DNA of 64,000 nucleotides from a virus. Position numbers and translations under genes: made by a program. Location of the stretch: positions 18,524 through 82,523 of the IMG/VR virus record IMGVR_UViG_3300033571_013388; one strand, given 5' to 3'. Shown in pieces: positions 1-64,000 of the stretch (within the stretch, counting starts at the first letter, position 1; each line of letters starts with the position of its first letter). The notes beneath the pieces were generated by a model. That model made no database searches, was not told the origin of the DNA, and worked only from the letters and a program-made list of their open reading frames with translations.

Positions 1-155
1 ACAGAATCCGTTTTTTTAACATCTAGTGTGTCTTTATAATCATCTTGGGTTGGAGATAACTCATCTGCTTCGGATAACAATCTAGACTTATACCCACCTC
101 TAATGACATCCATCATTTTTTTGGTCATATCGTGTTCATTGATGTTGTTTTTCAT
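1..155 (-). CDS. Hypothetical protein, N-terminal part only (runs off the window)
   Basis: An open minus-strand frame begins at ATG 155-153 and is still open at base 1, giving 51 residues. Its ATG overlaps the stop of the amidase gene in an ATGA arrangement, so the two are translationally coupled. The visible part is hydrophilic and contains the peptide RLLSEADE near residues 25-32. This LLxE motif recurs near the N-terminus of three other proteins in the window. The function is unknown; the rest of the gene lies outside. Confidence 0.7.
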   Translation of the reverse strand, partial: MKNNINEHDMTKKMMDVIRGGYKSRLLSEADELSPTQDDYKDTLDVKKTDS

Positions 156-763
156 TTTTTTTCTATTTTTGTTTTAAATGTTTCAAAATCCCAAGTTGGG
201 TTTAAATCAGTATAGTGCTTTTCAATGTTACTTTTATAAAATACACCATTGTACGTGCTAAAATTTTCCAATTTTGTATTGTGTGCTACCACAGATAAAG
301 GTATGTCAAATTTGGCACATAATGATTTTACCAACTCACTGGCCGAATATAATTGTTCTTTTGTATATGGAGCCCAATAATTGTAACCTCTCCATCTTTT
401 TTCAACAACCATGTTCGGTTCTTTATAAATATCACCAATCCACGTAATAAATTCATTTTTATTTGAATCTTTTATCAACCAACCTTCGTTCTCTAATAAT
501 ATTACAATACACGACATGTTAAATTCATAATTTTTCAACATTTTAGTTGAAAAACTAGGGTCGTAATGTTTGTAAATTTGGCCAGATTTTGAGATTGTAA
601 AAGGTGCTGTATTTTTATATAACCCATTATACCTATGTTTCCAACCAATAAAATGTTTCATATCATTTGTAAAGGTATGAGCTAAGACTATACGTGTTTT
701 CTTTGATTCTACAGCCACATAATTCTCGCTAGATAATACGTATGACGTGTCATCAATGTTCAT
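152..763 (-). CDS. N-acetylmuramoyl-L-alanine amidase-like protein, probable endolysin
   Basis: The 203-residue protein has the layout of the zinc amidase family (Amidase_2, T7 lysozyme type), which cleaves the amide bond between N-acetylmuramic acid and L-alanine in peptidoglycan. The putative zinc ligands are H29 in VLAHTFTND, then H183 and D186 in EKHYTDLNP. The family usually shows H, H and C or D in these places. A second AHN at H161 may also contribute. No signal peptide is visible, so export would need a holin or another route. Start ATG 763-761 overlaps the upstream membrane-protein stop (TAATG). Together with that membrane protein it could form a lysis unit, but this is inference. 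It is the only free-standing peptidoglycan hydrolase in the window. Confidence 0.7.
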   Translation of the reverse strand: MNIDDTSYVLSSENYVAVESKKTRIVLAHTFTNDMKHFIGWKHRYNGLYKNTAPFTISKSGQIYKHYDPSFSTKMLKNYEFNMSCIVILLENEGWLIKDSNKNEFITWIGDIYKEPNMVVEKRWRGYNYWAPYTKEQLYSASELVKSLCAKFDIPLSVVAHNTKLENFSTYNGVFYKSNIEKHYTDLNPTWDFETFKTKIEKK

Positions 764-1908
764 TAGTTTTTCCTATAATAAACTTTGTTGTTATCACCGT
801 TTTTAACCACTTTGTTTGTACCTATTCTTTCAACAATATTGCTTTTTTTAGGTGTTGGTACATCAACGGAAAATCCTCTATTTTTTATCTCTCTAATATC
901 TTCTAATTGAATCTTGCCAGTTGGTATTACTGGTTCTCTATCTTTTTGTTCAACAACATTTTTTTCCACAACGTCAGACGATTCTTCAACTTCATTAAAT
1001 TCTTCTTCTTCAAAAATTTCTGACTCTTCAGTAACTGTTTGATTTTCCTTAGCTTCGATTAACTGGGTAATTGATTCTGGCTTCGGTTCAACTTTTTTTT
1101 TGATTTCTGAATGGTCACCTTTCTCTAATTCAAAAATTTTATTCGTCATTAAAATCATAGAGATAGCCAATGGGTCAAATACAAATATCAAAAACAATAT
1201 TAATATATTAACAACGTTACCCATAGGTTGACCTGTTAATTCTGATATATATTTAAGTGGTCCCACTTCAGCTGAAACTTCGCTATTAGCTGTTAATTCT
1301 ATTGCTTTTGTTGAATAAACACTTATTGAATCTGACATAATAGAATTCTTAACATTAAACCCATCAATTTCGTTTGATAACTTTTGAATTTCGTCATTAG
1401 CCAATTTTATGTCAGCCCTAGCTTTATCTTTAGCCCTATTGCTAGAAGCGTTATCTAATCTAACTTCTTGCGTATTCCTTAAGTTTGTTAGTTGGTCAAT
1501 ACGTTTTGTTTTATTGGCTATAATCTTTTCATTGTCTAAAATACTTTTTTCAAACAAAGATTTTTTAGCATCCAATACACCAACTTGACCTTCTTGGATT
1601 TCTAATTTATTTGCTGTTTTTTGATAGGCATTTGACAAAAACCCATATATACCAGCTGATGTAATTATCATTAAAACACCAACACTAATAGTTAAATAAA
1701 ATTTTAACCAACCAGATATTTTATCCCAATACCTATGTAAAGCAGTCGTTACAACCACTTTACCAATTTCCAATGCAGTAGCCATTATTATAACAGCCGT
1801 GCTAGCACCAGCAAATAGTTGACTAAGCCCCCATACTGAAAAATAAGCAGCACAACCAGAAACAATTAGTGCCAGTAACAATACAATGTAGCTAAATTTT
1901 AATTTCAT
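763..1908 (-). CDS. Membrane protein with coiled coil, function unknown
   Basis: I chose ATG 1908 (MKLKFSYIV) over an in-frame ATG at 1935 because it puts the first membrane segment near the N-terminus; this gives about 381 residues. Hydrophobic segments lie near residues 5-26, 30-48 and 67-92. A long charged coiled coil follows (about 95-200), then a fourth hydrophobic segment near 225-255 and a Lys/Glu-rich tail with acidic clusters. VSGC at residues 16-19 resembles a lipobox but sits inside a membrane helix, so a lipoprotein is not supported. The gene is directly coupled to the amidase, so a holin- or spanin-related role is possible but unproven. An AT motif TATTTATA lies at 1923-1930, just upstream. 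Confidence 0.75.
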   Translation of the reverse strand: MKLKFSYIVLLLALIVSGCAAYFSVWGLSQLFAGASTAVIIMATALEIGKVVVTTALHRYWDKISGWLKFYLTISVGVLMIITSAGIYGFLSNAYQKTANKLEIQEGQVGVLDAKKSLFEKSILDNEKIIANKTKRIDQLTNLRNTQEVRLDNASSNRAKDKARADIKLANDEIQKLSNEIDGFNVKNSIMSDSISVYSTKAIELTANSEVSAEVGPLKYISELTGQPMGNVVNILILFLIFVFDPLAISMILMTNKIFELEKGDHSEIKKKVEPKPESITQLIEAKENQTVTEESEIFEEEEFNEVEESSDVVEKNVVEQKDREPVIPTGKIQLEDIREIKNRGFSVDVPTPKKSNIVERIGTNKVVKNGDNNKVYYRKN

Positions 1909-1938
1909 ATCATTAATTTTAATATAAATACACATAAC

Positions 1939-1967
1939 GAATAAAAGGGTTATTAACCCTTTTATTC
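1939..1967 (-). terminator. Terminator of the sigma factor gene
   Basis: A perfect 13-bp inverted repeat (1939-1951 with 1955-1967) has a 3-nt loop and reads into TTTTATTC on the minus strand. The sigma gene stop codon at 1962-1964 lies inside one arm. Confidence 0.75.
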
Positions 1968-2789
1968 ATTTATTAAATTATATAAATCGTGTGCGTTATG
2001 TCTCAATTTTCTTATAGCTTTTTCTTTAATTTGTCTTATTCTTTCCTTTGTTAAATTATATCTTTCACCGATTGCTTCCAAGGTCATTGGTCTGCAATCT
2101 GTGTTTATACCAAAATAAGCCTCAATAATCATTCTTTCTCTAGTTTCCAAAACAGATAAAGTTTTATTTATCTCATTCTTTAACCTTTCATCAATTTCTA
2201 AAGAATCTTCACTATCTTCAATAGGTATTAAATCAATTAATTCATCCCCGTCTTCGTTAATCACTTCATTTAATGATGCACATCTAGGATAAATTACCAA
2301 AGACATAATATCATTATCCTTATCGAATATTTCACCAAATATAGGTTCTCTTTCGTTTTCAGTCTCAAACTTGGTTATCTCTTTGTTTAGATACGATATT
2401 TTACTTATAACGTTTGCTGGTAATCTTACTATCCTAGCATTATCATTTAAACTTTGTAAAATCGATTGTTTAATCCACCACACAGCATATGATATAAATC
2501 TAAAACCTTTCTTATGGTCAAATTTACTTGCCGCTTTTATTAAACCATAGTTACCCTCGTTTATTAAATCAGATAATGGTAAACCTTGTCCTTGGTATTC
2601 TTTAGCTATTGAGATAACAAATTTTAAATTTGCTTTAACCAATTGGTGGATTGCTTTTTGGTCGCCTAGCTTTATTCTTTTCGCCAAATCTACCTCTTGT
2701 TCTTTGGTTAGGATTATTGATTTCTTAACGTCTTTAAAATACTTTGCAATACTATCATCACTATCAAAATTTAAAAAAATTTTACTCAT
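1962..2789 (-). CDS. RNA polymerase sigma factor, sigma-70 family, resembling a Bacteroidota primary sigma
   Basis: The 275-residue protein contains region 1.2 (LTKEQEVDLAKRI), region 2 with FRFISYAVWWIKQSILQSL, region 3 and region 4.2 with LTKERIRQIKEKAIRKLR. These blocks are close to the RpoD of Flavobacteriia, which is also short and lacks most of region 1.1. T4 uses a small divergent late sigma, gp55; this gene is much more host-like. The segment between regions 3 and 4 is acidic and divergent. The gene is preceded by a good host-type promoter and followed by its own terminator, so it forms a single-gene unit. Inference: it redirects host polymerase to phage promoters, perhaps the AT-rich late motif. 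It could also simply raise expression from host-type promoters. Confidence 0.9.
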   Translation of the reverse strand: MSKIFLNFDSDDSIAKYFKDVKKSIILTKEQEVDLAKRIKLGDQKAIHQLVKANLKFVISIAKEYQGQGLPLSDLINEGNYGLIKAASKFDHKKGFRFISYAVWWIKQSILQSLNDNARIVRLPANVISKISYLNKEITKFETENEREPIFGEIFDKDNDIMSLVIYPRCASLNEVINEDGDELIDLIPIEDSEDSLEIDERLKNEINKTLSVLETRERMIIEAYFGINTDCRPMTLEAIGERYNLTKERIRQIKEKAIRKLRHNAHDLYNLINE

Positions 2790-2831
2790 TAAATTGTCTC
2801 ATTTTACTTTTATGTTATATTATTATATAAA

Positions 2832-2862
2832 CAAATATACGTTAAAATCCTTAAAAGTCAAG
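2832..2862 (-). promoter_or_regulatory. Host-type promoter for the sigma factor gene
   Basis: On the minus strand, CTTG (2862-2859) is followed by 19 nt and TATATTTG (2839-2832), matching the Bacteroidota pattern TTTG-N19-TAnnTTTG. The upstream box is part of CTTGACTTT, a 9-mer shared with the promoters at 42079-42109 and 54717-54748. The leader to the sigma ATG is about 40 nt. Confidence 0.7.
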
Positions 2863-2871
2863 GATTTTAAC
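2841..2871 (-). terminator. Perfect hairpin overlapping the sigma promoter
   Basis: A 12-bp perfect stem (2841-2852 with 2860-2871) has a 7-nt loop. It starts immediately after the stop codon (2875-2873) of the upstream gene, so it probably ends that transcript. There is no T-run; instead TATATTTG follows one base after the stem. Confidence 0.55.
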
Positions 2872-2872
2872 C

Positions 2873-3388
2873 TTATTTTGCCAACAAAGGCAATAGTGTT
2901 TTATCATGTTCAGATAATTTTTCAAGCCCACTATCTATTAGCTTATTGAGTAGCGTATCTTTTTCAAACGAACTCATTTTTTCTATTTTAACAGGGTCTA
3001 ATAAATTTTTATCTTTGTTTTCAGTTTTTGTTTTTTTATTATTATTTTTGGTTGTTTTTGTTTCTGAAGACATATTGATAGTTCTCAAAAAATCTTCATT
3101 CATTTGTTCAACATTAAATTCCTTTAGAAACCCAAACAACCCTTCATGAATTTCTTTTTTAGTAATGTTAAACCCAGAAGATGACTCGTTTAAATCAAAC
3201 AACAAAAAACTTCTCTTCCTACTAGTAAACCATTCGGTTAGTTCGCTTGGTTCTATGATAGAAGAAAATGTTGCTATCAATATACCTTTAGCGTCCAAAA
3301 CATTTGGTTTAATTTCACTTATCTTTATTATTTCTTCTTGGGAGCCAAGTGTATCGCCCATAATCACTATGCAGTAGTTTCTAAACAT
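2873..3388 (-). CDS. Hypothetical protein with Lys/Asn-rich linker
   Basis: The 171-residue protein is not recognised. The N-terminal 110 residues look globular (NYCIVIMGDTLGSQEE, ILIATFSSII, RSFLLFDLNE). A low-complexity Lys/Asn/Thr linker near residues 110-130 and a short helical tail (LLNKLIDSGLEKLSEHD) follow. I kept the first ATG (3388) because the strand NYCIVIMG before the next Met looks structural. TACCTTTG lies 12 nt upstream at 3401-3408. The gene stands alone between the gp46 gene and the sigma gene. Confidence 0.75.
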   Translation of the reverse strand: MFRNYCIVIMGDTLGSQEEIIKISEIKPNVLDAKGILIATFSSIIEPSELTEWFTSRKRSFLLFDLNESSSGFNITKKEIHEGLFGFLKEFNVEQMNEDFLRTINMSSETKTTKNNNKKTKTENKDKNLLDPVKIEKMSSFEKDTLLNKLIDSGLEKLSEHDKTLLPLLAK

Positions 3389-3400
3389 ATGTATTTTTTA

Positions 3401-3408
3401 CAAAGGTA
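3401..3408 (-). promoter_or_regulatory. Possible -7 promoter element
   Basis: TACCTTTG on the minus strand lies 12 nt before the ATG at 3388. The expected -33 box is poor (TAGT), so the match rests on the downstream element only. Confidence 0.35.
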
Positions 3409-3444
3409 CGTTTTTTTATTTAATAAAACTATTTTTATTATAAA

Positions 3445-5796
3445 TTATGTAATTTTAATTTTCGAAACATTATTTTCTTTTATAACGGTAACCAAAGAAA
3501 CAGCCCAATCTTTTACCAAATCATTATGTGTTATTAAAAAAACAATTTCATACATGTTTTTAATCTTATCAAACAACCCTTTCAGTTTTTCAATATTTTC
3601 TGGAGCTACTTTACCTAAAACTTCATCAAAAGTTATGAAATTAGGCATAGGTAACGTAGACATTTTACCCAGAACACCTCTTAACGCAAGACTAGACGCA
3701 GTTTTTTCAAAACCACTAGCTGATTTAAGTTGTTTTGAAACATCATCCTTATTTATCAAAAATTGAACATCGTTTTTATCATCTATAAATATCTCCACTT
3801 CAAAATCACAAACATCTTCTAATAATCTTTGAACTTCTGAATTTATTATAGGTAACACTGACCTTAATACCAACTTGCTTATACCTTTTTTACCAACCAA
3901 GTCAATATAAATCTTAAAAATTTTATCAATCTCTTCTTCTTTTTTAATAGTTTCTATTAATTTTGTTTTGGTCGAAATGTTGGTATTATGATTTTGTATT
4001 TCGTTTGTAACTCTTTCTATCCTAGTTATTGTTTCATCTTTAGTATGATTAAGTACTGAAATATTTGTTTTTACTTTACTAACCTCAATATCAATTCTTT
4101 TATTATGTTCAATAGCTTCTAAGTTAAGGTTGTATTTTTTTAAATCATTCATTTTTTCAACCACCTTATTTCTTAATGAACCAATTTCAACCTCTAATCT
4201 ATCTCTATCTAACTCTAATCTATTTTTCTTATCTACTTTTACTTTAATCTCATTAAGGTTCAACAAATAACTCTCTAACACCTCTAGTCTTTTTGATATA
4301 TCAGATATGTCACTGTTAATTTTATTTATCTCTTCATTGTGTTTATTAATATGTTCAGTATTGTCTACATCATCCAATTTACGATGACATGATTGACAAA
4401 TACCCCCAGCTATCAAATCAGCAATAACTTTAGTTAACCGTTTTATTTCCGCTTCAAAAACAGCTTTTTTAGAAGTCAAACCATTAAGTTCTTTGGTATA
4501 CATATAATGAAGGTCTTCATCAAATTCAATTTTACCATATGCAAAAATAACATCATTCATTTCAGTTATCTTCGCCTTTGTTTCTACACCTTTTTTTGTT
4601 AACAAATCTACTTCATTTTGAAGTGATGATGGGTTTAATGTAGAAATCGAAACATCTATTTTTTGTTTGCTATTTAATAACCTATCATTCTCCTCATTGT
4701 TTTTTTGGAGCTCTGATTTAGTATCTGACAATCTTTTTCTAAACAATTCTTCAAGTTGTTCAGATTCTAGTATCTTGTTTTTATGTTCTTCGATTTCATT
4801 CGTTAATGTGATTACATCGAATTCATTTGATTTTTTCTTTCTGGTAAAATCATTATACATCACCCTAACAGCAGCTTCTTTTAACTCAAGTATTTCCAAA
4901 CCAATAAGCCTAGTTAATATTTTACCAGATTCTGTTGTTGTCAAACCGATAAGGTCATCTAGATTTTTTTCAGTTGCCAAAACCAACATTTCAAAATCTT
5001 TTTCACTACCTATGGTCTCTTTTAATTTTGAAGTCGTCTTTTTAGCATCTTCTTCATTTAATTCTTCTTCTTCCCCATCTGGTAAAATTTTATAGTAATT
5101 TACCTTGTTTATGACAGTCCAACCACCACCTTTTTTGGAGCTTCGCTTCATTTTACGCTCTATGATGGTTTCTTCACCTTCAATTTCAATCATCCCTCGA
5201 ACAACCAATTCATTTTTGCCAGTATAAGTGTTAAATACTTCTTCGTTTTTATCGGTTTTGGTTGTGGAACCATGTAATAAAAATTTTATAGCATCTATGG
5301 TAAGTGTTGTTTTACCACCTTGATTCCCAGGAATTGAATTCACAACTGTTAAGCCTTTAAATTTACTAAAAGGGATATAATTGTTTTCACCAAAAGAAAG
5401 AAAATTATCAATCATAATCCATTTTATAGACCACGACTTGTGTTGTGATTGAGTTAAATCGATGTTTAATTCACCATTAACTTTATCATCTAGCGCAATA
5501 ATTCTGTTAAAATCAACATTTTTATTATCTCTAACAATTAACTCTTTCATAAGAGCTCTTTGATAATTAACATCCATAATGTTTTCAATACCAGCACCAG
5601 TTATTTCAATAGCGTCACCATTTTCATTAAATTTAACAGGTTTATAAACAACATTTATGTTATTTTTATTCACACCATATTTGTTAGCAAAATAGTTTCT
5701 TACTTTATTCTTATTTTCTTTAGAATAATTTTCTGGTCGGTCTGTCCATTCTACTTTTATTCTAGAATAAGGTGATATTCTTAATTTATCTTCCAT
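3445..5796 (-). CDS. 46: Recombination endonuclease ATPase subunit, gp46/Rad50/SbcC-like
   Basis: This SMC-like ATPase of 783 residues should pair with the Mre11-like gp47 to resect DNA ends for recombination-dependent replication. The Walker A motif is PGNQGGKTT near residues 156-164. Long coiled coils flank a zinc-hook CQSC near residues 465-468. The signature motif ASGFEKTASSLALRG lies near 695 and Walker B NFITFDEV near 720. T4 gp46 is about 560 residues, so this copy is long; roughly 120 residues precede the ATPase fold (which starts at SIKWIMIDNFLSFGEN) and match nothing I know. The start ATG overlaps the upstream stop (TAATG), and GGAG lies 9 nt before it. It is the last gene of the nuclease-gp47-gp46 unit. 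Confidence 0.9.
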   Translation of the reverse strand: MEDKLRISPYSRIKVEWTDRPENYSKENKNKVRNYFANKYGVNKNNINVVYKPVKFNENGDAIEITGAGIENIMDVNYQRALMKELIVRDNKNVDFNRIIALDDKVNGELNIDLTQSQHKSWSIKWIMIDNFLSFGENNYIPFSKFKGLTVVNSIPGNQGGKTTLTIDAIKFLLHGSTTKTDKNEEVFNTYTGKNELVVRGMIEIEGEETIIERKMKRSSKKGGGWTVINKVNYYKILPDGEEEELNEEDAKKTTSKLKETIGSEKDFEMLVLATEKNLDDLIGLTTTESGKILTRLIGLEILELKEAAVRVMYNDFTRKKKSNEFDVITLTNEIEEHKNKILESEQLEELFRKRLSDTKSELQKNNEENDRLLNSKQKIDVSISTLNPSSLQNEVDLLTKKGVETKAKITEMNDVIFAYGKIEFDEDLHYMYTKELNGLTSKKAVFEAEIKRLTKVIADLIAGGICQSCHRKLDDVDNTEHINKHNEEINKINSDISDISKRLEVLESYLLNLNEIKVKVDKKNRLELDRDRLEVEIGSLRNKVVEKMNDLKKYNLNLEAIEHNKRIDIEVSKVKTNISVLNHTKDETITRIERVTNEIQNHNTNISTKTKLIETIKKEEEIDKIFKIYIDLVGKKGISKLVLRSVLPIINSEVQRLLEDVCDFEVEIFIDDKNDVQFLINKDDVSKQLKSASGFEKTASSLALRGVLGKMSTLPMPNFITFDEVLGKVAPENIEKLKGLFDKIKNMYEIVFLITHNDLVKDWAVSLVTVIKENNVSKIKIT

Positions 5797-6251
5797 TATA
5801 TTTCTCCGTATAAATCTTTTTTGTGTTTATTTTTTTCTTCGATTAACAATTTTTGAACAACCTCTAACTCTTTGTTTTTTTCGTCAACATTTGTTTGAAG
5901 CTCTTTTATTGTTATATTGTATTGAGATTGTTGTTCTAACAGTTTATTTTGCAAATCATTTACTTTATCAGCTAAAACTTTAACCTGTGAATTATCAGTA
6001 ACTATTACTTCTTTTTCTACAATTTTTTCAACAGGTACTTCTATGATTTTTTCAATGGGTTTTTCAATAATCTTTTCAACTATTTTTTCAACCTCTATCG
6101 TTTTTTGTATTGGTGTGGCACCGTACTTTTCAACAGTAAAACCCTGTTTCACTAGTTTTAATGTAAACTCATCAATATTGGTGATGTTATTGTTTCTACA
6201 ATAATCCCAAATATCATTCTTTAGTTCCTTCGGAAGTTCCATATTTTTCAA
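5796..6251 (-). CDS. Coiled-coil hypothetical protein with EKIVEK repeats
   Basis: The protein has 151 residues, or 148 if translation starts at M4 (MELPKELKN). Residues 1-45 form a small globular head with DEFTLKLVKQGFTVEKYG. A stretch of imperfect repeats rich in Val, Glu, Lys and Ile (EKIVEKIIEKPIEKIIE and similar) follows, then a coiled coil to the C-terminus. It lies between gp47 and gp46 and is coupled to both neighbours by overlaps. A role in the recombination complex is a guess from position only. Confidence 0.75.
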   Translation of the reverse strand: MKNMELPKELKNDIWDYCRNNNITNIDEFTLKLVKQGFTVEKYGATPIQKTIEVEKIVEKIIEKPIEKIIEVPVEKIVEKEVIVTDNSQVKVLADKVNDLQNKLLEQQSQYNITIKELQTNVDEKNKELEVVQKLLIEEKNKHKKDLYGEI

Positions 6252-6483
6252 TATCTTTTAAAATTTCTTCTAATTCTTTTTCCGATTGATGAAGCAACAT
6301 GAATTCTTTGGTTGTTTCATCTATTTCTAAATGTATTATTGGTTTATCAACCCTCACATAATACTCATCAACCCCAATAACTTCACCATTTACTAAACCA
6401 AAATCATCAAATTCTTTTGGTAGTCCATCTAAAAAAGCTTTTAATTCTTTTATTGTAATTCCAGTTGTTTTTTCTTCACTCAT
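6214..6483 (-). CDS. Small hypothetical protein
   Basis: This 89-residue acidic protein begins MSEEKTTGITIKELKAFLDGLP. The pattern ITIKELKAFLDGLPKEFDD is common in small phage proteins of unknown function. The ATG overlaps the gp47 stop (ATGA), and its 3' end overlaps the next gene by 38 bases, or 29 if that gene starts at its M4. It is therefore part of the gp47-gp46 operon. I can assign no function. Confidence 0.65.
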   Translation of the reverse strand: MSEEKTTGITIKELKAFLDGLPKEFDDFGLVNGEVIGVDEYYVRVDKPIIHLEIDETTKEFMLLHQSEKELEEILKDIEKYGTSEGTKE

Positions 6484-7292
6484 ACGTTTGTTAATTTTTC
6501 ACTCCCAGTCTCTAAATCTTCTAGAGATTTTATTTTAAATTGATAATACGGATATTTGTTTTCCACATCATGTTCTGTAAATGTTTTACTCTCCACATCC
6601 CACAATAAAAAACCATGTTTTGACACATTTTCCCCAAAATTTTGTTGTATCAAAGATGATGAATAAGCCACCAGAATTCCTTTGTGGTTAAAAACTTGTC
6701 TTTTGTGAATGTCACCCAACAAAACAAAATCACACCCTTCAAACTCATCCAATTCAGCACCATGGTCAATTTCATAACCAATATCTGTTTTTGCGTTTAC
6801 CAGAGGGGCGTGAAATAACCCAACATATGTTTTATCATCTCCAAATGTAAGTCTAGCTGACTCAATATCTGGTCTGGTATTTCCTTCAAAAATAGAATAA
6901 ACACACCAAACAATATTGTCATCTAAATAACACTTGCTTTCTTTAAAGAAATTTATATTGCTATCTGGTAAAAATTGAACCATTGGGGTGATGCTATCCA
7001 TTCTATCTTTGTTATTCTCCAACAAATCATGATTACCAGCAATAATAATAACAGGTGCTATTTTTTCCAAAGACCTTAAAAGCCAAGTCCCCAATATAAG
7101 CTGTTCATTTGAAATGACTATTTTTTGGTGAACTAAATCACCAGCAATTACTATCCTAACTTCTTCTCTCTGATAATCTTTAATTAGTTCTTTTATGTCT
7201 TTTAACAAAGTAACAAAAACTTCTTTGTATTCATCATGTAACCTAAAGGTTCTAATGTGAATATCACTCAAATGAATTATTTTTTTAACCAT
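6480..7292 (-). CDS. 47: Recombination endonuclease subunit, gp47/Mre11/SbcD-like
   Basis: This metallophosphoesterase of 270 residues carries the Mre11 motifs in order: LSDIHIR near residues 7-13, AGDLVHQK near 50, AGNHDLL near 85, GLFHAPL near 158 and LGDIHKRQ near 191. These residues bind two manganese ions at the nuclease centre. T4 gp47 is about 340 residues. The missing part is at the C-terminus, where the family normally carries the segment that docks on Rad50. The gp46 partner two genes downstream has an unusual N-terminal extension, which may compensate. The start overlaps the PD-(D/E)XK nuclease stop, and the end overlaps the next ATG. Confidence 0.9.
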   Translation of the reverse strand: MVKKIIHLSDIHIRTFRLHDEYKEVFVTLLKDIKELIKDYQREEVRIVIAGDLVHQKIVISNEQLILGTWLLRSLEKIAPVIIIAGNHDLLENNKDRMDSITPMVQFLPDSNINFFKESKCYLDDNIVWCVYSIFEGNTRPDIESARLTFGDDKTYVGLFHAPLVNAKTDIGYEIDHGAELDEFEGCDFVLLGDIHKRQVFNHKGILVAYSSSLIQQNFGENVSKHGFLLWDVESKTFTEHDVENKYPYYQFKIKSLEDLETGSEKLTNV

Positions 7293-8070
7293 TATTTTTC
7301 ATAATATTATAGTGGTGCATCTCAATTAGCTGTTTTGCTTCTTTTTTGAGATACATTATTTGTATTTTTTGAAACGAGAGTTTTTCTTTATCCCAATATA
7401 AAACATAAATTTGTCTACATTTTCTTTTTGGAAACTCTAACTCATACATATACGCATAAACACTTAGTTGCAGTGTATATATTGACCATTGACAAGCTTG
7501 AAGATGCTCGAATGGTTTTAATAATGTTTCATAACCATAAGGATTATAAAAATTAAAAACCCTATTAGTCTTATAATCAGCCACATCAAAAAAAACATCG
7601 TTTATGTCGATAATCAAATCTGAAGTACCAGCTAACTCATACTGTTCAGAAAATAATATTCTTTCTGGCCACATAGCAACACCTTCTTCAATATTTAATG
7701 CGTTGTAACCATCAATAACTTTTTGTTCAAACAAACCTTCTTCATTATCCTCTGGGAAATACCATTTGTTAGCCAAAAGATATCGTTCAACAATGTCGTG
7801 AACCTTGCTACCATAAACATTTGCTTCATCATTCAGTAATTGCCAATAATCTAGAATCTCTTGTTGAGATAAGCCAATATAACGCTCTTGTTTAACGTTG
7901 TCTGCTTGTCTTGTAATTGCCAAGGAAACAGCCTCAGCATCAAAATGTGGTTCAATTGAGGCTAGCGTTGTGGTAACTGATTTGTATATTTTACCAGTTT
8001 CCCTATGATGATATTTATGTTGTATGGGTTCTAGAAATATAATAGACTCCCATTTTTTTATTTTAGCCAT
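7285..8070 (-). CDS. PD-(D/E)XK nuclease, RecB/Cas4-like
   Basis: From ATG 8070 the protein has 261 residues. It shows the RecB-type nuclease layout: H91 in YGSKVHDIVERYL, D151 in LAGTSDLIIDI, D165 and K167 in DVADYKTNR, and a QLSVYAYMYE motif at 201-210. Enzymes of this type cut or degrade DNA ends with magnesium. I prefer ATG 8070 to the in-frame ATG at 8136, because the longer version would translate through the promoter at 8076-8107 and adds only weakly structured residues. The chosen start lies 5 nt after the -7 element, implying a leaderless or nearly leaderless mRNA. The gene heads the gp47-gp46 operon. No iron-sulphur cysteines were noticed, which argues against Cas4 itself. Confidence 0.8.
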   Translation of the reverse strand: MAKIKKWESIIFLEPIQHKYHHRETGKIYKSVTTTLASIEPHFDAEAVSLAITRQADNVKQERYIGLSQQEILDYWQLLNDEANVYGSKVHDIVERYLLANKWYFPEDNEEGLFEQKVIDGYNALNIEEGVAMWPERILFSEQYELAGTSDLIIDINDVFFDVADYKTNRVFNFYNPYGYETLLKPFEHLQACQWSIYTLQLSVYAYMYELEFPKRKCRQIYVLYWDKEKLSFQKIQIMYLKKEAKQLIEMHHYNIMKNNG

Positions 8071-8082
8071 ATTTGCAAATAT
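8069..8082. promoter_or_regulatory. 14-bp palindrome between divergent genes
   Basis: ATATTTGCAAATAT is a perfect palindrome. On the minus strand it contains most of the TATATTTG element. On the plus strand it provides CATATTTG, a 7/8 match, for the GNAT-like gene. It may be a shared divergent promoter or an operator. Confidence 0.4.
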
Positions 8083-8107
8083 ACGATTATTTGTTATGTT
8101 GTGCAAG
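8076..8107 (-). promoter_or_regulatory. Host-type promoter for the nuclease-gp47-gp46 operon
   Basis: On the minus strand CTTG (8107-8104) is followed by 20 nt and TATATTTG (8083-8076). The ATG follows the -7 element after only 5 nt. Confidence 0.65.
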
Positions 8108-8127
8108 TATTTATTGTAAAACTTAAG

Positions 8128-8625
8128 ATGAGCCAAATTGTTAAAAAATTACTTCGTGAAGCTTTAGAGATACCATCATTTAGATTACCAAAAGATGTTA
8201 AGATTAGCGATGATGAAAAACTAGCCATTAAAAACGTTAAATGGACTGACCTTAAAATAGATGATTTAGGTGGTTCTGGAAACATTGCTCATTTGGCTGT
8301 TTTATTACCCTTTGAAACCATTGCTTCAGAATCAATCGTCATTGATATTCAATTAATTAATGACATGGTATATCAAATGCATGTACATTTACCAGAAGAT
8401 TTAAGAGGATTAGGTTTAGGTTATAAAATATATAAAGCCGTTATAAACGATTTAGGACATTTATATTCTGGTAAAGGTAGAAGATTAAACCCAATGGTTA
8501 CTAAGATATGGGATAAACTAAAAAATGATTCGGATTTTGATTGTGTTTCTAGTGAATTAGGTGATTTATGTATGATAAAAAACCACCCAAATAAAGAAGA
8601 ATTAACTCAATTCGTTGTAGGTTAA
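8128..8625 (+). CDS. GNAT-like acetyltransferase domain protein
   Basis: This is one of only two convincing plus-strand genes. ATG 8128 gives 165 residues; an upstream GTG at 8101 is less likely. The segment VHLPEDLRGLGLGYKIYKA (residues 86-104) has the RGxGxG acetyl-CoA binding signature of GNAT motif A, followed by an Asn- and Leu-rich helix. The substrate is unknown. The N-terminus MSQIVKKLLREALE carries an LLxE motif that recurs in other proteins here, so the product might be packaged in the head (inference). It is transcribed divergently from the nuclease operon and convergently with the primase gene, whose 3' end it overlaps by 24 bases. Confidence 0.7.
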   Translation: MSQIVKKLLREALEIPSFRLPKDVKISDDEKLAIKNVKWTDLKIDDLGGSGNIAHLAVLLPFETIASESIVIDIQLINDMVYQMHVHLPEDLRGLGLGYKIYKAVINDLGHLYSGKGRRLNPMVTKIWDKLKNDSDFDCVSSELGDLCMIKNHPNKEELTQFVVG

Positions 8626-9558
8626 TTGTCTAGCACTCATTAATAATTTAACAATACCTTTTGAACCAAGTTTTTCGTATATTTTTGATGGGTCATAACC
8701 TTCAGGGGATTTTACTATTTTTATCCTACCATAAAGGTTCCCAAAATTGAGTTGTTTATATAAGTTGACAGCATCTTCATAAGCATCGTCATCTAATACT
8801 ATTACTATATATCCGCTAGACCTTTCATAAAGCAAATCTAACAATTTAGGTGATATAAACTTACCTAATAATGGTATTGAATTTGGTGTTACTATATGGT
8901 CAGTCACACCTTCAACCAAATAAATGGTTGCATCCAAATTTAATTTACCTTCATTAAAGATTATTTCTTGTTTTTCAGCTTCTGGATTAAGATACTTTAA
9001 CTTAGTCTTCTCCTTAGCAAACCATCTAGCGATAAAATAATTTAATTTTCCATCTGAATCATATGATGGGATAATTATTCTGTTATAGTATTTTCCATGA
9101 ATTGTGTAACCAATTTTGTAATCATCTATAATTTCATCAGTTATTCCACGCTCTCTCAAGTACCTTAACGCTAAATCAGACTTATAATCCATACTAGAAC
9201 ATAATGATAATTTTTTATAACCTTCTGGTAAGGTTACAATTATTTCACTGTGTTCTTTATCATGTATTTCATCAGCATCTGGTTTAACCAATAAATACTC
9301 ACGAATGTTTCTTGGTGTGGCATACCTTTTAAGTAATTTCATTACTGGACCATACATATTGTTTGTATCTTGACAGGCCCAACATTTAAATACATTTCGC
9401 TGATAATTAATTTCAAGATTACCCTTGCCATCGCCATCTGGCATACCTTTATCTTCTGAACACGCAGGGCAATCAAAAGATACTTGTCCAGTGTCTTCAT
9501 TATGTTTTCTGTGTTCACCTAAGAACCCCTCTAGAATATTCACTAATAAGTGTGACAT
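8602..9558 (-). CDS. DNA primase, DnaG/gp61-like
   Basis: The 318-residue protein has an N-terminal zinc ribbon with C30-C33 (CPAC) and C59-C62 (CWAC), followed by a TOPRIM domain. The TOPRIM domain has its glutamate in YLVEGVTDH (about residue 220) and the DxDxD-type acidic cluster in IVLDDDAYEDA (about 255). It should make RNA primers for lagging-strand synthesis together with the DnaB-type helicase encoded at 36893-38302. It is separated from that helicase by 27 kb. The gene has its own promoter with only 4 nt between the -7 element and the ATG. Confidence 0.9.
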   Translation of the reverse strand: MSHLLVNILEGFLGEHRKHNEDTGQVSFDCPACSEDKGMPDGDGKGNLEINYQRNVFKCWACQDTNNMYGPVMKLLKRYATPRNIREYLLVKPDADEIHDKEHSEIIVTLPEGYKKLSLCSSMDYKSDLALRYLRERGITDEIIDDYKIGYTIHGKYYNRIIIPSYDSDGKLNYFIARWFAKEKTKLKYLNPEAEKQEIIFNEGKLNLDATIYLVEGVTDHIVTPNSIPLLGKFISPKLLDLLYERSSGYIVIVLDDDAYEDAVNLYKQLNFGNLYGRIKIVKSPEGYDPSKIYEKLGSKGIVKLLMSARQLTYNELS

Positions 9559-9562
9559 CCAA

Positions 9563-9594
9563 CAAAGGTATTAAATAAAATTGGAAAAAGCAAA
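9563..9594 (-). promoter_or_regulatory. Host-type promoter for the primase gene
   Basis: TTTG (9594-9591), 20 nt, TACCTTTG (9570-9563), then TTGG and the ATG at 9558. The expected transcription start is at or next to the start codon, so the mRNA would be leaderless. Confidence 0.7.
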
Positions 9595-9597
9595 TAT

Positions 9598-10239
9598 TTA
9601 ACTTTGTTTTCTAAGATTAAACCAAGCTAAACCACATGTGTAAGCATCACTCATGTCAAAATTTTCTTTTTTTAGTACATTGTTTTTATCTAATATCCAT
9701 TTTATTTGTGGTTCTAAATCACAAACTTTGTCAAAAATTACCATTTTTTTATCCACATCAAATGGGTAACCCCCAAATAACACAGGTTCGTTTTTAGATA
9801 TTTGTTTTTCTGACAATGGGGTTCCATCTTTTTTAGCTTTTCTAACAGACATCAATTCTGGAAACGCATATTTACGAGCATCGTATGATGATATAAAATC
9901 TGGTACAACACCGATGGTATCAAAAACAGATTTAGAAATCATCCCATTAAAACGTAAAAGCGTTGCAATTGTATATACGTTGTTTGATTGTAAAAGTGGT
10001 TCTTCAATAATAACATTTGAAATACCAAAATCTGCATATTTGTTTAAAAACTCTGTTTGGAAGATTTCAACTTTTTTGAATAATTCTTCCATTTTGTTTT
10101 CTGGTTTTGGTTTTACCTTTGGGCTAACATGATGTAACAATTTAAGTTCTCCTTTGTCACCCAAGTCTTCAAATAAAGCAATACCTATTGTAGATGTGGA
10201 TACATCCAAGGCCAATATAAATTTTGGTTCTTTTTGCAT
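9598..10239 (-). CDS. RuvC-like Holliday junction resolvase / RNase H-fold nuclease
   Basis: The 213-residue protein has the RuvC arrangement of acidic residues: D12 in ILALDVSTSTIGIALFE, E79/E80 in SNVIIEEP, and D195/D198 in DMSDAYTCGLAW. Members of this fold cut branched DNA. In T4 this job is done by the unrelated gp49, so this phage uses a different resolvase. The gene lies upstream of the primase promoter and immediately after the long late structural block. A weak hairpin near 10263-10278 separates it from that block. No clear promoter was found. Confidence 0.8.
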   Translation of the reverse strand: MQKEPKFILALDVSTSTIGIALFEDLGDKGELKLLHHVSPKVKPKPENKMEELFKKVEIFQTEFLNKYADFGISNVIIEEPLLQSNNVYTIATLLRFNGMISKSVFDTIGVVPDFISSYDARKYAFPELMSVRKAKKDGTPLSEKQISKNEPVLFGGYPFDVDKKMVIFDKVCDLEPQIKWILDKNNVLKKENFDMSDAYTCGLAWFNLRKQS

Positions 10240-10283
10240 ATGTTTTTAACACTAATCTAAGAACCTTTAATAAAAGGTAAAGA

Positions 10284-11486
10284 TTACAAATTTATTTTTA
10301 CACTTAAAGCTAAAAATTCATTTACATTTTTTGTAACTTGTCTATCAGTTTTACCGATAGCTATCAAATTATTTAAATTGTCGTATAAACCTACTTCTGA
10401 AATCCTAACAACATCTGAACCTGTAAAAGTTGAATTGGTTGAAGTGCCAAATTCGCCTCTAGCTGCAACACATGTTATATTTTGGTAAACTGAAGTTGAA
10501 ACACTGTTAAAACTAACTGTAGTAGCTGTGGCTGCTGTTGAAGTATAATTTGAAATAATCTGTTGGTTTGTAATGACCATAAAGCCCTTATCAAGGTATG
10601 CAATACCAACAATAGTATCAGCTGTAGTTCCAATATTGCTATTTGTTTGTAAATTGTAAAGTTGTTTTCCATTAACGCTAAAAGGTTTTGTTGTCCCGTA
10701 TCCAGTTGCCCAACTTAATGAACTAGAGCCACCGTTTGGTCTAGCAATAGAATCTGAGAATAACATTGCAATATTATCATCTAAATAGCTTGTTACAACT
10801 GATGTGTCTCTTATATTAGCATCTTGGATGGATAAAGAAGTTCCATCATTTTGAAAAGTGCTATAAATTGTATAGGTGCCAGCTGATGTAGGTAATTGTA
10901 TTTTTACAGTTTTACCATCAATACACTCACCATAATTTGCATTGTTTATGCCAATAACTAATATTTTTGTTTTAGAAATCGCACTAAGTGCTGTATCTGA
11001 ATATCCACCATTTGCATATGTTATACCAGTATAAGTATTATCATTATTTGTGTTTAAAGGTAAACCAAATGAATAATATAAATTAACCAAAGCATCCGTA
11101 TTGTAATTATTTCTGTCAATAATAACTCGTGTTAAATTATTACCACTTACTGTTGTAAAACCATTTGATAATAAATCTGTTGATATTGTTATTGATTGAG
11201 ATTCAACTGGTTTTCTTAGTAAACCACTAGAATTAACAATAATAGGTGATTTTAATTTTACGTTTTGAGCAGTACTATTGCTAAAAGATGCGTTTGCACC
11301 AATTTCACCAGCTTCAGCTGGAATTTGTCCAGTTGACAAAGTTAATGGAACATAGTAATTAGCGTCAGAGTCACCCAAAGAAAATGTGGTGATAAGTCCA
11401 TTATTTGTAGAAATCATTCTTTGTCTACCTAATGGTGTTAACTTAGCGTTTAATGTAATCGTATTTGCACTTGATATAAATCCCAT
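10284..11486 (-). CDS. Tail fibre or baseplate protein, paralogue of the next gene
   Basis: This 400-residue protein is rich in Ser, Thr and Asn. It starts MGFISSANTITLNAKLTPLGR and ends with VRISEVGLYDNLNNLIAIGK plus about 25 residues. The 711-residue neighbour (11488-13623) has the same bookends (VKLTEKGREQL and IRVTEVGIYDNLQNLVCIGK) but an unrelated middle. The pattern resembles tail-collar fibre proteins, where a conserved baseplate-binding part carries a variable insert. A host-contact or fibre-attachment role is likely, but the exact position in the virion is unknown. It is the last gene of the late block. Confidence 0.7.
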   Translation of the reverse strand: MGFISSANTITLNAKLTPLGRQRMISTNNGLITTFSLGDSDANYYVPLTLSTGQIPAEAGEIGANASFSNSTAQNVKLKSPIIVNSSGLLRKPVESQSITISTDLLSNGFTTVSGNNLTRVIIDRNNYNTDALVNLYYSFGLPLNTNNDNTYTGITYANGGYSDTALSAISKTKILVIGINNANYGECIDGKTVKIQLPTSAGTYTIYSTFQNDGTSLSIQDANIRDTSVVTSYLDDNIAMLFSDSIARPNGGSSSLSWATGYGTTKPFSVNGKQLYNLQTNSNIGTTADTIVGIAYLDKGFMVITNQQIISNYTSTAATATTVSFNSVSTSVYQNITCVAARGEFGTSTNSTFTGSDVVRISEVGLYDNLNNLIAIGKTDRQVTKNVNEFLALSVKINL

Positions 11487-11487
11487 T

Positions 11488-13623
11488 TTAAAAATCCATT
11501 GAAAGTTCCATCATTATTGTGTTGCCTGGTAGCAATATAACTGGTCTACTTAATTTACCAATACAAACTAGGTTTTGTAAATTATCGTAAATACCAACTT
11601 CCGTTACTCTAATATTAGGTGGATTGGTTGCTGGGTCAGTACTTCTGGTTGGGTTTGATGTCAGATTGAATAAACTTGAATTAACTCTGACATCAAAAAT
11701 AGTTTTATAAATAGTAGCCCCAATATATGTTTCTAAGTTACCATAAAAAAACCTTTCATCACCAAATTGTAAGTTATTTGGTTGGTTTATTTGTGGTAAG
11801 TTTAATAAAGGAACCAAATTAAATGTTGTTGCGGAAGCCGCTTTTAAACTATCTAAAATAAAACCATTTGTTGCTGGTGATTGATTTTCTAAAAGTTTAG
11901 GGTCAATTGTTTGACCTGTATTTACGGTTATCGCATTGCTTGTAAAATCATACGCTTTCCAAGCTGCTGGGTCTGGTCTCTGTGTTGAGCCAGATACTAC
12001 TTGATATAATAACTTAAAATTAGTAGCGTAAAACCCTAAACCGTCATAACCAACATTCTCTATTTTACGCATATATGGGAGTAAATCTGTACCGTTTATT
12101 CTAAAAGCAATATCTTTAGCTGTTGACGTGATATTATCAACTTTAACGTATTGTTGACATGGGAGACTTGTTGTTAATCCGCTAACACCACTTACTTCCA
12201 AAGAATATGTTAAATACATTGTTTGGTTTGAACCCAAAACACCAGTAGATGTACCACCAGAAGGTGATTGAAGTGTAGCCGCTAATTCTGGTAATGTCCA
12301 ATTTCTGTTAGATTTATAAGACATAGCAGCAACGATTTCATCATTATCTATCACAATCATTTTTAATTGTGGAAAAACTTTACCCACAACCAATGGTGTT
12401 GTGTTTGCTGTTGATATGAATGATGGGTCTTCAATTAAATCAATGTATTCTATATCGCTAGTACCAATTCTTTGTGTTGACCCACTAGCTATGAAATCCA
12501 TACCCATTGATGTACCGCTGGCTGTTGCATAACCATCTCTATGGTACATTAAATTAGGCATATGTACTTTAACATATTTGTTATTTGTAGCATCTACATA
12601 GAAAAATTCACCATATAAATTTGATATAGCGTTGTTTGTATAATGAATTATAGAAATTGATTTTGAGACATCGTCTAGATAACTAATCCCTGGGTCGTTA
12701 CATTTTAATTGTGTTTCACTTAAACCACTAGAAACACAAAGATATTCAAAATATGGGTTTTTAGTTCCAAAATATGGATATGAACCAAAATAGGTATAAT
12801 CTTCATGTGTCCCACCTGACATACCAGCTAAGTTTTCACACCAAACATTATTCATGTTCCAAACTGGAACATCATGACATGTTACATTTATTGAAGAATT
12901 AAAAGATAGCGTTCCAGTATCCCAATATGCTGTTGTAGTACCAGTTGCAATAGTATCATAAATTTCACCACCTCTATAAATCAATAATTGGGAAGATTGT
13001 GAATCACCAGAAAGATTTGGCAAATTTCTATCCAAAGTTGCTGTATTGCCAGTTAACCCTTGAACTTTAAACCATAAATTTGGTGTTGCAATCGTAGTTT
13101 CATTAGCTGAAATTGGTCCTACGATTGAATTGGTTAATTTAAGCAGAACTATATCACCAACACTAACAACTGGTGAACCACTTAATATTAATGTAGTGGT
13201 GCCAGATAAAGTAGAATTTGCAACTGGTTGATAATAAGGTGTTAAAGTTGTTGATAGATTCGTTGTAAAACCTGTTATATTGTTTGTGAAAAAACCTCTT
13301 TCATCAGCTTGATTGTTTACAATCGCTTTTACAACGTTCATATTTGAGGCATTTATAGCTTGATAGTTTGACGTTGATGTGCTAGAGGTGATAAAGCTTT
13401 TAATATTTGGTTGTCTATCAACTGGTCTTAAAACTTTACTTGTGGCTGAAAGAGTCACGTTATTAGGGTTTGCATCTACTATTGCTTCTCTTTCGTAGTT
13501 TATTTCAGAATCTCCAATCGCCCAATAACTAAAGTTCAATTGACCTAAAGAAAGTTGTTCTCTCCCTTTTTCAGTTAATTTGACACTCACAAATGGATTC
13601 GTGCTTGTAATGATATAGCTCAT
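11488..13623 (-). CDS. Tail fibre or baseplate protein, larger paralogue
   Basis: The 711-residue protein shares its N-terminus (VKLTEKGREQLSLGQLNFSY) and C-terminus (RVTEVGIYDNLQNLVCIGK) with the downstream 400-residue protein. It has a much longer, beta-rich insert. Length and composition fit a fibre or fibre-adaptor protein. Two copies of the AT motif GATATTTATAA lie directly upstream, one ending 4 nt from the ATG. The two genes are separated by one base, so they are co-translated. Confidence 0.7.
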   Translation of the reverse strand: MSYIITSTNPFVSVKLTEKGREQLSLGQLNFSYWAIGDSEINYEREAIVDANPNNVTLSATSKVLRPVDRQPNIKSFITSSTSTSNYQAINASNMNVVKAIVNNQADERGFFTNNITGFTTNLSTTLTPYYQPVANSTLSGTTTLILSGSPVVSVGDIVLLKLTNSIVGPISANETTIATPNLWFKVQGLTGNTATLDRNLPNLSGDSQSSQLLIYRGGEIYDTIATGTTTAYWDTGTLSFNSSINVTCHDVPVWNMNNVWCENLAGMSGGTHEDYTYFGSYPYFGTKNPYFEYLCVSSGLSETQLKCNDPGISYLDDVSKSISIIHYTNNAISNLYGEFFYVDATNNKYVKVHMPNLMYHRDGYATASGTSMGMDFIASGSTQRIGTSDIEYIDLIEDPSFISTANTTPLVVGKVFPQLKMIVIDNDEIVAAMSYKSNRNWTLPELAATLQSPSGGTSTGVLGSNQTMYLTYSLEVSGVSGLTTSLPCQQYVKVDNITSTAKDIAFRINGTDLLPYMRKIENVGYDGLGFYATNFKLLYQVVSGSTQRPDPAAWKAYDFTSNAITVNTGQTIDPKLLENQSPATNGFILDSLKAASATTFNLVPLLNLPQINQPNNLQFGDERFFYGNLETYIGATIYKTIFDVRVNSSLFNLTSNPTRSTDPATNPPNIRVTEVGIYDNLQNLVCIGKLSRPVILLPGNTIMMELSMDF

Positions 13624-13626
13624 ATG

Positions 13627-13670
13627 TTATAAATATCTTTGTTTTTAGCTTTATTTTAGTTATAAATATC
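13627..13670 (-). promoter_or_regulatory. Pair of candidate late-promoter motifs
   Basis: GATATTTATAA occurs twice on the minus strand, at 13637-13627 and 13670-13660, in the 62-nt gap before the 711-residue gene. The same core recurs upstream of other structural genes. Confidence 0.45.
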
Positions 13671-13685
13671 CAATAGTCAATAATA

Positions 13686-15122
13686 TTAGTATGAATTTAT
13701 TGAATTTGTTTGTACTATTATTGGTATTGTTTCACTATATGCAATATCAGTAATAACATTACCACAAAGTGCTTCATAGTTTTTTTCATTTTTAACTCTA
13801 TAATATAAAGTCGTTCCGACTGTTCCACTAGCAATAAACGTATCATAATAAAGTGAAATACCTGTAACGTAAGGTTGAGAAATGCTGCTGTAAAGTGTTG
13901 AAAAAGTTTTTCCAGTGCTAACTTCTAACGTAAAGGTACCGTTAGGTTTTTGTGGAGGTGTTGTTATTTGCCACCCAACACTAGGATTATTTGTTATCAA
14001 ACCATTTACTGCTGATACAATTGGGAAATATGCTATTGTAATCAAATCACCTACCAACAAATCACCTTCTAATATTATTCTTTTTGGGTTTGATTTTGAT
14101 TGATAGTAATCGATTCCATTTGCTAGCATAACACCATTTAACATAACCAATATAGAACCACCAGTAGCTGGTGACACACTAGTATAAATTTCATATTTTT
14201 GTTTGGTTGTATTATAATACACTGAATTAGAGCCTTCGTTTCCAGTTGAACCGCTGACTATTGATGAAGAAATATCAATATTGTCACCAACTAAATTATT
14301 TCCACCGTTTGTTGTGTAAATAATGGTAACTATATCACCCTTAACCATAGATGAATTCATAGTTACAAGACTACCAGAGTAAGTATAATCGTATGTTGGG
14401 GCTAATACTAAACCATTTAATGTTATTATAAAAAACCCTTTTACTAAATAAGATACAACAAATGTTGTTTGACCGTTTTCTGGTAAAAATACTTGTTGAA
14501 ATAACTGATTTGCTGGAGCCAAATTACTACTATTGTTTAATAATTTTGGCGTTTCAGCACCTTTAAAAGCTATAAAGTAATAATCAATATTTGAATCATA
14601 TAACGCATATTCAGTTCCATTTTTATATTGTGCTGTGTCCACTATTTTACCCAATTCACCTAAATATTTTGTTGTTGCGCTAAAATTATAATAACCCTTA
14701 ACCAAATAATCACCATCTAAAGCTAAAGAATTAATTGGTATATTTTGCAGTAAAGTTTTGTTACCACCTTTGGTTGTCAAATTAGAGTTATTGAAGTTTC
14801 CAGACCTATATACTGGTGGTTGTGCAAATATATTAGCATTTTCGTTGTACTTATAAATTTCATATCTAAATGTAGCACTATTTGCTGTAAAGGTATTTGT
14901 ATTGGCTGTAAATGTAAATTCTAGGGGTATTTCAGCTTCAGTTGTTATAACATATGTATTACCAGTAGTAACACCAGAACAATCTATTTTAGAAGCACCA
15001 CTTAACGTAAACAAGGGTCCCTCAAAAATGTTAATATCCGAACTCATATTAACATTGACGAAGTCCTTGTTTCTAACAGCACTATGTTGATTCTGTATGT
15101 ATATAAGTTCTTGATACCTCAT
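13686..15122 (-). CDS. Tail fibre-like protein with two beta repeats
   Basis: The 478-residue protein contains two related blocks, ITLNGLVLAPTYDYTYSG...KGDIVTIIY and VMLNGVMLANGIDYYQSK...VGDLITIAYF. This is a common phage fibre repeat (LNGxxLxxGxDYxxxG...GDxIxxxY). The N-terminal 180 residues are beta-rich and hydrophilic. The likely role is a fibre shaft or adaptor. The start overlaps the stop of the 80-residue gene upstream. Confidence 0.7.
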   Translation of the reverse strand: MRYQELIYIQNQHSAVRNKDFVNVNMSSDINIFEGPLFTLSGASKIDCSGVTTGNTYVITTEAEIPLEFTFTANTNTFTANSATFRYEIYKYNENANIFAQPPVYRSGNFNNSNLTTKGGNKTLLQNIPINSLALDGDYLVKGYYNFSATTKYLGELGKIVDTAQYKNGTEYALYDSNIDYYFIAFKGAETPKLLNNSSNLAPANQLFQQVFLPENGQTTFVVSYLVKGFFIITLNGLVLAPTYDYTYSGSLVTMNSSMVKGDIVTIIYTTNGGNNLVGDNIDISSSIVSGSTGNEGSNSVYYNTTKQKYEIYTSVSPATGGSILVMLNGVMLANGIDYYQSKSNPKRIILEGDLLVGDLITIAYFPIVSAVNGLITNNPSVGWQITTPPQKPNGTFTLEVSTGKTFSTLYSSISQPYVTGISLYYDTFIASGTVGTTLYYRVKNEKNYEALCGNVITDIAYSETIPIIVQTNSINSY

Positions 15123-15364
15123 TAATAATTTATATTTAATGTTGTTACTGTTAAGTTTTTGCTATTTTTTAAACCTAATAATAAAGGTTTTGTTAAAGCA
15201 AATGCTTGTTCAATTTTAGTAAAATTTTGTAAATAAGCAATCAAACTATATATATTAATATAGTCTTCTTGTTGTAATTCAGCCGAAACACCCTTCAAAT
15301 AAACAACATTACCAGTTGTATTATCATAAATATTACCTTTTATATTTTTAATTAATTGTGGCAT
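15122..15364 (-). CDS. Small hypothetical protein in the fibre cluster
   Basis: This 80-residue protein (MPQLIKNIKGNIYDNTTGN...) lies between two fibre genes and is translationally coupled to the one below. It has no recognisable domain. Context suggests a small fibre accessory, connector or chaperone, but the sequence alone does not show which. Confidence 0.6.
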   Translation of the reverse strand: MPQLIKNIKGNIYDNTTGNVVYLKGVSAELQQEDYINIYSLIAYLQNFTKIEQAFALTKPLLLGLKNSKNLTVTTLNINY

Positions 15365-15375
15365 GTTATATTAAA

Positions 15376-17121
15376 TTACGATAAATCTACCCAAGTTGTT
15401 CCGCTAGCGTAACCTTGAAATTTATCAGTTATAGTGTTATATATTATCATACCATTTTCAGGTGTCAGTGCATTTCTTTGTGTTAAGTCTAATTTTTTAA
15501 CAACAATAGGGTTAACATAAACTGTATTTGGTAAAGTATTTGTTATATTATTACCCAAAACTATTGTTGTTGTGCCACTTGCTGTTGAACCCGTTCCATG
15601 CACAAAACTATAATTTCCCAAAGCTGTTGTTCCCCTACCGCCAGCATGACTGGCTATACCTTCTGCTGTTGTGAACACACCTTCAGAATGTGAATAATCA
15701 CCATTAGCCGTTGTGCCAGAACCCTCAGCATGACTAGCATATCCATAAGTTCTATTATTGCTACCTTCAGCGTGACTGTAAGGCCCTGTAACTTGATTAC
15801 TCAAGCCTTCACCATGAGCTCCATCACCATAAACAACATTGTTTTGCCCTTCACCATGTGCGTAAAAACCATAAACAATAACTTGATAACCTTCAGCATG
15901 AGCTCCTACAACTAATGCATTTGTTTCATGACCCTCAGCATGGCTGTAATCGCCTATTGCGTTTGTAACAATACCCTCCGCATGACTAGCATTACCAATA
16001 GCTATTGTGCCAGAACCTTCAGCATGAGCTCCAGTACCAGATGCATTTGTTAAAAAACCCTCAGCATGGCTAGTTATGCCACTTGCGATGGTTAAAACCC
16101 CCTCGGCATGACTAGATGTGCCAAATGCCGTTGTACCAGACCCCTCGGCATGGCTAGTATTCCCAAATGCTGTTGTAGAATCACCCTCAGCATGACTAGT
16201 TATGCCACTTGCGATGGTTAAAACCCCCTCGGCATGACTAGATGTGCCAAAAGCTGTTGTGCCAGAACCCTCAGCATGTGAACCATATTCACCAGAAGCT
16301 GTTGTTTGCCAACCTTCAGCATGTGAGCTGTAATTAGCAATAGCTTTGGTTTGATAACCTTCGGCATGCGAATCATCACCAATAGCTGTTGTTTGATAAC
16401 CTTCAGAGTGACTAGCTATGCCAGAAGAAGTTGTTTGAAAGCCCTCGGCATGTGATTGTGGTCCCATGGCTCTTGTTTGCCAACCTTCAGCATGACTATA
16501 TACCCCACCAGCTATTGTTGTTCTACCTTCAGCATGACTAGAAGTACCTGAAGCTGTTGTTTGAAAGCCCTCGGCATGACTATATAACCCAACAGCTGTT
16601 GTCAAATTACCCTCAGCATGACTAGTGTTACCGCTGGCTGTTGTCAAATTACCCTCAGCATGACTAGCACTACCAATTGTAATCGTGCCTGAACCTTCGG
16701 AATGGCTATCAGCACCTATTGCTGTAGTGTTATTCCCTTCGGCATGACTTGAAGAGCCGAAAGCTGTAGTATTATTACCTTCAGCATGACTAGATGAGCC
16801 TGAAGCTGTTGTTTGATAACCCTCAGCATGACTACCATTATTACCTGAAGCTAATGTATTTCTACCTTCAGCAACAGCATAAGTACCAGTTGCGTCTAAC
16901 CCGCTTGTGTTATTGGCTTTAATTGGAAAGTTTGAACCGTTCCAAGTTGAACCAGAGGTCCAATAATCGCCAGTATTTATTGATAATAGGTTGACAACCT
17001 TTGATAGGGGTAATTTGTAGGAGCTACCAGCTGGGTCTTGTGAGGTATCGCCAGTAACAACAATGTGAATTAAATCTGTTAAACTTGCTGCTGAATATTC
17101 TGTTCTATCTGTTAGTTTCAT
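15376..17121 (-). CDS. Trimeric fibre with about 29 YadA-head-like SHAEG repeats
   Basis: The 581-residue protein has an N-terminal attachment region of about 90 residues. About 29 tandem 14-residue repeats of the type SHAEGxxTTAxGxx follow (a few are 15), as in the left-handed beta roll of YadA-type trimeric adhesin heads. It ends with a region containing ENGMIIYNT and WVDLS, typical of Bacteroidota fibre C-termini. It is very probably a trimeric receptor-binding or shaft fibre. Repeat positions 1-5 are almost invariant while the loops vary. A 56-base segment is duplicated exactly 126 bases apart, showing recent repeat expansion. GATATTTATAA lies at 17131-17141 upstream. Confidence 0.85.
   Translation of the reverse strand: MKLTDRTEYSAASLTDLIHIVVTGDTSQDPAGSSYKLPLSKVVNLLSINTGDYWTSGSTWNGSNFPIKANNTSGLDATGTYAVAEGRNTLASGNNGSHAEGYQTTASGSSSHAEGNNTTAFGSSSHAEGNNTTAIGADSHSEGSGTITIGSASHAEGNLTTASGNTSHAEGNLTTAVGLYSHAEGFQTTASGTSSHAEGRTTIAGGVYSHAEGWQTRAMGPQSHAEGFQTTSSGIASHSEGYQTTAIGDDSHAEGYQTKAIANYSSHAEGWQTTASGEYGSHAEGSGTTAFGTSSHAEGVLTIASGITSHAEGDSTTAFGNTSHAEGSGTTAFGTSSHAEGVLTIASGITSHAEGFLTNASGTGAHAEGSGTIAIGNASHAEGIVTNAIGDYSHAEGHETNALVVGAHAEGYQVIVYGFYAHGEGQNNVVYGDGAHGEGLSNQVTGPYSHAEGSNNRTYGYASHAEGSGTTANGDYSHSEGVFTTAEGIASHAGGRGTTALGNYSFVHGTGSTASGTTTIVLGNNITNTLPNTVYVNPIVVKKLDLTQRNALTPENGMIIYNTITDKFQGYASGTTWVDLS
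15600..16840 (-). repeat. 42-bp coding tandem repeats (SHAEG array)
   Basis: About 29 degenerate 42-bp units encode the 14-residue repeats. Bases 16070-16125 and 16196-16251 are identical, offset by exactly three units (126 bases). Confidence 0.85.
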
Positions 17122-17130
17122 ATTTTTATT

Positions 17131-17141
17131 TTATAAATATC
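17131..17141 (-). promoter_or_regulatory. Candidate late-promoter motif upstream of the SHAEG fibre gene
   Basis: GATATTTATAA on the minus strand; TATTTATA ends 10 nt before the ATG at 17121. Confidence 0.4.
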
Positions 17142-17151
17142 ATTTGTTATG

Positions 17152-19788
17152 TTAAGAAATTTCAACTGGTACTATTTTATTACAACAATTCCCATCTGTT
17201 ACTGTCAATGAATATGTTCCAGTCGATAAGAATGTCGCTGTTTGACCTGTATCACCATTATTCCAATCATAATATATTGGTGCTGTACCATTTACAACAG
17301 TAGCAGTTGCTGTAAATCCTTGTATTGTTATTGTCACACCCAAAGAGCAATCTACTATTACAGTACCTTGAACAGAACAACTGGTAGGTGTGATGCTTAT
17401 AATGTTAACACCACCTATAAATTCGGAACCATGGTTCATTTGTGCTATACATAAAGAATTGCAACTTGATAACTGAGGTTTGACTATTCTTATAGGTGTT
17501 TGACCACTATATGGTAGCATTTGCGTGATTACTTCTACTGATTGACATTGGCCAGAGGTACCATTTATAGGGCTTAAAACCGTTTCACCACTAAATGGAT
17601 TCCCACATAATAATGATGTATACTCTCTATATTTAAATTTTTGTTGGTCAAAAATTGTATTTGTATAAACTTTTATACTACCCCATATAGTTGTTGATGG
17701 GATTACTTGTTCTATTATGTCAACCCAATAATTACCAACCAAACCAGCAAATTGGTCCATGCTATTGTAATTAAAAGCAGAACTTTGTGACGCACAATAT
17801 GTCGTACTCTGTACGTATCTGTCATATAGAGCTCTTAAAGTTGGATATGCTGAAATTGTTTGTCTATTTTTTGCATCTATAAGTTCAGATATGGCATAAT
17901 ATTTAAATTCTTCCAATGTGGTTACAGCTGATAATGGTTGTGTTAACAAATCGTTAAAATCAATTTGGTTATCACCACAACAAATTGAAGGTAGTGAGCC
18001 CGTATTATTAATGGAATTATCATCCATAAATTGATAAGGGAAACCATCCATAAAATCAAAATAAAAATTATCTTGGAATTGCTTATAATTACCACAGGGA
18101 TTACAAAATGTTTGTCCAGTTAATAAACAAGGATTATCATAAACATAACACCAAACATCTGTTTCTATTGCTGATGCTATGTTGATATCCAAATCTATTT
18201 CTTTTGTATTTATAACCAATCTTTCATCGTTAACATTATAATGTGTTTGACGAATTGGATTTAATCCACTAGGATTAAAAATTCTAAAATCCCTAGTAAC
18301 AGGTGTTGAATTATTTAACCATGATTTTTTATTATCAATGACTTTTTCTATTTTAAATCCTGGGCATTCTGTAACAAAAATATTGGTGCTTTTTAAAGTC
18401 GAACAATTTTTGTTTAATTTTATATTGTCAATTAAAATACAAATATCACCACATGTGTGATTTAATTTTAGATTTATTTTAATTTTTTGATTGGTTATTG
18501 CTGATAATACAAATGAATCATTTATTATTGTATTAAAAGTAGACCAATCTGATGTAAATGAATTAGTTGGTAGACTACTAGTAAACGTATTTATATCAGC
18601 TGTTGTATTTTGTAACCCAGATTGTGTAAATAATTCTTGAGCTAAATTATCAGCAACTGCATCACATGTTGTTGTATTTTGACCTATTAATTGACCAGTG
18701 TTTAAATACATTGGTTGACAATCTGAACCGCCACAAACATAAAAACCACTTGGTGAGTTTGATAATAGATAATTATATAAATTACCAGCACCTATTGGTG
18801 GGAAAAACGAATTGTCTTCATATACAACAACATATGTTCCACCACTATCAACACTAAGTGTCATTGATACATCCAGAGCTTCAAACATATCTACTGGGTT
18901 GGTACAGTTTGTATTTGTAGAAGTAGTGGCTGTCAAAACTGCTAATTCAGAATATAGATTTTGCAATTCGTTACCACAATCAATTTGTTGTTGTAATGAA
19001 TTAGCTAAGCTTATTTCTAATGTTGTTCTGACCCCAAATGAAATTGAACATGCTGATAATAACGCTTGACCACCATTTGCAACAACTGATTGAGATTGAG
19101 TATATAATTGATTTACATCATCACAATTATACGAGTTTGCGTCACCGTTTATAAAATTTTCATAATTAACAGGTCCTAATATTGTAGCCCAAGCACTTAA
19201 ACCAGCTGGTTCAGTAATACAGAAAGTTGGGTTTGCTAATGTTATACATTCAACAGAATAAGGTGTTGTATTTGTCGCAGCTGTTAAAAAATTAATTGTA
19301 TTTTGTATTGTGCTACAAGCAACTTCTTGATTTTGAATCTCTGTTTGAATTTGTATTATTTGGTTTAAAATGTCCTGACTATAGGTTGGGTCTGGTGAAT
19401 TTTGAGAAGAGATTAAAAAATTATTTAGTGTTTCGCATTTTATTTTAAACAAATAATCAAACTCTACATTTAATTCACAAATTTGGTTTGGGCTTACATT
19501 AAATATGACACCATCATTTCCAACTGGGTTTAATTCTATATTAAATGTGTTTTCAATACTACAGTCTGGTTTAACTGACCATAGACATTTTTGATTTTCA
19601 GCATCAAAAGTATAACCCAAAAATTCACAACAATAACTAGTTAAATGAACAGGTACCAAATTACCAACAAAATTCGAATTATATACATATATAGAAACAG
19701 AACCATCTTGGTTTTCAGTCAATAAACCACCGTTATTGTCTAAATACCTTTTGCTATAACAACCATTTGGGCCTATTCCGTTTGGCAT
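17152..19788 (-). CDS. Large Cys-rich tail protein with C-terminal SprB-like repeat
   Basis: The 878-residue protein has many cysteines spread along its length, including CC pairs (TSYCCEFLG near residue 53 and DGNCCNK at the end). The last 70 residues (YYDWNNGDTGQTATF, GTYSLTVTDGNCC) match the SprB/PKD-like repeat of Flavobacterium gliding adhesins. The middle is rich in Asn, Thr and Gln, including a coiled or helical stretch (QDILNQIIQIQTEIQNQE). Context places it in the baseplate or fibre cluster. A surface-binding role for the C-terminal repeat is an inference. Confidence 0.7.
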   Translation of the reverse strand: MPNGIGPNGCYSKRYLDNNGGLLTENQDGSVSIYVYNSNFVGNLVPVHLTSYCCEFLGYTFDAENQKCLWSVKPDCSIENTFNIELNPVGNDGVIFNVSPNQICELNVEFDYLFKIKCETLNNFLISSQNSPDPTYSQDILNQIIQIQTEIQNQEVACSTIQNTINFLTAATNTTPYSVECITLANPTFCITEPAGLSAWATILGPVNYENFINGDANSYNCDDVNQLYTQSQSVVANGGQALLSACSISFGVRTTLEISLANSLQQQIDCGNELQNLYSELAVLTATTSTNTNCTNPVDMFEALDVSMTLSVDSGGTYVVVYEDNSFFPPIGAGNLYNYLLSNSPSGFYVCGGSDCQPMYLNTGQLIGQNTTTCDAVADNLAQELFTQSGLQNTTADINTFTSSLPTNSFTSDWSTFNTIINDSFVLSAITNQKIKINLKLNHTCGDICILIDNIKLNKNCSTLKSTNIFVTECPGFKIEKVIDNKKSWLNNSTPVTRDFRIFNPSGLNPIRQTHYNVNDERLVINTKEIDLDINIASAIETDVWCYVYDNPCLLTGQTFCNPCGNYKQFQDNFYFDFMDGFPYQFMDDNSINNTGSLPSICCGDNQIDFNDLLTQPLSAVTTLEEFKYYAISELIDAKNRQTISAYPTLRALYDRYVQSTTYCASQSSAFNYNSMDQFAGLVGNYWVDIIEQVIPSTTIWGSIKVYTNTIFDQQKFKYREYTSLLCGNPFSGETVLSPINGTSGQCQSVEVITQMLPYSGQTPIRIVKPQLSSCNSLCIAQMNHGSEFIGGVNIISITPTSCSVQGTVIVDCSLGVTITIQGFTATATVVNGTAPIYYDWNNGDTGQTATFLSTGTYSLTVTDGNCCNKIVPVEIS

Positions 19789-19812
19789 TTTTTTTTATAT
19801 TATTAATTTATG

Positions 19813-22440
19813 TTATGTACAAGATGTAATTCCGTTTACTTTATTATAATAAAAAGAATATATATTACCATTTTGACCATTAGCTATATCAGCCATACCA
19901 TTTGATGTTAATTGACAAGCCGTGCCAATTTGATTGGTGAATGGGTCCAAAATATTTGGGATAGGAATAGTATAGTTTGTTATACAATTACACCCATCTG
20001 GCATTACAACATGGTCACTTCCATCTAAGTCTTTAAATCTTAAATATGGTGATTGTTGTGAACCTAAAATTGGTAAATTTATATAATTTGTTTCAACCAT
20101 CCAATTACATGTTGCATAACACCCACATGCTGGTGTAGCACAACATATATAACCTCTATCAACAACAATACCAGTCTGGCTGTCAATATTACTATAAGGG
20201 AATGGATTACCATTTAATGCTTTACAACATTCAATTGAAGTGAATTTGGTGTCTCTAGAACTAGGGAATACATTTCCATTTGGAAAGAATTGTGGGTATC
20301 TAAACAAATATATTCCATCATTAGTATTAATTGTTGGTGTTATTGTAGGTTGTTGATTACATATTACTGGTGGTGGTGGTGTTTCGCTTATACAAAGACT
20401 TAATACATTATCTATTTGACCAGTATCGCAACCGCATTCATTTAATGTTGGTGTTGGATTTGGGTCTAAGATTATTGATGGAACGAAAACAATACAATTG
20501 TCTAAAGTGCTACCATCTTCATTGGTCATATTTACAGTCGTTACTGTTGTAGCGGTTGTAACACCGCTATTGAAACTACCAAAATCATAATTGCTATATA
20601 AATTAGACGTATCAGTTGTTGTTGTAACCGAACTAACTGTAACAGCACTGAATTTAGGTATAAGACATGTGAATTGGTCAACGTACTTAGAACCCCCATC
20701 ATATGGTCCAACGTGTGGGTTATTTCCACCTAATATATCTATTGTAGCCCCAGTTCCGCCAGTTTCTCTATACCATAAACCATAGTTTTGAAAATACAGT
20801 TCTGGAGTATCTTCTAATGGTCTTGGATATCCATCTGCATCTATTGGATACAAGGACAAATCATTGTTATTTAAACCATTTAAAACTAGAATAGCATTAA
20901 ATAAATCGACATCTATTGGTCCATCAGCTTTATAAATGTATTCGTTAAACTGAATAAGTCCTTTTGGCGCACCTATAAATCTTAATAAAAATTCAATTGA
21001 TTTTCTGGCACCTTTTGATTTCCAAATCCATGGTGTGTTAAGAATGATTCTTCTCCAAAGTTCAATATCAGCTTCAACTGGTGTTAAACCAACACTTTGA
21101 CCAGAATATGTTGATTGAGCTGGAGAAACATAGCTAGTTAATAAATCATTGTCAAATACTGCTGATACTAATTCCCAACCCAAAACGCTAGCTAAATTTT
21201 TAAGATAAACATCTGGTGTATTATCTTTTTTATCATAACTAACTGAATTAGCAAAACTAATACCAATAATATATCTATTTAATTCATCGTATTCTACACC
21301 ATAAATCTGTAATGTTTTATTTATTTTTTGACCAGTATCGTCTTGTTGTTCTTGTGAAACATGGACTGGAGTGGTATCAAATGAGGTAATTGATTCGGAA
21401 ACCAAAAACCTATTCATAAGATTACTTGATGTTAAATCATTTGCATCTGAAATATCTAATAATTTTGTTGCATAATCAAAGTAATTAGTAGTATCAAAAT
21501 CAATGTTATATCCATCAGTTACGGGCCATGTTGCCGTATTTGTAACATAAACAATAACTCCAGTATCCGATTTTAAAGGATAAGTAAATGTAGCTGTATA
21601 TATTGGTGTTACATCACGACTTAATAAGTAATATTCTAAATCTGGTAATTCATTAAAGAATTTATTTTCTATAACTTTTTTAGGTTTTATATGATAAGTA
21701 GCAGCTAAATCTGTTGAACCTGAAAATGGATTGCCTTTTACTTTAAAATAAGCATAATCGTTTGAAGTATATGTTGATGCTGTGTAATCTAAAACATCAA
21801 ATTCTTGATTATTATAAGCAATAGCATATGAATCATAGTTAAGTGTAAAGTTTCTTAAATCATTTGCAGCATTAAAAGTATTGGTTAATGTACCATTTGT
21901 TGTGTATATAATACCAAATTTATTATTTATGAATGATGTGTTTATTCTAAACGTTGAAGTTTCATATAGGTTATCATAAACATAATTTTGAACAGTATAG
22001 CCAGTGACTGGAGCCCCTAATGCGCCTGTTGTGAGTGGAGTTAAATACAAAGAAGCTGGCCATTTTAATATTATGTCTTCAAGCGAAACTCTCATAAGTT
22101 CTCTTAAAGAACCAAACAAAGCATAATAATCTAGTTTTGATTTATCTAAATTTAAAATTGGTCTTGCATTATCATCTAATAATACTGCCGCTTGTTCTAA
22201 CGTTACATTTAAAGTAGCTAAAGTGACAAAATTAGAAAAATTTGAAGTAGTAAAAAACTTTGTTAGTTTTGGGTCCAAATTTGTGGTAATAGCAAAATTA
22301 CCCATTGTAAATAATGGGGTATTGCCATCACTAGCAAGTTGTGTTCCAACTAGGTCAGGTGTAAAGTTTCTATACTCGATTCCATCAGTATAAACAACTT
22401 TTTGAGCATATCCAACTACTTTTATTCTGTCATTCGCCAT
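19813..22440 (-). CDS. Large structural protein with Cys-rich C-terminus
   Basis: The 875-residue protein begins MANDRIKVVGYAQKVVYTDG. The first 550 residues look globular (SLRELMRVSLEDIILKWP, WRRIILNTPWIWKSKGARK). The last 250 residues contain a dense Cys cluster (NECGCDTGQ, ICCATPACGCYATCNW, PDGCNCITNY) and a proline run TPPPPV. The gene lies in the late baseplate/fibre block with 6-base spacing to its neighbour. The family is not recognised. The Cys-rich tail could bind metal or form disulphides after release. Confidence 0.7.
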   Translation of the reverse strand: MANDRIKVVGYAQKVVYTDGIEYRNFTPDLVGTQLASDGNTPLFTMGNFAITTNLDPKLTKFFTTSNFSNFVTLATLNVTLEQAAVLLDDNARPILNLDKSKLDYYALFGSLRELMRVSLEDIILKWPASLYLTPLTTGALGAPVTGYTVQNYVYDNLYETSTFRINTSFINNKFGIIYTTNGTLTNTFNAANDLRNFTLNYDSYAIAYNNQEFDVLDYTASTYTSNDYAYFKVKGNPFSGSTDLAATYHIKPKKVIENKFFNELPDLEYYLLSRDVTPIYTATFTYPLKSDTGVIVYVTNTATWPVTDGYNIDFDTTNYFDYATKLLDISDANDLTSSNLMNRFLVSESITSFDTTPVHVSQEQQDDTGQKINKTLQIYGVEYDELNRYIIGISFANSVSYDKKDNTPDVYLKNLASVLGWELVSAVFDNDLLTSYVSPAQSTYSGQSVGLTPVEADIELWRRIILNTPWIWKSKGARKSIEFLLRFIGAPKGLIQFNEYIYKADGPIDVDLFNAILVLNGLNNNDLSLYPIDADGYPRPLEDTPELYFQNYGLWYRETGGTGATIDILGGNNPHVGPYDGGSKYVDQFTCLIPKFSAVTVSSVTTTTDTSNLYSNYDFGSFNSGVTTATTVTTVNMTNEDGSTLDNCIVFVPSIILDPNPTPTLNECGCDTGQIDNVLSLCISETPPPPVICNQQPTITPTINTNDGIYLFRYPQFFPNGNVFPSSRDTKFTSIECCKALNGNPFPYSNIDSQTGIVVDRGYICCATPACGCYATCNWMVETNYINLPILGSQQSPYLRFKDLDGSDHVVMPDGCNCITNYTIPIPNILDPFTNQIGTACQLTSNGMADIANGQNGNIYSFYYNKVNGITSCT

Positions 22441-22446
22441 TTTCTA

Positions 22447-23370
22447 TTATACTGTTGTTACCGTTGTAAAGTTTTTAGTAAAATCAATAGTCGTTCTTTG
22501 TTGTCTAACTTCAAACAATGGTTTACCAGTAAATCTATCTTTAATTTCATATAAATCGTACTGTTTATAAATCTGATTGTTAAAGTTGTATATAGTATAA
22601 ATACCGTCTTCGATAGATTTTGTTTGATTTCCAAACAAAGCAAATGCTAAAGTTTCAATATCTTGTTCAACCATTTCAATTTCAATCATCAAAGGGTTGA
22701 AAAATGTATTGGTTATAATAACTTGCTGATTTGGTTGACCTATATATGGCAACGCATTTGGTTTAACATTAGAAGCTGATGATGGTGAAACAGTGCAAAA
22801 CGTTAAAGTTGAGTTGTCGTTGAATCTATATCTGATAGCTTTTTGGTTGGTATTGGTTAAATTCTGATTGACTGGTTCAGCTCTATTATTAGACGTTACA
22901 ACTCTAAAAAAATTATTTATTTTAGCATCAGAACCGCTAGTGTTTGTATTCAAATATTCAATTCTATAACCAACCAACCCATTGTTTTCAAATCTAGTTA
23001 AAAATTGTTGTGGAATAGAAGCCAAATCAAATAACAACCCTTGTATATCTGGAAAAGCTGATAAAACACCAACATCAACTATTTTTGTTCTTATTTCTAC
23101 TGGTTTAATTATTATCGAATAAAACCCTCTTATTCCAAATATATTTGAAGGTAATTTTAATGTATACATACCACCAAATAATTCAAAACCAGTTACATTA
23201 GATTGAATTTTGTTTGGATTATCCATAGGTATTAAAACATCCAATGGGTTTAATTTTTGTAATGTAGTACTACCAAGTTGGTCTCTTGATGGAGAAAAAT
23301 GGTAAAAAATTTCAACATCATCTGGTCTTATATCTGCTGGTCTAACTATTCCGTATGTGCCTGTCGCCAT
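22447..23370 (-). CDS. Hypothetical structural protein
   Basis: The 307-residue protein (MATGTYGIVRPADIRPDDVEIFYHFSPS...) has no recognised domain. It has a beta-rich, fairly ordered composition without repeats or membrane segments. Its position between two large late proteins and its tight spacing suggest a baseplate or tail-fibre accessory role. That is context only. Confidence 0.65.
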   Translation of the reverse strand: MATGTYGIVRPADIRPDDVEIFYHFSPSRDQLGSTTLQKLNPLDVLIPMDNPNKIQSNVTGFELFGGMYTLKLPSNIFGIRGFYSIIIKPVEIRTKIVDVGVLSAFPDIQGLLFDLASIPQQFLTRFENNGLVGYRIEYLNTNTSGSDAKINNFFRVVTSNNRAEPVNQNLTNTNQKAIRYRFNDNSTLTFCTVSPSSASNVKPNALPYIGQPNQQVIITNTFFNPLMIEIEMVEQDIETLAFALFGNQTKSIEDGIYTIYNFNNQIYKQYDLYEIKDRFTGKPLFEVRQQRTTIDFTKNFTTVTTV

Positions 23371-23419
23371 GTTATTCTTTTTTTGTTATAATATAACTAT
23401 TATTTTTTCAAAGTATATT

Positions 23420-24301
23420 TTATGTTCTTCTAATAGTGTAAAATCCATTACCATATCTAGTTAATTCTCCCATATTTTTTATTTCTGAAAGCCTTAAATG
23501 CATATCCATAACAGAAGTAACACCTCTATCTATAAATACATCATTTTTAATTTCTGGTGTAGAAATTATTCCAAATAAATATTCTTCTTTTGTTAAAGCA
23601 GATAACGAAACATTGGTTTGGTTTATACCCTCACCTCTGAATCTAAATTCAGTTACTGGGATTACTTGAGATTCGCCATCTTCATATGTAATCGTTCTAG
23701 TTAAACCAGAAAAATCCCTATATAATATACCACTGGTTTGGTTATTTGTACCTAAAAGAGTATTGTTCGCTGTATCTACCACATAAACAACTGGGTCTCC
23801 ATCTGAAGAAACTCTGCTCACACCATTTATTGTATTTCCAATATAGTTTATATAAGTTTCAGCTTCAATATCCAAACCGACTTTTAATCTATCTAATTGG
23901 CTATATGAATACACATCTTCTACTTTACTATCCGTAAATCCAGTTATTGGTAAATTAAAATACGCATAGTAAGAAGATTCTGTATTTCCTGTAAAACGAA
24001 GTGTTTGAATATCTGTTTGCGTAATACCTGTAAAAGCTGGTGGTAAAATACCAGATATAAATGGAGATGTATAACCACTCTGAATCATTTTAGTTATCAA
24101 AATAGTATAATCTACTGGTGATTGAGCTACTGGAACATTTGGAAAATATTTAATGTCAGTAAAAAGACCCATATCATCGACATTTTGAGTTAAAAACACA
24201 TCAATATAAAACGTACTAGCTGTAATAGAACCCCATGACGAACTAAAATTAGCTCTATTTGTGCTATTTTCTAAAGAAATTTGACGTTTTATTAGTTCCA
24301 T
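23420..24301 (-). CDS. Hypothetical structural protein
   Basis: The 293-residue protein begins MELIKRQISLENSTNRANFSS and ends GELTRYGNGFYTIRRT. It is not recognised. Composition is that of a beta-rich virion protein, with Ser, Thr and Tyr abundant and no membrane segment. Its ATG overlaps the preceding stop in a TAATG junction, so it is translated together with the 295-residue gene upstream. Confidence 0.65.
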   Translation of the reverse strand: MELIKRQISLENSTNRANFSSSWGSITASTFYIDVFLTQNVDDMGLFTDIKYFPNVPVAQSPVDYTILITKMIQSGYTSPFISGILPPAFTGITQTDIQTLRFTGNTESSYYAYFNLPITGFTDSKVEDVYSYSQLDRLKVGLDIEAETYINYIGNTINGVSRVSSDGDPVVYVVDTANNTLLGTNNQTSGILYRDFSGLTRTITYEDGESQVIPVTEFRFRGEGINQTNVSLSALTKEEYLFGIISTPEIKNDVFIDRGVTSVMDMHLRLSEIKNMGELTRYGNGFYTIRRT

Positions 24302-25188
24302 TATAATGCATTTATTTGATATAAGTTAACAGTTAAATTATTACTTAATAATTGAGATTGAGATATTACGTTATTTGATGAAAAAGGACCATTACCTTGA
24401 TAAGTAGTATCTATTAGATAAAAATAACCTGTAGGTGTTCTAGCTAAGTTATATCTAGTATAAACTTCACGTATTAATATGTCAATAGATTGTGGTGTGT
24501 TCTTAACCATCATATTTGTCGTTTTACCATCTTTTGCGTTTTTAAAAGAAGCTCTCATGTACAAATATTTTGGAGGTCCAGATATTACTAATTCATCTTT
24601 ATAATCATATATAAAAAAACCTTCCGAAAAACCTCTTGGGTTTAAAAGTGGGTTTTCTAAAATATAATTTATTGGGATTTGGTTAGCTGGTTTTGGTTGG
24701 CCAGGTAGTCCAGTGGGTGAGCCTACTGGTTCTAAATCATTAGAAGTTAATCTAGAATAAAGTGTTATAGTTGTAACCAAATTTTGAGATAAAGGATTAT
24801 CTGAATCATAAAATTTTAATTCTAAAAAACTTTGTCTAAAGTTTTCTCTTCTAAATTTTATATCATCATCTGAGAAACCTATCGCACCATATGTGTTAAC
24901 ATATGTATTAACATTTAATAAATTAACTCTATAAATTATTTTATCAATCGGAAAACTTGTTATTGTGAATTGTGGTGTAAGACCAATTCCTATAGGAGTA
25001 AACCTTACCTTTTCATAATCAATAATAGGGTTAATATTTTTTTCAGTTTCAACATCAACAAAAACACGTTCAACCAATTCAGCATTATCAACAATTTGAT
25101 ATTCCATATTGATTGGAATATTTATCGTAGTTGCTGTTGTACCACTACCTAATGTTGTTAGGTTTATTTTAAAGTTATTAACATACAT
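24301..25188 (-). CDS. Hypothetical structural protein
   Basis: I chose ATG 25188 (MYVNNFKINLTTLG), giving 295 residues, rather than an in-frame start at 25278. The extra 30 residues would lie inside the end of the upstream gene and look like a shadow translation. With this start the two genes overlap by 11 bases. The protein is beta-rich with LVTTITLYSRL and a conserved-looking C-terminus (REVYTRYNLARTPTGYFYLID). It has no recognised domain. Context says baseplate or fibre cluster. Confidence 0.65.
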   Translation of the reverse strand: MYVNNFKINLTTLGSGTTATTINIPINMEYQIVDNAELVERVFVDVETEKNINPIIDYEKVRFTPIGIGLTPQFTITSFPIDKIIYRVNLLNVNTYVNTYGAIGFSDDDIKFRRENFRQSFLELKFYDSDNPLSQNLVTTITLYSRLTSNDLEPVGSPTGLPGQPKPANQIPINYILENPLLNPRGFSEGFFIYDYKDELVISGPPKYLYMRASFKNAKDGKTTNMMVKNTPQSIDILIREVYTRYNLARTPTGYFYLIDTTYQGNGPFSSNNVISQSQLLSNNLTVNLYQINAL

Positions 25189-26980
25189 TTTCAGCCGAAT
25201 TAATTGTAAATTTATCAGTAATGCTCTCTCCAACAGGGTCACTTGGGAATGTTGAATAATATAAATCCCAATTATCAAATGGGTCTTGTCTTCTTACATA
25301 GAAACAATAATTATCATATCTATAATGACAACCATTCAAAAATGGATAATTTAAAGCTGTTCCATCAACTTGATTGAACCCAATATCCAAGATATCCCTC
25401 CATAAAGATGTACCATCACCTAATGCAACTGCATAAGTTGGTATGCCTGATGAGTTTGCATCTCCTTGTTCAATATAAGCTGACAATTGTTTTATTCTGA
25501 TTAAATGATGTGCTTTGTAAAAATAACCTTCTTGTCTTGGCCCTAAAATTGTTGTAACAGTTGTTGCTGGTGTGTTTGGTGTTGTGAAAGGGTTGGCTGG
25601 AATTGTTGTGTAAGTCATTGACGGATTAGTTTCTCTATTTAGAGTATTAAATCTATGAGAAACGTGTGCCAATATATGTTCTCTTAACTCAGCTTCATTA
25701 TATTCTACTAAATCACCATAATAATCATTGTTGTTTGTGATATTATTATTGTTGTTTATGGTAACATTAGACTCTAATTCTCTATGACTAGGAAATGGTG
25801 ATGCACCACCGTTATGAATTTTGTTTATAACAGGGATATCTAACAAATATGGATTACTACTACTAGTATTTAACTGCGGAATAAACGGAAGTTCTATACC
25901 AGATTTAACCTGTGTGAACAAACCATTGCTATCTGTCTTTATCACAGTTAAATATAATTCAGTAAGAGGTCTTCCTAAATTATCAACCAAATCAGATACA
26001 TCAATATCTTCATTAAAAACAAATTGTGTTATATCATCTTGATAGGAGTTTTCACTAAAAGCAAGTCTATATGTTTCATAGTCATCAGTTTCAATGACTG
26101 GTGCATTTCTAGTCTTTATTTTACGGAATATTCTAAAATAATAAAGCGATTCTTTATTATTTACAACTTTTTTCATTCTAGATGGTTGTCCTATAGTATT
26201 TGTTGGTGATGATGGAACATCTATTACAAAATAATAACCTTTTAAGTCACCGTTATCCAATCCAGTTCTAACAATCAAATGGTCACCATCATAACCATTG
26301 GTTCCAGATATCCTAACTAAATCACCTATAGCCAAATTGTGTAAACAACCAGCAGATAACGCACTCATTTGTCTGGTTGAAACTACAGCTGGTTGTACAT
26401 CTACCAATAATAAACCACCGTTAACCATCGTATGACCGCTATATGAAGTTGCTGGATAAGTTATAGTAAGCTCCCAGTTTTTAACTGGTTGACCTATAGG
26501 ATTACGATATGGGTCAATGTCTTGAATAAAAGAAAATCTCTCTCTTTTTGGTTCCATATCAAAGTAGTTACAAAAACCAGCTTTTGTTACATCTGGGTCA
26601 TAATATCCAAACCAACCATTATTTTCTTTCAAATACTTTTTAATGACATCTGGATAAATTGGGTCTATAAAACGATAATCACCTGATTGGTTTACATAAT
26701 TAAAGCCACTCCATGTGTATAAATCCAAATAAGCACCAGAATCAGCTAAATTGAACAGAGGGTTTGATGCTAAGATATTCATGGTACCTATAATTCTATA
26801 ATAAGTGCTTCTTTGTCTTTCAAAATCAAATCTTTCAGCCGCATCAACAACTTTTGTCAACGCCCCAGGTGGTAGCAATCTCTCACTATCGTCAATATTT
26901 ATTTTAATAAAGCTATCAGTATTCAAAGATTCTTTTGAATTCTCTACCGCTAATCTAATTTGTTTTCTCTCTGTGCTCAT
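25178..26980 (-). CDS. Hypothetical structural protein
   Basis: The 600-residue protein starts MSTERKQIRLAVENSKESLN and ends with Cys. It contains a region with SGHTMVNGGLLLVDVQ and IGDLVRISGTNGYDGDHLIV that resembles a small beta barrel. A low-complexity Asn run (NNNNNITNNN) lies near residue 425. The C-terminal part has HYRYDNYCFYVRRQDPFDNWD. No family was recognised. It sits directly after the 1356-residue protein, 7 bases apart, so it is probably part of the same assembly. Confidence 0.65.
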   Translation of the reverse strand: MSTERKQIRLAVENSKESLNTDSFIKINIDDSERLLPPGALTKVVDAAERFDFERQRSTYYRIIGTMNILASNPLFNLADSGAYLDLYTWSGFNYVNQSGDYRFIDPIYPDVIKKYLKENNGWFGYYDPDVTKAGFCNYFDMEPKRERFSFIQDIDPYRNPIGQPVKNWELTITYPATSYSGHTMVNGGLLLVDVQPAVVSTRQMSALSAGCLHNLAIGDLVRISGTNGYDGDHLIVRTGLDNGDLKGYYFVIDVPSSPTNTIGQPSRMKKVVNNKESLYYFRIFRKIKTRNAPVIETDDYETYRLAFSENSYQDDITQFVFNEDIDVSDLVDNLGRPLTELYLTVIKTDSNGLFTQVKSGIELPFIPQLNTSSSNPYLLDIPVINKIHNGGASPFPSHRELESNVTINNNNNITNNNDYYGDLVEYNEAELREHILAHVSHRFNTLNRETNPSMTYTTIPANPFTTPNTPATTVTTILGPRQEGYFYKAHHLIRIKQLSAYIEQGDANSSGIPTYAVALGDGTSLWRDILDIGFNQVDGTALNYPFLNGCHYRYDNYCFYVRRQDPFDNWDLYYSTFPSDPVGESITDKFTINSAENVC

Positions 26981-26987
26981 ATCATTA

Positions 26988-29900
26988 TTATTGTACTAGT
27001 GCTGTGCAACCAACTGAATCGGTTACTAATACTGGTGAAGAACTGGTAATTTGGTTATTTTGTGGTACTGGTAGTTGTGAACCGCCACCAATTGAATATA
27101 AATATGGTGCTATACCACCACCAACAGTCACAATATTTACGTTTCTAGTTCCGCTTAATGGTGCATTAGGTAATGGCATTTGAGAAACGTTGTAAGTAAT
27201 AATATTGCTATGACATGCATGGTTTGGTGTGTCACTAAATCTGAACACAATTTGGTTAGTAAATGCGTTGCTTGGTACTGTAAACGACATCAAATTATTT
27301 GCACCACTCCATAATTGGATAGCGTTTACATAATTCCAAGTAGTTGAATTGTCTACTCTATACTCCATATACGCTGTTGAATTAATAGATAAACCATTTG
27401 TTATTCTAAAAGGTATTGTTCTGGTATTTGGCGAACATTGTTTAGCTATTTCAGAGGCTTGTGCTGAAGCTAATGTTAACGGAGCTCCAGTTGTCCCAAC
27501 TGTTACTGTTTGAGTTACTGTTCCATTAGGGTCTTGAACGGTAATCAAGTAATTACCAGCTGCTAAATTTGTTAGGTTAAGAGAACCACTATAAAACCCA
27601 ACATTGTTTGCTGTTATTCCAGTAGTCGTTATAAAGTATGGTAATTGAGCACCAGTTACTGTTATTGCTATTTCGCCATCATTACTTCCAACATAACATG
27701 TTGTTGGTGTAATAACTGTTGAAATATTTATTACGGTAGGACCTGAAATTGTTAAACCAGTGGTTGTGCATGTAGAACCAGCAGAATCATTCACGTTTAG
27801 TGTATAACCTTGAACATTTGCTGTTGCTAATAAAGTAATTTGAACTGGACCACCATTAATTTGTACGTTAGTATAGTTAGGTACCGCAGCCCCATTTTCA
27901 TCCAATAAAGTATACGTGTATGGCACTGAACCACCACCTATGTTTAATGTTATTATACCATTTGGTATTGATGCAGACGTGTTGTTTTGTGTTACACTTG
28001 CGCTACAGAAAAAAGATGCTGGGCCACCAACAACTACTGTTTGTGTCACAGGATTTCCAGCAACATCTAACACATTTATAATGTATGTACCCTGTCCTAA
28101 ACCTGTTACAGTAACCGTTGGTGGTATTGGAGGAACTGACGAAATATTACCACTTATTGTATAGCCGTTAGGACCAATAACTGTATATGAATATGGTCCT
28201 TGACTGCCTACTATTGTGAATACAATTTGACCATCGAATGAGGTAGTTGCGGTAGCAGCTGTTGTTGTGGTATCTATAACCATGTCAGTATCAATCGCAA
28301 CAACGCATGTTGTAAAAAATCTTTGATTCATTTTATCTAGGGCAGAACGACCTGGTTGGGTACCAAAATACATAAAAAAAGAATGCTTTGGTTGGTTGAA
28401 TGAATTGTCATTAACATACCCTCTAAAATTAGCATAATCGACTCCATTATCAGGGTTAGGTGCTGAAAAATCATATATTGCTGCGTTTGGTGTTCTTATA
28501 TTAAAATCGCTATTTATATTTGTTGGTTGTGAGTAAATAACTGGAAATGTTGTAGCACTGTTTATATAAAGATAAGAATCTCTAAATTGTTTACCAAAAG
28601 TATTGTCAATATCGTTACTACCTAACGTACCATCAGGAAGTGAATTAATAGCTCCTGTTAATGGGTTAAAAATAGCTTCATCTAAGCCGACTTCAACTTC
28701 GCAAATATGTCTAATGTTAAGACACTGTTGATAATCGACATGCAAACCAACACAATTTATATCAAAAAATAACCCCTTTGGTCTATTACCTATTGTTACT
28801 TGACCAGAAGCTAAAACAGTTGTGTTATCGTCATCTAACTCTTCAATTTCTGGTGGTAATTTATATGATGAACCAACCAATCTTGGTTGTAATTTTGGAT
28901 AACCTTGCCAGTCACAAGTAAAAACTGAACCTAAACATATCAAATCAGTTGCAAATAATTTAAAATTAGTATTATGAGTTGTAGCTGCATAATATAATTC
29001 ATTTTTATATTTTTTAATTAGTCCTTCTCTTATTATAGCATTATCACGAGATTCCCTCTGACAATTTAAATAACCAACTTGAATACCTGGACCGCTTGCT
29101 GGTGAATGGGTACCACCACAATCATAACATGTATCCATTTCCATAAAATTTTTACAATCGTTATCAGGGACACCATTTCCATTTCCATCAACACCAGAAT
29201 AATTAGGGTCAAAAGTAAAATCAGCACAATCAAATTCACAAAATTTTTCTCTACCTCTATTAACTTTTTTATATTTTAACAAATAACTTAATAAGGTTCC
29301 AGTAACCCAATCGTTGTAAAAGTCGAATTGAAATAAATTTAATTCTTGAGCCATTTGAAAAGCTATACAATCATCTAAACCGACCAAATTAAAAGGTGAG
29401 CATGGACCGTTTTGACCACCACAACCATATGTGGGTCTGGCAGCATCATAACCATTGCTACCTTCACGACAACCTGGTGCAAATAAAGCTCCACTTTCAG
29501 ATGGACATTCAACAGTAACACACGGAACATAATCTGGTTTTGTAATATTAGCCCCTAATGCATTAATAAAATCAATAATTCTTCGTATTATTGATACGAT
29601 ACCGTTAATTATTGGTATAATAATCAAATTAATTATTATCACAATAAAACCAATAATCTTAATTAATAAACATATTATAAAAAATATTGGGTTTGTTGTT
29701 GTGTTTACTTTATTATATGGGAAAGGATTTTTATCACCAGCACAAGCGTCAACATCTTTCATTGCTGTTATGTTTCTATTTGCAACGCCAGTTGAACTTC
29801 TTTGATATCTGCTTATAAAATTTGATACGGTATAAATTTTATTCCAATATATATCTCTAAAACTAGTAGGTTTTGTATTCTCATCAAAATTGTAATCTAT

Positions 29901-31058
29901 TTCACTAAAAATTTGTGGATTGTTTGGTACCAAGTACTTAGCTCTGGTTCTAAGTCTTCCTTCACCACCAGTTTCATCCATACCTATTCTAAATCTTACA
30001 TTAGCTCTAGTCGGAATACCTTTATTTGGGTCCTCAGATAAAACCAACTGACCACTTTCATCGGTAATCATATAATCAAGGTTCATTGGTATTTGAAAAG
30101 CCCAAGTTCCATCGTCATCAATTAATCTACCACCTTCAACAGAAAATTCTTCAATTTCGTTATCGATATTTTTTCTGATTATTTCTACTGAACCAGCTGA
30201 TGTTACTTGTTCACATAATTCACCTAATTTTTTTCTAGGGATGCAATTTTTATTTACAGAATTTTTATCTTGGTCCCCATATATGCTACCCATGAAAATA
30301 GCACAAGGTTGTAATGAATAATTTAAATCAATATCAACTCTTGTTATACCGATTTCACAGTTATCCATATCACCCCAAAAAGGTTGTACGTTTACACCTA
30401 CATCAGCTGATTTTATTTGAATTAATTTATTTAAATCTTGTCCACCTTTGAATTTTGTTGGGCTATCAAAAAATTTTGGTGAGCTACCTTGTCTAATAAA
30501 ATCATATGGTCTTTGTGATGCTATACCTATGTCGGATATATCAGCATCAACATGCAGGGTGTATGTACCTAGTGGTACACCGAAAATCATAAAATCGCCA
30601 GCATAGTTTGTTGTTGTTGTAAATCGATAGTATTTACAATAAACCTCTAAAACATCTGAATTATCTAAAACTTCTCTTTTGCTTGGGAAAGAACCAACTG
30701 GAGTAAAACAATCATTATCTGAGCTTGATTGTCTAGATAGTAAATTATACCTAACACCATCACTATTTTTATCTGTAACTGTATCATATGGATAAAGACC
30801 AGATATTTCAACATCTCCTTTATCAACTTCATCAATCGGTATGAATATACTTACCTTTGCATTTGGAACTCCAAAACCACTGTTTATTATAACTCTACCA
30901 GCAACAACACCATAATCAGAGCAAAAGTTCTGATATAATTCATCTTGACTTATGCTCAATGAAAGGATTTCAACAAAATCAATATCATTGTCTATTTTGA
31001 CTTTTACGTATTTATCCCCACCATTTGGTGATGTTCTTATTCTTATTGATTCAGACAT
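26988..31058 (-). CDS. Giant tail protein with internal hydrophobic hairpin and SprB-like repeats
   Basis: The 1356-residue protein can be divided into four parts. Residues 1-450 contain beta domains, including one with AGDFMIFGVPLGTYTLHVD that resembles a carboxypeptidase-regulatory or SpaA-like fold. Residues about 455-500 form a very hydrophobic stretch (IFFIICLLIKIIGFIVIII, then IIIPIINGIVSII) able to span a membrane twice. Residues about 505-700 are Cys-rich (CDCGG-like spacing). The last 430 residues hold three or more SprB-like adhesin repeats with PYSYTV, GTYIINVLDVAGN and GNYLITVQDPNG. It is in the late baseplate block beside gp6. A membrane-inserting segment in a tail protein suggests a role in genome delivery or in anchoring to the outer membrane (inference). 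Confidence 0.75.
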   Translation of the reverse strand: MSESIRIRTSPNGGDKYVKVKIDNDIDFVEILSLSISQDELYQNFCSDYGVVAGRVIINSGFGVPNAKVSIFIPIDEVDKGDVEISGLYPYDTVTDKNSDGVRYNLLSRQSSSDNDCFTPVGSFPSKREVLDNSDVLEVYCKYYRFTTTTNYAGDFMIFGVPLGTYTLHVDADISDIGIASQRPYDFIRQGSSPKFFDSPTKFKGGQDLNKLIQIKSADVGVNVQPFWGDMDNCEIGITRVDIDLNYSLQPCAIFMGSIYGDQDKNSVNKNCIPRKKLGELCEQVTSAGSVEIIRKNIDNEIEEFSVEGGRLIDDDGTWAFQIPMNLDYMITDESGQLVLSEDPNKGIPTRANVRFRIGMDETGGEGRLRTRAKYLVPNNPQIFSEIDYNFDENTKPTSFRDIYWNKIYTVSNFISRYQRSSTGVANRNITAMKDVDACAGDKNPFPYNKVNTTTNPIFFIICLLIKIIGFIVIIINLIIIPIINGIVSIIRRIIDFINALGANITKPDYVPCVTVECPSESGALFAPGCREGSNGYDAARPTYGCGGQNGPCSPFNLVGLDDCIAFQMAQELNLFQFDFYNDWVTGTLLSYLLKYKKVNRGREKFCEFDCADFTFDPNYSGVDGNGNGVPDNDCKNFMEMDTCYDCGGTHSPASGPGIQVGYLNCQRESRDNAIIREGLIKKYKNELYYAATTHNTNFKLFATDLICLGSVFTCDWQGYPKLQPRLVGSSYKLPPEIEELDDDNTTVLASGQVTIGNRPKGLFFDINCVGLHVDYQQCLNIRHICEVEVGLDEAIFNPLTGAINSLPDGTLGSNDIDNTFGKQFRDSYLYINSATTFPVIYSQPTNINSDFNIRTPNAAIYDFSAPNPDNGVDYANFRGYVNDNSFNQPKHSFFMYFGTQPGRSALDKMNQRFFTTCVVAIDTDMVIDTTTTAATATTSFDGQIVFTIVGSQGPYSYTVIGPNGYTISGNISSVPPIPPTVTVTGLGQGTYIINVLDVAGNPVTQTVVVGGPASFFCSASVTQNNTSASIPNGIITLNIGGGSVPYTYTLLDENGAAVPNYTNVQINGGPVQITLLATANVQGYTLNVNDSAGSTCTTTGLTISGPTVINISTVITPTTCYVGSNDGEIAITVTGAQLPYFITTTGITANNVGFYSGSLNLTNLAAGNYLITVQDPNGTVTQTVTVGTTGAPLTLASAQASEIAKQCSPNTRTIPFRITNGLSINSTAYMEYRVDNSTTWNYVNAIQLWSGANNLMSFTVPSNAFTNQIVFRFSDTPNHACHSNIITYNVSQMPLPNAPLSGTRNVNIVTVGGGIAPYLYSIGGGSQLPVPQNNQITSSSPVLVTDSVGCTALVQ

Positions 31059-31064
31059 TAATTT

Positions 31065-31409
31065 TTAATTTGTTTTTTCTGTTATATCCTCAACATTTAA
31101 CAAAATAACATCATCTTCTGTTAGATTTTCAAAATCGTCAATTGAATAGTCTTCATCATCTTTTGGTCTGAATTTATCACCAATAGCCAATAATAAAGGT
31201 TTAATATCTATGTTACCATTTAATACAATCATATTAAATGACAAATAAATAATATACAATACCATCAATGGCATCATCATTAAAAAAATTAAAAACATTA
31301 ATGTTTTTAAACTATATTTTATAAAATTTTGAAAAAATGATGTTGGTTGACTTTGATTATTGGTCAATCCTTCCATAGGTACTTTGCTTTTACAATTACA
31401 TCCACTCAT
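31065..31409 (-). CDS. Small membrane protein beside the giant tail protein
   Basis: The 114-residue protein has a Cys-rich start (MSGCNCKSK), a strong hydrophobic segment near residues 36-62 (LKTLMFLIFLMMMPLMVLY) and a very acidic C-terminal tail (PKDDEDYSIDDFENLTEDD). It is encoded 6 bases upstream of the giant tail protein, which itself has a membrane-type hairpin. The pair may work together. A holin-like role is also conceivable from size and topology, but the acidic tail is not typical. Function unknown. Confidence 0.65.
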   Translation of the reverse strand: MSGCNCKSKVPMEGLTNNQSQPTSFFQNFIKYSLKTLMFLIFLMMMPLMVLYIIYLSFNMIVLNGNIDIKPLLLAIGDKFRPKDDEDYSIDDFENLTEDDVILLNVEDITEKTN

Positions 31410-31457
31410 ATTAATTTTTTTTATTTAAATATACAAAAAAGTTTAAGTAAGGAAACC

Positions 31458-33275
31458 TTATGATTTAACTCTAACTTTAATATCTTGCGCTGGAAATTTT
31501 ATCTCAAACATTGTAATTGGGTCTCCAAATAAAGTATAGTCAGTTGCTATATCTATTTGTCTTGTAGCTGGGTCAATGTATGGTTGTGATATTTCATTAA
31601 CACTATATCCATTACCAACTTTATTGAAGATTCTTAAATCGATTACATTTAACACACCACCAACGTTATTTATATTTTCAATCAAAGGTGACAAATATAT
31701 GTTGTCACCCATTTGAAATTTATTTATATCCATAAAACTTTGAACGCTCGATATTACTTGAGAAATTATTTGTGATTGTGGTGCTTTTTTGTCAACAAAT
31801 AAATCAATTTCTAAAGCTAAATTTATAATTTTACCATTAGAAATTTGAACATAATCGTTTAACATTCTATAATCAGCCAAATAAGTTGCAATGTTGTTCC
31901 TAAGTGTTGAAGTTGATGAATTTGTAAGTTTACTATTTGAATCTAATCCTAATATATAAACTTTAATTTTATTCTGTTCTTCAAATACACCACATCTAAA
32001 TGGAACCCCAAATTGACCAGGCATTAAAGAAATTCTACTTTGATAATCCTTGATAGTTACGGCTCTATTTTGTGCTGAAAAATTATATTTAACAAAATTT
32101 CTAATTTCTTCAACACTAGGAGCGTCTTTTCCGCCCAATGCTGGCAAAGGATTATTTACTCTAAGTGAAGCTCTGACAGAATTATTTATTGTTTGATTTG
32201 AACCATTTACCGTCATATTTACCAAACCAATACTAGTTAATACATTTGGACCTAAATTTGTATCTCCTCCGCCACCCACTCTATACTTTACAAACATTGT
32301 TGTATTTGCGGTTGGGGTTTCTCCCAGAGCTGTATTATTTATAAAGTCTCCAATCTGGTTAACCAAAGCTGGATTTACATCAAAATCACATAAACTACTA
32401 ACATCTTGGCTACCACCACCAAACGTTATTTTGGTGAATCCTAAGTCGGTATATTCACGAATAAATTTTTTGGTTACAGTTATCCATTTTCCAGGTCTAA
32501 TACCAGCATTATCGCTAGCTACTAAGTTATCTTCTAGGAAAATTTCACTTTCAGCCAATGCATCCATTTCAAACCATCTTTTTTCAATATCCAAAAATTG
32601 GTCTAAAGAAGGGTCTTGTATATAATTTGTACCTTGTAATGCTATTATTGAATCGATTGATAAAACATTGTTTTCTGGTAATATGATTTGGAAAAAAGGT
32701 CTTACGTCATTTGCTGATATTGTTCTAGTAAATATTTTTGTAAAGCCATTTATAACCATTTCCCTCTTTGTAATTGTGTATGTTGTTAAAACACCATTTG
32801 AATTAAAATTTGGGATTATTAGCCTATTTGGTATACCACCTATAGTAAATGGGTTTGAAAAATCTATATCATATTGTGTTTCAAATACTTTACCAGCACC
32901 ACTAACTTGAGCACCAGCTCTTATAACTGGTGCATATGATACATCGAACGTATCACCAAATGGTGGAACGGTAACTGAAAAATCAACTATTGTTACACTT
33001 GGACGTTTTCCTGGAATTTTTAAACCAAATGTCCTAGCCAAAGATAGTATTGATTGTCTTTGTTGTGCATAATCAATTTGAGTTTCTTGAAACATCCTAT
33101 CTGTATTATAGGATAGCATATCCCCAACGGCTGCATTTAGTTCCAATAACATCATACCAACAGATGCATCGTTAAAATCGTTAAAAATATCTGGGTAATA
33201 TTGCCTAACCATATTTACTAGGTCAGTTCTTATATCCGCAAAGTTACGTGAAGTGTAGTTAATTCCTTGTGCCAT
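31458..33275 (-). CDS. 6: Baseplate wedge protein gp6-like (Baseplate_J family)
   Basis: The 605-residue protein begins with INYTSRNFADIRTDLVNMVR and DASVGMMLLELNAAVGDMLSYNTDR, the hallmark start of T4 gp6 and related Baseplate_J proteins. It contains the conserved EEIRNFVKYNFSAQNRAVTIKDYQ segment near residue 400 (the long central helix region). It forms the wedge ring that ties the hub to the tail fibres and triggers sheath contraction. It follows gp25 with a one-base gap, the usual partner order. T4 gp6 is 660 residues, so the length fits. Confidence 0.9.
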   Translation of the reverse strand: MAQGINYTSRNFADIRTDLVNMVRQYYPDIFNDFNDASVGMMLLELNAAVGDMLSYNTDRMFQETQIDYAQQRQSILSLARTFGLKIPGKRPSVTIVDFSVTVPPFGDTFDVSYAPVIRAGAQVSGAGKVFETQYDIDFSNPFTIGGIPNRLIIPNFNSNGVLTTYTITKREMVINGFTKIFTRTISANDVRPFFQIILPENNVLSIDSIIALQGTNYIQDPSLDQFLDIEKRWFEMDALAESEIFLEDNLVASDNAGIRPGKWITVTKKFIREYTDLGFTKITFGGGSQDVSSLCDFDVNPALVNQIGDFINNTALGETPTANTTMFVKYRVGGGGDTNLGPNVLTSIGLVNMTVNGSNQTINNSVRASLRVNNPLPALGGKDAPSVEEIRNFVKYNFSAQNRAVTIKDYQSRISLMPGQFGVPFRCGVFEEQNKIKVYILGLDSNSKLTNSSTSTLRNNIATYLADYRMLNDYVQISNGKIINLALEIDLFVDKKAPQSQIISQVISSVQSFMDINKFQMGDNIYLSPLIENINNVGGVLNVIDLRIFNKVGNGYSVNEISQPYIDPATRQIDIATDYTLFGDPITMFEIKFPAQDIKVRVKS

Positions 33276-33276
33276 A

Positions 33277-33663
33277 TTATATATTTATTATTACAAAGTC
33301 AGTTGTGGTGAAAACATCATCTGTTATTGTGTAGTCAAACCTAACCACAGCTGCGTGGTCATTCAATTCTGATGGTTCAACTGTTATTTCATTTACCTTT
33401 AGATTTGGTAAATATTTGTTCACAGCTGTATCAATTTCTTCTTTTATTTTTGATAACGTTAAACCATCTTCTGGTTCGAAAATATATCTAAGTAAATCAG
33501 TGCCAAAATCTGGATTATAAAGTCTTTGACCTTTCCTAGTTAATATTAAATGCATCAAATCAGCTTTTATTGCCGTATTCTCATCACTAGTTAAATCCAA
33601 GAAAAAACCTTTTGGACTATTTTTAAAGGGATAATTTATATTGATATATTTTATTTCAGCCAT
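33277..33663 (-). CDS. 25: Baseplate wedge protein gp25-like
   Basis: The 128-residue protein has the gp25/lysozyme-like wedge fold pattern. DLMHLILTRKGQRLYNPDFGTDLLRYIFEPED corresponds to the conserved segment around the EPR-type motif that starts sheath polymerisation. The length matches T4 gp25 (132). It interacts with gp6 and gp53 in the wedge and with the first sheath ring. It is the first gene of the 23-kb late block after the terminator at 33723-33749, with a TATTTATG motif at 33677-33684. Confidence 0.9.
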   Translation of the reverse strand: MAEIKYININYPFKNSPKGFFLDLTSDENTAIKADLMHLILTRKGQRLYNPDFGTDLLRYIFEPEDGLTLSKIKEEIDTAVNKYLPNLKVNEITVEPSELNDHAAVVRFDYTITDDVFTTTDFVIINI

Positions 33664-33676
33664 ACTTATATTTTTA

Positions 33677-33684
33677 CATAAATA
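33677..33684 (-). promoter_or_regulatory. Candidate late-promoter motif upstream of gp25
   Basis: TATTTATG on the minus strand, 13 nt before the gp25 ATG. It is preceded by CA, so the longer context is CATATTTATG. Confidence 0.35.
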
Positions 33685-33722
33685 TGGTAATTAAAAAATT
33701 TTGTAAGTAAATATATAAATAA

Positions 33723-33749
33723 AAAAAGGGCCTTTTTGGGGCCCTTTTT
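33723..33749 (-). terminator. Strong terminator between nrdA and the late block
   Basis: A perfect 10-bp stem AAAAAGGGCC/GGCCCTTTTT (33723-33732 with 33740-33749) has a 7-nt loop and flanking A and T runs. It lies 20 bases after the nrdA stop and could work in both directions. Confidence 0.85.
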
Positions 33750-33768
33750 AATTTTTAGCGTTTTTTAT

Positions 33769-35928
33769 CTAAGCTGAACAGCCAAAACATTCAAACTGAC
33801 TATCTTTTGGTTTTTTTATAACGTTTATTTGTTGGGTTGCTAATTTAGAATTGGCCTCTAGTTTAGATTTTGTTCTTGTATAGTAAACACCAGTTTTTAA
33901 CCCACCCTTCCAAGCATACATAAGCGCACTAGCTATTTTACCATATTTGGCATCAACGTGATACACATTCAAAGATTGTGATTGGTCAACATATTTGTTT
34001 CTAATTATTGCTAAATCTAATAAAACTCTTTGTGGTATCTCCCAAACATCTTTATATCTAAATCTTATATCTTCTGGTATTTCAACAATATTTTGGATAC
34101 TACCTTTGTTTTTAATAACTTTATCAATCATTTCTGAATCCCATAATTCATTTTCAATCAATTCATTTACCAAGTATTTGTTCACAATTAAAAATTCTCC
34201 TTGACCTACACGTCTAGTAAATAAATTAGCAGTAACTGGTTCAAATGATTCAAAAGACCCTAGTAAAATTGCTGAAGAAGCTGTTGGCATAAGACCTAAA
34301 AGAAGGCTATTATACATAGGAATTGGTTCTCCGTCTGGTTTTGGTGACCAACCTTCAATATATGTCTCACCAACAGAGTATAAACTTCCTTCCCATGAAG
34401 GATAATTTTGTCCTTTTTCTTCGGCAATATTCATTGATTCTTCAACAGCTGCTTTGTACATTGTTTCAAAAATATCGTTGTTCCATTTTTTAGCTTCTTC
34501 GCTCTCAAAAGATATTTTCTTTTTTGCAAAAAAATCTGCTAAACCAGCAACACCGATTGCTAAAGCTCTTTGGTCTAAACCAGCTGATTGACTCCAATCG
34601 TCACTCCATTTATTTTTATCAATAACTTTATTTAAACCTCTAACTAAAACTCTAGTAGTCTTGTCAATTGATTTTAATCCATTGTGTTCAGCTAAATTAA
34701 TAGAAGCCAATGTGCATTGTGGGGTATATCTTGGTTTTGAAGCTTGAAATACTTCAATGCACAAATTTGATTGGCAAATAGGACCAATATTAGATTGCAT
34801 ATTCCTTTTGTTTGCGTTATCTTTAAACATAACATATGGTCTTCCACTTTCAACTTGAGCTTTGATTATAGCATCAAATATTTCTTTTGGGCTAACTTTT
34901 TTACCAATCCCAAGTTCAACCGCTTTTTCATATTCTGCTTCAAATTCAGCACCCCAAAGAAGATGTAATGGAGTTAAACCAGCTTTTTTAATATCATTAG
35001 GACAGAACAAATACCAATCTTCATTTTTTTCAAGCTTTTTCATAAATAAATCATTTATGACAACAGCTGTAAATAAATCACGAGTTCTTAATTGTTCGTC
35101 ACCAATTGGTAGAGTCAGGTCTAAAAAATCAAATATGTCTTTATGCCAAACTGATAGGTAAAGAGCACAGCTTCCAGAACGACTACCTTGTTTATAAAAC
35201 CTCATTTTTGATTGAACCATATCAGCAAGTCTAACAACACCACCAGCATTACCTTGGAATGAGTGGACTAAACTTTCTTTGCTTCTAAGCGGGTCTATAA
35301 GTAACCCAATACCAGAACCTTCTTTTGATGCGGATGCTATTTTTGTTAACGTGGCTTCAATACCTTCAAAAGAATCTTCCTCCAAATGTGTTAAATTACA
35401 ACTAATCATACCATTTCTTTTGTCAACCCCAGCATTTGTATAAGTTGGGGTTGCGAAATTGGCTCTTTTTGTTGTTAACTCTTTTAATAGCTCTTTATTA
35501 GCATTGTCATCATCGTCATGTAAATGATTAGCAACACGCTCATACATACATGATGGTAATTCAATAGGTGCTTTGTTGTCATCTCTCATTGAGTATTTTG
35601 ATAAGAATGTAGTTGCCGCAAAAAAATCATAGGTTAAATCAACTGGTTGTAATTCTTTACCTATTAATTTTGACTGTCTACTTAAAAGTATTCTACCCCC
35701 TAATAAAGAATAATCAGGGTGTTGAATTATTTTATCAGCCGCTTTAAATGCAATTATTTCATCAATTTCTGTTGTTGTTATATTATCACTTATAAGTGGA
35801 ATCACTTCCAGAAATAAAGAGTCAGCATCAACTTTTAAACCAGTTGATTGAGTTTTAATCCTATTTAGGATTTTATTTGGCATAAAAGCCTGTGATGTTT
35901 TATCACGTTTAAGTATTCTCATTCCCAT
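33769..35928 (-). CDS. nrdA: Ribonucleoside-diphosphate reductase, large subunit (class I)
   Basis: The 719-residue protein has an N-terminal ATP-cone (MRILKRDKTSQAFMPNKILNRI..., about residues 1-85). The catalytic barrel shows ISCNLTHLEEDSFEG, KEGSGIGLLIDPLRS, NAGGVVRLADMVQS and SNLCIEVFQ. The C-terminal CFGCSA supplies the redox cysteine pair that is reduced by a thioredoxin or glutaredoxin. It reduces ribonucleotides to deoxyribonucleotides for phage DNA synthesis, together with NrdB encoded just upstream. The presence of an ATP-cone suggests allosteric activity control. It is the last gene of the helicase-nrdB-nrdA operon. Confidence 0.95.
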   Translation of the reverse strand: MGMRILKRDKTSQAFMPNKILNRIKTQSTGLKVDADSLFLEVIPLISDNITTTEIDEIIAFKAADKIIQHPDYSLLGGRILLSRQSKLIGKELQPVDLTYDFFAATTFLSKYSMRDDNKAPIELPSCMYERVANHLHDDDDNANKELLKELTTKRANFATPTYTNAGVDKRNGMISCNLTHLEEDSFEGIEATLTKIASASKEGSGIGLLIDPLRSKESLVHSFQGNAGGVVRLADMVQSKMRFYKQGSRSGSCALYLSVWHKDIFDFLDLTLPIGDEQLRTRDLFTAVVINDLFMKKLEKNEDWYLFCPNDIKKAGLTPLHLLWGAEFEAEYEKAVELGIGKKVSPKEIFDAIIKAQVESGRPYVMFKDNANKRNMQSNIGPICQSNLCIEVFQASKPRYTPQCTLASINLAEHNGLKSIDKTTRVLVRGLNKVIDKNKWSDDWSQSAGLDQRALAIGVAGLADFFAKKKISFESEEAKKWNNDIFETMYKAAVEESMNIAEEKGQNYPSWEGSLYSVGETYIEGWSPKPDGEPIPMYNSLLLGLMPTASSAILLGSFESFEPVTANLFTRRVGQGEFLIVNKYLVNELIENELWDSEMIDKVIKNKGSIQNIVEIPEDIRFRYKDVWEIPQRVLLDLAIIRNKYVDQSQSLNVYHVDAKYGKIASALMYAWKGGLKTGVYYTRTKSKLEANSKLATQQINVIKKPKDSQFECFGCSA

Positions 35929-35933
35929 TTTAA

Positions 35934-36887
35934 TTAAAATTCTTCATCAAACATACCTTCAATAGTTGTTGGTATATCTACTCTTGTATATTCACCTTCT
36001 CGTTTTTCAAAGAAGTTATTTTTAGACGACAAGCCTATTCTAGACATGTATTCTAGTGGATTACTAACCATAAATTCTCTCTGGCAACCAAAATCATTTA
36101 ATACTATATCAGTAACATATTGAACGTATTTGACCATATCTTGTTTTGTGATTCCTTGAAGACCGTCTGGTATGCTTTGTTCAACAAAATCTTTTTCTAT
36201 TTCATAACAACCTAGAATAATTTTTTTCAATTCATCTGTTGACAATTTATAATCTTCTTTAAGATAATTATTATATAAATTTATAGCAAATTCATAATGA
36301 AATGTTTCGTCTCTCAGAATTAATTCATTCATTGCCGCTAAACCTGGCATTTTATTTCTACTTCTAAACCAAAAAACACCAGAAAAAACGCTAGAAAATG
36401 CGATTCCTTCTACACATGCAAAAGCAACTAGCCTATGTGCAAAAGATGGATGATTTATCCAATTTTCAGCCCAAGATGCTTTTTTAGCCACAGCTGGATT
36501 GCTTTCCATTGAGTTGAATAACTCTTCCCTTTCATGTAGATTTTTTATGAATGTTTCAATCAACAACGAATAACCATTAGCATGAACTTGTTCAATAAAT
36601 GTTTGGTGACCATAAAAATATTGAGCCTCCAATATCTCAACCTCATTTAGAAAGTTGGTTGCTAAATTATCTATAACCAAACCATCAGATATTGCAAAAA
36701 AAGCTAATATGTTTTTAAGGTAGGTTTTTTCATTTTCTTTTAATTCATCAAACTTATCTTTGCTTAAGTCTGTTTCCTCAGCAACCCAAGTTTGGGATTC
36801 TGCTTTTTTATACATTTGCCACAAATCATTATGTATGATTGGGAAAATGGAATATCTTTTTTTAAGTGTTTTATCTTTTAAATACAT
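35934..36887 (-). CDS. nrdB: Ribonucleoside-diphosphate reductase, small subunit
   Basis: This 317-residue ferritin-like R2 protein has IEQVHANGYSLLIE, which aligns with the E-x-x-H-x-x-x-Y pattern of E. coli R2 (E115, H118, radical Y122), so a tyrosyl radical is expected. Other metal ligands fit SDGLVIDN (Asp), CVEGIAFSS (Glu) and RDETFHYEF (Glu and His). It partners NrdA, 5 bases downstream, and follows the helicase gene by 5 bases. All ligands look intact, so it should be functional. Confidence 0.95.
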   Translation of the reverse strand: MYLKDKTLKKRYSIFPIIHNDLWQMYKKAESQTWVAEETDLSKDKFDELKENEKTYLKNILAFFAISDGLVIDNLATNFLNEVEILEAQYFYGHQTFIEQVHANGYSLLIETFIKNLHEREELFNSMESNPAVAKKASWAENWINHPSFAHRLVAFACVEGIAFSSVFSGVFWFRSRNKMPGLAAMNELILRDETFHYEFAINLYNNYLKEDYKLSTDELKKIILGCYEIEKDFVEQSIPDGLQGITKQDMVKYVQYVTDIVLNDFGCQREFMVSNPLEYMSRIGLSSKNNFFEKREGEYTRVDIPTTIEGMFDEEF

Positions 36888-36892
36888 TTTTA

Positions 36893-38302
36893 TTATTCTT
36901 CGCTTATAATCTCTTTTCTTCTAGTACTAGCTAGAACTTCGTTAACTCTAGCTTGTTCGCTAAGTTCAACATCTTTTCTATATTCTGTTTTGGTTCTACC
37001 TCCTTTGCTTTGACCCATATCTATTTGAATTCTAGCATTGTCAAATGTTATGTCTTCAAAGATAATTCCATCCTTTCCAAAACGTGACTTAAGTATCGCC
37101 ATTGTTGCGGTTCCATTTTCTTTTTGGTCAAGTGTTTTCGCAATAGACACGATAAAGTGGCCTATTTGACCTTTTTTAATTGAACCACCCATTTGGTCTG
37201 CTTCTACTACGTTTGCTTTAATTGAACTCCTGTTTCCTTGCACCGCTGTCCAACCAGCAATATCTAACTCTGCTAACATAGCTTCAAATTGTCTCATAAC
37301 ACTACCTTCACCAACATTCGCATCATCGTATTTTCTTGATGGTTGAACGCAGTCAATATAGTCCAATAAAACGATATCTGGTCTAAAGCCTTCTGCTATT
37401 TTCTTTCTGATGTATTGTCTTATTAGTGGTATGGTTGTTCCATCACTAGAAAACTTTTTAAGTTTTAGAATACCTTTTCCACCTTTTGACTCCTTTTGCT
37501 TTTGTTCACACAATGACATTATTTCATCTTTGTGTAATGATAAGCTATTCAAGTCAACACCAGTCCAACAAGAAATGTGTTTTCTTTGAATTACCTTTGG
37601 GTTGTCTTCGAAGAAGATTTGTAAAACTTTGTTACCATCGTTCATAGCTGTGTTAGCGATTTTGGTAATAAGGGTCGTTTTTCCAACACCAAAAGGAGCC
37701 AATATAACAGCCAATTCACCTTTAGATAAACCACCGTCCATTACTTCATCCAAACCTTTTATTCCAGTTCTTATTGGTTTTCTAAAGTCATCAACCAACA
37801 CCTCTTTTATGTTATCGAAGACATCCATACCATCATCCTTGTTGTCACCATGTTCCAACGCTTTTCTTAAAATTGATTCGCATTGTTCATAATTTTCAAT
37901 ATCACCCAAATCAATTATTTTTTGAATCTGTTTGATGGATTTCTTCAACTCTTGTTGTTTACAAAACTTCATAGCGATGTCTTGTATTTTAAGAGCGTCA
38001 TAAGAACTAGCTTCATGAACCTTACTAAGCTGTGTCAAAATATACTTTCTTTGTGTATCTTCTGTTACATCAGATAATAATCTTATTTTAAGACTACTTA
38101 AATCAGGTATAATATCATCTTTTTCCTTAGCTTCTTTTATAGCAGCTGCTATAACTCTAAGATAAGGGTCACTAAAGTAATTGGCATCTACTATATCAAT
38201 AATTGATTTGGCAAATTTATTATCTATTAGTAGTTGAGACATGAGTCTAAACTCATAATCAATCCCTAAATAACTTAAATTATCTTTATCTATTTTTGCC
38301 AT
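36893..38302 (-). CDS. Replicative DNA helicase, DnaB/gp41-like
   Basis: The 469-residue protein has a DnaB-type N-terminal helical domain (residues 1-150), then a RecA-like ATPase. Walker A is APFGVGKTT at residues 202-210 and Walker B is DIVLLDYID. The motif AGWTAVQGNR follows. It unwinds DNA ahead of the fork and should couple to the primase at 8602-9558. The C-terminus KGGRTKTEYRKDVELSEQ is hydrophilic. It heads the operon helicase-nrdB-nrdA, downstream of the hairpin and TATATTTA element at 38328-38365. Confidence 0.9.
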   Translation of the reverse strand: MAKIDKDNLSYLGIDYEFRLMSQLLIDNKFAKSIIDIVDANYFSDPYLRVIAAAIKEAKEKDDIIPDLSSLKIRLLSDVTEDTQRKYILTQLSKVHEASSYDALKIQDIAMKFCKQQELKKSIKQIQKIIDLGDIENYEQCESILRKALEHGDNKDDGMDVFDNIKEVLVDDFRKPIRTGIKGLDEVMDGGLSKGELAVILAPFGVGKTTLITKIANTAMNDGNKVLQIFFEDNPKVIQRKHISCWTGVDLNSLSLHKDEIMSLCEQKQKESKGGKGILKLKKFSSDGTTIPLIRQYIRKKIAEGFRPDIVLLDYIDCVQPSRKYDDANVGEGSVMRQFEAMLAELDIAGWTAVQGNRSSIKANVVEADQMGGSIKKGQIGHFIVSIAKTLDQKENGTATMAILKSRFGKDGIIFEDITFDNARIQIDMGQSKGGRTKTEYRKDVELSEQARVNEVLASTRRKEIISEE

Positions 38303-38327
38303 TTTTAAATTTAAAAACTATGTTATG

Positions 38328-38365
38328 TATAAATATACTAAAGTTGTCACTTAAGCAACAACTTT
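38328..38365 (-). promoter_or_regulatory. Hairpin plus TATATTTA element upstream of the helicase gene
   Basis: An 8-bp stem (38340-38347 with 38358-38365, 10-nt loop) overlaps the stop of the upstream gene. It is followed two bases later on the minus strand by TATATTTATA (38337-38328). The layout matches the sigma-gene promoter at 2832-2871: hairpin, then an AT element. Confidence 0.45.
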
Positions 38366-38836
38366 ATTATATTTTTTTTGACTCATTTTTTGACGAATCT
38401 CAGAAAGAATAGATGGGATAACTTCCCTAATATCTACACTAACTTTTGGGTTAAGCGTAAAATAATCATTAATAAATTCAGTAGAAATAACAGGTCTTTT
38501 ATCTACTTTTATTTCAAATTTAAAAATATCACCCTTTTTTGTTGGTGCTTTATAAGACTCATCAGTTCTTACAAAATATGGGTTGTAATTTTCCCACAAA
38601 TAATTAACTGATTTTTGTTTTAAATAATTAGGAATAATCCCTAAAGAGCCAAAATCACCGTTATTAACACCAGCTATTTCATCTATCATTTCTTTTAATT
38701 CAAATGAATTCAACGAATCTTCATTAAAATCACGAATATTAAAAAATCTTTGACAAATTATATGATTGTTGATGTAAAGGATAAACTCAAAACGTTGGTC
38801 TTCGGCTTTTCTTTGTTCTGTTGTGTTTGTTGTCAT
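38351..38836 (-). CDS. Hypothetical protein in the replication cluster
   Basis: The 161-residue protein begins MTTNTTEQRKAEDQRFEFILYINNHIICQRFF and ends RQKMSQKKYNKVVA. It looks like a single globular domain with no known motif. It lies between the RNase H-like gene and the helicase, 9 bases after the former, so it may contribute to replication. The assignment to that process rests on context only. Confidence 0.7.
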   Translation of the reverse strand: MTTNTTEQRKAEDQRFEFILYINNHIICQRFFNIRDFNEDSLNSFELKEMIDEIAGVNNGDFGSLGIIPNYLKQKSVNYLWENYNPYFVRTDESYKAPTKKGDIFKFEIKVDKRPVISTEFINDYFTLNPKVSVDIREVIPSILSEIRQKMSQKKYNKVVA

Positions 38837-38845
38837 AAAATTGTT

Positions 38846-39895
38846 TTAAAAATTATTTTCTCTGTTTATTAGTTTTTTATAAGGTTCCAAAAAAGTAGAA
38901 TATCTAAATTCACCTAGTGCCTTATCTAACCCATCTCTTTCCATCATACTAAAAACATTTTTAAGTTCTCTACCCGATGAGTCAAGGGTCCCTTCGATTA
39001 AATGTTTTAATTCTCTTATTCCATCTTCAGTCATCATTGGTTTGCTTAGATTAACAAGGCGTTCATTTATTTCGTAAATCTTTTCTTTTTGAACACCATC
39101 TGTAATCTTATTGATGATATTATCCAATATCTTAAGAGGTTTCTTTTTGTTTTCGATTCGTTCTAATTGTTGTTTCTCCGCATTTTCTATTATTTCGTTT
39201 AAAGTTACTTTTCTTTCTTTCAATTCTGGGAATAGTTTAACCAACGTATCTTCACCCAAACCTTTGATACCTTTAATAGTATCTGAATTATCACCAATCA
39301 TGATTTTCATAAGAACAGAATTATCTTGGTGGAAGCAAAAGTACGAAGAACAATTAGTCATGTCAACATATTCTTTCAAATCTAAGAAATAAATTCTAAT
39401 ATCATCAGATATCAATTGTAAAAAGTCACGGTCTGTTGATACGATGGTTATCTTTTCGTTTTGTTTTTTGTTTAGACAATAGTATGCTATAAAGTCATCA
39501 CTTTCAATGAATTCATGTTTAAGTTGTCTTACATACATTTCACTTAGATAATCCCATACCATCTTACGTTGCTTTAATTCATCAATGTCGATTGGTTGAG
39601 TACCTGTAACGTAGTTTTTACCACGGCCACTCTTGTATGGTTCGTAAATTTCGTAACGTAGTTTTCCACTAAAATTACCATCCCAGAATACATAAACTCT
39701 GTGATATAAATCTTCAATTAGAATTTTACGAAATATTGTCAAGAAAGAATACAATCCACCAATGTGTTCACCATTACTGTTGTATTCGTTTTTGGCACCG
39801 AAATACCCTACTTTAAATAGGGCATTTCCGTCTACCAAAAGTGTGTTTTGTTGTTTTGCTATTTTTTCACCGTTACGAGGTGGTCTTTTATTCAC
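38846..39895 (-). CDS. rnh: RNase H / 5'-3' exonuclease, FEN-like
   Basis: The 349-residue protein carries the FEN-family acidic motifs in order: LLVDGNALFKV (about 19), VYVFWDGNFSGKLR, FIESDDFIAYYC, IVSTDRDFLQLISDD and GDNSDTIKGIKGLGEDT (helix-hairpin region). T4 RNase H, which removes RNA primers and adjacent DNA, has 305 residues and the same order. The start is GTG (39895-39893); no ATG occurs before the first catalytic motif. It follows UvsX by 30 bases. Confidence 0.85.
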   Translation of the reverse strand: MNKRPPRNGEKIAKQQNTLLVDGNALFKVGYFGAKNEYNSNGEHIGGLYSFLTIFRKILIEDLYHRVYVFWDGNFSGKLRYEIYEPYKSGRGKNYVTGTQPIDIDELKQRKMVWDYLSEMYVRQLKHEFIESDDFIAYYCLNKKQNEKITIVSTDRDFLQLISDDIRIYFLDLKEYVDMTNCSSYFCFHQDNSVLMKIMIGDNSDTIKGIKGLGEDTLVKLFPELKERKVTLNEIIENAEKQQLERIENKKKPLKILDNIINKITDGVQKEKIYEINERLVNLSKPMMTEDGIRELKHLIEGTLDSSGRELKNVFSMMERDGLDKALGEFRYSTFLEPYKKLINRENNF

Positions 39896-39925
39896 GTATT
39901 CACGTTTAAAGGGTTAAACAATAGG

Positions 39926-41023
39926 TTAAGCCATCATATCTTCTCTGCTCAAACCAACTTCCTCTTTTTCAATGATAAAGTTGTCGTATTCAGTGTTTAG
40001 ATGTGCTTTGATAAAATCTTTGTGTTCTTCTTTGTAGTCATTGATTTTATCTGGGTTCCAATATCCATGTGGAGTAGATGCAATTTTGCCTTTTTGTTCG
40101 ATACCATTAACTTGGTTCTTTTCACATCTAATCCTTGTTTCAACACCAAATTGAAACTCTTCACCAGATAATGTTGCTTTAAGTTTCTCAGTGCTATGTG
40201 TAAGAATACCGCCAAAGTGGAAGATAAGTCTTGGAGAGTAGAAGAATGCTTCACCGCCTTTGTGTTTGATAACTTTGTTTTCGTTATCCAACCATATTTG
40301 TTGTACAACAGCAAACGTAGCTGAATATGGAGCGTCTTCTCTTCTGGAAGCTGGAATTCTATAATTAATAAGAGATTTGAAGCATGTTGCCAAAGCACCA
40401 GCAGTCCATTGGTTGTTGGTTGTTTTGGATGTCGCTCCTTTGAAACAGTTTATAGAACCAACTGAATCCCAAAAGAAACAAACATCTCTAGGTAATCTCT
40501 CTTCTTGTTGTGCATCCAAAATTGTATGCATATGTAGTGATATATCTTCAACTACTGGTTCATATCTTAATGGTTTTGTACCCATTTTACTATGCTGATG
40601 GTCATAACAAGCATACATTTTTAAAAGGTCTGGTCCTTGTAAAAAGATAAAATCACCACGATAATTTACTTCACCAGTTTCCTCATCAACGTATTCTTCA
40701 AATTGAACACCAATGTTTCTTGCATGAGTCCAGTTCCAGTTTCCTTCTGTTTCATAAATAATTGGTAGAGTTCCCAATTTTTGACATCCAGCAACACCTT
40801 CATAAATCGCAGTAGATTTACCTGTATTTGAATACCCTCTAAAGCTAGTGAAATATCCGACAGGAATACCTGGAACCTTAACAGCATCGTGGAACGCTTC
40901 TGATAGGGGAATCCATGATAATTCTTTTTCTTTTACCGTAAAATTAAGTCCTTCAGTTTTTTTAAAATCTTCTAAATTAAACTCTTTTTTTTCAATAGGT
41001 TTTTTACTAGGTTTTTTAGCCAT
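39926..41023 (-). CDS. uvsX: RecA-like recombinase, UvsX
   Basis: The 365-residue protein has the RecA core with Walker A RGYSNTGKST at residues 62-71, the catalytic glutamate in IIYETEGNW and Walker B CFFWDSVGSI. It should form filaments on single-stranded DNA and drive strand exchange and recombination-dependent replication with gp32, gp46/gp47 and the helicase. The N-terminal 20 residues are Lys-rich, as is usual for the filament interface. The C-terminus ends in EEVGLSREDMMA. It lies downstream of the SSB terminator. I saw no clear promoter, so expression may depend on read-through. Confidence 0.9.
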   Translation of the reverse strand: MAKKPSKKPIEKKEFNLEDFKKTEGLNFTVKEKELSWIPLSEAFHDAVKVPGIPVGYFTSFRGYSNTGKSTAIYEGVAGCQKLGTLPIIYETEGNWNWTHARNIGVQFEEYVDEETGEVNYRGDFIFLQGPDLLKMYACYDHQHSKMGTKPLRYEPVVEDISLHMHTILDAQQEERLPRDVCFFWDSVGSINCFKGATSKTTNNQWTAGALATCFKSLINYRIPASRREDAPYSATFAVVQQIWLDNENKVIKHKGGEAFFYSPRLIFHFGGILTHSTEKLKATLSGEEFQFGVETRIRCEKNQVNGIEQKGKIASTPHGYWNPDKINDYKEEHKDFIKAHLNTEYDNFIIEKEEVGLSREDMMA

Positions 41024-41062
41024 TTTATTTTTTTTTTTATATTTGTTATTCTAGAAAAAAAA

Positions 41063-41078
41063 AGGTGATTTCTCACCT
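41063..41078 (-). terminator. Terminator after the SSB gene
   Basis: A 6-bp stem AGGTGA/TCACCT with a 4-nt loop is flanked by a run of A on one side and T on the other. It is about 40 bases after the SSB stop and could act in both directions. Confidence 0.75.
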
Positions 41079-41120
41079 AATTTTTTTTATATAAAACTCT
41101 AAATAGAATTATTTACCATT

Positions 41121-42023
41121 CTAAAATGGTAAATCATCTTCCTCTTCTTGACTTGAAGTCTCAATAGGTGCTGAAGCTGTCGGAGCTGACACAATACCAG
41201 CTTTAACATTTTCAACTCCCAAAGTCAATTCAGATTCCAATTCTTCTGTTTCTGAAGTTGTGCTGGTCAAAGAGGCTTTGTCAACAAATTTCTTTTCTTC
41301 AGAACTCCACACTGGTATACCGCCTTTTACGATGATTTCCAAATATTCGTAACTTCTTACTGAATAAACATCTTCCCAAGTTCTTGAGTCTGAAAGCCAA
41401 GCGTTTGCTTCTTCAGCGTTTTCTGAAAGAGGTGTTGGGTCAAGAGAAGCTACAGCAGAAACTACTGGTACATTGTTTTGGTTTCTGTTTATTGTCAACA
41501 CAAGGTCACGACCAGTTTCTGGATGTGTAACATCTTTTTTAAGAGCGTTAAGAACACCAATTATTTTATCGTAAATACCTTCTTTACGATAGTCATGGTT
41601 AAATCTCCAAAATTTAACACCCTCTTCTGGATGGTCTCTGTCAATAACTTTAACCACATACATCATTTTAGCACCGTATTTCTTAGCTAACTCTTTATCA
41701 GACTCTCTACCAGTAGACAATAAAGCTTCACGTGCCTCACAAAACGGACACGCTTCACCTTTTTCATGTTTTAAACAAGGGAATGTTTTCCATTCGCCAT
41801 CAACTTGAATCTTATGACCGTGCATTTCAACAAATGGAGAACCACCATTTGCACTAGGCAAAATTCTGATTTGTTTTGTTGCTGATTTCACACCTTCTTT
41901 AATGTAAGTGTTAAAGTAGTTTTTTAAGTCGTAAACCTTTTCTGTTTTCTTATCATACTTAGGTTTGTTGTTTGCTTCGTATTGTTCTAAAATAGCTAGC
42001 AAACTGTTTTTTTCATTACTCAT
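41121..42023 (-). CDS. 32: Single-stranded DNA-binding protein, gp32-like
   Basis: The 300-residue protein has a gp32-type core with a zinc site: C83, H86, C92 and C95 in FPCLKHEKGEACPFCEAR. A long Ser/Thr-rich linker leads to a very acidic C-terminus. T4 gp32 is 301 residues with H-C-C-C ligands; here the order is C-H-C-C. The last residues EEEDDLPF match the tip of bacterial SSB (DDxPF), which recruits host repair and replication proteins. T4 gp32 does not end this way. The gene stands alone between two tandem promoters and a terminator, which fits high expression. Confidence 0.9.
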   Translation of the reverse strand: MSNEKNSLLAILEQYEANNKPKYDKKTEKVYDLKNYFNTYIKEGVKSATKQIRILPSANGGSPFVEMHGHKIQVDGEWKTFPCLKHEKGEACPFCEAREALLSTGRESDKELAKKYGAKMMYVVKVIDRDHPEEGVKFWRFNHDYRKEGIYDKIIGVLNALKKDVTHPETGRDLVLTINRNQNNVPVVSAVASLDPTPLSENAEEANAWLSDSRTWEDVYSVRSYEYLEIIVKGGIPVWSSEEKKFVDKASLTSTTSETEELESELTLGVENVKAGIVSAPTASAPIETSSQEEEDDLPF

Positions 42024-42078
42024 TTTTGTTTGTTTTTAAATTTATATAGATGTTATTTTTTACTCTTTTTTTATACTA

Positions 42079-42109
42079 CAAATATACTAAAAATACTGAA
42101 AAAGTCAAG
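42079..42109 (-). promoter_or_regulatory. Proximal host-type promoter of the SSB gene
   Basis: CTTG (42109-42106), 19 nt, TATATTTG (42086-42079) on the minus strand. The box is part of CTTGACTTT. The leader is about 50 nt and AT-rich. Confidence 0.7.
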
Positions 42110-42151
42110 CATAATTTTATCCGTTTTCCTAGTATTTTAAGCTTATAAATG

Positions 42152-42183
42152 CAAATATACTACACTTTTTTAAATCATGCAAG
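42152..42183 (-). promoter_or_regulatory. Distal host-type promoter of the SSB gene
   Basis: CTTG (42183-42180), 20 nt, TATATTTG (42159-42152) on the minus strand. It is the second of two tandem promoters 73 bases apart. Confidence 0.65.
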
Positions 42184-42204
42184 TAGTCACACACAAAAAT
42201 AAAA

Positions 42205-42229
42205 AAAGCCCCAAAAAAAGGGGCCTTTA
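42205..42229 (-). terminator. Terminator of the acidic-protein gene
   Basis: GCCCC and GGGGC arms around an A7 loop have flanking A and T runs and one bulged C. It lies just after the stop at 42231. Confidence 0.7.
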
Positions 42230-42230
42230 T

Positions 42231-43001
42231 TTAAATTTCTTCTTCTTCATAATCTGGAAGGTCATCCTCAGTATACGGATTTTCTGGAATTGAAAACGAT
42301 TTTTTTACTGATGCATCACTATAAGTAGAGTCTACATCACCCTTTGTTAAAACATATTCTTTTGGTTTATTAGACGTACCCATGACATCATACATACCTT
42401 CTTTATCAGCCCAATAATCACTTAATTTTTGATTAAAAGGGTATGAATGAAGAGACCTCATTTCCAATTTTTCAACTGGTGTTGGGTTTCTTTTTATTAT
42501 TTCTTGTTCTAACCCTTCTATTTTATTGGTAATGTCAGTCATATTAGCAACACGTGATTCTAAGTCAGCTAATTTTTGAAGCAACATTTCGGTATTTTTT
42601 GTCGCAGCATCAGCCGCTTTTTTAGCCTCTTCGGAACCTTTAACAATAGATGTTACATCAACTTCTACTTCATCAGATGGTTGTTCTTCAGCTGGAGCTT
42701 CTTCATCAGATGGTTGTTCTTCAGCTGGAGCCTCCTCATCTGGCAAATCTGTAATTTCTTCATCACCAGATGGTTCATCTACACCTAGGTCAGACGCAAC
42801 ATTATCGGCAGCAGCACCTATTTCGTCTTCTGGAGCTAAATCAGTTGGTTCTTCTTCGGCTTCATCCATAGTATCCCCTAGAATTAGGTTTTTGAATTCT
42901 GGAATTTCTTTCTTCTCTTGATAAAAGTCGTATTCCAACAAAAGTTTAAACCTATTTTGTTCTTCTTTTAATAAATTAACGTCAAATTTAGTTTTTTTCA
43001 T
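42231..43001 (-). CDS. Acidic protein with duplicated Pro/Glu repeat, function unknown
   Basis: The 256-residue protein begins MKKTKFDVNLLKEEQNRFKLLLEYD. Residues about 45-120 are extremely acidic and contain PSDEEAPAEEQ repeated in tandem (DNA repeat near 42673-42735). A helical segment (LLQKLADLESRVANMTDI) and a C-terminus ending in EEEEI follow. LLKE at residues 10-13 is one of the LLxE motifs discussed below. Long acidic tracts are typical of scaffolding, internal head or DNA-mimic proteins. None of these can be proven here. It is transcribed with the 73-residue gene upstream. Confidence 0.75.
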   Translation of the reverse strand: MKKTKFDVNLLKEEQNRFKLLLEYDFYQEKKEIPEFKNLILGDTMDEAEEEPTDLAPEDEIGAAADNVASDLGVDEPSGDEEITDLPDEEAPAEEQPSDEEAPAEEQPSDEVEVDVTSIVKGSEEAKKAADAATKNTEMLLQKLADLESRVANMTDITNKIEGLEQEIIKRNPTPVEKLEMRSLHSYPFNQKLSDYWADKEGMYDVMGTSNKPKEYVLTKGDVDSTYSDASVKKSFSIPENPYTEDDLPDYEEEEI

Positions 43002-43222
43002 TAGAATAATAATTGTCTTCCATCTTCTGTTATTATTTTCTTGTTGATTCTTTCAACAATACTCTTATCACCTTTTATAATGCAAACACCAGAACTGCAA
43101 TCTAGATTTGAGTCTTGATTGTTTTCCAACATTGAATCTAGAGCATTTATAAGGTCTTCAGATTTTTTTTTAGTTTGGTCAAGTTTTTTATTTGAATTTT
43201 CCATAACTTTCGTTTTTAACAT
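43001..43222 (-). CDS. Small hypothetical protein
   Basis: The protein has 73 residues from ATG 43222, or 67 from M7 (MENSNKKLD). A Lys-rich helix is followed by DCSSGVCIIKGDKSIVERI, with two cysteines five positions apart, and a C-terminus EDGRQLLF. Its stop overlaps the ATG of the acidic protein (TAATG). The AT motif GATATTTATA lies 12 nt upstream. Function unknown. Confidence 0.6.
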   Translation of the reverse strand: MLKTKVMENSNKKLDQTKKKSEDLINALDSMLENNQDSNLDCSSGVCIIKGDKSIVERINKKIITEDGRQLLF

Positions 43223-43234
43223 TGTTATCTTTAA

Positions 43235-43244
43235 TATAAATATC
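43235..43244 (-). promoter_or_regulatory. Candidate late-promoter motif
   Basis: GATATTTATA on the minus strand, 12 nt before ATG 43222. It belongs to the same AT motif family as that at 13627-13670 and 17131-17141. Confidence 0.4.
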
Positions 43245-43253
43245 TCAAATGTA

Positions 43254-43655
43254 TTAAAAAATCCTCTGAATATTGAAAACCCCTAGTTCTTGACCATTTA
43301 ATAAAATAATCTTATCTTGATATTCTGACCAATCAATTTTATAGGACTTATAATCAATATTTCCATTATCTACACCGACTTTTAAATCAATCAATTTGTT
43401 TAACGCATTTATAGTGTATAGGGCGTTACCTTTCTTATGAATAGGTACTGCGTTTGGAAATAAATCTTTTAAGTTTATTTTTTTGTCTTTATCTACCTTA
43501 AATTTAAATGTCATTATTACCTTTGATTCATCATCTAAATTTTTGTAACAAAAAACCTTATCCTTCGTTATTGAAAATTTGGCTTCCAAATAACTAATAA
43601 ACCAATCAATTCTCTCTGGGAATATGAATGACGCTAGAAGAATCGTTTTGTCCAT
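43254..43655 (-). CDS. Hypothetical protein
   Basis: This 133-residue protein starts MDKTILLASFIFPERIDWFISYLEAKF and overlaps the end of the 211-residue gene upstream by 50 bases. It looks like a compact alpha/beta domain (SKVIMTFKFKVDKDKKINLKD, NALYTINALNKLIDL). It is not recognised. The long overlap suggests strict coupling with the upstream gene, and the two products may act as a pair. Confidence 0.65.
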   Translation of the reverse strand: MDKTILLASFIFPERIDWFISYLEAKFSITKDKVFCYKNLDDESKVIMTFKFKVDKDKKINLKDLFPNAVPIHKKGNALYTINALNKLIDLKVGVDNGNIDYKSYKIDWSEYQDKIILLNGQELGVFNIQRIF

Positions 43656-44241
43656 TTTTTATAGAATATAAGTATGGTGCAAATCTAATATTACCGTTTA
43701 GATAATTTATGCATTTTTTATATTCTATAAGTATCTCGTTTTCCCCCAAAAATACATTACTGCTGGCTTTTATCTTATCTTTTATTTTGCCTGAGTCAAA
43801 GCCAATATATTTTAATAACTTTAAATCAATACCAAATATAAAATTTTCAGAATAAAGATACAACATCTCACCATGTTCGTATGTTACTATGTTTGGTAAA
43901 GACTTTATTTTTCTTATTATCTTAACCATTGTTTTGCCCCTATATTGAATAGGGTCAACAAACACATAAACAACCTTATCTGTAAATTCTTTATAGACTT
44001 TATTCACAAACCAAACCAAATCTTCATCATGTTTATCCCTTTTTTCGGTTCTTTTAAATGTCCAATAAAAATTATCATCAAGCTTAACATCAGTTATGTC
44101 AAAATCTGGATATTGTTTTGATACGTAATCATAGCCTACTATAAGCGTTGGTAAACCACTTATAATAGAATCAATTGAGTTAACGATGTTAAAGTCATCT
44201 GGTACATTTACCTTGGTTGTTGTAACTATATTGGCCACCAT
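43606..44241 (-). CDS. Hypothetical protein with a leaderless-type start
   Basis: I chose ATG 44241 (MVANIVTTTKVNV; 211 residues) because TACCTTTG ends only 6 nt upstream. An in-frame ATG at 44268 would lie upstream of that promoter element. The protein is a mixed alpha/beta domain with LPTLIVGYDYVSKQYPDFDI, KVVYVFVDPIQYRGKTMVKI and LPNIVTYEHGEMLYLYS. No known motif was found. It sits between the giant hub gene and the small acidic cluster. Confidence 0.65.
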   Translation of the reverse strand: MVANIVTTTKVNVPDDFNIVNSIDSIISGLPTLIVGYDYVSKQYPDFDITDVKLDDNFYWTFKRTEKRDKHDEDLVWFVNKVYKEFTDKVVYVFVDPIQYRGKTMVKIIRKIKSLPNIVTYEHGEMLYLYSENFIFGIDLKLLKYIGFDSGKIKDKIKASSNVFLGENEILIEYKKCINYLNGNIRFAPYLYSIKNGQNDSSSVIHIPREN

Positions 44242-44247
44242 ATCACG

Positions 44248-44255
44248 CAAAGGTA
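44248..44255 (-). promoter_or_regulatory. -7 promoter element with leaderless geometry
   Basis: TACCTTTG on the minus strand with TTTT at the -33 position (19-nt spacing). The ATG at 44241 follows after 6 nt. Confidence 0.5.
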
Positions 44256-44282
44256 TTAAAAAAAACATTATAAAAAAATTTA

Positions 44283-47200
44283 TTATCTATTTTTAGCATT
44301 TTCATAACTAAATTTTATTTTTTTATTTGGATTTAAATTTTCCCACGTTTTAATTAAAGCTTTAGCTACGTCTAAAGCACAAAATTTAGCACTAGCTGAA
44401 TTATTTGCAACATCACCATACAAAGAAGTTATTTGATAATAACCACCACCATTTTGGTATTTTTTGGCAATATCTACATTAGGACCAAAATATGTTGGCA
44501 TAGACGCAAACTCTAAAGCTAAATCTGTTATTGCTTTTTGTAAATCTAATTCATTGCCATCGCCTTTAAAATAATTTATTAAACCTTTTCTATAACCAGC
44601 ACCATCAATTATTAACCAAATACCAGCTTTTTCTTGTTTTTCTGAATTAAAAATGTCATTTTTAGAAAAACCTAAATTTTCAACCATAGCTTTAAATGTT
44701 TCTGGTATTAATTGGTATTTTCCAACAGCAAAAATCCTGTCTTCGTTTCCTTTTGGTAAATTTTGTAAATCCATTATTTGTTTAATAGTAAATGTTGATG
44801 GTTTGTAATTTTTAATGCCAGAGCTACCAGCATTTCCTGTGTTATAAGCATCATAACTTTTGCTCCCGCTTTCAACATTTGCTACCAAATCTCTTATTGG
44901 TTTTGTAGCGGTTAATTTAGGAACCAAAGTATCATTTAATGCTAAATCAGTTTTAATTGAGCCAACATTAAAATCACCGCATTTAAATGATTCTGTTGGT
45001 TGAACCCAACCACCTAATGAACCTAACGGTCTAGTTGCTTCTGAAGGGTTTATATTTGCAGCATCTATAGTATCAATCAATGACATATATAAATCACCAG
45101 CTTCAAATATTGGAGTTACTGGTTTCCTTAATCTACTACCTGTAAAACTAGTAGTCATATGATTAGGTTTTATACTATGTTTAACTTTAGTAATAACATA
45201 AGCACCATGAAACATTGGTATATTTTCCAATTGAAAATACATCATTGGTTGAATCATAGCATTACCCATCATTTCAACTTCAACCTTATAACTTCTAGTA
45301 GAATAAACATTGTAAATATTTTGACCAGCTAAAGTTCTGTATGTTTCAGCACCTTTTTGAGATATGTCATCCATTATTTGTAAAGACTCTGCTGTTTCGG
45401 CAAATTCACTTTGGTCTAAAGTAATATCTTTAAAAATATTTTGATTTTGTTGTCCAAACCTTACTCTAAAAAAAACAGTTGGGTCTTCGTAATCATTCAT
45501 AAGGCTTGTAAAATCTTTAGGTACATCAGTTAATAGCGATTCACCTACTTTAATATCAAAACCATCGTTTGGGTAATTTGAACCTTTAAAATCTAAGTGT
45601 TTCGATGATTGACCAGCATACATACAAATAAATGAAGGACCACCAACATCACTATCTCTATATGTTGGGTAAGGTGTAAAAATACTCTGAACTTTTTCTG
45701 ATTGTCTATAATTTATAAAAGACGGCAATGCAATAAAATCAAAATTATTGGATGATAGAATCTGTGTAACCATATCATACAAACTAGTGTTTGGTTGCGT
45801 CTTCATTATATCATGTATAGGAAAAGGATTAACCGCAAATCTATCACCAATATCTTCAAAAGACCTACTTACAAATCTGAAACTATCTATTAATCGAGGT
45901 TTTACAGAATCAGAATCAGTTCTTTTTTTGGCCAATTTTGAATCCGTTTCATTCCTTACACCACATTGAAAAAAAACACTATCACCATCTTCTGATTGAG
46001 ACACCCATTTATCATACATGTTTTTACATGTTCGGTATAACATAAATTTTATCAAATTATCATCAGCAGTACCAAATATACTATTTTTAATTTCTTTTTT
46101 TTGTTGTTCCTCGGTTATAGGTTCCATACCTTTAAAATTTTCTAAAAAAGTATTGACATATAACTCAGCATTTTCTTTTGATATAACAACATTACTTACA
46201 TTATTTTGATTTACTAGTAGATTTTGTTTATCCCATATTCTATATGACATGTTTGACACGATGACTTCTTTTTGTAAAACACTAGTCAAAGTTTTTGTAA
46301 CAGCGGCATCATCTTTTATTTCCAAAAAATAATTGTCTTTAAAATTAAGTGATAAGTATGGGTTAAAAATAACATAGTTATCAAAATTATCACCATAAAG
46401 TTGTTTCATGTTGGTTGTGTTTACGAAAAATTCGTCACCAGTTTGTGTTAAAACACCGCCATTTAAAGTAGTCGCTGCTTGATAAGTTTGCGCCCAAGTG
46501 CCTTGTGTGGTTAATTCTAATTCAGACTTAATTGCATTCCAGTCATCACTATTAACAAAATCTAAAAAGAAATTTTTAAATTCTTCTTTTGCTTGATTTG
46601 GTAATTTCAATAAAACTTCATCTATTTTTTTATAATCAAAAAAATATGAATCTTTGTTAATGAATGACATAGGCATACCTTGAAATTTTTGTAATTTATC
46701 ATCTATTGGGATTCCTAAAACAGTAAATTCACTAAAAGTCAAATATTCATCTTTTTTTGGATATATATTTGGGTCTGTCAGTGGTGATTTATTTCCAAAT
46801 GTTGGTATCAATGAAGTTCCATCAAAAAAAGTAATTGGGTCAATTTGACTGTCATTTCTCCAAAGCAAACCACCAACAAAAGCAGCCCATAATTTTGGAA
46901 CGTATACAAATCCAGCTCTGTATTTAAATAAATTTAATATTTCACTATCTTTTACACCAAAAATTAAATTTTCTGATTCATCATATTGAAAAATTGTACC
47001 ATTTCTAGTTGAAAGAGATAGCTCATTTGTTTTTGTTATTAACCCATTCCATGGTAATGTGTGTAAAAATAAAAAAGCTTTAGCTTGTTCAGACTTTTGA
47101 CCATAATATAGTCTACTACCAAACAAACTAATCGGAACTATTTCATCAGATAAGATACCGTTATTTACAAAAGTATTTTGGGATAAATAAATAGAATCAG

Positions 47201-49982
47201 TAATTTTTCCCACACAAACACCAAAATGTATATATGGATATGATATATTTCCTTGACCTTCCTTAACTTGCTTGGCAGTTAATTCTATTGTTTTTCCAAA
47301 ATCTTTGTGTAACATTTTACTAGGTTCGGTAAACATATCGATTATGTTTCCTATTTTATTAGAAACTTTGTATTTAGATGGTTTTACATCAAATTGCGAA
47401 GATGTTGGTTGGCTTTGATTTTGTTGATTTGAAGCAGACCTAAAGTAGCCAAGACCATTTGCAAAAACGCCTTTACCTGTGTCAATTGAGTCTGAATAAA
47501 ATAATGTACTAAGTGATAAACCATTTAAATTATCATCACCCCAATTTAATTTACTAAATTCTTGTATACCATACAACCCACCAAAACAATTAAAACCAAC
47601 ACTATCAATATTATCTTCTATATTTTTTAATTTTTCTAGGTCTATTACTGATTCTGTGTTTAAATTAGTTGGTAAAGAATAGTTTGCAGCATCATTAACA
47701 TATGTTTCTTTTTTTACAATTTTAAGATATATTGAACCATCATCAATTGAAGAAGTTGGATTTGTTGGTGTTTCATAAAAATAACGATTACCTAAAAATA
47801 AACTACCGTTTTGTTGTTTATCTTTTAATTGTGTCAAATTAGTTGGCCACTCAGCTTCGTAAAACCCTTCATTTATTGGAAAATATTTATCTATATTTTT
47901 TGGTAAAATATATCTATAACGATAATTTCCATTTTCTTCGACAAAAATTGACGAATTTTCGTTGTTGATTAATCCTTTGGTTGTCTTGATTACACTTGTT
48001 GCACCTGAGCTTAATTGAGATAATGACTGAACAACGGTTGCTTTATTTGGTGTATCGGTCATCACAGCTTGGGCTTCTTGATTAGCCATTTGTATTATTT
48101 CATCAGATGTCAATGTATTTTCATTGTTTGTAATGCCTAAAAACGTTGCTGCCCTTATTAAAACCAAAACCAAAAGCTCATCTTTTGTTTTTGGGTTAAT
48201 TCTACTATATGGTGCTAATTGATTTCCGAAAACTCTTGTGTCTAAAGGATTTGATGGAACCCAGTTAGATTTTAGAGCTTCGGCTAATCTATCCATGTCA
48301 TTTTGTGTTTGAGCCTGTTTTATAAAAGCCTTTAACAAATCATTTATGAAAAACAATTCAGGTACATTATTTGGGTCGACTAAAACACCAGTTTCACCTA
48401 AATAAGCTTCTTCTAAAACATTATCTGTTTCTCTTCTATACTCTGGCCATGGATAATATTGTGGTATTAAAATATTAACTCCATTATTTTCAACAGATTT
48501 GTATGGTAAATCAGATAATAATTCAGGGTTTGTAAAAGCTCTTTTTAGTTCTGTAGTTCTATTTCCATCTAAATCGTCTATTGCTTTTTTTGAAACTTCG
48601 TATATACAATACATAAAAACCTCAGCAGCAGCTGTAAATATTTTAATTATGTTTCGTATAGAAGGGTCAAAATCTAATTCTGATTTAACTTCTAAACTTA
48701 ACCCTTTGGCCAAGTTCTTTTTAGTGGATTCAATGTCAGAATCTATTTTTGTAAGTTTATCGTTTAATTGTTTAAAAAGATTTGTATTGTCAACAACATT
48801 AAATTCAAAAGTGTCTTGCAAACCGTAATTGTTGTTGTTAATATAAGAAAGCAAACTTTTTCTTGTTTCTTCTGGGTTTGTTGAGCTTATTAGTTTTTTA
48901 TTAGCTTCAGAGTAATTGTTAGTTGAATCTGATAAAATCTTTAAAGTTAATTTATCATATTTTTTTATATTTATAAACTCATTTTTATCTAATTGTATAT
49001 CATTGTTTTCGTTAAATGTATCAACTAGTTGGTTAATAGATTCTCTATATGTTGTTGCCGCTTTTTCATAATCTTTATTTGTTGGGTCTATAATAGCAAA
49101 ATCATATGTGCTTGATTTTTTATTTATATCGACAGTTTCACTAAAATTTTGTATTGTGCCTCTTATATCGGTAATAATACCTATCTTGGTTTCAGCTAGC
49201 TTAAGTTGACTATATTCCTCGCTGTTAGATAGAATCCTACCAACACCATCATTTATTTTAGATATTTTATCATATAATCCATCCAACGTTATTAATTTTG
49301 GGTCTTCGTCTTTTAATTCTTTATATTTGTCACGACCTAAATTTGTATATTCTATAGCTTTTAAATAACCGATTAACATATCTGATAACATCGCATATGT
49401 ATATCCTACAAAGCTGGCAGTTATTTCAAAATTTCCAGTTTGTGAATTAAATCTAGATGTGAATTTTGTCATGTGCAAACAATATTGCACTGGTTGACCA
49501 TAATACCCTTTTATTTTTAATCTATATAATGGGTATGGTAGTTGGAAGAAAACAGAATAATCATTTTCATTGTTAGCTGTTTTATCTTCATTTTGAAAAA
49601 TAGCACTACCTCTAACATCAATAAATTGAATTGTTATCATCGGTGCAAAAGAAGAATTAAAATCTATATCTATAGATGTAATTCCTAAATTTTCATTTGA
49701 ATTTTTATTCTCAAAACTAGTTGTTAATTCTGTAAATTTTGTTGTTAAAAAACGTTTGCTACCAAAACTTTCACCTTGGATAAAATTTATTTTAATTCCT
49801 TTATTGCTTTCTACACTGTTGGCAACCGCTTTTTTTGTAAGAAGAGTCCTACCTTTTTTTTCTGTGGTTAATTCAACAAAAATTGTCAAATCTTCATTAG
49901 GAACAAAAAAATTAGAGCTTGAGTTTTGCCCGTTAAAACTATTTGGGTCAACTATGTATTGATTATTTAATCTATTGGCCAT
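44283..49982 (-). CDS. Giant baseplate hub protein with C-terminal lysozyme-like domain
   Basis: The 1899-residue protein begins with hub-like beta segments (IKINFIQGESFGSKRFLTT, GITSIDIDFNSSFAPMITI). Near residues 1600-1660 is a gp27/gpD-type ending (VEVEMMGNAMIQPMMYFQ, GAYVITKVKHSIKPNHM). The last 180 residues resemble the lambda R transglycosylase fold: catalytic-type VESGSKSYDAYNTG, AVGKYQLIPETFKAM, SEKQEKAGIWLI and FASMPTYFG. In T4 hub (gp27) and lysozyme (gp5) are separate proteins of a complex; here they are one chain. It should puncture the envelope and digest peptidoglycan locally. Residues 250-900 are extra, of unknown role. The start overlaps the gp53-like gene by 11 bases. Confidence 0.8.
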   Translation of the reverse strand: MANRLNNQYIVDPNSFNGQNSSSNFFVPNEDLTIFVELTTEKKGRTLLTKKAVANSVESNKGIKINFIQGESFGSKRFLTTKFTELTTSFENKNSNENLGITSIDIDFNSSFAPMITIQFIDVRGSAIFQNEDKTANNENDYSVFFQLPYPLYRLKIKGYYGQPVQYCLHMTKFTSRFNSQTGNFEITASFVGYTYAMLSDMLIGYLKAIEYTNLGRDKYKELKDEDPKLITLDGLYDKISKINDGVGRILSNSEEYSQLKLAETKIGIITDIRGTIQNFSETVDINKKSSTYDFAIIDPTNKDYEKAATTYRESINQLVDTFNENNDIQLDKNEFINIKKYDKLTLKILSDSTNNYSEANKKLISSTNPEETRKSLLSYINNNNYGLQDTFEFNVVDNTNLFKQLNDKLTKIDSDIESTKKNLAKGLSLEVKSELDFDPSIRNIIKIFTAAAEVFMYCIYEVSKKAIDDLDGNRTTELKRAFTNPELLSDLPYKSVENNGVNILIPQYYPWPEYRRETDNVLEEAYLGETGVLVDPNNVPELFFINDLLKAFIKQAQTQNDMDRLAEALKSNWVPSNPLDTRVFGNQLAPYSRINPKTKDELLVLVLIRAATFLGITNNENTLTSDEIIQMANQEAQAVMTDTPNKATVVQSLSQLSSGATSVIKTTKGLINNENSSIFVEENGNYRYRYILPKNIDKYFPINEGFYEAEWPTNLTQLKDKQQNGSLFLGNRYFYETPTNPTSSIDDGSIYLKIVKKETYVNDAANYSLPTNLNTESVIDLEKLKNIEDNIDSVGFNCFGGLYGIQEFSKLNWGDDNLNGLSLSTLFYSDSIDTGKGVFANGLGYFRSASNQQNQSQPTSSQFDVKPSKYKVSNKIGNIIDMFTEPSKMLHKDFGKTIELTAKQVKEGQGNISYPYIHFGVCVGKITDSIYLSQNTFVNNGILSDEIVPISLFGSRLYYGQKSEQAKAFLFLHTLPWNGLITKTNELSLSTRNGTIFQYDESENLIFGVKDSEILNLFKYRAGFVYVPKLWAAFVGGLLWRNDSQIDPITFFDGTSLIPTFGNKSPLTDPNIYPKKDEYLTFSEFTVLGIPIDDKLQKFQGMPMSFINKDSYFFDYKKIDEVLLKLPNQAKEEFKNFFLDFVNSDDWNAIKSELELTTQGTWAQTYQAATTLNGGVLTQTGDEFFVNTTNMKQLYGDNFDNYVIFNPYLSLNFKDNYFLEIKDDAAVTKTLTSVLQKEVIVSNMSYRIWDKQNLLVNQNNVSNVVISKENAELYVNTFLENFKGMEPITEEQQKKEIKNSIFGTADDNLIKFMLYRTCKNMYDKWVSQSEDGDSVFFQCGVRNETDSKLAKKRTDSDSVKPRLIDSFRFVSRSFEDIGDRFAVNPFPIHDIMKTQPNTSLYDMVTQILSSNNFDFIALPSFINYRQSEKVQSIFTPYPTYRDSDVGGPSFICMYAGQSSKHLDFKGSNYPNDGFDIKVGESLLTDVPKDFTSLMNDYEDPTVFFRVRFGQQNQNIFKDITLDQSEFAETAESLQIMDDISQKGAETYRTLAGQNIYNVYSTRSYKVEVEMMGNAMIQPMMYFQLENIPMFHGAYVITKVKHSIKPNHMTTSFTGSRLRKPVTPIFEAGDLYMSLIDTIDAANINPSEATRPLGSLGGWVQPTESFKCGDFNVGSIKTDLALNDTLVPKLTATKPIRDLVANVESGSKSYDAYNTGNAGSSGIKNYKPSTFTIKQIMDLQNLPKGNEDRIFAVGKYQLIPETFKAMVENLGFSKNDIFNSEKQEKAGIWLIIDGAGYRKGLINYFKGDGNELDLQKAITDLALEFASMPTYFGPNVDIAKKYQNGGGYYQITSLYGDVANNSASAKFCALDVAKALIKTWENLNPNKKIKFSYENAKNR

Positions 49983-50292
49983 AAAGTAGAGTATATGTTT
50001 TAACTTCGTTTATATATCTTTGAACAGCATTGTCATACGGAAAAGGAACCCTTATTGGTGACATGTCTGGGATATTAAACTCCAACCCACCAAATTGAGG
50101 ATTCGCCAATAATATCAACCAACCACTGTATGGGTTATTATAATATGTGTTGCTTATTTTGTCAAGTCTACTAACACCTTTTTTATAAACCGCAAGCTTG
50201 TCGCTATCGACTCTAGGTATTGTTATTCCTGGTAATGGTCTAATTTGACCATTTTCTCTAAAGTTAGCATATCTATCAAAATATTGTGCCAT
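49972..50292 (-). CDS. 53: Baseplate wedge protein gp53-like
   Basis: The 106-residue protein matches the gp53/LysM-like wedge pattern: VSRLDKISNTYYNNPYSGWLILLANP, with a short Tyr-rich C-terminus. In T4, gp53 (196 residues) clamps neighbouring wedges together during baseplate assembly. This copy is shorter and lacks most of the C-terminal half. It lies between two giant baseplate genes, which fits the role. Confidence 0.75.
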   Translation of the reverse strand: MAQYFDRYANFRENGQIRPLPGITIPRVDSDKLAVYKKGVSRLDKISNTYYNNPYSGWLILLANPQFGGLEFNIPDMSPIRVPFPYDNAVQRYINEVKTYTLLYGQ

Positions 50293-50299
50293 GTTTATT

Positions 50300-53200
50300 T
50301 TATGAATTATATATGGATACTGCGTTATAATTTAGGTTGAAATTAAATAATTGGATTCTTTTACCATTATACCTAAGTTCAAACGTAAATTGGTTATTAT
50401 ATGTAAAAACACTTAAATCTAAATTTTGAATTCTATATTTATAACCACATTCGTAATCAAAATAATCGCATCCAAATGCGTTTGGGACAAATAAACTTTT
50501 TAAACCTGTTTCACCTAAATCACTTGTATATTTAATAAGTTTGTTATTGAAAAAGTTTGTTCCAGTCGCACTTAAATTTCTAACGTTGCTTTGTGGTGTT
50601 TGTTGTGATAAAACAAAAGAAATACCTTTATTAAAATAATCTATAGCCTTTTGATTGTCATTTCCAAATGAAGCCAATATAAAGTCACCGTTTTCATCAA
50701 ATATATTTTTTTGATTTAAAAGTATCGTCACGTCATAAGTATTATTTTCACCAGCAACAGGTTCTAGTTTAACATATTTAACTGATGTTATTTCAGGTTC
50801 AGTGGTTCCAGTTGTTGGAGTTGACAATGGAGCTTTTTTAGCAGCTGCATCAAGTTCTTCATCACACGCTTCAGTTTGATTTATTTCTGGTTCAATTTGT
50901 TTTTCAGAAACAACTGAACTAGTACTATACTTATTTATGTTTATTTCACCATTTACCAAACCATATTTTTTATCAGCATCATAACTGGGTTTATATGTAT
51001 CTGGGTTAATACCAACTAAATCATCTTTTGTTGCAATATAATCAGCTCTTGGGTCGTAAACATGGGTATTTGCGTAATAGTTAAATGACAAAGCGTTTTG
51101 TAATTTATTTATAGGTCCAATAAGAGATGAACCACCAATAATTTTAAGTGATAACGTTACGTTAGCTATCATTGGTTGAACACCAATTCCTTCTGGATTT
51201 AAATCCCAAACAAGTGGTTCGTAATCAATTGATAGATTATCTATAACCACTTTAGTATGGAAAAAGTCACCAATTCTTAAAATACAAATTGGTGGTCTAC
51301 CAAAGGCCAAATTATTGGTATTAGACGACTCTGTTGTTGGTCCTTGCCTTGTACATTGTTGTAAAAAGGTTAATCTAGAATTTAACCCCTCTGGTGTCAT
51401 AGAGTGAAAAGCTGGGTGAAAATATCTTATTTTTTCTCTAAACGAATCAAAAACAAAACTATCGGTTTGTTTTAGTTTTTCAAAATACGTAGCTTCATTA
51501 TAGAATCTATTACTTATTTTAGTATTGACTTCAAAGTTTTGTTTTTTAACAACTGGTGTTGGGGTTACCTTATCTTGAATAGCCAAGTTAACATCATACT
51601 CTATAACAATCCTTGATACTCTATATATTTTACATGGACCTATGTCATCATCGTTAATATCGGTACATAATTCTGCTTCTGTTGGGTCTAATATCCCAAC
51701 TTCTGTTGTAATTCTATTATCAATTCCATCTATAAAAGTTTTTAAAAAATTAGAAGCGGATTTATTTCTTTCTTCAATTAATTTTTGATTATTTTCTTTC
51801 GTGCCTTGTGCGTTAGCATATGAAGTTATAGTTATTTTACAATACTTACATTTTCCGTTCATATATGTAGATAAACCATTATATAAATTAATGTCAGAAA
51901 CACCACTATATTCAACCCCATCTATTACTATTTCAGCACTATTAAAACCAAAATTTGTATGGTCATTGTATGGTATACCAGTTAATTGACCTATTGTAAA
52001 ATCAAGACCATATCCAAGACCAGGAGGGTCTCTACGATTTGTACCTATTATAGAATTACCATTATTAAAATTATTATCTAAACCATTTTCATAACCACTA
52101 GTTATAGCATAATTTACATCATAAGCTTCATTTGGATAGTATATATCAAATCTAAGTGGGTCTGGTATTGGTGTGTCTAAAACTTGTTGTTGAGGTTCTT
52201 GAACTTCTCTTTCAACAATTGAGCTAATTTCTGATACGGTAAGTCTTTCAGCAAATCTGTTATTAGGTTCAACACAACCTGCAACAAAAGAAGCAACATA
52301 ATTATCACTTGGACCTAGAGCACCTCTAAATGAATTCATATAGCTAGAATGGTCTACAATTATACTAAAAGATAACGATGCAGTTCTTTCTGTGTTATTA
52401 TAAGTATAAACAGGTTCACCTCTACCAATAAAATTTGTTGCTTCCCAATTAACAGAAGCGGATTCGTTAAATTGAATATTATAAGGTGGGAACCACATTA
52501 TTCTACCTTTTGTTTCAGTAATCAAATCGCCTGGACCAACTTCTACTGGTGGTAAATTAGCTTCCTGACTATACCATGCTAAGTTTTCAATTGACAACAT
52601 ATAATTTTTTGGGTCTGAAATGCTAGTCTGATTTCCTTTGCTATCGTAAACACTATATTTATCATCAATATAAGGCGCTATCTTAACAAACCCATTGCTA
52701 TCTAATGTTGAATTTACGGTCTTGAATCTGAAATAAGAATCACCAAATAATTTAGATGTTTCAGTTAATCCAGAGTTTCTAACCATCTTGGAAACAGTGT
52801 CATACCTATCTAATGTAGTCCAACTTCTACAATATGTGTTTTCGGCTGTTGCACCTTTATTTATTATAGTACCATCTTCACTATATAAGTCTCCACTTAC
52901 AACAGCACTACCTTTTGAAATCATTCCGTTATTTGCTGTTTCTATTTGACTTGAGTGTTTGTCTTTATCACCTTTAACACTAATGATATTTTTCATACCC
53001 TTACTATCAAATAATTTTTGTGTTTTAACCAATAAAGATTTTTTATTACCGTTTATATTTGCATAGTCTGCATTTGAGTTCACATTTCCACCAATAAAAC
53101 TTCCCCAAGAAAAACTTATATCACTTATTTTTCGATTATCATATGTTGAGGTTGTATTTGGTTGTCCAGCAATAAACCCATCCTTATTTTCTTCTGGTGA

Positions 53201-54538
53201 TTGAAAATCATACTCGCTAATCATTTCACTTCTGTTATAACTTATTTCAGGTATAATACTATTTGGGTCTGGTATTGCAAAAGGATATATGGTACCTTTA
53301 TCTGCATCATAAAAAGCATATAAATTTGGATTTATAGCTTTTCTGCCTCTATTATCTAAATATCCTGGAACATAACCACTTCTAAAAGGTGTTGTTGAAG
53401 GGTTGTCGTTTTCTGTTGTACCAATTAAACTAGCGTTTACATTAGCTATCAAAGATTGTATCTGACCTTTACCAGTATTTAAAATCATTGAATTGGCTCT
53501 TTCAATATTACCCGAATTGCTTTCTGATAGAAATATAGAACCTGCTTCATTTAAATAACTAATTGGTACTTGAAACCCTAATACTCTTGATGTATAATCA
53601 GCTATACGTCCACCTAGACTACCTGGTACGGTGATTGTATAATTTGGTCTAAATCCAGATAGGTTACCAGTCTTAATCAAACTTAAAACATTTTCTTCAA
53701 CATTCAACGCACCAAGCAAATCTTCTTGAATGTTAAAAGCAGCATTGTTAGCCAAAGCCAATGCTAATTGTTGACCACCAATCAAACCCAATTTTGTGTC
53801 ATTGATTAAACCAGTGGCACCTAAAACTCTACCTACTAACGAGGCTCTAACATCATAATTGGTTACAACACCACCTTTGGCTAACCCTAAACCATTACCG
53901 TCCAATATACTACCTATGATATTTGCAGCTTGAACACCAGCATTACCACCACCATTTAAACCACCAAATACATCCAAATAACTATCTAACTGTTGAGAGA
54001 ATCCAGCTGGCTGTAATGATATGAAATCAGCCATATCAATTTGTTTTGCTGTATCAACATATAAATTAAATAAAGTTAAGTCTTTCCTAAACTCAGCATA
54101 ATTGGTTTTACCAAATAAACCATATTGAGTTACTTGTTGGCTTGCTGTTGTTGGGTATGATTGTATTCCTTGAGGAAAATCAACATTACCAAAAACACCT
54201 TGAGTCTTTTGAATATATTCTATATCAAATAATGAAGGTGATGTTGGTTCATCATCTTTATATTGATTTGGTAAAATTGCTATTGAATATCTTAATAAAC
54301 CTTCTGTTTCAAGTGGTAAACCAAATGGAACTACGTTGGCATTTCCATTTATACTAGTATCTAAAACAGGTTCACCAATTCTAGGACCACCATTTATTGA
54401 TGTTGATAAGAAAGGATATTGTGGTAATAAATTTTTGTTTAATAAAAAGTCTCTATACCCAAGACCAGTAGCAGTATTGGTTATACTATTTTTGGTACTT
54501 GGTGATGGTGCTGACGTATTATAAAATGGAAAAGCCAT
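50300..54538 (-). CDS. Giant baseplate protein with OmpA-like insert
   Basis: The 1412-residue protein (MAFPFYNTSAPSPSTKN...) is rich in Asn, Ser and Gly with many beta segments. Around residues 640-720 is a conserved-looking block (GRIMWFPPYNIQFNESASV, WEATNFIGRGEPVYTYNNTER, LSFSIIVDHSSY) typical of baseplate or hub-associated proteins. Residues about 870-935 carry an OmpA-like peptidoglycan-binding pattern: GVSDINLYNGLSTYM, KITITSYANAQG, then NQKLIEERNKSASNFL (NxxL...R). A periplasm-facing peptidoglycan contact during entry is inferred. It lies between the tape measure and gp53, with its own AT motif at 54555-54562. Confidence 0.75.
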   Translation of the reverse strand: MAFPFYNTSAPSPSTKNSITNTATGLGYRDFLLNKNLLPQYPFLSTSINGGPRIGEPVLDTSINGNANVVPFGLPLETEGLLRYSIAILPNQYKDDEPTSPSLFDIEYIQKTQGVFGNVDFPQGIQSYPTTASQQVTQYGLFGKTNYAEFRKDLTLFNLYVDTAKQIDMADFISLQPAGFSQQLDSYLDVFGGLNGGGNAGVQAANIIGSILDGNGLGLAKGGVVTNYDVRASLVGRVLGATGLINDTKLGLIGGQQLALALANNAAFNIQEDLLGALNVEENVLSLIKTGNLSGFRPNYTITVPGSLGGRIADYTSRVLGFQVPISYLNEAGSIFLSESNSGNIERANSMILNTGKGQIQSLIANVNASLIGTTENDNPSTTPFRSGYVPGYLDNRGRKAINPNLYAFYDADKGTIYPFAIPDPNSIIPEISYNRSEMISEYDFQSPEENKDGFIAGQPNTTSTYDNRKISDISFSWGSFIGGNVNSNADYANINGNKKSLLVKTQKLFDSKGMKNIISVKGDKDKHSSQIETANNGMISKGSAVVSGDLYSEDGTIINKGATAENTYCRSWTTLDRYDTVSKMVRNSGLTETSKLFGDSYFRFKTVNSTLDSNGFVKIAPYIDDKYSVYDSKGNQTSISDPKNYMLSIENLAWYSQEANLPPVEVGPGDLITETKGRIMWFPPYNIQFNESASVNWEATNFIGRGEPVYTYNNTERTASLSFSIIVDHSSYMNSFRGALGPSDNYVASFVAGCVEPNNRFAERLTVSEISSIVEREVQEPQQQVLDTPIPDPLRFDIYYPNEAYDVNYAITSGYENGLDNNFNNGNSIIGTNRRDPPGLGYGLDFTIGQLTGIPYNDHTNFGFNSAEIVIDGVEYSGVSDINLYNGLSTYMNGKCKYCKITITSYANAQGTKENNQKLIEERNKSASNFLKTFIDGIDNRITTEVGILDPTEAELCTDINDDDIGPCKIYRVSRIVIEYDVNLAIQDKVTPTPVVKKQNFEVNTKISNRFYNEATYFEKLKQTDSFVFDSFREKIRYFHPAFHSMTPEGLNSRLTFLQQCTRQGPTTESSNTNNLAFGRPPICILRIGDFFHTKVVIDNLSIDYEPLVWDLNPEGIGVQPMIANVTLSLKIIGGSSLIGPINKLQNALSFNYYANTHVYDPRADYIATKDDLVGINPDTYKPSYDADKKYGLVNGEININKYSTSSVVSEKQIEPEINQTEACDEELDAAAKKAPLSTPTTGTTEPEITSVKYVKLEPVAGENNTYDVTILLNQKNIFDENGDFILASFGNDNQKAIDYFNKGISFVLSQQTPQSNVRNLSATGTNFFNNKLIKYTSDLGETGLKSLFVPNAFGCDYFDYECGYKYRIQNLDLSVFTYNNQFTFELRYNGKRIQLFNFNLNYNAVSIYNS

Positions 54539-54554
54539 AGTATCTTATTTTGTA

Positions 54555-54562
54555 TATAAATA
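54555..54562 (-). promoter_or_regulatory. Candidate late-promoter motif
   Basis: TATTTATA (context AGTATTTATATA) on the minus strand, 16 nt before the ATG of the 1412-residue gene. Confidence 0.35.
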
Positions 54563-54618
54563 CTATTGTACCATAATTTTTATTAAAATAAATGATTAGG
54601 ATATGTATGAAATAAAAA

Positions 54619-54637
54619 AAGGCACAGTTAGTGCCTT
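54619..54637 (-). terminator. Terminator downstream of the tape measure gene
   Basis: A 7-bp stem AAGGCAC/GTGCCTT with a 5-nt loop is followed by T7 on the minus strand. It lies about 160 bases after the tape measure stop. Confidence 0.8.
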
Positions 54638-54660
54638 ATTATATTTTTTAATATAAAACA

Positions 54661-54714
54661 TTTTATATTATTATATTTTATATATTATTATATTATTATA
54701 TTATTATATTATAA
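54661..54714. repeat. TTATTATA-type AT microsatellite
   Basis: An uninterrupted stretch of A and T with tandem TTATTATAT-like units lies between the tape measure stop and its terminator. It is non-coding. Confidence 0.75.
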
Positions 54715-54716
54715 TG

Positions 54717-54748
54717 CAAATAAACCGTTTTTTTTTGATAAAGTCAAG
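54717..54748 (-). promoter_or_regulatory. Host-type promoter between tape measure and the 1412-residue gene
   Basis: CTTG (54748-54745, within CTTGACTTT), 20 nt, TTTATTTG (54724-54717) on the minus strand. It lies upstream of the terminator at 54619-54637, so its transcript may be short or regulated. Confidence 0.5.
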
Positions 54749-54796
54749 TCTATTTTAGAAAAAAATTACTAAAATGTTGATAATCAAACTAATTAA

Positions 54797-57244
54797 TTAT
54801 CCTTTTTGTATTTGATTTTTAATTTTAGCAGCTTCAACATGTACCATTCTGGTTATTTCTCTAACAAATTCAGGACTTTTTGCCAAATTAATGTTTATTT
54901 TCTCATTTCCAGGAACATTTAATGTTATTTCACCACTTATATTCAAGGTACCAAATTCATGTTTAACAGTATTTACACCAGTATTTTTTGACATTACCTT
55001 ATCAACAATTCCACCTGGTTTCATTGCAAGAATATCATCTTTATTATCAATTGGTGTTATTTTACCGCCATCAATAATTCCTCTCTTTTTAGTATAATTA
55101 GTTCCAAATTTTTTGGTGTAATAATCACCTTCTGACATACCATCGCTTATGGGTGCTGTAAATACAGCATCAGAAGCTGCATAATCACCAATTACTTTTC
55201 CAGCGCCACTACCAATAGTTGCACCACCTAAAGCAGCAGCTGCTGGTATTAATAAAGAAAGACCTCCAGTTGCGGGTGCTAAAGCAGCACCTAATGCCCA
55301 TCCAGCAGCACCTAAACCAACACCGCCAACTATACTACTTATATCACCAGTTTCAGTATCTTTATTGCCTAATTTTTGAGATATATTTTTACCTAAACTT
55401 TTACCAAGCATGGTACCAATTGATATACCTAATATAGGTCCAGCTACTTTAGCAAATCCAGTTCCAATTAACGAAGCAAACCCCGACCCCGTTACAGATG
55501 CCATGAAACCAGAACCAAAGGAAAAACCCATGGTAGTCCATTTAACAACTTCAAACAATCCTAAACCTCCAATAGCTATTGCTATTGATTTTAATGGGTT
55601 TTCAGCAATAAATTTACCAACAAAACCCATTAAATCTGCTGCTATTTTTGCCGTTTCTGCAATTCCTTTTAATACATTTTTATCAGATAAAACTTCTGCA
55701 AGCTTGACAGCAACTGGTCTAAAAGCCGTATCAAAAGCTTCTAAGAAAGGTAATAAAAGTTGTTTAAATTGAATAACTACATTTGAAAGGGTTTCATCAA
55801 AAGTTAGTGCTTCTTGTGCCCTTTTTTCTAAACTTGCTTTTTCTTTAATAGCTGCCTCAATAGCTGATTTATCAGCTTGATTCAATTGTTTAACCAATTT
55901 AGAACCACTTTGTAGTTGTATTACAGCTTCACCCTTTTCATTTAATGTTGATGTGTTTTCAATAAATTCTTTTGTTTCAGGGTCAAAATTATATCTGATT
56001 TGATTTCTTTTTCCAACAGCTTTAGCTGTTTTTTTTGCTGTATCAGCTAATTTTTCAAAATCCAAGTTAGCTGCTTCAGCAACTTTTCTAAGTCTTTGCA
56101 TTTCCATCGCCCCAATCTCAAATTCTCCATTTTTTTCATTAAAAGTTGCTGATGCTGTTGTTGCATTTATTACCGATTCTTCTAACCCATCCATATCATT
56201 TCTGGCCATATACATAAGTTTAAATGGGTCAGCCAATTTAGACCATTCACCTCCCAAAACTTGAAGCTGTGCCGACATATCTACAGCGCCTTCAAGGTCA
56301 AATAACTTCTCAGCCATACTAGACGTAATATTCATATCAATTCCAAGTTTAGCAGCCCTTTCAGCCATTTTAGCCAAACCTTTAGCCCCATCTTTAAAAT
56401 TGTATTTATTAAGCAACTTAACGTTTTGCTGAATGTTCTTTACAACTTTGCTTGAGTTAATACCCATTCTAGACGTATCATCAACAACTTGTTGAATAAA
56501 CTTTGCCGTTCTTTCTGCTGAGATGCCTTGATTTTCAAAGTCAGCCGCCATTTTAGCAGCACCTTCAGCACCAATACCTGTCCCCCTTCCAATTTTAGCT
56601 ATTGATACTAACGCTTCTGAACTAAGAAGAGAAGCTCTACCAAGTTCATCACTAAAAGTACCTTGTATTTCAGCCAGTTCTTTAATGTCAGCACCAAATA
56701 TTGTTGTTTGACCAGCCGCTAATTGTAGGTTTTTTCTAAACATGTCACTTCTGGTTCCAAGCAAACCCATGCTAGTAGAAGCGGTCCTTATTGATTTATC
56801 TACTTCAAAAAGCCCACTCCATGATTTAAACTTACTATAACCACCAGAAATAGTTGAATATATTGATTTAACATCCTTTGCCGCCATTCCAAGAGCTGCT
56901 AAAGACTTTGCATACTTATTGGTTTCTTTTATTACCTTTGTATATGTTTTTTGAGTATCGTTTAATACAGCTAATTGTTCTTGTAGTATATTAAGTTTTT
57001 CAGTTTCTATGGCCGTTTGTTCAGGTGTAAGAGTTGTTGCTAACCTTGCGGTTACTTGTTCTATCTGTTGAGTGACTGTATTTATATCTTTATTAAGATT
57101 TTTTAAGTCTTTCATTAACTTAACATACTCACCAGAAGATTCAGCAATCCTCTTCCTAAGTTCAGCCTCTTTTTCTAATTGTTGTACGGCTTCTTTAGCC
57201 GCTTTTTTTGCTTCTTCAGCCGCTTTTTTTTCTTCTGGTGTCAT
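54797..57244 (-). CDS. Tail tape measure protein
   Basis: The 815-residue protein has a strongly helical, coiled-coil N-terminus (EEKKAAEEAKKAAKEAVQQL). Long Ala-rich helical regions follow, then a Gly/Ala-rich hydrophobic zone near residues 590-720 (SIGTMLGKSLGKNIS, LGAAGWALGAALAPATGG), as in tape measures that enter the membrane during DNA delivery. Position downstream of tail tube and tail chaperones supports the call. By the rule of about 0.15 nm per residue the tail would be near 120 nm (inference). Its ATG overlaps the upstream stop (TAATG). Confidence 0.85.
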   Translation of the reverse strand: MTPEEKKAAEEAKKAAKEAVQQLEKEAELRKRIAESSGEYVKLMKDLKNLNKDINTVTQQIEQVTARLATTLTPEQTAIETEKLNILQEQLAVLNDTQKTYTKVIKETNKYAKSLAALGMAAKDVKSIYSTISGGYSKFKSWSGLFEVDKSIRTASTSMGLLGTRSDMFRKNLQLAAGQTTIFGADIKELAEIQGTFSDELGRASLLSSEALVSIAKIGRGTGIGAEGAAKMAADFENQGISAERTAKFIQQVVDDTSRMGINSSKVVKNIQQNVKLLNKYNFKDGAKGLAKMAERAAKLGIDMNITSSMAEKLFDLEGAVDMSAQLQVLGGEWSKLADPFKLMYMARNDMDGLEESVINATTASATFNEKNGEFEIGAMEMQRLRKVAEAANLDFEKLADTAKKTAKAVGKRNQIRYNFDPETKEFIENTSTLNEKGEAVIQLQSGSKLVKQLNQADKSAIEAAIKEKASLEKRAQEALTFDETLSNVVIQFKQLLLPFLEAFDTAFRPVAVKLAEVLSDKNVLKGIAETAKIAADLMGFVGKFIAENPLKSIAIAIGGLGLFEVVKWTTMGFSFGSGFMASVTGSGFASLIGTGFAKVAGPILGISIGTMLGKSLGKNISQKLGNKDTETGDISSIVGGVGLGAAGWALGAALAPATGGLSLLIPAAAALGGATIGSGAGKVIGDYAASDAVFTAPISDGMSEGDYYTKKFGTNYTKKRGIIDGGKITPIDNKDDILAMKPGGIVDKVMSKNTGVNTVKHEFGTLNISGEITLNVPGNEKININLAKSPEFVREITRMVHVEAAKIKNQIQKG

Positions 57245-58323
57245 TAGTTATTGTTTTCTGCTTCTTTTTTATAAAAACCACTACCTTTGACATTTTTAAT
57301 ATCAATTACAGCGTCAAATTGTTTTTCTTCACCAGTATCATATTTTTTAACAAACAAAACATTAAAAGGATATTCAGTTCTTTCATTTTTGTTTTTTGAC
57401 CTGATTATGATAGAAACGCCATCTTTTTTTACTTCTAAAGTTTTTTTTTCATCATCAAATCCTATTGGCAAAACTTTTGCTTTATATTCATTGTTAATTT
57501 TATAAATTATTTGTTGACCACCTTCTGTACTTGGTTCGAAAACAATTTCTTGCGGTGATAGTATTTCATAAGTTAATTCTTTATTGTCCACAAAATTATC
57601 AAAATCAGGTCCAATTTCTCTACCAATTTTACTTCGTCTATAATCAGACACTATATCAGCAGCAGAAACAAGTCCACTACCTCTTGGTTTTTCACCCTTA
57701 ACAATTGCGACCAAATAATTCCATAATGAAGGTTGCTTATAAAAAGCTGTTTTCATTACTGGGTCATTAACTATAGAATCATATAAAGCTTTAGGGTCAA
57801 TTGAATTTACTTCATCTTGAGAATCACTTTCTGGTTTTTTTGGTTCTTCTGGTTTTTTTGGTTCTTCTGGTTCTGTTTCATTACACTTAGTTTTATCCTC
57901 ACTTAAGCTAGACTGAGCTATATTTATAATATTATTAAAATTAGAATTACCTTTTTCACCTTTTTCGTTTGTCGAAACAAAAACTAAAGTAAACGCATCT
58001 TCTTTTTTATTAGAAGGTTTTATTACATTTTGATTTAAATTATACTTTCCAATTGGGTTTTTATCGTTTTTATTTCCTATCTTTAACATAAGTTGAAGAT
58101 TATCCCATTTACATAAAAACTTTTTATCATCTAAAAGTACTTCAAAAACAAAATTTGGTTCAGCTGCTTTAATACATCTTAAAACAATTTTTGTACCACT
58201 CATAAGAGTAAATTCAATTGATTTGTTTTTACCTAACAAACCAAATAATTCCATAAGTCTTTCCCCAAGCTTTGTTTTAACGTTATCGTCAATCTTAACA
58301 GCTTCTGATATATTTTTATTCAT
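57244..58323 (-). CDS. Hypothetical protein preceding the tape measure
   Basis: The 359-residue protein has an N-terminal beta-rich domain (SIEFTLMSGTKIVLRCIKAAEP, FVFEVLLDDKKFLCKWDNL) and a Pro/Glu/Lys linker with tandem EEPKKP units near residue 155. A C-terminal domain (ALYDSIVNDPVMKTAFYKQP, LVSAADIVSDYRRSKIG) follows. No family was recognised. Position between tail chaperones and tape measure and coupling to the tape measure suggest a tail assembly role. An AT motif and a GGA-type ribosome-binding sequence (AAAGGAAC) lie upstream. Confidence 0.7.
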   Translation of the reverse strand: MNKNISEAVKIDDNVKTKLGERLMELFGLLGKNKSIEFTLMSGTKIVLRCIKAAEPNFVFEVLLDDKKFLCKWDNLQLMLKIGNKNDKNPIGKYNLNQNVIKPSNKKEDAFTLVFVSTNEKGEKGNSNFNNIINIAQSSLSEDKTKCNETEPEEPKKPEEPKKPESDSQDEVNSIDPKALYDSIVNDPVMKTAFYKQPSLWNYLVAIVKGEKPRGSGLVSAADIVSDYRRSKIGREIGPDFDNFVDNKELTYEILSPQEIVFEPSTEGGQQIIYKINNEYKAKVLPIGFDDEKKTLEVKKDGVSIIIRSKNKNERTEYPFNVLFVKKYDTGEEKQFDAVIDIKNVKGSGFYKKEAENNN

Positions 58324-58343
58324 GATATTAATTTGTTCCTTTC

Positions 58344-58351
58344 AATAAATA
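58344..58351 (-). promoter_or_regulatory. Candidate late-promoter motif
   Basis: TATTTATT (context GATATTTATTG) on the minus strand, 20 nt before ATG 58323 and just after the terminator at 58364-58388. Confidence 0.35.
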
Positions 58352-58363
58352 TCTATTAAATTA

Positions 58364-58388
58364 AAAATCCCCAAATAAAGGGGATTTT
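58364..58388 (-). terminator. Terminator after the tail chaperone genes
   Basis: A perfect 9-bp stem AAAATCCCC/GGGGATTTT has a 7-nt loop. It starts right after the stop at 58390. Confidence 0.8.
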
Positions 58389-58389
58389 A

Positions 58390-58728
58390 TTATTTTAGTG
58401 GTATTTCACCAGTTTTTAGTTTTGTTTTTAATGCGTTACCACTTAATTTTGTTGACCTAGACCCTTTTGCGTTTTTATTACTCTGTTCTTCTTCCATTTT
58501 TTCATATTGCTCTTGTTTAATTTCAGAATCTCTATTTAAACGACCAATATAAAATCTCCTTTCATGTGTTGGCATATTCAATACATTAGAGTATGGCATG
58601 TTTTGCATATATTGTGTACAAATCCATATCTCTTCCAATAAGTATTGTTTAAATTCTGAAGTCAGGCCAAAAAAAGTTGAGGTTAATTGGAAGAAAGGTA
58701 TCAACGGAACCACCTCCAGGGGTTCCAA
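58390..58728 (-). CDS. Second tail assembly protein, possibly made by +1 frameshift
   Basis: The open frame of up to 112 residues overlaps the end of the 430-residue gene by 80 bases in the +1 frame. Its only possible early start is TTG at 58728; the first ATG is at 58608. Conserved-looking sequence (LTSEFKQYLLEEIWICTQYM, THERRFYIGRLNRDSE) begins before that ATG. Small proteins with an ERRxYIxRL pattern follow the tail tube gene in many T4-like phages. The genomic slot, between tail tube and tape measure, is where tail chaperones are often made by frameshift. Either a frameshift at the T7 run 58669-58675 or TTG initiation could produce it. Confidence 0.65.
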   Translation of the reverse strand: MEPLEVVPLIPFFQLTSTFFGLTSEFKQYLLEEIWICTQYMQNMPYSNVLNMPTHERRFYIGRLNRDSEIKQEQYEKMEEEQSNKNAKGSRSTKLSGNALKTKLKTGEIPLK

Positions 58729-59941
58729 CCTTTAAGGTCAAATCAACACCAGACTCAATCGAGTTAACATATTTTACAAATTCTTTTGAATCACGAATCC
58801 TAATAGATTCAACATAATCATTAATCATATTTTTATCTCTGCTTCCATTTACCTCAACAATCATTTTTTGCATTGTATAGGTTGAATTTTTATTAATTGG
58901 AATCTCATTCAATTTATCTTGTTCTAACTGCTTTTCAATATCTTCAATATCACCACATGTTAAGAATCTAAATTTTATTCTATGTTTACTAACTGGAAAC
59001 ACAAAATCAAACAACCCTTCAGCATCTGGCTCAGCCCCTAGATTTTTAAATGATAAAGAATTAAGATTAATTTCAGTATCAAAAGGGTTATCATTTTCAT
59101 CCAATAAAGTAACAGCATAATTTTCCCCATAAGCCGTGGCCCTCAACCAAATCATAATAGCATTTCTATCACCAACCAACAAATCACGGTACCTTAATTC
59201 TGGTTCCAAAACCTTTCTGTTAATTAAAATTTCCAAAAACTCACCACTTTGCAACAAGTTAGGGCTTGTTAAAATACTTTCATCAGCAGTTGTCATATAT
59301 GATACTCTAATATTTGGTTTTTTAGAAGGATATGTTTTACCCTTTGAAGGCAGAGGAATAACGTCAAAAGCTGTGTTAAAATCTGGTTGACTCAACCCAT
59401 AAATGTATGGATTTACATTTGATGGAACTTGGCCAAAATTTTGAGGTTGTGTTATTTGTTGTTGAACAGGACTTGAATACTGTTGTGAATACTGTTGATT
59501 TGTATTATTTTGCATAACTTGATTTGTATTTTGTAAATTATTTTTTTTAACCGAAGCTTCGTCAACTTGTCTTTGATAGTTTTGAATCATTGATGCGTTT
59601 TTAGCTAGATTTTCGTCACGAAGTCTCATTTGTTCTTCTGATTTTCTTCTAATTTCATCCATTTCCGAATTATTCATAACAGGTCTTTGTGGCTTTTCAG
59701 CCAATGATTGGTCTTGAACAAAACCTTGTTGGTTTTTTAATTTAAGTTGTTCCTCAGTCCTCATTCTCATAAGTTCAACCGCATTGATATGATTTAATGG
59801 AGTGTCTTCTTGGACCATAGAATTTGTATATATTTCATTGGTTGCCATTGCTTTTTCTGCCTCAAAAGCAGCTTGTTTTGCTCTTTCGTCAGCAGCTTCT
59901 TTCTGTTCCTTGTTCGGGAAAACATTTGGTTTTTTATCCAT
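58649..59941 (-). CDS. Tail/baseplate assembly protein, gp26/gp51-like
   Basis: The 430-residue protein has an N-terminal half of low complexity, rich in Gln, Asn and Lys, with helical coiled-coil character. Its C-terminal domain has FDVIPLPSKGKTYPSKKP, VSYMTTADESILTSPNLL, LLVGDRNAIMIWLRATAYGENY and FRFLTCGDIEDIEKQL. This IPLPSKG...E...LR..YG layout is typical of the T4 gp26/gp51 baseplate-hub assembly family, a chaperone group absent from the mature virion. It lies between tail tube and tape measure. The last 80 bases overlap another frame, which suggests frameshifting. Confidence 0.75.
   Translation of the reverse strand: MDKKPNVFPNKEQKEAADERAKQAAFEAEKAMATNEIYTNSMVQEDTPLNHINAVELMRMRTEEQLKLKNQQGFVQDQSLAEKPQRPVMNNSEMDEIRRKSEEQMRLRDENLAKNASMIQNYQRQVDEASVKKNNLQNTNQVMQNNTNQQYSQQYSSPVQQQITQPQNFGQVPSNVNPYIYGLSQPDFNTAFDVIPLPSKGKTYPSKKPNIRVSYMTTADESILTSPNLLQSGEFLEILINRKVLEPELRYRDLLVGDRNAIMIWLRATAYGENYAVTLLDENDNPFDTEINLNSLSFKNLGAEPDAEGLFDFVFPVSKHRIKFRFLTCGDIEDIEKQLEQDKLNEIPINKNSTYTMQKMIVEVNGSRDKNMINDYVESIRIRDSKEFVKYVNSIESGVDLTLKVGTPGGGSVDTFLPINLNFFWPDFRI
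58669..58675 (-). other. Candidate +1 frameshift site (T7 run)
   Basis: On the minus strand the codons AAC TTT TTT TGG lie nine codons before the stop of the 430-residue frame. A +1 shift, or polymerase slippage on the T7 run, would enter the frame of the 112-residue protein and give a fusion of about 515 residues. Confidence 0.4.
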
Positions 59942-59973
59942 ATTAAAACTTTTTTAAAAATTTATAACTTTAC

Positions 59974-59981
59974 AATAAATA
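59974..59981 (-). promoter_or_regulatory. Candidate late-promoter motif
   Basis: TATTTATT (context CTATATTTATTG) on the minus strand, 32 nt before ATG 59941, in the gap after the tail tube terminator. Confidence 0.35.
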
Positions 59982-60016
59982 TAGTTTGTTGAATTTTTTT
60001 GTAAATGCTGTAAATA

Positions 60017-60058
60017 AAAAAGGATTATTAAGTACATAAGCACCAAATAATCCTTTTT
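60017..60058 (-). terminator. Terminator of the tail tube gene
   Basis: A 13-bp perfect stem (60017-60029 with 60046-60058) has a 16-nt loop and ends in T5 on the minus strand. It lies 46 bases after the tail tube stop. Confidence 0.75.
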
Positions 60059-60104
60059 GAAAGAAATTTTGTGATAAATTTGATAAAGCAATTTTAAATA
60101 AAAA

Positions 60105-60593
60105 TCAAAAAAGCAATATAGCCCTATCGAAACGTAACGTAGCGGTAATCTCAGCAATACCATCATCATCCATTGATAAGTCACCGAAGCCAACGTTGGT
60201 TAACATAGTTCCGTCCAACAACCACTTCTCAACCACAACACCAGTTGGGTCAAGCAATTCTAATTCAACTGGACGTTTGTAACCAGCAGCGTAACCTTGA
60301 CGACCTGTGATAGATTCAGAGTGAAGACGAACCCACTCCATTATTGCTTGTGAAGCAGAAGGACCAATTGGGTCACGGAAAGTAACATCAATAGCTTCCC
60401 ATGTAAAACGTCCAAGAACCCATGTAGATGTATTAAGAAAAGGAATTTCTACTTCATTTTGTGTAATTGAAGGTCTTGATGCTGAAGCCAACCACCATTG
60501 TTGAATACCAAGGTCAGCAGGGAAAGTAAGTAGCCAACGATTCTTTTTCTTAGGTTCGTAAGGCAAAGGCATTTTCATTAGTAAATCAGCCAT
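60105..60593 (-). CDS. 19: Tail tube protein, gp19-like
   Basis: The 162-residue protein has the tail tube pattern: RWLLTFPADLGIQQWWLASASRPS, NTSTWVLGRFTWEAIDVTFRDPIG, ASQAIMEWVRLHSESITGRQGYA and ITATLRFDRAIL. Length matches T4 gp19 (163). It polymerises into the inner tube through which DNA passes. Codon use is richer in GC and C-ending codons than neighbours, as expected for a very highly expressed gene. It has its own AT promoter motif and terminator. No sheath gene is visible; it may lie beyond 64000. Confidence 0.85.
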   Translation of the reverse strand: MADLLMKMPLPYEPKKKNRWLLTFPADLGIQQWWLASASRPSITQNEVEIPFLNTSTWVLGRFTWEAIDVTFRDPIGPSASQAIMEWVRLHSESITGRQGYAAGYKRPVELELLDPTGVVVEKWLLDGTMLTNVGFGDLSMDDDGIAEITATLRFDRAILLF

Positions 60594-60625
60594 GTTCTAT
60601 TTGTTTTAATTTTTTTTTATTTATA

Positions 60626-60633
60626 TATAAATA
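60626..60633 (-). promoter_or_regulatory. Candidate late promoter of the tail tube gene
   Basis: TATTTATA within GATATATTTATATATAAATA on the minus strand, 32 nt before the ATG. The same stretch also contains a T4-type TATAAATA at 60618-60625. Confidence 0.45.
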
Positions 60634-60681
60634 TATCAAAAATTATTTTTTTTGATAATCGTTTTATTTATTTATAAATAT

Positions 60682-60712
60682 TTTGTTATTTAGAAAAAAA
60701 TAACTACCTTTG
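60682..60712 (+). promoter_or_regulatory. Perfect host-type promoter for the CAP-domain gene
   Basis: TTTG (60682-60685), exactly 19 nt, TACCTTTG (60705-60712) on the plus strand. This is a full match to the Bacteroidota housekeeping consensus. The leader is about 13 nt. Confidence 0.8.
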
Positions 60713-60730
60713 TATTATAAATAAATTACA

Positions 60731-61279
60731 ATGAAAAAAGTATTTTTTATCTTTTCACTTTTATATACCATGACTTCTTATAGTCAAGACTTTGAAATGT
60801 TAAACTTTATAAACATTTATAGAATTAATAATGGTTGTGAATCCCTGATATATTCTGAACATTTAGAAAAAATAGCAAAAAATCAAAATTCAGTAAATAT
60901 TTTAACTGATAGTGTTTCACATTCACACAAAGCTAGCGAAATATCGTTAAAAGGTTGTTCACTTCCAGTGACAAAAGACAAACAACAAAACTTTAACAAT
61001 TTTTTGCAAAAATTCTTTAAAATAGAATATATAGAACCAAAAAAAGAATCAGAAGTGTTAACGTTTATTAAATTGTACTCAATTTATTTATTTAGCACAT
61101 CAAAAAGTCATAATAAAATATTATTGGGTGAATACAAATATATTGGTTTTGATGTTTATATTAAAAATATTAGTTTTGTAAAAAATACAATTACTATAGG
61201 TAAAAAAACATATACAATAGATAAATTAATAAATCATTACAAATCGGATTTTTATGTGGTTATTGATATTAAAAAGTAG
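60731..61279 (+). CDS. Secreted CAP-domain protein
   Basis: The 182-residue protein has a clear signal peptide (MKKVFFIFSLLYTMTSYSQ, cleavage after residue 18 or 19). The mature part resembles the CAP/SCP domain: MLNFINIYRINNGCESLIYSEHLEKIAKNQN, then SHSH (H64, H66) and STSKSHNKILLGEYKYIGFDVYI. Bacterial CAP proteins are exported and of varied, mostly unknown activity. Cys36 and Cys76 could form a disulphide. The gene is on the opposite strand to all structural neighbours, has a perfect host promoter, and its 3' end overlaps the next gene by 11 bases. It behaves like an independently expressed cargo gene (moron). Confidence 0.75.
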   Translation: MKKVFFIFSLLYTMTSYSQDFEMLNFINIYRINNGCESLIYSEHLEKIAKNQNSVNILTDSVSHSHKASEISLKGCSLPVTKDKQQNFNNFLQKFFKIEYIEPKKESEVLTFIKLYSIYLFSTSKSHNKILLGEYKYIGFDVYIKNISFVKNTITIGKKTYTIDKLINHYKSDFYVVIDIKK

Positions 61280-62390
61280 TACATCTAACATCACCAAACC
61301 TACCTTTTTTAACATTGCATTTTAATTTTCTTTTTTTGAATGTTTTTTTTGTTTGTTTAAACTTTTTTGCGTTTGTTTTAATAATTTTGGTTAACTCAAA
61401 CCTATATTTTTCAACAATTTCCTCTGGTTTTACTGTTTCACTAACTTCTTGACTAAACTCGACTATAAGAGATACATTAACATATCTAAATTTAGATGTT
61501 AAATTTCTTAAACGTTTAATTTCTTCCTTGTCAGACCTAGCATCATAAAATTGTTTTGTACTTACAATATCAGAACCATTATTAGGAATTTCTCTATGGG
61601 TTATTATTATGTCAGAATCTATATCATTTATCATTTTAGTCATCATTTTTGTCCTAAGTTCAGCTAATTTAATATTACCAGTTTCATCGTATTGTGTTTT
61701 ATTTTCTTTGTTTTTTGTAGCTTCAGCATCTGTTGAAGATTCTATATAAGCTGACAATATTTTACCACCATTTAACTTTATTGTATCTATTGTCGAATTT
61801 AAAGTATTTAAACTATTTTCATTAAAATTGTAACTACCAGATTCAAAAAAATTATCATTATCCAATTCAATATCAACTGTATCAATAACTACTATGTTTA
61901 TTTTTTGTTCAACACCTCTTATTGTATCTGTTGAAATATCACTCTTTTTAAGAGCATAACCTTTTTCAAGTTTACCACTTAATTTTTTTAAATTATTAAC
62001 AACGACATTATCAACCCTATAAGAAATATTTTTGTTTTTAGCGATTTCATTAAAATCATCAACAATTTTTTCTGCGTTTTTTGCCAATAAAGAATCTGGA
62101 TTGCTTATACCTTTTTCAGAAAAGGCTTGAGCCAATTCCTTTGTCTTTTGTTCATCCTCCAATGTTGATTTTATTTGGTTCATTATTTTCGAATTGGATA
62201 ATGCATTTTGAGCATTAGCCTTATTTAAACCAGTCAACCCAACACCCATAAGCATAGCTACACCTAACAATACTTCTTTAAACCCTTCTTCTAAAACTTC
62301 TTTAGATTCAAAGTCATTACCTAAACGATTTTTTTGTTCGTTTAAAAGCACTGTTTCATATTGTTTATGTGTAATTTTTAGCCTTTTCAT
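61269..62390 (-). CDS. OmpA-like domain protein, probable virion component
   Basis: The 373-residue protein starts MKRLKITHKQYETVLLNEQ, followed by a hydrophobic segment at about 40-55 ending ANAQ. Residues about 165-270 have the OmpA-like pattern: DNDNFFESGSYNFNENSL (beta-helix start), ILSAYIESSTDAEAT, and NIKLAELRTKMMTKMI with the N-x-x-L-x-x-x-R signature. OmpA-like domains bind the diaminopimelate of peptidoglycan. The C-terminal 60 residues are very basic (KKFKQTKKTFKKRKLK). It is coupled to the gene upstream, with 1 base between them. A role in contacting the cell wall is inferred; DNA binding through the basic tail is another option. Confidence 0.65.
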   Translation of the reverse strand: MKRLKITHKQYETVLLNEQKNRLGNDFESKEVLEEGFKEVLLGVAMLMGVGLTGLNKANAQNALSNSKIMNQIKSTLEDEQKTKELAQAFSEKGISNPDSLLAKNAEKIVDDFNEIAKNKNISYRVDNVVVNNLKKLSGKLEKGYALKKSDISTDTIRGVEQKINIVVIDTVDIELDNDNFFESGSYNFNENSLNTLNSTIDTIKLNGGKILSAYIESSTDAEATKNKENKTQYDETGNIKLAELRTKMMTKMINDIDSDIIITHREIPNNGSDIVSTKQFYDARSDKEEIKRLRNLTSKFRYVNVSLIVEFSQEVSETVKPEEIVEKYRFELTKIIKTNAKKFKQTKKTFKKRKLKCNVKKGRFGDVRCTTF

Positions 62391-62391
62391 A

Positions 62392-64000
62392 TTAGCCGAA
62401 CATGATTTTTTTAATTCTTTTTAATTCTTCAGAAATCAAAGGATTAATCACCTCATCAACTTGTGTTGATTCAGCATCTGATGATTGTGTTTGTTTTGGT
62501 TTTACAGAAGCAGCTTGTTGTTTTTGTTTATGCAAATATTGAAATAAAGATATGGCAACACTTAAGAAATTACTTAGATTCTTTTTAAATGTTGTTTTAC
62601 TTTGAGCATCTTTTAAAAATGATTTGTTAGGCTCTGAAGCATTATAACCAGCTTCTTCTTCCAATTTGTTTATGTTTCCACCACCTAGTTTGGCCATCTT
62701 ATCAATCATATTACCACCTTTATAACTACCAGAGTAAACAGTTGATAAAATTTCTTTCATCATTCCAGCTAACATGTTTACTTCTTGTGGGTTATCAATG
62801 TTAACAGTAAACAATTTACTAAAATCTGTTAACATAATAGGATTGCTGTCTAATTGTTTTAAAAAACCCAATATAACTTTATCATCAGTTTTGCCTTTTA
62901 ATTTTTTAACTAAATTTCTGATGTATTCTACCCTATTTATCAAGTCTTCAAAGTTTTTAACCTTATCAAAAGCCATTGATTTTTTCAAGTATTGTATAAG
63001 TCTTTTATCTTTTATATATTTACCTTCTTGTAAATTTGTTTTTAGAAGACTATCCCTAATATCAAATGAAATACCAGTTGTATTAGATTTTACAGTTGTC
63101 ATGTTAGGCTTATTGCTAGGACCAACTACTGTTCCGCTAGCTGTAGCTCCTTTTTTAGTTGTCCAAGTTACTTGGTCCCCAGCCTTAAAATTAGAAGCAG
63201 CTGAACCAGCGACTTGTTGACCACCGCTAAAAAAATTATCCCTAGAACCTACATTATCTCTGAAAGAACTACTTTTAGCACCAGCACCTAATGTGTCTCT
63301 ATTATTAACAACAAATTTAAACAAGTTTTTAAGACTGTTATATAGATTGTCTTGAACATTACCACCAGAACCAACAGAACCAACAGAACCACCAGAACCA
63401 ACATCATCAGAACTTTGTTTATTTTTATCTTCAATTGCTGCTGTGTCTTTAGCTGTTTTAACATCAATAACCTCACCTTCTGGTTCAATAACACCGACAC
63501 CACCTTCAATGTTTCTAATTGATTGATACAAAGAATTAAGAGTAGCGGCTCTAGAAGATTTTTGACCTTTCATTCTCATAAGTTTAACCAAGGCACCAGC
63601 GGCAACCAAACCAATACCTATTGGACCCAAAGCAGCTCCTAAACCTTTTGCAACTGCATAACCAGCACCAACTTTGATACCAGCTTTCATAACTAATTTA
63701 GGTACCATTTGTACAATTGAATTAACAACCAAACTCTTTAAACCACCTCCAGTTTGAGTAACCAATAAGTCACCAACTTGTTTTCCTGTTCCAGCTAAAT
63801 TACCTTGAAACATTTGACCCAAATTATCACCATAAGCATTTGGATTTTGAGCAATTGCTTCTAAAGCCTGTTTAGCACCTTGTGGGTTTTTAAATATACC
63901 ACCATCAGCACTCAAAGCATCAATACCAGCTTGCAAATCACCACCACCCAATTGTTTAACACCATCTAAGAAATCTTGTGGTGATGAATTTGGGTTTAAA
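62392..64000 (-). CDS. Probable structural protein, C-terminal part (runs off the window)
   Basis: The frame is open through base 64000, giving at least 535 residues; the TTG at 63951 is not the start. A Gly/Ala-rich hydrophobic segment (AGIKVGAGYAVAKGLGAALG, GPIGIGLVAAGALVKLM) lies near the beginning. A Ser/Gly linker with a GSGGSVGS repeat follows, then an SH3/KOW-like patch (AGDQVTWTTKKGATASGTVV) and a helical C-terminal domain. It ends NPLISEELKRIKKIMFG, a tail seen in several Bacteroidota phage proteins. It resembles tail or internal head proteins with membrane-active segments. Function unknown. Confidence 0.7.
   Translation of the reverse strand, partial: LNPNSSPQDFLDGVKQLGGGDLQAGIDALSADGGIFKNPQGAKQALEAIAQNPNAYGDNLGQMFQGNLAGTGKQVGDLLVTQTGGGLKSLVVNSIVQMVPKLVMKAGIKVGAGYAVAKGLGAALGPIGIGLVAAGALVKLMRMKGQKSSRAATLNSLYQSIRNIEGGVGVIEPEGEVIDVKTAKDTAAIEDKNKQSSDDVGSGGSVGSVGSGGNVQDNLYNSLKNLFKFVVNNRDTLGAGAKSSSFRDNVGSRDNFFSGGQQVAGSAASNFKAGDQVTWTTKKGATASGTVVGPSNKPNMTTVKSNTTGISFDIRDSLLKTNLQEGKYIKDKRLIQYLKKSMAFDKVKNFEDLINRVEYIRNLVKKLKGKTDDKVILGFLKQLDSNPIMLTDFSKLFTVNIDNPQEVNMLAGMMKEILSTVYSGSYKGGNMIDKMAKLGGGNINKLEEEAGYNASEPNKSFLKDAQSKTTFKKNLSNFLSVAISLFQYLHKQKQQAASVKPKQTQSSDAESTQVDEVINPLISEELKRIKKIMFG

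What the first reader, a model, noticed from the sequence alone, without database searches (positions are those of the whole stretch)
60682..61279. Lone secreted CAP-domain gene with a perfect host promoter on the opposite strand
The gene is on the plus strand within the minus-strand structural block, has a full TTTG-N19-TACCTTTG promoter and encodes a signal peptide plus a CAP-like domain. It looks like a moron expressed during infection from host polymerase, with its product sent to the periplasm or outside. Possible roles are superinfection exclusion or changes to the cell surface; these are guesses.
Basis: partly seen in the sequence, partly recalled or inferred. Interest (0 to 1): 0.6.

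Follow-up and report, generated by a model that had tools for sequence, protein, structure and literature searches.

The report
Secreted phage CAP protein with partner
A large virus of Bacteroidota bacteria carries a small exported protein of the CAP family under its own bacterial-type promoter, and this gene almost always sits end-to-end with a gene for a capsid-tagged, cell-wall-binding-type phage protein, which suggests that the two form a working pair, perhaps to keep a second virus out.

Summary
ORF 60731-61279(+) lies among minus-strand tail genes. It has a signal peptide, a TTTG-N19-TACCTTTG promoter (only one in 64 kb; 0.13 expected) and a CAP domain. The window protein is below Pfam's CAP cut-off alone (15.1 of 21.1 bits), but an orthologue passes (26.5) and all nine aligned sequences match. 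Orthologues 41-45% identical sit at the same place in other phages, under purifying selection (dN/dS about 0.15), and keep the promoter.

'Lone' is wrong. In every assessable lineage found with CAP as query, the CAP gene adjoins a protein with a capsid-targeting-like N-terminal tag, tail-to-tail: either an OmpA-like (peptidoglycan-binding type) protein, as here (61269-62390), or mostly an unrelated ~430-aa family. In reverse, a scan with the 430-aa family alone hit 11 lineages; 10 have a CAP gene at its 3' end. CAP-less relatives of the window mostly have only the partner's N-terminal third.

Best reading: a two-gene module. CAP is exported during infection and acts in the periplasm on the partner brought by superinfecting virions, as T4 Spackle acts on gp5 lysozyme or enterococcal PrgA on PrgB. 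The pairing is shown; the exclusion role is inferred (about 0.38).

The parts
60682..60712 (+). Bacteroidota-type promoter: TTTG (60682-60685), N19, TACCTTTG (60705-60712)
   Evidence: Only strict match in window, 0.13 expected; conserved upstream of orthologues; TAnnTTTG is the -7 box of flavobacterial sigma A (PMC9723704)
60731..61279 (+). Secreted CAP-domain protein, 182 aa
   Evidence: purifying selection
60731..60784 (+). Signal peptide, residues 1-18, likely cleavage before Gln19
   Evidence: Lys-rich start, hydrophobic core, small residues before Gln at the end, same in all orthologues; inspection, no SignalP run
60800..61159 (+). CAP-like domain, residues 24-143; H64, H66, E70, H127 invariant in 9 orthologues
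   Evidence: Pfam stretch, alignment A4
61269..62390 (-). Convergent partner gene, 373 aa: N-terminal tag, hydrophobic segment, C-terminal OmpA-like domain; 3' end overlaps the CAP gene by 11 nt (61269-61279)
61461..61865 (-). OmpA-like domain of the partner (about residues 176-310); D221 and R246 at the positions of the OmpA diaminopimelate-binding Asp and Arg
   Evidence: Invariants of A9; Pfam OmpA over cut-off in homologue L130; role of Asp/Arg PMC6572160
62337..62390 (-). Capsid-targeting-like N-terminal tag of the partner, residues 1-18 (MKRLKITHKQYETVLLNE)
   Evidence: [LI]xE end in 20 of 21 partners against 10.5 +/- 2.3 in shuffles
60105..60593 (-). Tail tube gene, flank used to find the same site in relatives

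Best explanation
SHOWN FROM SEQUENCE: a CAP-domain protein with an export signal and its own Bacteroidota-type promoter, forming a conserved two-gene module with an adjacent phage protein that has a capsid-targeting-like N-terminal tag and, in this phage, an OmpA-like (peptidoglycan-binding type) domain. INFERRED: CAP is transcribed from early in infection by RNA polymerase with a sigma-A-type factor and sent through Sec to the periplasm or cell surface. The partner is made with the structural proteins, packed in the head, trimmed by a T4-type prohead protease and delivered with the DNA of the next infection, where it works at the peptidoglycan. CAP in an already infected cell meets and disables (binds or cleaves) the partner delivered by superinfecting virions of the same kind, or protects the cell from it, so it serves as an exclusion factor matched to the partner.
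For: CAP with signal peptide. Own promoter: 13 of 19 CAP genes have a TANNTTTG box within 90 nt of the ATG against 8 of 44 other window genes (p=3e-4); in several the box ends 5 nt before the ATG, so the mRNA would be leaderless. Partner genes almost never have one (1 of 14). Pairing: all assessable CAP lineages; reverse scan with the 430-aa partner: 10 of 11 lineages have CAP at the 3' end, two of them in the same direction, so orientation can change while adjacency stays. The pair occurs in phages up to 735 kb and at different genome places. Partner tag: 20 of 21 end in [LI]xE; T4-type prohead protease (PF03420) in 5 of 14 related records. OmpA-like domain. Among relatives CAP and partner diverge faster (42-84% and 43-92% identity) than tail tube (93-100%). 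Precedents: T4 Spackle, an early periplasmic protein that inhibits the tail lysozyme of incoming phage (PMC7677548); T5 Llp, the exclusion lipoprotein encoded next to pb5 (PMC9586334); pCF10 PrgA, a surface-exclusion protein with a protease domain that probably cleaves PrgB of the same operon (PMC10588982). One CAP of this set matches the SEC10/PgrA surface-exclusion model (L126, E=3e-4, below cut-off).
Against: No functional data. Timing inside infection is not known; the phage has its own sigma factor. Packaging and injection of the partner are inferred from a tag. The 430-aa partner has no recognised domain and is not homologous to the OmpA type outside the tag, so 'peptidoglycan' is not shown for it. 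In the tail-tube sample 3 of 5 long OmpA-type partners have no CAP gene, so the OmpA type does not need CAP. CAP and partner distances correlate, but no better than CAP and sheath: no sign of specific co-evolution. The PrgA match is weak, and that PrgA's protease domain is of CAP type is my own knowledge.
Confidence: 0.38

Rival explanations
1. Envelope or lysis pair: CAP and the OmpA-like partner act together late, loosening the link between outer membrane and peptidoglycan or helping release or DNA passage. They are synergists, not antagonists.
For: The partner has a peptidoglycan-binding type domain; LysM-CAP proteins exist in Bacillus megaterium phages Slash and Stills, so CAP and wall-binding modules do go together.
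Against: Separate promoters and mostly opposite strands suggest different timing; the partner has no export signal at its N-terminus but a capsid-type tag.
Confidence: 0.2
2. CAP changes the host surface on its own (receptor masking, stickiness, protection from grazers or other phages), and the pairing reflects only co-inheritance of a cargo cassette.
For: The sheath-tube gap is a cargo site with endonucleases and a small unknown gene on the opposite strand; many bacterial CAP proteins are surface proteins (own knowledge).
Against: Pairing persists at unrelated genome places, over great divergence and in both orientations.
Confidence: 0.22
3. CAP helps the partner: an accessory that processes, stabilises or positions the partner in the periplasm of the infected cell.
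For: Strict adjacency; a protease domain is reported for the exclusion protein PrgA (PMC10588982).
Against: A partner delivered with the DNA arrives before CAP is made; three long OmpA-type partners lack CAP.
Confidence: 0.12
4. Spurious: a chance ORF or an annotation by weak similarity, not a CAP gene.
For: Window protein is below Pfam's cut-off; no PDB fold match.
Against: Conserved ORF, start, signal peptide and promoter in distant relatives, dN/dS about 0.15, orthologue over the cut-off.
Confidence: 0.04

Closest known systems
CAP/SCP superfamily, bacterial YkwD-like proteins (Pfam PF00188)
   Same: Secreted, about 120-residue domain, conserved His/Glu/His pattern and the S-P-x-H motif in most members
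   Different: Very divergent: window protein under the Pfam cut-off, S-K-S-H instead of S-P-x-H, no second conserved acidic residue identified, no LysM or other attached domain
LysM-CAP proteins of Bacillus megaterium phages Slash and Stills (PMC3861416, PMC4541274)
   Same: Phage-encoded secreted CAP together with a wall-binding module; role unknown
   Different: There one protein of probably temperate phages; here two adjacent genes in large contractile-tailed phages of Bacteroidota type, the wall-binding-type protein bearing a capsid-like tag
T4 Spackle (gp61.3)
   Same: Phage protein exported to the periplasm; proposed here to act likewise on a virion protein directed at peptidoglycan
   Different: Small helical bundle, not CAP; its target is tail lysozyme gp5; function demonstrated
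T5 Llp next to pb5 (oad)
   Same: Secreted exclusion protein encoded beside the virion protein it counters
   Different: Lipoprotein that blocks the receptor FhuA, not CAP
Enterococcal PrgA / SEC10 surface exclusion protein
   Different: Long stalked cell-wall-anchored protein of a conjugative plasmid
T4 internal proteins (IPI-III) with capsid targeting sequence
   Same: Short N-terminal tag with diverse cargo behind it (for the partner gene)
   Different: Sequence of the tag differs; packaging and cleavage not shown here

Membership tests
CAP/SCP superfamily (PF00188) | Profile match over the curated cut-off | tested here: inconclusive
   Window protein 15.1 of 21.1 bits: not met alone; orthologue L087 26.5 bits: met; 9 of 9 members match
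CAP/SCP superfamily (PF00188) | Conserved His/Glu/His cavity residues | tested here: met
   H64, H66, E70, H127 invariant in 9 sequences; the second Glu of the eukaryotic tetrad not identified
CAP/SCP superfamily (PF00188) | Alpha-beta-alpha sandwich fold | tested here: inconclusive
   Model pLDDT 77, pTM 0.75; best viral matches are SCP proteins, TM 0.40-0.50; no significant PDB match
CAP/SCP superfamily (PF00188) | Secreted | tested here: met
   Signal peptide by inspection in all members; no SignalP, no experiment
OmpA-like peptidoglycan-binding domain (partner 61269-62390) | Profile match | tested here: inconclusive
   Window partner itself no match; 4 of 9 close homologues match sub-threshold, best 1.2e-3; homologue L130 over cut-off, 32.3 bits
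OmpA-like peptidoglycan-binding domain (partner 61269-62390) | Asp and Arg that bind diaminopimelate | tested here: met
   D221 and R246, with N239 and L242, invariant in A9; roles PMC6572160
T4-type capsid-targeted internal protein (partner) | N-terminal targeting tag ending in a prohead protease site | tested here: inconclusive
   [LI]xE in 20 of 21, reached by none of 500 shuffles; protease gene in relatives, not in the 82.5-kb record; LxE/IxE specificity from own knowledge
T4-type capsid-targeted internal protein (partner) | Present in virions and injected | not testable with these tools
   Needs virion proteomics
Superinfection exclusion protein (Spackle, Llp, PrgA type) | Blocks a second infection by the same kind of phage | not testable with these tools
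   Needs an expression and challenge test
Superinfection exclusion protein (Spackle, Llp, PrgA type) | Early expression | tested here: inconclusive
   Own sigma-A-type promoter; timing unknown
Known anti-phage defence systems | PADLOC model match | tested here: not met
   No match for CAP or partners

The most novel reading that the evidence does not exclude
A widespread two-gene system of large Bacteroidota-type phages, up to 735 kb: a head-packaged envelope effector (OmpA-like or a second, unnamed ~430-aa family) and a dedicated secreted CAP antagonist, the phage counterpart of an effector-immunity pair working in the periplasm.
Probability: 0.28. Interest if true: 0.82.

Novelty: new variant of a known kind. 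Interest (0 to 1): 0.62.

Why it matters
CAP proteins occur in all domains of life, and for most bacterial ones the role is unknown. Here a CAP gene is tied, over great evolutionary distance, to one specific partner gene, so its target can be guessed and tested directly. If the exclusion reading is right, it adds a case like T4 Spackle in a little-studied group of phages and gives a way to predict which virion proteins act in the periplasm.

Tried and rejected
L003-L006 of the first viral scan are false relatives (the EKIAKNQN peptide inside a T4-like structural protein). Single-sequence AF2 failed (pLDDT 33); the alignment-based model replaced it. PDB fold search gave only weak ribosomal-protein matches. 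phmmer/hmmsearch of the window family against PDB gave noise, while the CAPs of related jumbo phages match solved SCP proteins 4ifa and BB0689. Scans of genomes of 84,980 bacterial and archaeal species for close relatives of the window CAP and of the L029 CAP found none, so a recent host origin has no support, but the method finds close relatives only. 'The two partner families are one' rejected: hhalign aligns only the N-terminal tag. 'CAP and partner co-evolve specifically' not supported (the window rows for sheath there are invalid because the L001 sheath fragment is frame-broken). The association of CAP with the long partner is p=0.001 over all lineages (biased towards CAP finds), only p=0.095 in the tail-tube sample. 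The loose promoter pattern on the plus strand is not enriched. L136's neighbour looked like a peptidoglycan-binding protein by eye; Pfam did not support it, so it is not counted as wall-binding.

Full report
WHAT IS THERE. The ORF 60731-61279(+) codes for 182 aa and stands on the plus strand between the tail tube gene 60105-60593(-) and a 373-aa gene 61269-62390(-) whose last 11 nt it overlaps. The window is 18524-82523 of an 82,523-base virus record. In 64 kb the strict pattern occurs once, against 0.13 expected; looser forms on the same strand are not enriched. TAnnTTTG is the flavobacterial sigma-A -7 box (PMC9723704).

IS IT A CAP PROTEIN. Alone, the window protein is below Pfam's cut-off (15.1 of 21.1 bits). 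Its orthologue in L016/L087 is 45% identical and above it (26.5 bits). All nine aligned members match CAP, and no other family consistently. H64, H66, E70 and H127 are invariant. The profile of the family matches the profile of more typical CAP genes from related jumbo phages (96.5%, E=7e-10; the shared signal peptide adds to this), and those match solved SCP proteins. AF2 on the nine sequences gives pLDDT 77 and pTM 0.75 with a weak stretch at 46-66. The two best structural matches in the viral library are SCP-domain phage proteins, with moderate TM of 0.40-0.50; the PDB search gave nothing significant. I take CAP membership as very likely (about 0.95) by sequence and only partly supported by structure.

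CONSERVATION. Scans with the CAP protein and with the tail tube gene found the same gene at the same place, between tail tube and sheath and opposite to them, in L001/L002 (99%), L087, L088, L090, L092, L097, L100 and L107 (41-45% identical to the window), plus a barely similar CAP gene (17% in alignment) at the same site in L029/L095. dN/dS is 0.14-0.16 for close pairs. Seven of eight loci keep the full promoter 12-26 nt before the ATG although the DNA upstream is a different gene in different phages; 3 of 44 other window genes have one. In several related CAP genes the -7 box starts exactly 12 nt before the ATG; as the box spans -12 to -5 (PMC9723704), transcription would start at the ATG itself.

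THE PARTNER. The gap between sheath and tube was annotated in all tail-tube loci. CAP-bearing phages always have the long form (368-389 aa) of the neighbour; CAP-less relatives mostly have only its N-terminal third (123-147 aa) or nothing; three (L017, L022, L032) have a long form without CAP. Over all lineages p=0.001, but that includes phages found through CAP; in the tail-tube sample alone p=0.095. L029 is informative: its near relatives L025-L028 and L030 lack both genes, and it has both. The long form ends in an OmpA-like domain: Pfam matches in 4 of 9 at best 1.2e-3, over the cut-off in homologue L130 (32.3 bits), close to it in L125 (26.9, cut-off 27.2) and weaker in L133 (23.6). The Asp and Arg that bind diaminopimelate in OmpA (PMC6572160) correspond to D221 and R246, invariant in A9.

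THE PAIR IS GENERAL. CAP genes elsewhere in related large phages (a 297-kb record with two tandem copies, L124/L127, L120/L126, L128, L129, L131/L132, L133, L130 in a 476-kb record, and LR756501 of 735 kb) all stand tail-to-tail with a tagged protein; over the set the gaps are -14 to +25 nt. For L125, L130 and L133 it is the OmpA-like type; for the others a ~430-aa family without known domain. L136 has a different 190-aa tagged protein; L137 ends at a contig edge and cannot be judged. The reverse test is independent of CAP: a scan with the 430-aa family alone gave 15 loci in 11 lineages. Ten lineages have a CAP gene as the gene at the 3' end, eight convergent and two (L140-142, L144) in the same direction; the eleventh (L148) has two secreted genes there, with no CAP match in Pfam. 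So adjacency is kept even when orientation changes. I know no neutral reason for this.

WHAT THE PARTNER MAY BE. Twenty of 21 partners start with a short tag ending in [LI]xE (e.g. ...LLNE|Q...INE|E...ISE|Q), against 10.5 +/- 2.3 in shuffled N-termini and 3.3 +/- 1.6 inside the proteins; none of 500 trials reached it. T4 internal proteins carry a capsid targeting sequence and are injected (PMC3012670, PMC12373910); cleavage after LxE/IxE by T4's prohead protease is my own knowledge. That protease family is found in 5 of 14 related records. Packaging of the partner is therefore a reasoned guess.

MECHANISM. CAP is exported (inferred from the signal peptide) and has its own sigma-A-type promoter; the partner has hardly ever such a promoter (1 of 14 sequences) and no export signal at its N-terminus but a capsid-type tag. 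A periplasmic protein made after infection can meet a head-packaged protein only when another virion ejects it, or at lysis. That makes exclusion of superinfecting virions the most economical reading. T4 Spackle (PMC7677548), T5 Llp beside pb5 (PMC9586334) and PrgA beside PrgB (PMC10588982) work in comparable ways, and one CAP of this set weakly matches the SEC10/PgrA exclusion model. I give this reading about 0.38; a synergistic envelope or lysis pair 0.2; a surface change unrelated to the partner 0.22; a helper of the partner 0.12.

NOVELTY AND LIMITS. Phage CAP proteins are known with unknown role (Slash and Stills). In the papers searched I found no description of this pair; that search covers open papers only. 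Nearly all relatives are metagenomic contigs; lineages were separated by identity, not by a tree; the host is inferred to be Bacteroidota, probably Flavobacteriia, from promoter and signal-peptide style and from Flavobacterium phages among the tail tube's relatives.

Noticed in passing
window 1962-2789 (-): RpoD/RpoS-like sigma factor encoded by the phage (NCBIfam best 5.9e-62); it could read the host-type promoters.
   Followed up: partly
window 61269-62390 (-); L001 4129-6666; L088 33-1424; L129 3503-3922; many others: Many proteins of these phages share a short N-terminal tag (K-[IL]-x-[IL]-T-E-x-[QE]... ending in [LI]xE); a possible capsid-targeting signal that would list the packaged proteins of the whole group.
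   Followed up: partly
L087 581-2014, L008, L020, L032-L037, L002 2182-3072: The gap between sheath and tail tube, and the gap beside the tube, often hold endonuclease-like genes (MTES_1575/DUF559 type), apparently homing endonucleases.
   Followed up: partly
L088 3804-4109, L092 5652-5960, L097 2838-3134, L107 5665-5964, L012, L017, L023: A ~100-aa opposite-strand gene of unknown function often lies directly upstream of CAP or takes its place; no PADLOC or Pfam match for L088's copy.
   Followed up: partly
L122 5363-5962 and 5911-6477: Two tandem, divergent CAP genes next to one partner in a 297-kb phage; likewise in L123.
   Followed up: no
L148 4267-4917 and 4940-5491: Two secreted genes of unknown kind replace CAP beside a 430-aa partner; the second ends in a CAP-like RWKNSPKGH stretch.
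   Followed up: partly
window 15376-17121 (-): Protein built of many SHAEG repeats (phrog_25468, E 5.7e-108), resembling trimeric adhesin head repeats in a tail gene block.
   Followed up: no
window 8101-8625 (+): A second plus-strand ORF (174 aa) inside the minus-strand genes, starting with a tag-like sequence.
   Followed up: no
L145, 7-405 nt after the end of the partner match: A copy of the L139 CAP gene that lacks about 40 residues at the junction of signal peptide and domain: possible deletion or assembly variant.
   Followed up: no
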